The notes below the pieces were generated by a model, which was given only the letters and a program-made list of their open reading frames with translations, was not told the DNA's origin and did not search any database. A stretch of DNA of 26,447 nucleotides from positions 122,694 through 149,140 of the forward strand of contig QZLH01000092.1 in NCBI GenBank assembly GCA_003833135.1, read 5' to 3'. Positions 1 through 26,447 of the stretch are shown piece by piece; within the stretch, counting starts at the first letter, position 1; every line of letters starts with the position of its first letter. Source of the stretch: Oehlia diaphana. Its lineage: Eukaryota; Glomeromycota; Glomeromycetes; Glomerales; Glomeraceae. A program made the translations under genes and the position numbers.

Positions 1-62
1 ATAATCCAAAAATAAATAAATAGAATAATTTAAAATAAAAAAATATATTGTTAAAAGACAAT

Positions 63-1139
63 TCAAAATCCATCTAAAGATAAAAAATAACAAATTATAA
101 ATTAATTATTTGCTTTAAAAAGAATTTAATTTATTTAAGAGCTTACCATCAGGAATTTCCAGTTCATCTTGTTCTTCTGAATGAAGATTTGGATTATTAT
201 ATACTTCGTCATCATCTATAAGAAATTAAACATACTTGAAATAGTATAAAAATTGTTTGTTATTACGTAAAATTTTCACCTACCATGATCGACATGTTGT
301 TGAGTTATTTCCTTTTCATCATCTAATTTTTAAATAAAAGTCGCGTTAAATAAATTAAATTGATATGGTAATTTTGTTCGTTGTAATTAATTTACTTACT
401 ATTTGACTTTATTTGCAACTTTTTAAATAATTTAGATAATTTTTTATTACTATCTAAAAATTAAGATATTAAACTTATTTATATAAATCAATCTCGATTT
501 GACAATAATTAAAATACATTACCTCTAAAAATAGTAATTACTTTTGATGATTTACTATTTCGTTTATTTGATTCATTAAAATCATTAACTAAAATAAATA
601 TCAATTATTAAACATCATTATGCAAAATTCAACGCTGTAATATTAATAATTACTTACTATTGTTAGGAATGTTAAAATCATACAATTTACTATGAAACAC
701 TATTAGTAGTAAAATAAATTATTATGGTTAATCAAAAATGGTAAAAATTATTGTTTATACGGTCAATACCTTCTTGTTCTTCTGTTATAATAAAAAGATA
801 ACATTAATAATGTATTTTAAAATAAATACATTAATTTATAAAATATTATACACTTATACCTTCTGTTGCATTTTTTGGTTCAGGTAGACTTCCAAAGTTG
901 TGAATTTTACTTGTAAATAATCTGCTACTCGTATAATTTTCTTCTACTTTATTCATTCCTAAATTATCCATTTCTGATTTGAATAATTCATCTGACATAT
1001 TTTGATAATCTAAATTAATTCTGTCCATTCTTTTCTCAAGTGTATCAGCGTCAGGTCTTTTTAATGGATCAGCATCCCAACATTCTTTCATTAAATTTTT
1101 ATATTCTAATGGAGTTCCTGGCACAATTTTTGGTCTTAT
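63..1139 (-). CDS. TKL-type protein kinase, 3' half only (truncated at an ambiguous base)
   Basis: This is the C-terminal part of a kinase closely related to the complete gene at 1602-3886. The large exon (860-1139) begins inside the C-lobe at I-R-P-K-I-V-P-G and carries the W-D-A-D-P-x-x-R-P motif of the kinase end and the Y-T-S-S-R-L-F tail. Seven small exons follow: 770-781, 658-699, 523-588, 400-453, 284-322, 147-215 and 63-73, with GT/AG borders and lengths of 12, 42, 66, 54, 39, 69 and 11 nt. The reading frame stays open to D-D-G-F-stop at 63. Homology stops exactly at the N at 1140; beyond it the DNA no longer matches the sister gene. The intact frame across eight exons suggests that the 5' part is missing through an assembly join rather than gene decay, though a real truncation is possible. 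The catalytic loop and N-lobe are absent here. Confidence 0.75.
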
Positions 1140-1140
1140 N

Positions 1141-1486
1141 AAATTATTAAAGAAATTTATAAGTTTAAACAAGATGTTATTTGACAATCTAACCTATTTA
1201 TTATAAACAAAAATAAAATTTTAACATATAACGTGTGCATAATATTTACGTCACTTCTTGTCATACTTTCATGAGGTTAAAGATTATTCTTTCAACTTGT
1301 TTTAATAAATTCATATATAACGAATGGAATAATCTGTCGTGACAAGATACTTAATTTTCGACTAAATCAATATACGGTAGTAAATACATTTAATAATTTG
1401 AATAAATTTATTAAATTATTTAAATTACAAACTAAGAATTTTGAATTTTGTAAAACATTTACTACTCTAGTCTTGGTGTTTAAATA
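1141..1486. other. Non-coding stretch between tandem kinase copies
   Basis: I see no coding signal here. This DNA replaces the kinase sequence expected upstream of the truncated copy and shows no kinase similarity on either strand. Confidence 0.5.
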
Positions 1487-1600
1487 ACCCAAAATAAATA
1501 AATAGATAGATAAATAAATAAATAAATAATAATTAAAAATATCAAAAAAAAAACAAATAAATAATAATTAAAAATATAAAAAAAAAACATTGTTAAATGA
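1487..1600. repeat. AAAT/A-rich simple repeat downstream of the complete kinase
   Basis: Runs of AAAT and AAAAAAAC fill the 3' flank of the kinase gene. A shorter relative of the same sequence lies at about 1-60, 3' of the truncated copy, so the tandem duplication includes the 3' flank. Confidence 0.6.
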
Positions 1601-1601
1601 T

Positions 1602-3886
1602 TCAAAATCCATCTAAAGATAAAAAATAACAAATTATAAATTAATTATTTGCTTTAAAAAGAAATCTTATTAAGAACTTACCATCAGGAATTTCCAATTC
1701 ATCTTGTTCTTTCGAATGAAGATTTGGATTATTATATACTTCGTCTTCATCTATAAGAAAATAAACATACTTAAAATAGTATAAAAATTGTTTGTTATTA
1801 CGTAAAATTTTCACCTACCATCGACATGTTGTTGAGTTATTTTCTTTTCATCATCTAAATTTTAAATAAAAGTCGCGTTAAATAAATGAAATTTATATGG
1901 TAATTTTATTCGTTAATAATTTACTTACCATTTGAATTTATTTGTAGCTTTATAAATTCTTCGGGTAATTTTTTACTATCACCTAAAATTAAGATATAGA
2001 TTTAATATATAAATCAATCTCGACTTGGACAATAATTAAAATACATTACCTCTAAAAATAGTATTTACTTTTGATGATTTGCTATTTTGCTTATTTGATT
2101 TATTAAAATCGTTAACTAAAATAATATCAATTATTAAACATCATTATATAATAATTCAACGCTGTAATGTTAATAATTACTTACTATTGTTAGGAATGTT
2201 AAAATCATACAATTTACTATGAAAAACTATTAAGTAGTAAAATAAAGTATTTTAAAAATTAAATTATTATAGTAACCAAAAAATGGTAGAAATTATTATT
2301 TATATGATGGTTATACCTTCTTGTTCTTCTGTTATAATAAAAAGATAACATTAATAATGTATTTTTAAATAAATATATTCATTAATAAAATATTATACAC
2401 TTATACCTTCTGTTGCATTTCTTGGTTCAGGTAGATTTTCAAAGTCGTGAATTTTACTTGTAAATAATCTGCTACTCGTATAATTTTCTTTTACTTTATT
2501 CATTTCTAAATTATTCATTTCTGATTTGAATAATTCATCTGACATATTTTGATAACAAAAATTAATTTTTTGTATTTTTTTACAAAGTGTATTAGCGTCA
2601 GGTCTTTTTAATGGATCAGCATCCCAACATTCTTTCATTAAATTTTTATATTCTAATGGAGTTCCTGGCACAATTTTTGGTCTTATACCGTTAATAATAT
2701 TCATTACAATATCATTTTCATGTTCATAATTTATAAATGGTGTTTGTCCAGATGAAATTTCCCACATAAGAATTCCAATACTATAAATATCAGATGCAAA
2801 AGTATATTCTCTTCCAACAATAACTTCGGGTGCTATGTAAGGAAGATTTCCATATATACTTGTTGAAGATTTATCTGCAGGTCCACAAAATCCAAGATCA
2901 CTGATACACCAACGATTATTAAGTTGAGAATATAATATATTTCCAGAATGTAAATCTCTATGAATTGCTTTCTCTTTATGAATATAATAAAGTGCCTGAG
3001 TTATGTAATAAGTAATATTAATTCTCTTTTTCCATGTAAGTTGATTATGATTTTGTTGTAAATATTTTCTTAAATCTATATTCATTTTCATCATTACAAG
3101 CATATAATTTCCATTTGATGGATTTTGCGTTAAACCATAACATCGAACAACATCCACCCATTTATTACTTATAGTTAAATGTGATTTAGCCTAAAAGGCA
3201 ATAATTTGTAAAAATGCTCATATTAACATAAAGCATAATTTTATACAATAAATTTAAAATATAATAATACAAACCTCATCAAACCAACTTTGATTTGCAC
3301 TTTCGACATTTTCTAATTTTTTAAGCACTACATTTGCCACTATGTATTGAATTCCAGGTCTTTCAACTCTTTTTAATTGTTTTTTTTCAGTATCCCATTC
3401 GTCATACCACCCATAAATCCAATCCGCTGTATAAATTTCTGAGAATCCACCTTTTGTTAAATAATTAATATTTTTTAAATTACTATATGGTATCCATTCA
3501 ACTACCTTATTTGGCATAAGTGATTCCATTTGACATTTTTGTATTAAATTATCAATATCATCATTACCAGATGTCCAATTTAAAAAATTTTCTTTTAAAT
3601 AATTTCGAACACAATATTCACAATAAAATGTGGCTAAACATTCTTGGTTACAATTTTCACAAATTCTTTTTATACCATCATTTAATATAACTTTATTTCG
3701 ATCATAATTTTTAGTTAACCATCTTATTGCATAAGTTTTTTCATCATTTGTAAGAATTTTATCAGCAAGGACTGTTTGTTTTTGAAATTCCAATTGTTTG
3801 TGTATATCATTGTAAATATTAGTATCTGTTAATGTATTTGCTCTATTAGTTGTTGCACCAATTAATTCATATCGAAGAGTGGACAT
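1602..3886 (-). CDS. TKL-type protein kinase with N-terminal Cys cluster and multi-exon tail (9 exons, 561 aa)
   Basis: Predicted serine/threonine-type kinase. Exons: 3275-3886, 2407-3190, 2317-2328, 2185-2226, 2050-2115, 1929-1982, 1819-1854, 1682-1750, 1602-1612. The spliced length is 1686 nt, exactly 562 codons, which supports the model. A Cys cluster lies at residues 76-92 (C-x2-C-x3-C-x5-C-x2-C), followed by W-T-S-G-N-D-D-I-D. The glycine-rich loop is K-G-G-F-S-E-I-Y (145-152), the beta3 lysine K189 and the alphaC glutamate E204, which is the last residue of exon 1. HRDLHSGN starts at 281, D-L-G replaces DFG at 302-304, and APE is at 324-326. I chose the ATG at 3886 (M-S-T-L-R-Y-E) over an upstream in-frame ATG at 3970 because this N-terminus is typical of the family as I recall it. 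The catalytic residues are intact, so it is probably active. The tail is built from phase-1 mini-exons. Confidence 0.85.
2317..2328 (-). other. 12-nt microexon
   Basis: On the minus strand the 12 bases AAGAACAAGAAG lie between an acceptor (...TATAACAG) and a donor (GTATAA). They add E-E-Q-E across phase-1 junctions. The same 12 bases with the same acceptor occur in the duplicate copy at 770-781. Confidence 0.6.
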
Positions 3887-3997
3887 AATGTAATCAATAA
3901 GAAAGAAAGAAATAATTATTTTAAGTTCGTTACTCCGAGATAAATTAGCAAAATGGTGATCAAACTTCATGTTGTGTCCACATAAATTTTGTGATCT

Positions 3998-4021
3998 TGA
4001 GGCGTAGTATTTTACGCCTCA
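3998..4021. promoter_or_regulatory. 9-bp inverted repeat upstream of the kinase start
   Basis: TGAGGCGTA and its reverse complement TACGCCTCA are separated by 6 bases, about 110 bp upstream of the kinase ATG at 3886. It is GC-rich compared with its surroundings. It could be a protein-binding site in the promoter; no function is shown. Confidence 0.3.
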
Positions 4022-7000
4022 TAACCAAAAAAAGAACGCACTTTCTAATTTTATTTTTATTTTTTTATTTATTTTTTTTCAGCGAATACAATTTGTGTTT
4101 AACATATTTGATTGTCATATATATACTTAATGAATAGATAATATTCCTTGTTTATATATATTGATTAATATTCAAATAATTTGGTAAACAAAAATCAATG
4201 ATTGTTATTCAACAGATTATTAATTTGTAGTTATTTTTAAATCTTACAAATCTTACTTAAAAAACAATATAAACATGATTGATGAACGGGACAATTTTCC
4301 TTTAGTTATTTTAAATTGAATTTATTTTAAATAAATAACATGGTGAATAATGAACATGGAAGATTAAGAAATCATTCAACTTATTATTTCTACTAAAAAA
4401 GTCTATATCTAAGAGAAGAATTTCTGTAGAACTATAAGGATCGCAAATATAGGTTTGAATAAAATATATGGGGCAATGGTTAATAAAAAAAAAATATATA
4501 AATGAAAGAAAATATTACATCATAAATTACATTACGTGTGGTACTCAACAATTTTAGTGTAATAATAACAGATAAATAAGGAATAGATCAGGAGTAGGGA
4601 TTTTCATATTATGGCACGATTTTCATATTCCACAATTCAAATTATTCATATGGAATATATTCTAAACGTCAGACAACTTATCCATTATTCAAAATAAAGT
4701 TATCGACTTATCACCAAAAAATTTTGATGAAGGATGGTTTTTATAAAATTATTTTGCTCAGATGATCCCATTTACCAGATATCTGATATTCCGTAATTGT
4801 TATGATTTCCATTGCAAGAAAAGCATGGCATTTGCTTAGTATATCTATAATCATCATATCCTCTAAAACTATTTCGAAGTTTGCAAATATGAGAAATGTT
4901 CTAGGACAGGTTTGATAATTAATTCCTGATCTGGTTTGGTTTCATATATTATTTATATGAGGAAAAGTTATGTTATTCTATAATTCAGTGACTACGTGAT
5001 ATACAATAATTATTATTTACCTCACATAATACTAAATCTATCGCTAGAAATTTATTTTAATGTTTACGTAATACAGTTATTACTACTATGTATTTTAAAA
5101 TTTTTCTTATGAAAAAATAAAATAATATATAAATGCGTTTTTACAAAAAAATAATTATTTCGTAGTTCAATTTGTGGACTATATTTCGTGAATTGAAAAT
5201 TTTTTTTATTTGCGTATTTTTAAGTACGACAATTTCTGCCAAGAGTTATTCCTATCAACTAATTTTTACTAGTAAATTTTATTACCATGTGTAAGATTAT
5301 TATTATTAACAATTTTAATTACAAATTTTTAAAATTAACTTTATTATAGTTAAAAGTCTAATGATAAATAAAATACGTAAGAATTTGTAAGATTTTTATA
5401 TCAAGAATGGTTATTCGTGAGATTTAGTACATCATTATCAACCTGATAAAGAAAGCTTTTATGATGAAATTTTACTCATCTCGGTTGATAATGGTAACTA
5501 AATGGATAGATCTAAATTTAAATGGCAAGAATGGATTCTATTAAGACTGATATTATAATAACTAAACTACTGTACTACTAAACAATCAATAAATCGATAA
5601 ATGAAACTTGTTATGGCAAAAATGGTTCATTTTACTATATCGATGACAATGCAATGTTAAATTTGTGAAATTTCTATCATTGTTGATTAAAGTACTTCTT
5701 TTATAGCGAAAATGAAAAATGAAATAAGCTATACTATTCTGAGATTTATAAAAGCAGCATTGAATTATCACTTGCAAAATTAAGGAAATAAAGAAATACA
5801 TATTACCATAAATGTCGGTTAATTTTTAATAACTTTACACAGATTTAGAGAAGATTTTAACTAACATAACTCATAATTTTTATTTTATATATTTATGGAT
5901 TTACGACAATCAAGCAAACTAATTAATATTATTGGAATTGTGATTTTTTTAGGGTCGTTTATTGTAAATCGCCCTATTAAATGATTTGTTACAGGGTGTG
6001 TTTTGTCCGAAAAATGTTGGGATAATATACAGAAAATGTACCGAGAATGCTGAAAGAAAAAAAAAACATTATATACAGTTAGACACCTATGTACCGATAT
6101 CCTATGTACCGATAATTGCAAGTACCGATAAATTTTCCATGTTCCGTTTCACAACTAATAAAAAAGCCTCGTTATACCAATATTATATATACTGTACATA
6201 GTTTCACGATGTAACATGTATTCCGATTCTTTTATTTTTTTATCGAAACGTTTTTTAACGTTTTGAAATTTTACCGTTGTACCGATACTTTTCCTTGCTC
6301 CTTTATAATACATAGTAAGATTGTAGCGATATTTTAAATTACACTGATGTTAATTTGAGCCAACACTATAAATTTGGCCACCTGTTATATAAATAAAGGT
6401 TACTTATACGGTATTATACCATAAATTGTTACCATTTCATGGTAAGGTTTTAGATAAAATTTTCTATAAAGTGTATAATTGCATAATTAAGTCAGCCAAT
6501 AACTGAGCAAGAGAAATTTTAACCTTTTTAATAAATCAATCAAATATAAATTTTCGACTATACTAATTTACTTTACATTTTAGTTTCGATTTAGTTTTTG
6601 GTGTTACTATCAACTATTTTGAGAAATAAAAGAAATAAATAAAGTATTATTTAGAATCACATCAAATAAGGAATACTAATTTTACTTATTACCAAAATAT
6701 TCATTTATATTTTGATTTAATAGTAAATTAATACAATATATAGAGATTATTCTTACCATAAAAGTTTCCCCATTTTTTAGTTGATAATAATGATGTAAGA
6801 GTCACATTAGTCTCATTAGAATAAATTGATTTGATAACTAAGATAGATGATCTATACTTTCTAAACTTGTCACAAAAGTTCCTTATCTTGGTTTATAATT
6901 ATGAAAATCTCATAAAAATAATCTCATAACCATTCTTGCTATATAAATTTTACAATTTTGTTGATATAAAAACTTATACCATTTTTTTAAATAAAAACCA

Positions 7001-7059
7001 CTCATTAAATTCTTTATCGAATATTGTTGAATCTACTCAAGTAATAATTTATTCGTACT
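4022..7059. other. Intergenic region, no gene supported
   Basis: The open frames here are short, AT-driven and without recognisable domains. The stretch contains a 42-bp dispersed motif (4632-4673) and a cluster of GTACCGATA motifs (6038-6287). The last 300 bp should contain the promoter of the kinase at 7060, but I see no clear core element. Confidence 0.5.
6038..6287 (+). repeat. Cluster of GTACCGATA motifs
   Basis: GTACCGATA occurs exactly at 6091-6099, 6106-6114, 6122-6130 and 6279-6287, with a near copy (GTACCGAGA) at 6038. The first three are 15-16 bp apart. They may be binding sites or the remains of a decayed repeat. Confidence 0.4.
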
Positions 7060-8713
7060 ATGGATCAATCAAATATAGAAGAACAAAAATATGGAAGATG
7101 TATAGGATGTAAACAAATAAGTACATCACTCTTATGTTATACTTGTGATTCAATTTTTAAAGGGAGAAAATCTGGAAAGTGTATAGTATGCAAACAAATA
7201 AAGCAAAAAGCTAAGGGAACAATAACATGTCATACTTGTTATTCAACTTCTCAAGAACAAAAATATAGAAGGTGTATAGAATGCAAGCAAATAAATACTG
7301 GAAAGGACTGGTGTCAAACTTGTAACTCAAAAAGATTTCAACAAAATTTTAACAATTGGACTAGTAATAATGATGATATTGATAAATTTATTCAAAATAT
7401 TCAATTATCAGCAAGAAATAAATATCAATTATTAGAGTGGATACCCTATGATAGATCTTCTGAAATTGTATATGTTGCAAAAGGAGGATTTGGTAAAGTA
7501 TATAAGGCAATATGGCAAGATGGCAAGATATCACATTGGGATGTAAGTAAAAATCAATGGGAAAGAAATAGTACGCGTATGCACGTAGCTCTTAAAAGTT
7601 TAAATGACTCACAGAACCTCAAATCACAATTTATCAAGGAGGTACAAAATTGGGTTTATTGAATTTTTTCGAAATATTTTTTGTTTTTGCAAATTATAAT
7701 AAATTTTGATAATTTAGATTACATCACAACTCAAAATAGTTGAAGATAGACCACTGGACCAATTTATTAGTTGCTATGGAATAAGTCAAGACCCAAATAC
7801 AAAAGAATATATTATGGTTATGAAATTTGCTGATTGGGGAGGTTTGCGAAATTATTTTGATATGAGAGAAAAATATAAAAAGAAATTGCGTGAAAATGAC
7901 CTCTATTTGAAATTGAGACGTAAAATTATTGTTTTTGATTGTATTGCATCTGGACTTAAGAGAATTCATGTAAAAGGATTAATTCATAGAGATTTACATA
8001 CCGGAAATATAGTATGTTTTAAAAGTATGATTTGTATAACTGATATGGGATTATGTAAACCAGCAAATTATGAGGAATTAGAAAATACAGAAAATAATGC
8101 GTATGGAATTTTACCTTATGTAGCACCTGAGGTTTTAAGAGGAGAACATTATACACAAGCATCTGATATTTATAGTTTTGGCATAATTATGTATGAGGTA
8201 ATTTCGGAAATGCCACCATATTATAATATTAATCTTTAGCAGTAGAGATCTGTAAAGGGTTAAGACCCAATTTTAATATTAAAGTACCACAATTAATCAT
8301 TGAATTAATTAAGAAATGTTTAGATGCAAAACCATCAAATCGACCAAATGCAAAGGATCTTACAAGAATTATTAAAGAATTAATGAGAGATTTTAATAGA
8401 CGCAAACCAGAATTAATTAAACAAATTGAAGAAATAAGTAATAATTTGTCAGATTTACCTTCAATGAATAAAATGAATACGATGCATTCTGGAGCTATAT
8501 ATACAAGTAGATTACTTAGTTTTAAAAATCTTCCCGAACCGATAAATTCTGATGATTATTATGAATATTTTGATAATATAACGAGTATGAAATATTCAGG
8601 TATTTAAAAAATAATCTTACTTTATTACTCATTCAATCTACTTATATAAACTAATATTTCATAAATATTTTTATGTAATGACAGAATGTTTGGATTGTGA
8701 AGTTAAAGATTGA
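7060..8713 (+). pseudogene. TKL-type protein kinase with triple CxxC motif, one frameshift
   Basis: Exons: 7060-7641, 7718-8599 and probably 8685-8713. Three tandem C-x2-C...C-x2-C motifs (C14-C29, C41-C60, C72-C88) look like small zinc-binding ribbons. W-T-S-N-N-D-D-I-D follows at about residue 100. The glycine loop is K-G-G-F-G-K-V-Y (141-148), with beta3 lysine K179 and alphaC glutamate E194 as the last residue of exon 1. HRDLHTGN starts at 284, D-M-G is at 303-305, and A-P-E-V-L follows. After P-P-Y-Y-N-I-N the frame stops at 8237-8239; the rest of the C-lobe (L-A-V-E-I-C-K-G-L-R-P to N-R-P-N-A-K) resumes from 8236 in another frame, consistent with one missing base. The tail A-I-Y-T-S-R-L-L is typical. 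The short last exon gives E-C-L-D-C-E-V-K-D-stop, resembling Q-C-L-D-Q-A-I-stop of the gene ending at 20630. All catalytic residues are intact, so this is either a young pseudogene or a sequencing error. Confidence 0.75.
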
Positions 8714-9115
8714 AATAGAAATGTGTCATTTTATGTTCTTGGATTTTTGATGTGGTAGACTGACACTTAGCACAATTATATAGTTTCTGTTTAACATGCA
8801 CTGATTATGTGAACTTCTTTTTTTCATAAATAAAATCAATTTGAGATGTGTTTATTAAAAATTATCACCAATGAATTTTTAGTCAGTATAAATGTAGTAA
8901 ATTCTAATTTTAAATGTGGATATGCTATTCTTAAAAAATCTGGATAACCATGAAGAATAAAAGTATGAAGCATAAAAGCATATAACGTATATAAAATTAC
9001 CATTAAGGACTAGGCCATTATTGGGCGATAATCTAGAAATTCTTGGTTAGTATGATTTTCTAGTTAAAATTGAAAAAATTGAACTATATACAAATAAGTC
9101 ATTTTGATATTCTGC
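8714..9115. other. Intergenic region, no gene seen
   Basis: AT-rich DNA downstream of the kinase. It probably holds its 3' end signals; I recognise nothing else. Confidence 0.5.
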
Positions 9116-9257
9116 AATGGTCGCCCATGGTCAGTTACCATTCAGTCATAACTGGTAGTTAAGAAAGGACCCCTATATCTATAGCTTAGCCCGGGGTCCT
9201 GTTAAGAACCTGTAACCAACTACTGATCACTTTTAGTTGACCATTTGCCCGACCATT
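9116..9257. mobile_element. Foldback (MITE-like) element with imperfect terminal inverted repeats
   Basis: The left end AATGGTCGCCCATGGTCA pairs imperfectly with the right end, which reads AATGGTCGGGCAAATGGTCA on the minus strand. Inside, AGGACCCC (from about 9167) pairs with GGGGTCCT (from about 9195). The 142-bp segment is more GC-rich than its flanks and has no coding capacity. I see no clear target-site duplication, so the exact ends are uncertain. Confidence 0.45.
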
Positions 9258-9419
9258 TGACAACAAATTTGGCCAAAAATGATAACAAAGAATTCAGTGA
9301 TGTTTAGACTTTAGATTATTCTCCATAAATAATTTGAATTTATGTAATATAGAAACGCGTGATATGTACGTGCCTGATTTATTCTGGTTAATGAAATTTT
9401 GACTGGATATTATTTAAAA

Positions 9420-9800
9420 TACTAACAAAAATTTATTTCTTTTGATCGTTGAAATTTTTTTTCGGATTTTTAAATCAATTTCTTATTTTTTTTCCAGTTT
9501 TTTTTTAAAGCCGGAATTCCTTTTTTTTGTATTATTAATATAGTATTAATATTTTTTATTTTTTTTTTTAAATTGAAAATAAATTTTTTAGTTTTTTTTT
9601 ATTTTGAATTTTTTTCAATGCCAATAATAATTTTTTCAATCAGGTTTTTATTTTCAGTTACCGAAAATAAATTTTTTTAAATTATTATTTTTTTTTTTTA
9701 TTTTCAATACCGGAAAATAAATTTTATTTTCAGTCTTTTTCAAATACCGAAAATAATTTTTTTAATTGGTAATTTAATCTTTTTTTAATAAATTTAACTG
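9420..9800 (+). repeat. T-rich low-complexity tract
   Basis: Runs of T are interrupted by repeated short words such as ACCGAAAATAA and CAGTTTTT. It looks like slippage-derived sequence; no gene. Confidence 0.55.
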
Positions 9801-10504
9801 ATCTTTTCTTTTAATTATCGCAATATCGTAGGATTTATGTCATTATTTAAAAAATAAATAAAATATTTAATATTTAGTACAGTGGCTATCGTGCAATGTG
9901 TAGTATGCTGCTTCAAATCTACTAATGGATCGATAGTCATTTCTTCTATATCAACATATGAGATCTTTTGCTGGTGTTTTTAGGTTTCTCAGTTCTTCAG
10001 CTTCTTGGATTCTGGGAGTACTATGTGGGGTTAGACTTTCAATTGTATTAAAAAAATGTAGTAACTTTTTTTTTTGTTTTTTGACTACTCGCCACTGGAA
10101 CATTATAGAGACTTGAACGAACCTACTGTATATAAAGGGATATTGGGCATAGCAATAATATACTGCCACATTTAAATTTTTTTATTTAAATTTCATATGA
10201 TGTATATTGATTTGCCATTTTTACTAAAATTAAACAATTTTGGAGCAATAAAAGCAACGGATGGCTTCCAGCAATTAATGAAGTTAATTCTTTTATTTTG
10301 TTTTATTTTTTGGGATTGTCTCAGTTTGAAATAGGTATTTGGCGTTTATTTTTCTTAAAATTATTAAAAAATCAAAATAAATTTAATTAAAATTTCTTTT
10401 TTTTTTATTCTCGGCTTTAAAACAAATGAAATCAGTTTATCTTTGAACTTAAATGACTAAGCATCAATTGTAATTTTGCTTAATATTACGATTTTATTAC
10501 GAGC
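9801..10504. other. Intergenic region, no gene supported
   Basis: A 72-codon antisense open frame at 9951-10169 has no recognisable motif. I see nothing else. Confidence 0.45.
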
Positions 10505-11096
10505 ACATCTTTAATAACAAACATGAGGAGCGATGGGAGAAGAAGTGATGGGAAACGAAAAGGAACGATGGGAGACGAAAGAAGTGATGAGAAGATGTGG
10601 AGTGATGGGAGACGAAAAGTAGTGATGAGAGACAAAAAGAAATGATGGGAAGTAAACGGGAGAGAATAAGAGATAGTGGAAAATAAAGAGAAGTAATACA
10701 AAAAATAGAAAAATGATCATGATAGGGGTTGGGTAATGATAGGAAACCAAGTAAAAAATAAAACCATAAAGCATAAAGTAAAAAAAAATGAAGTTAGTAA
10801 GAAATGAAATATAAGATATAAACGAAATAAAAAAAAATAAATAAAAAAACATACTTTATTAATTGTGGAACTGAAAGAACTAAATATCTAAAAAAAATGA
10901 AATAAAATTAATGAGAAACGAAATATGAACAGAAACATAAAAAAATGAGTAAGAAACGAAACGTAAAGTGAAAAACAACTGAACCTTAATTGCAGAACCG
11001 GAAGGACTAAAGGACCTAAAAATAATGAAATAGAGTTAGTAAGAAACAAAGTGTAAGCAGAATGTAAGTTAGAAATAAAAATAAAAGAATGAAATA
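10505..11096 (+). repeat. Purine-rich tandem repeat field
   Basis: The plus strand is strongly A/G biased for about 600 bp. 10510-10640 contains degenerate repeats of about 20 bp around GAAGTGATGGGAGACGAAA. Further on, a unit starting TTAATTG at 10859 recurs diverged at 10986 (127-bp period, sharing GAAC, ACTAAA and AATGAAATA words). The long antisense open frames here are a by-product of the purine bias. Confidence 0.6.
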
Positions 11097-11259
11097 ATAA
11101 TGGTGTAGTTAGCCGAAAAATAATTAGCCGCAACGTGATCCGGACCCTGCTCAGGCGTAGATTGTCGTGGAATTCCAGGGGATTTTCTGCGATTAAACCG
11201 GGTCCGGATGATCGGCAATCAGGAATTCGGCTCCGTTTTTCGGCTAACTACACCATTAT
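11097..11259 (+). mobile_element. MITE copy A, 163 bp with long terminal inverted repeats
   Basis: It begins ATAATGGTGTAGTTAGCCGA and ends with the reverse complement, giving inverted repeats of about 24 bp. Internal GC-rich motifs such as ATCCGGACCC are also inverted. A second copy lies at 19645-19806 in reverse orientation. Both could be flanked by TA, as in Tc1/mariner-type non-autonomous elements, if the ends are placed at ATGG/CCAT. It sits in the purine-rich repeat field and has no transposase. Confidence 0.8.
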
Positions 11260-13771
11260 AAAGAAAAATACCTTGAGACTGAAAGAACTGAGGAAACGAA
11301 CCTATACTGAAAACGATGACGTGCTCATGTGGCCAATCTGGTCCAATCAAAAATATTAATTTTAAATCTGTCACATGATCTAAGACCCACATGTCGACAA
11401 TATCATAGAAAAATAAAGAAACCACTAAAATAATCTAAATTGATCATACGCAAAGATTATTATTACGAAAATTGTAGACTAACATTATTTTCAATTTTAA
11501 ATAATACATTAAAGATGATATTTGTACAAAAAGAATACAAAGATTCGTAAGTAGTATTGCAAAATCAAAAACATTACCATCTAATAATTTAACGATTTTT
11601 TTAAACTTCATTTGAAAGTTTCTCCAATAACTTTTTTAAATAATGATATGAATGTTTTGAGAAATAAGTGTTAAGGATCGTAGCTAATTTTGCGAATAAG
11701 CTAATATAGTAAAATTCACATCTATTATAATATTGTACAGTAATGTGGCATCGCAGCTCTAAAATTTCTAATTATAATTTACAAAGAGATAAAATAAATT
11801 AAGTTGGTAATAATAACTTTTTTGTAAGTTCACTTTTTGTTTAAAAAAAACATAGCCAGTCTATGTGAACAAATTGTTCGACTACTTTAGAATTTGTGTA
11901 AAAAATTGACTGTTAATCATCATTACGTGGGTTATGATACAACGCTTTTAATAACATAATATAATTGTATTTCAATTAAATTGATTAATTGACGTGTTTG
12001 GTAAATAATTATATAATTATAATGTCTACGCCAACTTTCATAAACTAAACCAATCAGAATTTGAGGATAATACGCTATTTATTTGTGCGAAATAAAAATC
12101 TCTCATTTATTTGCTGCCAATATAAAAAAATGGCTTATCTTCATATTCTTCAGCTCTATTACATCTCGAGCCTTTCACCATGCAGCAGGTCTACATAGTT
12201 TCTTACTTGGTTCTTTTTGGTTCTTTGCTTGTGTATTTGCTTTTGGGAGGCCATCACTTTTTTATGATTTCTTTAATTTTCTTTTTAATCTTTTCAGACT
12301 TCTGCTCTATAAGAAATTTGAAAAAAAAAATAGGAAGAGGTGAACATGTTACCTCCCCTTTTCATCTGGATTGTCAAAAATATCCTGAGTCAGCTGCACA
12401 TTTTTCAGAAGGTTTAATCAAATTACACTTAATATGATATATGATAAAATATTGGATTATCTTTTAGATTGTGTATGTACCAATTTTAATATTCATTTTA
12501 AAAATTACTAATCAGATGATTTCTTACTTACTAACTGGATATTTCCCAAAGGCTGGATGAAGTGTATGACTAAAAGGCACTGATTTATGTATATACTAAA
12601 TTTTTCATTTTTTCATCTAAGTTACCAATAATATTTTTAGAAAGCATAGGTTAACTCCTGAGGACATGATTTTAATGTACAGTATCTTTTTATTTAATAG
12701 AGCAGAATTGTACAGTTTCTGATGAACTTTTTATTTTATTTTATTTTTTGTTTTATTATACCTACTATTCATTGATACTTGGCCTATAATTGTAGCAGCA
12801 TCCAGAAAATATTTAACTATGTAATGTTAAGGAATGTATTATTTATTTTTGTATTTTGGAGTATTAGGCTTTAGCTGTAAATTTGATTTTTGGAAGTGAA
12901 AGAGTATGGCGAGAGTAGGGGTCATATTCAATAATTTGGTTTTGAAATGAAAAATTTTAATTAATAAATACAGTTAATTTTGCAATGTATGAATTAATAA
13001 TTTTTTTCAATATATATGTATTGCGATATTATTTGTATAAACAGTGTTATCATCTCATTATAATTTATAGTTTTGCGAAAGATCCTGAATTAGTATATTA
13101 TACATTAGTTATGAAATACCAGATATCATGCTTACCATATTATATTTTTCACTTTTATTGTCGAAATTTTGTAAAAATTTTACAATTAGTTAAAATTAGT
13201 TCAATTAACTAGGAGATGGAAGTTATCAAGAGCAAAAAAATATTTCAATAAATCTCGTGAAACAAGATGGTTAATTTTAATCTTTAGAAATTGCGTTAAA
13301 ATTATAGTTTGTTCTCATGAAATAGATGTTTAAAAATTGTTTTATCAGTAAAGTATTGTGAATATATATAGCGTCGCTGTTGTCGTCCAGAAAAAATGGT
13401 ATATTCTGAATCTTTGGGATTAGGTTAATAGTATTAGGGTTGGAATTTTGTTGCATAGTGTCTCATCCTAATCAGCTACTATTTTTTGCAAAATCTCACG
13501 TGAAAAAATTGTCTTCCTAAAGTATAATCCTACTAAAATATTAGATCATTTTTATTTAAATATATAATAAGTTAACTACAAAATCGCCAGAAAACAGCTC
13601 AATCTAATAAATAAATAATAATAAAACATAGATAGTATACATATATATCTTAAGATTTTTACAAAACAAATAAACCTAATACTACTTATTTAATACATGA
13701 AGTCACAGTATCACCAAACAAAAAAGTCGACTAGAAAATTGTATATCAACCGTTTTATAAATAGTTTTTTC
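11260..13771. other. Intergenic region, no gene supported
   Basis: About 2.5 kb of AT-rich DNA. Two overlapping open frames at 12083-12437 are hydrophobic and low-complexity with no recognised domain. The region around 12985-13212 is similar. I see no tRNA, rRNA or transposon genes. Confidence 0.5.
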
Positions 13772-16767
13772 TTATTGTTCCTATCAGAATAAATATATTT
13801 AATCAATAGTTTATATTAAAATTTAAATAAGCAAAATAAAAAAAAAATAAATATTTACCAATTCTTTTTTTATATTGTTAATATTTTCTGATACTTTATG
13901 TATACCATCATTTCCTTGATATAATTTATACCATTTTAAAGCTTTTCCTTTATTTACTGGTAGTTGATTATCTAAAGCATCTATACCATATTCATAACAT
14001 ATAGCTAAAAAATATTGAGAGGGTATAAATCCATTTTTAGCAGAATTTTTATATAATTCATATGCTTTAAAATTATTTTTTTGTATACCATAACCACATT
14101 CATAAAAATTTGCAAGATAATATAAAGCTATATTACATCCATTATTAGCAGCAATTTGATAAAATTTAAATGCTTTTTTGAGATCTTTTTTAATACCATA
14201 TCCATAATGATAACACCTTCCAACATGAAAATAACCATTTATAACATTATGCTGACTGGCATGTGTATACCACTTAAAAGCCATATCCATATCTTTATCG
14301 ACTCCAAACCCTTTAAAATGAAAAATTCCAATAATCACTTTATAATGTTGTGTAGCTTGATTATTAGCAAAATAATTCAAAATTTCGCGTGATTCTGCCT
14401 TATAATTTTCCAAAAATTTATAAAAATCGAAACTCTTTGTAAATCCATTATTGTGATATTTTAAATAAGCTTGAAAAATTTCCTCTAAAAGAGTATCTGA
14501 TAATACAACATTAATATTATTAATAAATCTTAAGCAAATCATCAATAAATAAATATGTACTTACTAGTTTGATTTTCAGTTTGATTAACGCTTTCATCCT
14601 CGTTAATGTTAGACGAAACGGGTGATGATGGCGGAGGTGTATCTAAAAATACAACATTAATATTATTAATAAATCTTAAGCAATCATTAATAAATAGATA
14701 TGTACTTACTAGTTTGATTTTCAGTTTGAATAACGCTTTTATTTTCATTAATGTTAGACGAAACGGTTGATGATGGTGGAGGTGTATCTAATAAAACAAC
14801 ATTAATATTATTAAATAAATCTTAAGCAAATCATTCAAATACTTAACAAATAAATAGCTACTTACTGGTTTGATTTTCAATTTGATTAACGCTTTTATCT
14901 TCATTAATGTTAGACGAAACGTGTGATGATGGCGGAGGTGTATCTAAAAATACAACATTAGTATTATTAATAAATCTTAAGCAAATCATTAATAAATAAA
15001 TATGTACTTACTAGTTTGATTCTCAGTTTGATTAACGTTTTTATCCTCATTAATGTTAGATGAAGCGGGTGATGATGGCGGAGGTGTATCTAATAATACA
15101 ACATTAATATTATTAATAAATCTTAAGCAATCATTAATAAATAAATATGTACTTACTAGTTTGATTTTCAGTTTGAATAACGTTTTTATCCTCATTAATG
15201 TTAGACGAAACGGGTGATGATGGTGGAGGTGTATCTAATAATACATTAATATTATTAAATAAATCTTAAGCAATCATTATTAATAAATAAATATGTACTT
15301 ACTGGTTTGATTTTCAGTTTGATTAACGCTTTTATTCTCATTAATGTTAGACGAAACGGGTGATGATGGTGTATCTAATAACACAATATTAATGTTTTTA
15401 AATAAAATTTTAAACAAACCAACAATAAATAAATGTGCACTTACCAGTTTGATTTCCAGTTTGACTAAAATCAGATGAGATGGATGATTTTCTTTCGTTC
15501 TCAATATCAAATGAAACAGATGATAATGGTGTACCTAATAACGTATTGTCATTAGTATATGTAAACAAATATAAAATAATATATTGTACTTACTGATTTG
15601 AAAATCACTTGATTTTGATGATTGAGATTGTGTTTCACTATAATTATTATCAGTAATCTCCGAATAGTCTTCATTATCAGTATTAAATTCTAAAGAAATT
15701 TTATTTAATATATCAAAAACATCATCAATAGTCGGTCTTAAATCTGGATTATCATCCCAACATTTCTGATAAAGATCTACATAAGATGAAGGTGTGTCGA
15801 TTATTGGCTGTTCTCTATAACCCATTGCGATTTTATAACCTAAAATTTGAATTGGAATGGTTGAAAAAGGCGGATATCCACTTGAAATTTCCCATAAAAG
15901 AACACCTAAACTGTAAACATCAGACTTTTTATTTCTAACATAGTTGTCAGTTTTATAACATTGTGGTTCGACATATGCTGGCATTCCATAAATTTTTGAA
16001 ATTGACGTAACATCGACAGTCGTTTGTTTAGATAATCCAAGGTCCGCAATCATCAATTTATTATCATTAACTAATATATTTTTTGCGTGCTATAAACAAA
16101 ATAAAAAGAAATAAAATTTTAAGTTTAAAATTTATATTAAAATAAAATAAATTTTATATTACCAAATCTCTATGAATTATTTCTCTAGAATGCAAACACT
16201 TCAATCCCAATGTAATATCCAAAGCCATTTGAATTTTGTCTTTCCATTGAAGTGAAGCAAAGTTATCTTTTAAATAATCTCTTAAATTTCCCTGATTGGC
16301 GTAGTGTAATACCATAACATAATTGTTTGACGACGGCTCTAAACCAAAAATTAGTTAAAATACTATTTTTTTTTTAAAAAAAAATGTATAAAATATTATA
16401 TCATTTACCTTTGGTAATTCCAAAACACCGGTTTATATTTGGATGAAAATTGACCTTTCTTAAATTCTTTAACTAATTTAAGATACAATAATAATAAAAT
16501 TTAGGCTTAATACTAACTACAGTATCATATTCAAAATTAATTACGTACCTCTTTAAGAAACTTGTTCATATTATCTTCATTGATTGAAGAATTGCTTGCA
16601 AGAATTTTTAATGCTACTTTACTTCTACAACTTTTCCAATCAGCTCTATTTACTATTCCGAAGGCTCCATTATCAATTTTTTTCATATTGCTAAATTCAT
16701 TATACTCGAAATAATTGATATCATCATCTTTTATTTTATTGTCAATCCATTCATTTGGTGATATCAT
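13772..16767 (-). CDS. Kinase-linker-Sel1 repeat protein (13 exons, 717 aa)
   Basis: Exons: 16549-16767, 16409-16472, 16163-16338, 15594-16089, 15445-15534, 15303-15374, 15157-15234, 15012-15089, 14866-14943, 14710-14787, 14565-14642, 13859-14496 and, less surely, 13772-13780. They sum to 2154 nt (718 codons) in one frame. Kinase domain: loop D-N-G-A-F-G-I-V (32-39; first Gly is Asp), K54, E73 ending exon 1, HRDLHAKN from 150, D-L-G at 169-171, and V-E-P where APE is expected. Residues 319-502 form a Ser/Pro/Asn/Glu-rich, probably disordered linker made of seven tandem exons. Residues 503-715 hold about four Sel1-type repeats (F-K-G-F-G-V, Y-H-Y-G-Y-G-I, Y-E-C-G-Y-G-I, Y-E-Y-G), alpha-helical units that usually bind proteins. 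The likely role is signalling, with the Sel1 part recruiting partners. Kinase-Sel1 fusions are common in these fungi as I recall. The end (E-L-E-Q-stop) depends on a 9-nt terminal exon. Confidence 0.82.
14565..15534 (-). repeat. Seven tandem phase-1 cassette exons forming the linker
   Basis: Seven exons recur about every 145 bp. Five are 78 nt (14565-14642, 14710-14787, 14866-14943, 15012-15089, 15157-15234), one is 72 nt (15303-15374) and a diverged one is 90 nt (15445-15534). Each starts after an AG acceptor with AT-ACA-CC (GT-ACA-CC in the 90-nt exon) and ends CAAACTA or CAAACTG before GTAAGT. The protein unit is T-P-P-P-S-S-P-V-S-S-N-I-N-E-D..., ending Q-T-E-N-Q-T. Introns are 67-78 nt and repeat along with the exons. 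All are symmetric phase 1, so any number can be included or skipped in frame. Confidence 0.85.
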
Positions 16768-17293
16768 ATTTAAGAATAATGTGCAAAGGATTTAAACTTA
16801 GCCTAAATCGTTTTTTGTAAAAAAAAAATTTAGCGTCTTAGGAATTTGACTTTTTATGTTGATCAATAGCCGCAATGCTATTTTCGTCAATGAATGAAGC
16901 ATGCAAGGACTGATTTTCATACGATTGTGATTTTGTTCGTAATACAAAGAGGACACGTGCATGAAAGACAATCCACGTGATTTTTTCACCACCGGTGTCC
17001 GGTGTCACACTCACCGAATTTCCAACGAAATTTTTAGTAAAAAAAAATCCTATTCATCACACACTATATCAAACGCACGCCATACTTAAAGCTATTTCAT
17101 GACATTTTTTCGTGTACAATACAGAGGTAAAACGAGAATTTTTGAAATAATGATTAAAACTTATAAAAGTTTGAGGACATTTATATGGACCTTACCGATT
17201 AATAATAAAATAATTCTTGATAGGCTCTTGATAGGTATCTTGTTATAACGAAATACAGAAATAACATAAATACATAATTGGTAAAAAGATCAT

Positions 17294-17330
<37 letters not shown>

Positions 17331-19644
17331 GGCGTTGAATTTATTCTCCGATTCTCATGTATTTATTGAAAAAAGTGAATTACTGTTATGCAATTTCTCT
17401 GTCGCGTATTTAACGAATGTGGCTTTTTGTATGATCAATCTACTTGAAACACATCACATAGATTTAAAAAATTAAGTACAGTAATTCTGTGTGATGTAAG
17501 ATTTTTCATGTTCCACCAAGCCATTTTACTATTTTTTCCAAGTCTGATCATATAAGCTTGTTTAAAGAAAACGATAAATCACTGTTTACAAAGTCCAAAT
17601 GGGCATTTCACAATTAAGGTATGAATAAAATATGCGTTTGATACTTTTCATACAGATTTCCAAAAACATTATTAGCATCACAGAAAAAATAAAATTTTTT
17701 CGTGTGGGTACAGTAGGTGTGTATTAAAAAATGCTTTTTTGGTAAAATTTCGCTGACCATTTGACATTATTTTGAATGCTTATATACAGTGCATAAAAAG
17801 TAATTTTTCTTGAAAATAGAATCCATAATTATCTTAGAAAATAAAATGCTAGAATTATGGTCAAGCAGTTTTTTTTAAAAAAAATTGACTCGCATAACCG
17901 AATGATAATTAATCAATAAAATTAATCACATGGTTTAGGCAATGACGTGACAGTCGTTACATGATAAAGTTTGATACAATTGTTAATGAGTACTTGAGAA
18001 ATTTTCTCCGTTAAATAGCAATAAATCAGATAACCGATTTGGCAAAGAAGTACTGTATATTATTATAAATGTAAATAAAATTATTGTCATTTCTTCATAA
18101 ATCTTTTAATTCAATATTACAATTTTACATAGTGTAATATTAAGTTAGTACCTAAATCTACTGTAAGTGTGAAAGGTTTAAAATTCTTAAAATTATATTA
18201 CAATAAAGCTAATTTTGGCTATATATTATCCAAAGTACAACAGAAATTATTGATGTAATTATATAATCAGTGTTATTAGCAACGTTACAATTCGACAAGG
18301 AATAAGCTTCTGTATAATAATAACAATATGTTTATAATAAATACAAATATTTTAACTTGGACACAGTACAGTGATCAAATAAGTTTATTATCTATACAGG
18401 AACGTGATTTTATTTTAAGACAAAATATGTAATTTTATAAATTGATAGTTAATCAATTCCATAAATCTAGTAAATATAAAAAAATCAATCCAACATAAAT
18501 AAATTTCCTTTTTGATTATTAATAGACTTAATTATTAATAACATGTAAATTAAACTTTTTAATATTTTATCAAACTTATGAAAATACCTTCAGTAAGTTG
18601 TTTAATTATCCATTCAGAAGAAAGTTCATGATTAATATGACTAGATATTCAAAGTATAATTATTTGTTGTAGGACGAGACAATTGCAAAAATCCACTTTA
18701 TGTGTTAAACAAATTGGTATATTCAAATTTACTGGAAAAATTTCATCAAGTGGTAGTTCTCATAAAGAAAATGCTTGGTTATAACTTTTGGTAATATAAT
18801 ATCTGATATAAAGAGTATTTCTATTATTGGAAATTAAAAATATAATAATAATAAGTACATATTAAAAGATGAAGGTCTATATTTTCGCAGTTCGGTGTTA
18901 TTTTAACCCCACCCAATAACTATAATATTATATACTTATCATCGACAACCTAATACATAATTAAATACATATTCAGATGTTACAACTGGTATAATTATTG
19001 GATCTTTAGTTAGACATTTTTATTAATAAATAGTTGGAACTTTTTTATTTACACAAATTGTATAAAAGCAAAAAAGAACAAAATAACCTAATAAACTAAT
19101 TCATAATCAAGGATAAGAAATATCTTGATTTCTGAAAATTCATATAATCATGTACGAGGTATAACCCCTATTTGCAATATAATTTGACAAATAGAGATTT
19201 ATAGTGAAGAATATGATTTGTAAAAAAATAAGTAAATTTACGATTGAACCACAAATCAGGACCCAGAAATATATATAAAAGGGAGTTTGCGTATTTTGAA
19301 CTAAAAAATCATGAAAATCTTTCCTTTTTAGATAATTTTTGATAATTCTAGTTAGAAATTTATTTCCTATTATAGTAACTGACTGACATTATCATAATTC
19401 CGGCCCTACAGCTCATAGTAAAAAAAATTTTTCATCACCTGACCCCTATATATATATTTCTTGGTCCTAACAAATCTTTTGAAAAAAAAAAGTAGTATTA
19501 TTTTTATATTAAATATTAAATATTATATTTGCTATACATTACGGCGAATTTATGAAATTTTACAAAAACTCATGCTGCCGTCCTCGGGAATTAATATTGA
19601 CTTGGCTTTCTCCCTAAAAATGTCAAATAATGGCCACCTTTAAC
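16768..19644. other. Intergenic region, no gene supported
   Basis: About 2.9 kb upstream of the kinase-Sel1 gene. It contains CACCGGTGTCCGGTGT at about 16989, roughly 220 bp before the ATG and possibly regulatory, and a poly-A tract. The short open frames lack recognisable domains. Confidence 0.5.
17296..17326 (+). repeat. Poly-A tract, 31 A
   Basis: An uninterrupted run of 31 A. It may be a slippage product or the tail of a retroposed sequence; I see no retroposon body beside it. Confidence 0.8.
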
Positions 19645-19806
19645 ATAATGGTGTAGTTAGCCGAAAAACGGAGCCGAATTCCTGATTGCTGATCATCCCG
19701 ACCCAGTTTAATCGCAGAAAATCCCCTGGAATTCTACGACAATCTACGTCTGAGAGGGTCCGGATCACGTTGCGGTTAATTATTTTTCGGCTAACTACAC
19801 CATTAT
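19645..19806 (-). mobile_element. MITE copy B, 162 bp, inverted relative to copy A
   Basis: It has the same terminal inverted repeats as the element at 11097-11259 (ATAATGGTGTAGTTAGCCGA...) and a near-identical interior in reverse orientation. The internal sequence differs at a few positions, for example CCCGACCCAG against CCGGACCCGG. No coding capacity. Confidence 0.8.
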
Positions 19807-20629
19807 ACCTTTAACACAGGAAAAATTGGTTAGTTAGTGGGAAAATTGGTTAGACGGACAAAAAAAGTTTTTGGGACTCATTTTTGACTGTTCACTAATA
19901 AATTTGGGACTTCTAAAATACTGTTGAATATTTATTTGCATGATGGATAAATTTTGAAGTATTTCATAAATCCACCATGATGAAATTATAATTTATATTT
20001 AATAAATTTTCAATTTTTATTATTAACATTAAGGTCCTATAATTATCCAGACAACATCAAATAGTTAACCTTAAAGGTGAAAGAAAGAAAAAAAAAAATA
20101 AGAAAAAAAGATGGCAAAAAAATAATTATGTAACACCGCAGTGTCAAGATCTTAGATTCAAGTCAAAATAAATATTATAACAATGATAAAAAAAATAATA
20201 TAAGATTATGAAGGAAAAGAAATTTAAACACAAATCGGTTTTAAAAAACCAAATCGAAAAGAAAAAATATTTTTTAAAAAAAACTTTGGTTTTAGAAAAA
20301 AACCAAACCAAAAAAACTGGAATAAAAATTTGAAAAAGGGTTTGGTTAAAAAAAATAAGAAGAATGTAATTATATATATGTTTATACGATATTACTATAC
20401 ATAAATGTGTGCTAAACATTTTTTATAAGGGAATAAAACTAATCAAAATTTTATTAACTATATACATATATATATATATATCTGGAACTGGATTAGCCAC
20501 ACACACATGACTCTAATAGTATATCACATGTTTTCCTTATATAATTCAAATTATTTTTATGGAGGTATTCTAAACGTCAGAAGAATAATTTTTAATTGTA
20601 TAGGTATACACATCTTGATCTCATTTGGA
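19807..20629. other. A-rich intergenic region downstream of the array gene
   Basis: It holds A-rich low complexity (20070-20350) with two small hairpins of the GGTTTT...AAAACC type, an AT dinucleotide run at 20465-20481, and a 41-bp dispersed motif at 20541-20581. The 3' end signals of the minus-strand kinase gene should lie in the last few hundred bases. No gene. Confidence 0.5.
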
Positions 20630-23600
20630 TTAGATTGCTTGATCTAAACATTGAGAATTATCATCATATTCTGGAAGGTCTTCTGTAAAAGGGTTAAGTA
20701 ATCGTGATGTGTAAATAGCTTGTTCATGGGTAACTACTTGGTAATTTTCAATGGATGAAAGATTTGCTTTTCTATATTCTTCTGCTTTCTTAAATTGCAT
20801 TCCAATTTCTTCATCTTCTGTGGAAAAATCCACCATATATGACTTATGTAATGACTCAATTAATTTATTTATACTAAAAATATCTGGTCTATTATTCGGG
20901 TTTAAATCCCAACACTTTTTCATTAAATCAATATAACATTTTGGTGCTTCTGGTTCATTTATTTCAGGTCTAACTCCTTTACAAATATCTAATGCAAGAA
21001 GATGATCATGTGCACGATTGCAAAAAGGTTGTTTTCCAGTTGCTACAAAATACATTATCATACCAAAACTATAGATATCTGTTTCCTGGGTATAAGGCCT
21101 CCTTCTCAATACTTCAGGAGCCACATAAGGCATAACTCCATAGATTTTAGTTTCATCTATATCTATTTCACCAACCTCTCCACATAATCCCATATCCGAA
21201 ATTGATATCCAATCCTCAAAATTATGCATTTTACTTAAAAATAATATATTTCCTGTATGAAAATCACGATGAACTATACTTTTTTGATGAATTTCTTTAA
21301 GGCCACTAATAATATTGAGCAGTGCAAGTAGTTTATCTTTCCAATTAAAATATTCATAGTTTTCATTCATCCAATGATTAAAATTGCCTTCTGCTGCATA
21401 TTGGAGAACCATAACATATTCTTTCGTATCTGGACGTTGAGATATTCCGTATATATTAAGAATATTACTTCCTATATTTATTGAGTATTTTTTAACCTAT
21501 TAAATATTTAAATAACAAAAAATAGTTTAAATAAAGAATTTTTCTATTAAAATGATTTTTAAAAAATTTCATACCTCATTAAAAAAATTATTACTGATAT
21601 TTTGTGAGTTATGTAAGCATTTTAAGGCAAGTATTTTATTTGGTTTCCTTATATATATATTTTTATTTGTATCATATTTTAATGGACCATTTTTCCAATT
21701 TGCAGAATATACTGTAGCAAAGCCACCTTTACCTACTTCCTCAAAATTGTTGAACTGATTATATGGTATCCATTCAACCACTATATCATCACATTTATTA
21801 ACTTTAAATTGCATTTCTTGAATGAAATCATCAATATTTTCATTTCCACTCGTCCACATAAGAACTAGAATATAATCACCTGTATCTGGATTTTGAGATA
21901 TTCCATACAATACTTGAAAAGCTTTATGGTTTGTAGGATAGATTTTAGCCTAAATATAAATAAAGAGATTGTAAACATATTACTAATTATTAAAAAAAGT
22001 ATTAAATACTTAAAGAAATTTCATACCTCATTTATTAAAGAATCAATAGATTCTTGTGAATTATGTAAATATTTTAAAGCAACTTTTTTATTTGAAACCC
22101 TTTTATAATTTTTGTCATCCTGATGCTTTTTGTGTAATGGACCATCCTTCCATATTGCTGAATATAATCTAATAAGGTCATTTTTGCCTGTTTCTTCAAT
22201 TTCATTAAACTGATAGTATGGTATCCATTCAAGTATTATATCATTATAATCATTAATTTTAAGTTGCTTTTCTTGAATGAAATTATCAATTTTTTCATTT
22301 CCACTAATCCAATTTATCAAATTTATAGTATAATTTTGAACAAAAATGTGTATCTGGATTTTGAGATATTCCATACAATACTTGAAATGAATTATGTCTT
22401 TTTGGATATTTTTTAGCCTAAATATAAATAAAAGAGATTGTAAATATGTTAAATACGTTAATAATTAAAAAAATATTTAAATATTTGAAGAAATTTCATA
22501 CCTCAGTTATTAAAGAATCAATGGATTCTTGTAAATTATGTAAACATTTTAAAGCAACTTTTTTATTTGAATCTCTTGTATAATATTTATCATCCTGATG
22601 CTTATTATGTAATGGACCATCCTTCCATATTGCAGAATATAGTGCTATTTGGCCATTTTTTCTTGTCTCTTTAATTTCAATAAACTGATTGTATGGTATC
22701 CATTCAAATACAATATCATTATATTTTTTAATTTTTAATTGCATTTCTTGGATGAAATGATCAATTTTTTCATTTCCACTAATCCAATTTGCCATGTTTA
22801 TAGTATAATTTTGAACCAAAATATAATCTCCTGTATCTTTATTTTGAGATATTCCATATAATGCTTGAAATGCATCATATACTATTGAATATTTTTTAGC
22901 CTAAGTATAAAAAAAAAAAAGTTGTAAATATATTTAACTAAAAAATATTAAATATTTGTAGAAATTTCATACCTCATTTATTAAAGAATCAATTGATTGT
23001 GAATTATGTAAATATTTTAAAGCAACCTTTTTATTTGAATCTCTTGTGTACTCATTAAACTGATAATTTAATGGACCATCTTCCCATATTGCAGAATATA
23101 TTGTTATGAGGCTATTTTTGCCTGTCTCTTTAATTTCATTAAACTGATTGTATGGTATCCATTCAAGCACTATATCACTATGGTCATAAATTTGTAATTG
23201 CATTTCTTGGATAAATTCATCAATTTTTTCATTTCCACTTGTCAATATATAATTGTTTTGAACTAAAATATAATCTTCTGTATCTGGATTTTGAGATATT
23301 CCATATAATTTTTGAAATACTTTATATTTTGTTAGATATTTTTCAGCCTAAGTAAAAATAAAGAATGTAAATATATTATTTAAAAAGTATTAATATTTGA
23401 AGAAATTTCATACCTCATTTATTAAAGAATCAATTGATTCTAAACATTTTAAAACAACTTCTTTACTTGATTCTCTTGTATGCATATTATACAGTAATGA
23501 ACTATCCTTCCATATTGCAGAATATATGCCATTTTTGCCTGTTTCTTTAACTTCATAAAACTGATTGTATGAAATCCATTTAAGTACTATTTTATAATGG

Positions 23601-26447
23601 GCATTAATTTTTTGGATGAAATCATCAATTTTTTTACTTTCACTAATCAAATTTGTCAAATTTATAGTATAACTTTGAACTAAAATATAATCTTTTGTAC
23701 TTTGATTTTGAGATATTCCATACAATACTTTAAATGCATCATATTTTGTTGAATATTTTTTAGCCTAATATAAATAAAAAAAGGTTATAAATATATTAAT
23801 TAACTTTCAATCAGTATGTAACCTATATAAATAGTTAAATATTTGAAAAAATTTCATACCTTATTTATTAAAGAATCAATGGATTCTTGTGAATTATGTA
23901 AACATTTTAAAGCAACTTTTTTATTTGAATCTCTTGTATAATTTTTATCATACTGATGCTTTTTGTGTAATGGACCATCCTTCCATATTGCAGAATATAA
24001 TGTTACAAGACCATTTTTGCCTGTTTCTTTAATTTCATTAAACTGATTGTATGGTATCCATTCAAATACTATATAATTATATTTATTAATTTTTAGTTGC
24101 ATTTCTTGGATGAAATCATCAATTTTTTCATTTCCACTAATCCAATTTGTCAAGTTTATAGTATAACTTTGAACCAAAATATAATCTCCTGTATCTTGAT
24201 TTTGAGATATTCCATATAATACTTGAAATGATCCATTGTCTGTTAAATATTTTTTAGCCTAAATATAAATAAAAGTGATTATAAATATATTAATTAAAAA
24301 AGTATTCGTATAGTTGAAGAAATCTAATACCTCATTTATTAAAGAATTAATGGATTTTTGTGAATTGTGTAAACATTTTAAAGCAACCCTTTTATTAGAA
24401 TCTCTTGTATAATTTTTATCCTCATACTTTTTGTGTAATGGACCATCCTTCCATATTGCAGAATATACTCTTATAAGGCAATTTTTGCCTGTTTCTTTAA
24501 TTTCATTAAATTGATTGTATGGTATCCATTCAAGCACTATATCATAATTACCATTAATTTTTAATTGCATTTCTTGGATGAAATCATCAATTTTTTTATT
24601 TCCACTTGTCAATATATAATTATTTTGAACAAAAATATAATCTTGTGTATCAGGATTTTGAGATATTCCATATAATATTTGAAATTTATCATCTTTTATT
24701 AGATATTTTTTAGCCTAAATATAATTAAAAAAAGGTTATACATATATTAATTAGAAAAATATTTAAATATTTGAAGAAATTTCATACCTCATTTATTAAA
24801 GAATCAATTGATTGTGAATTATGTAAATATTTTAAAGCAACCTTTTTATTTGAATCTCTTCTATACTCACTATCTCCTGTGTACTCAACATACTCACTAT
24901 ACTGATGGTATTTGCGTAATGGACCATCCTTCCATATTGCAGAATATATTGTTATAAGGCCATTTTTGCCTGTCTCCTTAATTTCATCAAACTGATTGTA
25001 TGGTATCCATTCAAGCACTATATCATCAAAATTATTAATTTTAAGTTGCCTTTTTTGAATGAAATTATCAATTATTTCGTTTCCACTATTCCAATTTGTC
25101 AAGGTTATAGTATTACTTTGTACCAAAATATAATCTCTTGTATCTTGATTTTGAGATATTCCATACAATACTTGAAATGTATCATATTCTGTTGAATATT
25201 TCTTAGCCTAAAATAAAAAAGATTGTAAAATATTTAACTAAAAAATATTAAATATTTGAAGAAATTTCATACCTCATTTATAAAAGAATCAATTGATTGT
25301 GAATTATGTAAATATTTTAATGCAACTTTTTTATTTGAATCTCTAGTATAATCACTCCATTTATATTTTTTTAGTAATGGACCATCCTCCCATATTGCAG
25401 AATATATTGTTATCTGTCCATTTTTGCCTGCCACTTTAATTTCATTAAACTGATTGTATGGAATCCATTCAAATACTATATTATATCCATTATTTTTTAA
25501 TTGCATTTCTTTAATGAAATTATCAACTTTTTCATTTCCACTTGTCCATAAATAAGTATTTTGAACAAGAATATAATCTCTTGTATCTGGGTTTTGAGAT
25601 ATTCCATATAATATTTGAAATTTTTCATCTTTTATTAGATATTTTTTAGCCTAATAAAAAGAGATTGTAAATATATTAATTAAAAAAGTATTTAATTATT
25701 TGGAAAAATTTCATACCTCATTTATTAAGGAATCTATAGATTGCAAATTGTATAAACATATTAAAGCAATTTTTTTATTTGAATCTCTTCTATACTCACT
25801 ATCTCCTGTGTACTCAACATACTCACTATACTGATGGTATTTGCGTAATGGACCATCCTTCCATATTGCAGAATATACGCCATTTTTACCTGTTTCTTTA
25901 ATTTCATCAAACTGATTGTATGGAATCCATTCAAATACTATATTATATCCATTATTTTTTAATTGCATATCTTTAATGAAATTATCAACTTTTTCATTTC
26001 CACTTATCCATATATAATTATTTTGAACAAGAATATAATCTCCTGTACCTGGGTTTTGAGATATTCCATATAATATTTGAAATTTTTCATCTTTTATTAG
26101 ATATTTTTGTGCCTAATAAAAAGAAATTGTAAATATATTAATTAAAAAAGTATTTAAATATTTGAAGAAATTTCATACCTCATTTATCAATAAATCTATG
26201 GATTGTAAATTATGTAAATATTTAAAAGTAACTTTTTTATTTGAATCTCTTCTATACTCACTATCTCCTGTGTACTCAACATACTCACTATACTGATGGT
26301 ATTTGCGTAATGGACCATCCTTCCATATTGCAGAATATATTGTTACCAGACTATTTTTGCCTGTTTCTTTAATTTCATTAAACTGATTGTATGATATCCA
26401 CTCAAATACTATATTATTATATTTATTAATTTTTAATTGCATTTCTT
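20630..26447 (-). CDS. Multi-N-lobe TKL kinase gene: at least 11 tandem N-lobe exons feeding one C-lobe exon (partial, 5' end outside)
   Basis: The terminal exon (20630-21496, 288 aa) encodes V-K-K-Y-S, beta4-beta5 (Y-G-I-S-Q-R-P-D-T-K-E-Y-V-M-V), HRDFHTGN from residue 76, D-M-G at 101-103, A-P-E-V-L at 126-130, and a tail with Y-T-S-R-L-L ending Q-C-L-D-Q-A-I. Upstream lie eleven exons of 351-420 nt (the outermost cut by the window edge). Each begins with an A-K-K-Y-like beta4-beta5 segment, then N-W-x-S-G-N-E-K-I-D, W-I-P-Y-N-Q-F, a glycine-loop region, V-A-L-K and N-E before the donor. All complete ones are multiples of 3 in phase 0 except 22027-22417. Introns are 65-95 nt. No unit has a convincing start codon, so transcription probably begins beyond 26447. 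The nearest unit plus the terminal exon makes a kinase with all key residues. Constitutive splicing would give a protein with many N-lobes and one C-lobe; exon skipping would give variants. I cannot tell which. Confidence 0.8.
21575..21949 (-). repeat. Array unit 0: canonical N-lobe exon (125 codons)
   Basis: It begins A-K-I-Y-P and contains M-W-T-S-G-N-E-N-I-D-D-F. It is the only unit with a good glycine loop (V-G-K-G-G-F-A-T-V-Y). The beta3 lysine is in L-A-L-K-C and the last codon is the alphaC Glu. An in-frame ATG at 21857-21859 could start a short kinase. Confidence 0.85.
22027..22417 (-). repeat. Array unit 1: frameshifted N-lobe exon (391 nt)
   Basis: It has the same splice borders as its neighbours, but after Q-N-P-D-T about 8 nt are missing relative to the other units. 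The frame from the acceptor reaches TAG near the W-I-S-G position, while the N-lobe half stays open in another frame. Loop: G-K-N-D-L-I-R-L-Y. Confidence 0.8.
22502..22900 (-). repeat. Array unit 2: N-lobe exon (133 codons)
   Basis: Open from A-K-K-Y-S-I to T-E before GTATG. The loop R-K-N-G-Q-I-A-L-Y has lost its first glycine; V-A-L-K is kept. Confidence 0.8.
22973..23347 (-). repeat. Array unit 3: N-lobe exon (125 codons)
   Basis: Starts A-E-K-Y-L. It has a shortened N-N-Y-I-L-T-S-G-N junction between beta5 and the N-lobe start. Loop G-K-N-S-L-I-T-I-Y; V-A-L-K and N-E are kept. Confidence 0.8.
23414..23764 (-). repeat. Array unit 4: shortest N-lobe exon (117 codons)
   Basis: Several in-frame deletions. 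The glycine loop collapses to G-K-N-G-I-Y-S-A-I-W, and the segment between the beta3 lysine and alphaC is shortened (V-V-L-K-C-L-E-S-I-D). Confidence 0.8.
23860..24258 (-). repeat. Array unit 5: N-lobe exon (133 codons), alphaC Glu changed
   Basis: Open throughout. The last codon before the donor is AAG (Lys) instead of GAG (Glu), so the alphaC salt-bridge residue is lost. Loop G-K-N-G-L-V-T-L-Y. Confidence 0.8.
24331..24714 (-). repeat. Array unit 6: N-lobe exon (128 codons), variant donor
   Basis: Open throughout. The donor reads GTATTA instead of GTATGA, so read-through would not stop at once. Loop G-K-N-C-L-I-R-V-Y; beta5 joins T-S-G-N by the short N-N-Y-I-L link. Confidence 0.8.
24788..25207 (-). 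repeat. Array unit 7: longest N-lobe exon (140 codons)
   Basis: It carries an insertion reading R-K-Y-H-Q-Y-S-E-Y-V-E-Y-T-G-D-S-E-Y between W-K-D-G-P-L and the beta3 strand, shared with units 9 and 10. Loop G-K-N-G-L-I-T-I-Y; V-A-L-K is kept. Confidence 0.8.
25273..25650 (-). repeat. Array unit 8: N-lobe exon (126 codons)
   Basis: Open throughout and lacks the Tyr-rich insertion of its neighbours. Loop G-K-N-G-Q-I-T-I-Y; V-A-L-K is kept. Its first half is nearly the same as unit 9. Confidence 0.8.
25717..26112 (-). repeat. Array unit 9: N-lobe exon (132 codons), beta3 Lys lost
   Basis: Starts A-Q-K-Y-L. The glycine loop is shortened to G-K-N-G-V-Y, like unit 4. The beta3 motif reads I-A-L-I-C, so the ATP-anchoring lysine is replaced by Ile. 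It carries the Tyr-rich insertion. Confidence 0.8.
26179..26447 (-). repeat. Array unit 10: N-lobe exon cut by the window edge
   Basis: Only the second half is visible. It has the Tyr-rich insertion, loop G-K-N-S-L-V-T-I-Y and V-T-F-K at beta3. The array therefore continues beyond the window. Confidence 0.75.

Follow-up and report, generated by a model that had tools for sequence, protein, structure and literature searches.

A protein kinase is normally viewed as a two-lobed unit, and a gene in which one lobe is repeated many times ahead of a single copy of the other raises the question of what it encodes: one protein with a chain of N-lobes, or a kinase whose ATP-binding lobe is chosen by splicing. 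Such an arrangement lies in the window (the whole stretch of 26,447 nt analysed here, C92:122694-149140), taken from an assembly of 108.8 Mb in 1672 contigs. Translation and exon modelling of the minus strand (26447-20630) show eleven N-lobe exons in a row, ten of them complete and the outermost truncated where the contig stops, ahead of a single C-lobe exon (Table 1). The same units had been listed in the first-pass annotation, and the nine lengths divisible by 3 given there are identical to those found here. Nine of the ten complete N-lobe exons keep the frame and have phase 0 at both borders; in the remaining one, of 391 nt, the frame shifts within the beta4-beta5 region, which would truncate the protein unless this unit is skipped. 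Tandem Repeats Finder (TRF) reports a period of 462 and 9.9 copies for the array. The last base of the window is the end of contig C92, which therefore ends inside the array; the 5' end of the gene is missing, and the earlier count of "at least 11" units is correct.

Table 1. Exons of the window array, listed from the C-lobe exon outwards.
Feature	Positions in window	Strand	Basis
C-lobe exon (beta4-beta5-hinge, catalytic loop, SDMG, APE, to stop codon)	20630..21496	-	open frame; PF07714; AG acceptor
Terminal N-lobe exon, 375 nt; sole KGGF glycine-rich loop in window array	21575..21949	-	exon model; unit alignment
N-lobe unit, 391 nt, frameshift, broken	22027..22417	-	one unit read in two frames
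Upstream N-lobe exon, 399 nt, phase 0	22502..22900	-	exon model
Upstream N-lobe exon, 375 nt, phase 0	22973..23347	-	exon model
Upstream N-lobe exon, 351 nt, phase 0	23414..23764	-	exon model
Upstream N-lobe exon, 399 nt, phase 0	23860..24258	-	exon model
Upstream N-lobe exon, 384 nt, phase 0	24331..24714	-	exon model
Upstream N-lobe exon, 420 nt, phase 0	24788..25207	-	exon model
Upstream N-lobe exon, 378 nt, phase 0	25273..25650	-	exon model
Upstream N-lobe exon, 396 nt, phase 0	25717..26112	-	exon model
N-lobe exon cut by contig end (= window end)	26179..26447	-	exon model; contig limits

The single C-lobe exon with HRD, D-M-G and APE motifs that had been noticed at first reading carries them as HRDFH, SDMG and APE, and matches PF07714 with an E-value of 4.6e-32, the match starting only at profile position 61. 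In the terminal N-lobe units of the modelled loci (n = 11), the first glycine of the glycine-rich loop is present in 10, and the second glycine, the beta3 lysine and the alphaC glutamate in all 11. When three window N-lobe exons (one terminal, two upstream) were compared singly with Pfam, none of them had a match at E 0.01, so domain counts can miss N-lobes of this kind. For the public homologue P0078, a relative and not the window protein itself, which also matches PF07714, the nearest solved structures are Roco4 in the top four rows (best row E 5.9e-23, residues 426-694), followed by a mixture with CaMK1G, MAP3K9, RIPK1, and B-Raf. By motifs, profile, and nearest structures, the terminal N-lobe and the C-lobe together are a putative tyrosine-kinase-like (TKL)/PF07714-type protein kinase. 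The array is not a series of whole kinase domains: no C-lobe was found between the units in the 12 modelled arrays, and none of 120 public proteins (the best 120 of 653) has more than one C-lobe.

Splice sites were picked by a script among GT/AG candidates near the expected ends, with phase ignored. Since the script looks for GT/AG, the presence of splice sites alone is no evidence, and the frame is. In the 12 loci modelled in the source genome, a hand count of units uncut by a contig end or N found 90 of 96 non-first units in frame, from phase 0 to phase 0; the cut pieces (one each in C92, C1214, and C889, two in C113) were left out, one C113 unit (378 nt, phase 0 on both sides) was counted as in frame, and three of the 90 (two at C567, one at C113) came into phase only with a second choice of donor. 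Six units are broken, one in C92, one in C12, two in C889, and two in C60b, and the limits of two of them that are much altered (one in C60b, one in C889) are unsure. The 107 introns, modelled with 40-200 nt allowed, have a median length of 72 nt (range 60-101) and leave remainders 0/1/2 modulo 3 in 39/32/36 cases. Compared with this even spread, the conservation of frame in the exons exceeds chance. Of the introns flanked by intact exons on both sides (n = 85), an in-frame stop occurs in 81, a length not divisible by 3 in 53, and neither property in one. One repeat per exon and introns in one phase is the arrangement of an exon-encoded tandem repeat protein.

The array recurs in the same genome. 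The genome was searched with one unit and with a longer, Cys-containing unit type, the best 150 scored matches of each search were taken, and both sets were clustered with a gap limit of 1300 bp. The pooled matches fall into at least 98 clusters, at least 63 of them with two or more matches, at least 44 with three or more, and at least 21 with five or more. Seven modelled loci were followed upstream, and a Met-bearing first N-lobe exon was found in five of them (C60a, C716, C113, C1307, and C412); at the other two, C567 and C12, a neighbouring kinase was matched first. With the first exon counted, the number of N-lobes is, for example, 15 (C60a), 13 (C412), 8 (C567), 6 (C716), and 6 (C1307). 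A further array at C905 (L026, L027) has a Met-bearing first exon, and its 3' end breaks off within a unit and continues into other sequence; in 2.8 kb of sequence read at this site, no C-lobe of the array type was found. On contig C60, the array nearest the start is broken. C379 and many of the clusters obtained with the Cys-containing query form a sister array type, in which the units have a Cys-rich (zinc-ribbon-like) segment before the N-lobe; as in the main array type, the terminal unit of C379 is the only one there with an intact glycine loop.

Proteins of this layout already stand in the databases. The listed relatives, where named, come from Rhizophagus irregularis, R. clarus, R. diaphanus, and Glomus cerebriforme (the best 120 of 653 and the best 120 of 855), on contigs that reach 5.3 Mb. 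Among the best 120 of 653, each protein, a prediction from a gene model, combines 4-15 N-lobes with no more than one C-lobe. In many cases the name is missing or reads "uncharacterized" or "kinase-like domain-containing"; some carry the names of yeast kinases, such as Tpk3p, Ste11p, or Rad53p. The terminal unit and C-lobe of C1214 are 97% identical to an R. irregularis protein, which places the source genome close to Rhizophagus. For those of the window the best match among 171 listed proteins is 79%, and for its nine complete intact units 64-81%, with no one-to-one partners. A public orthologue of the window gene had been sought for the sake of its 5' end; given these values and the lack of unit partners, none is claimed. 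BCS1_N, GxGYxYP_N_3rd, and LINES_C pass the curated Pfam cut-offs on N-lobe repeats of P0119 and P0078. Names of this kind were taken as probable chance matches, and automatic annotation of such repeat proteins may mislead.

Structure prediction with AlphaFold2 for two public relatives gives chains of N-lobes (pLDDT 79 and 75). The structural comparison of the 762-residue model spans only its C-terminal kinase (range 407-731), so a protein with N-lobes only was folded separately, and in that run without a C-lobe three of five models were poor. In Foldseek, JAK chains are the top two matches for both models, with a superposition that is poor overall (rmsd above 20 Å).

We consider it probable, with room for doubt, that the window holds one TKL-type kinase gene in which the N-lobe exon has been amplified in tandem, giving a chain of N-lobes capped by one kinase domain. 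The region would be the 3' part of this gene. Each exon starts just past the alphaC glutamate. It first completes one N-lobe with the remainder of alphaC, beta4, and beta5, and then supplies a linker helix, beta1 to beta3, and the first part of alphaC for the N-lobe that follows. Since the units begin after this glutamate, phase-0 exons joined via the short introns give a chain of complete N-lobes. If the units are expressed and spliced into one mRNA, the protein would consist of a short leader, many non-catalytic N-lobes and then the catalytic TKL-type domain. The last N-lobe, with its glycine-rich loop, and the C-lobe would form the sole complete kinase domain, which is probably active. The poly-N-lobe protein that the first-pass annotation had offered as one of its two readings is supported by the serial N-lobes of the public proteins, from the Met-bearing 5' exons, and from the predicted folds.

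The distribution of the glycine-rich loop separates the terminal unit from the others. Among 98 aligned units (11 terminal, 8 first, and 79 internal), the second glycine is present in 11/11 terminal but 1/87 upstream units, where asparagine is usual at this position (77/87), and KGGF is found in every terminal unit. Both loop glycines occur in 10/11 terminal units and 1/87 others (Fisher p 8.6e-12, a value that overstates independence, as the units and the proteins are mutually related). The public proteins repeat this pattern: in those with a C-lobe match of more than 150 profile positions (77 of the best 120 of 653), the second glycine is present in 76/77 terminal and 32/535 upstream N-lobes, gaps being counted as absence. 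In the 43 proteins of that set that have no such C-lobe match, it is present in 30/423 units, some of which look like terminal units of models without a C-lobe. Without the loop, catalysis in the upstream units is unlikely, and its loss would be in keeping with a role in binding or regulation. The upstream N-lobes, nearly all of which lack the second glycine, are probably non-catalytic beads. The beta3 lysine is still retained in 80/87 and the alphaC glutamate in 67/87 upstream units, which is not expected of wholly inert beads; these residues may be structural or may reflect residual nucleotide binding. By analogy with pseudokinase-kinase pairs such as JAK, the bead chain would most likely bind or regulate on behalf of the terminal kinase. 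In a tree of the 98 units, one clade (support 96/90) unites eight of the eleven terminal units. Those of C889 and C412 sit beside this clade, along with two internal units, and that of C379 falls among the units of its own array; the terminal units overall are thus not one clade. Upstream units tend to cluster by array or by a few arrays jointly in this tree, which has few columns and many open forks.

The alternative that survives best is that the units are singly optional, so that the number and kind of upstream N-lobes vary between transcripts while the terminal N-lobe and the C-lobe stay constant; we regard this as unlikely, though it has to be reckoned with. Short introns are usually spliced by intron definition, where exon skipping is uncommon, and the introns here are of such a size. 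Intact units have phase 0 on both sides, so any of them could be skipped without loss of frame, and the broken window unit could be skipped harmlessly; however, constitutive splicing needs symmetric phase equally. Two public R. irregularis models on equal-sized contigs, P0018 and P0032, differ in nothing but a 38-residue piece of one unit. The difference is either exon-level variation, as optional units would produce, or just that of two gene models. Brown algal ROCO genes reportedly undergo alternative splicing of their tandem LRR exons (PMC11378527).

It is also conceivable, if improbable, that only the terminal N-lobe and the C-lobe matter and that the array is decaying, a neutral debris of unequal crossing-over. 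The broken units, the C905 array in which no C-lobe was met and the broken array on C60 point this way, as do the NG86 dN/dS values between upstream units, with medians of 0.47-0.89 in ten arrays. These are high, so that constraint is modest; they indicate weak purifying selection on average, possibly with diversification mixed in. However, upstream units of one array have a mean identity of 72% (range 37-93%), and 90/96 units keep their frame despite residue differences of 7-63%. The core motifs are near invariant and the loops variable: when 74 of the 79 internal units are compared, excluding the four from C379 and a divergent one from C412, mean entropy peaks in the beta2-beta3 loop (1.69 bits), followed by the alphaC-to-beta4 stretch (1.38), and is 0.84-1.16 elsewhere. 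The Met and leader on the first exons of several genes also speak against debris. Terminal units are 58% identical to the upstream units of their own array and 63% among themselves. In the preferred reading, that of a functional chain of N-lobes in one gene, the unit number would shift through exon gain and loss. C889 has 19 non-first units, 17 of them intact, and its best public match, P0049 (89% over the terminal unit and C-lobe), has 8 by motif count; unit number thus seems to change.

The other reading of the first-pass annotation, in which splicing varies the ATP-binding lobe, fares worse. In Dscam-type genes, tandem arrays of similar exons stand ahead of a constant exon and are mutually exclusive. 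A choice of this kind, with one N-lobe exon per transcript, would agree with similar tandem exons that can each be joined in frame to the C-lobe exon. The glycine loop, however, is nearly confined to the unit beside the C-lobe, both in the modelled loci and in the public proteins, and this is a strong argument against splicing choosing the N-lobe partner of the C-lobe: the exons do not appear interchangeable at the constant exon. The same pattern speaks for non-catalytic N-lobes in a chain that ends in one catalytic domain. The separate clade of eight terminal units and the public models that join 4-15 units in series weigh against it as well, and we consider it very improbable. An assembly artefact, which had been raised when the array was first noticed, or a stack of separate kinase genes is scarcely credible: C92 ends within its array and some other arrays border N gaps, but the units differ from each other, the array recurs on many contigs and in public proteins on ones as long as 5.3 Mb, and no C-lobe was found between units of the 12 modelled arrays; the artefact was rejected on recurrence and unit divergence.

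In the JAK family and the wheat tandem kinases, the part upstream of the kinase is a whole kinase-like domain, usually in one copy. The N-lobe array would resemble them in placing a non-catalytic, kinase-derived part ahead of an active kinase domain in one chain, and differs in that the repeat is confined to the N-lobe, of which a complete model (C60a) has as many as 15 copies. PMC8449880 deals with whole tandem kinase domains and does not mention Rhizophagus. A second likeness is to the brown algal LRR-ROCO genes, for which tandem in-phase LRR exons, exon shuffling, and a proposed rapid diversification of the binding surface are described in the part of PMC11378527 available. Both systems have one repeat unit per exon and exons in a single phase; the algal unit is a 72-bp leucine-rich repeat in phase 2, whereas here it is a kinase half-domain of 351-480 nt in phase 0, permuted with respect to the domain, and no immune role is claimed for it. 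The expanded PF07714 kinases of Rhizophagus irregularis and other arbuscular mycorrhizal fungi are of the same family and genome type as the window gene. As far as the available parts of the papers go, 2,533 members were counted in this repertoire (PMC10234402, 2023), PF07714 was the commonest motif among inflated genes (PMC6123716, 2018), and kinase expansion was reported in PMC8647823. Nanopore RNA reads of R. irregularis DAOM197198 are also described in PMC10234402. The available parts of PMC10234402 and PMC6123716 treat the kinases as counts or domains and do not mention the repeated N-lobe exons or the loop restriction described here, and the layout is not in that of PMC8647823. Nor was a description of tandem kinase N-lobes found in the literature searched (open-licence, titles and abstract openings), which agrees with the initial remark that no description of a kinase with this layout was known, even though such proteins are in the databases.

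That half the kinase fold has been copied over and over, and the ATP loop retained in the copy next to the catalytic lobe, suggests that the N-lobe may be a stand-alone repeat. The arrays also matter for the kinase expansion of arbuscular mycorrhizal fungi, which is still unexplained. More tentatively, and with doubt outweighing confidence, one may suppose that the N-lobe now acts as an independent repeat module in Rhizophagus and Glomus. Its chains, of up to fifteen or more mostly non-catalytic units, would provide a single catalytic kinase with a rapidly evolving array for recognition or docking. Gain and loss of exons and the variable beta2-beta3 and alphaC-beta4 loops would diversify this array, as possibly would optional exon inclusion. 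Whether N-lobes fold and bind without a C-lobe, and whether the array is a recognition surface, become testable questions.

Other kinase exons or genes that belong broadly to this family lie elsewhere in the window, at 846-1193 and 2393-4018 (-), 7048-8607 (+), and 15535-16791 (-), one of which has a Cys-rich N-terminus. A second exon array was observed at 14493-15468 (-), flanked on the minus strand by a kinase C-lobe (16089-15535) on one side and by a Sel1-repeat exon (14560-13823) on the other; its six exon-like units of 72 or 78 nt, all multiples of 3, encode a Pro/Ser/Asn-rich linker.
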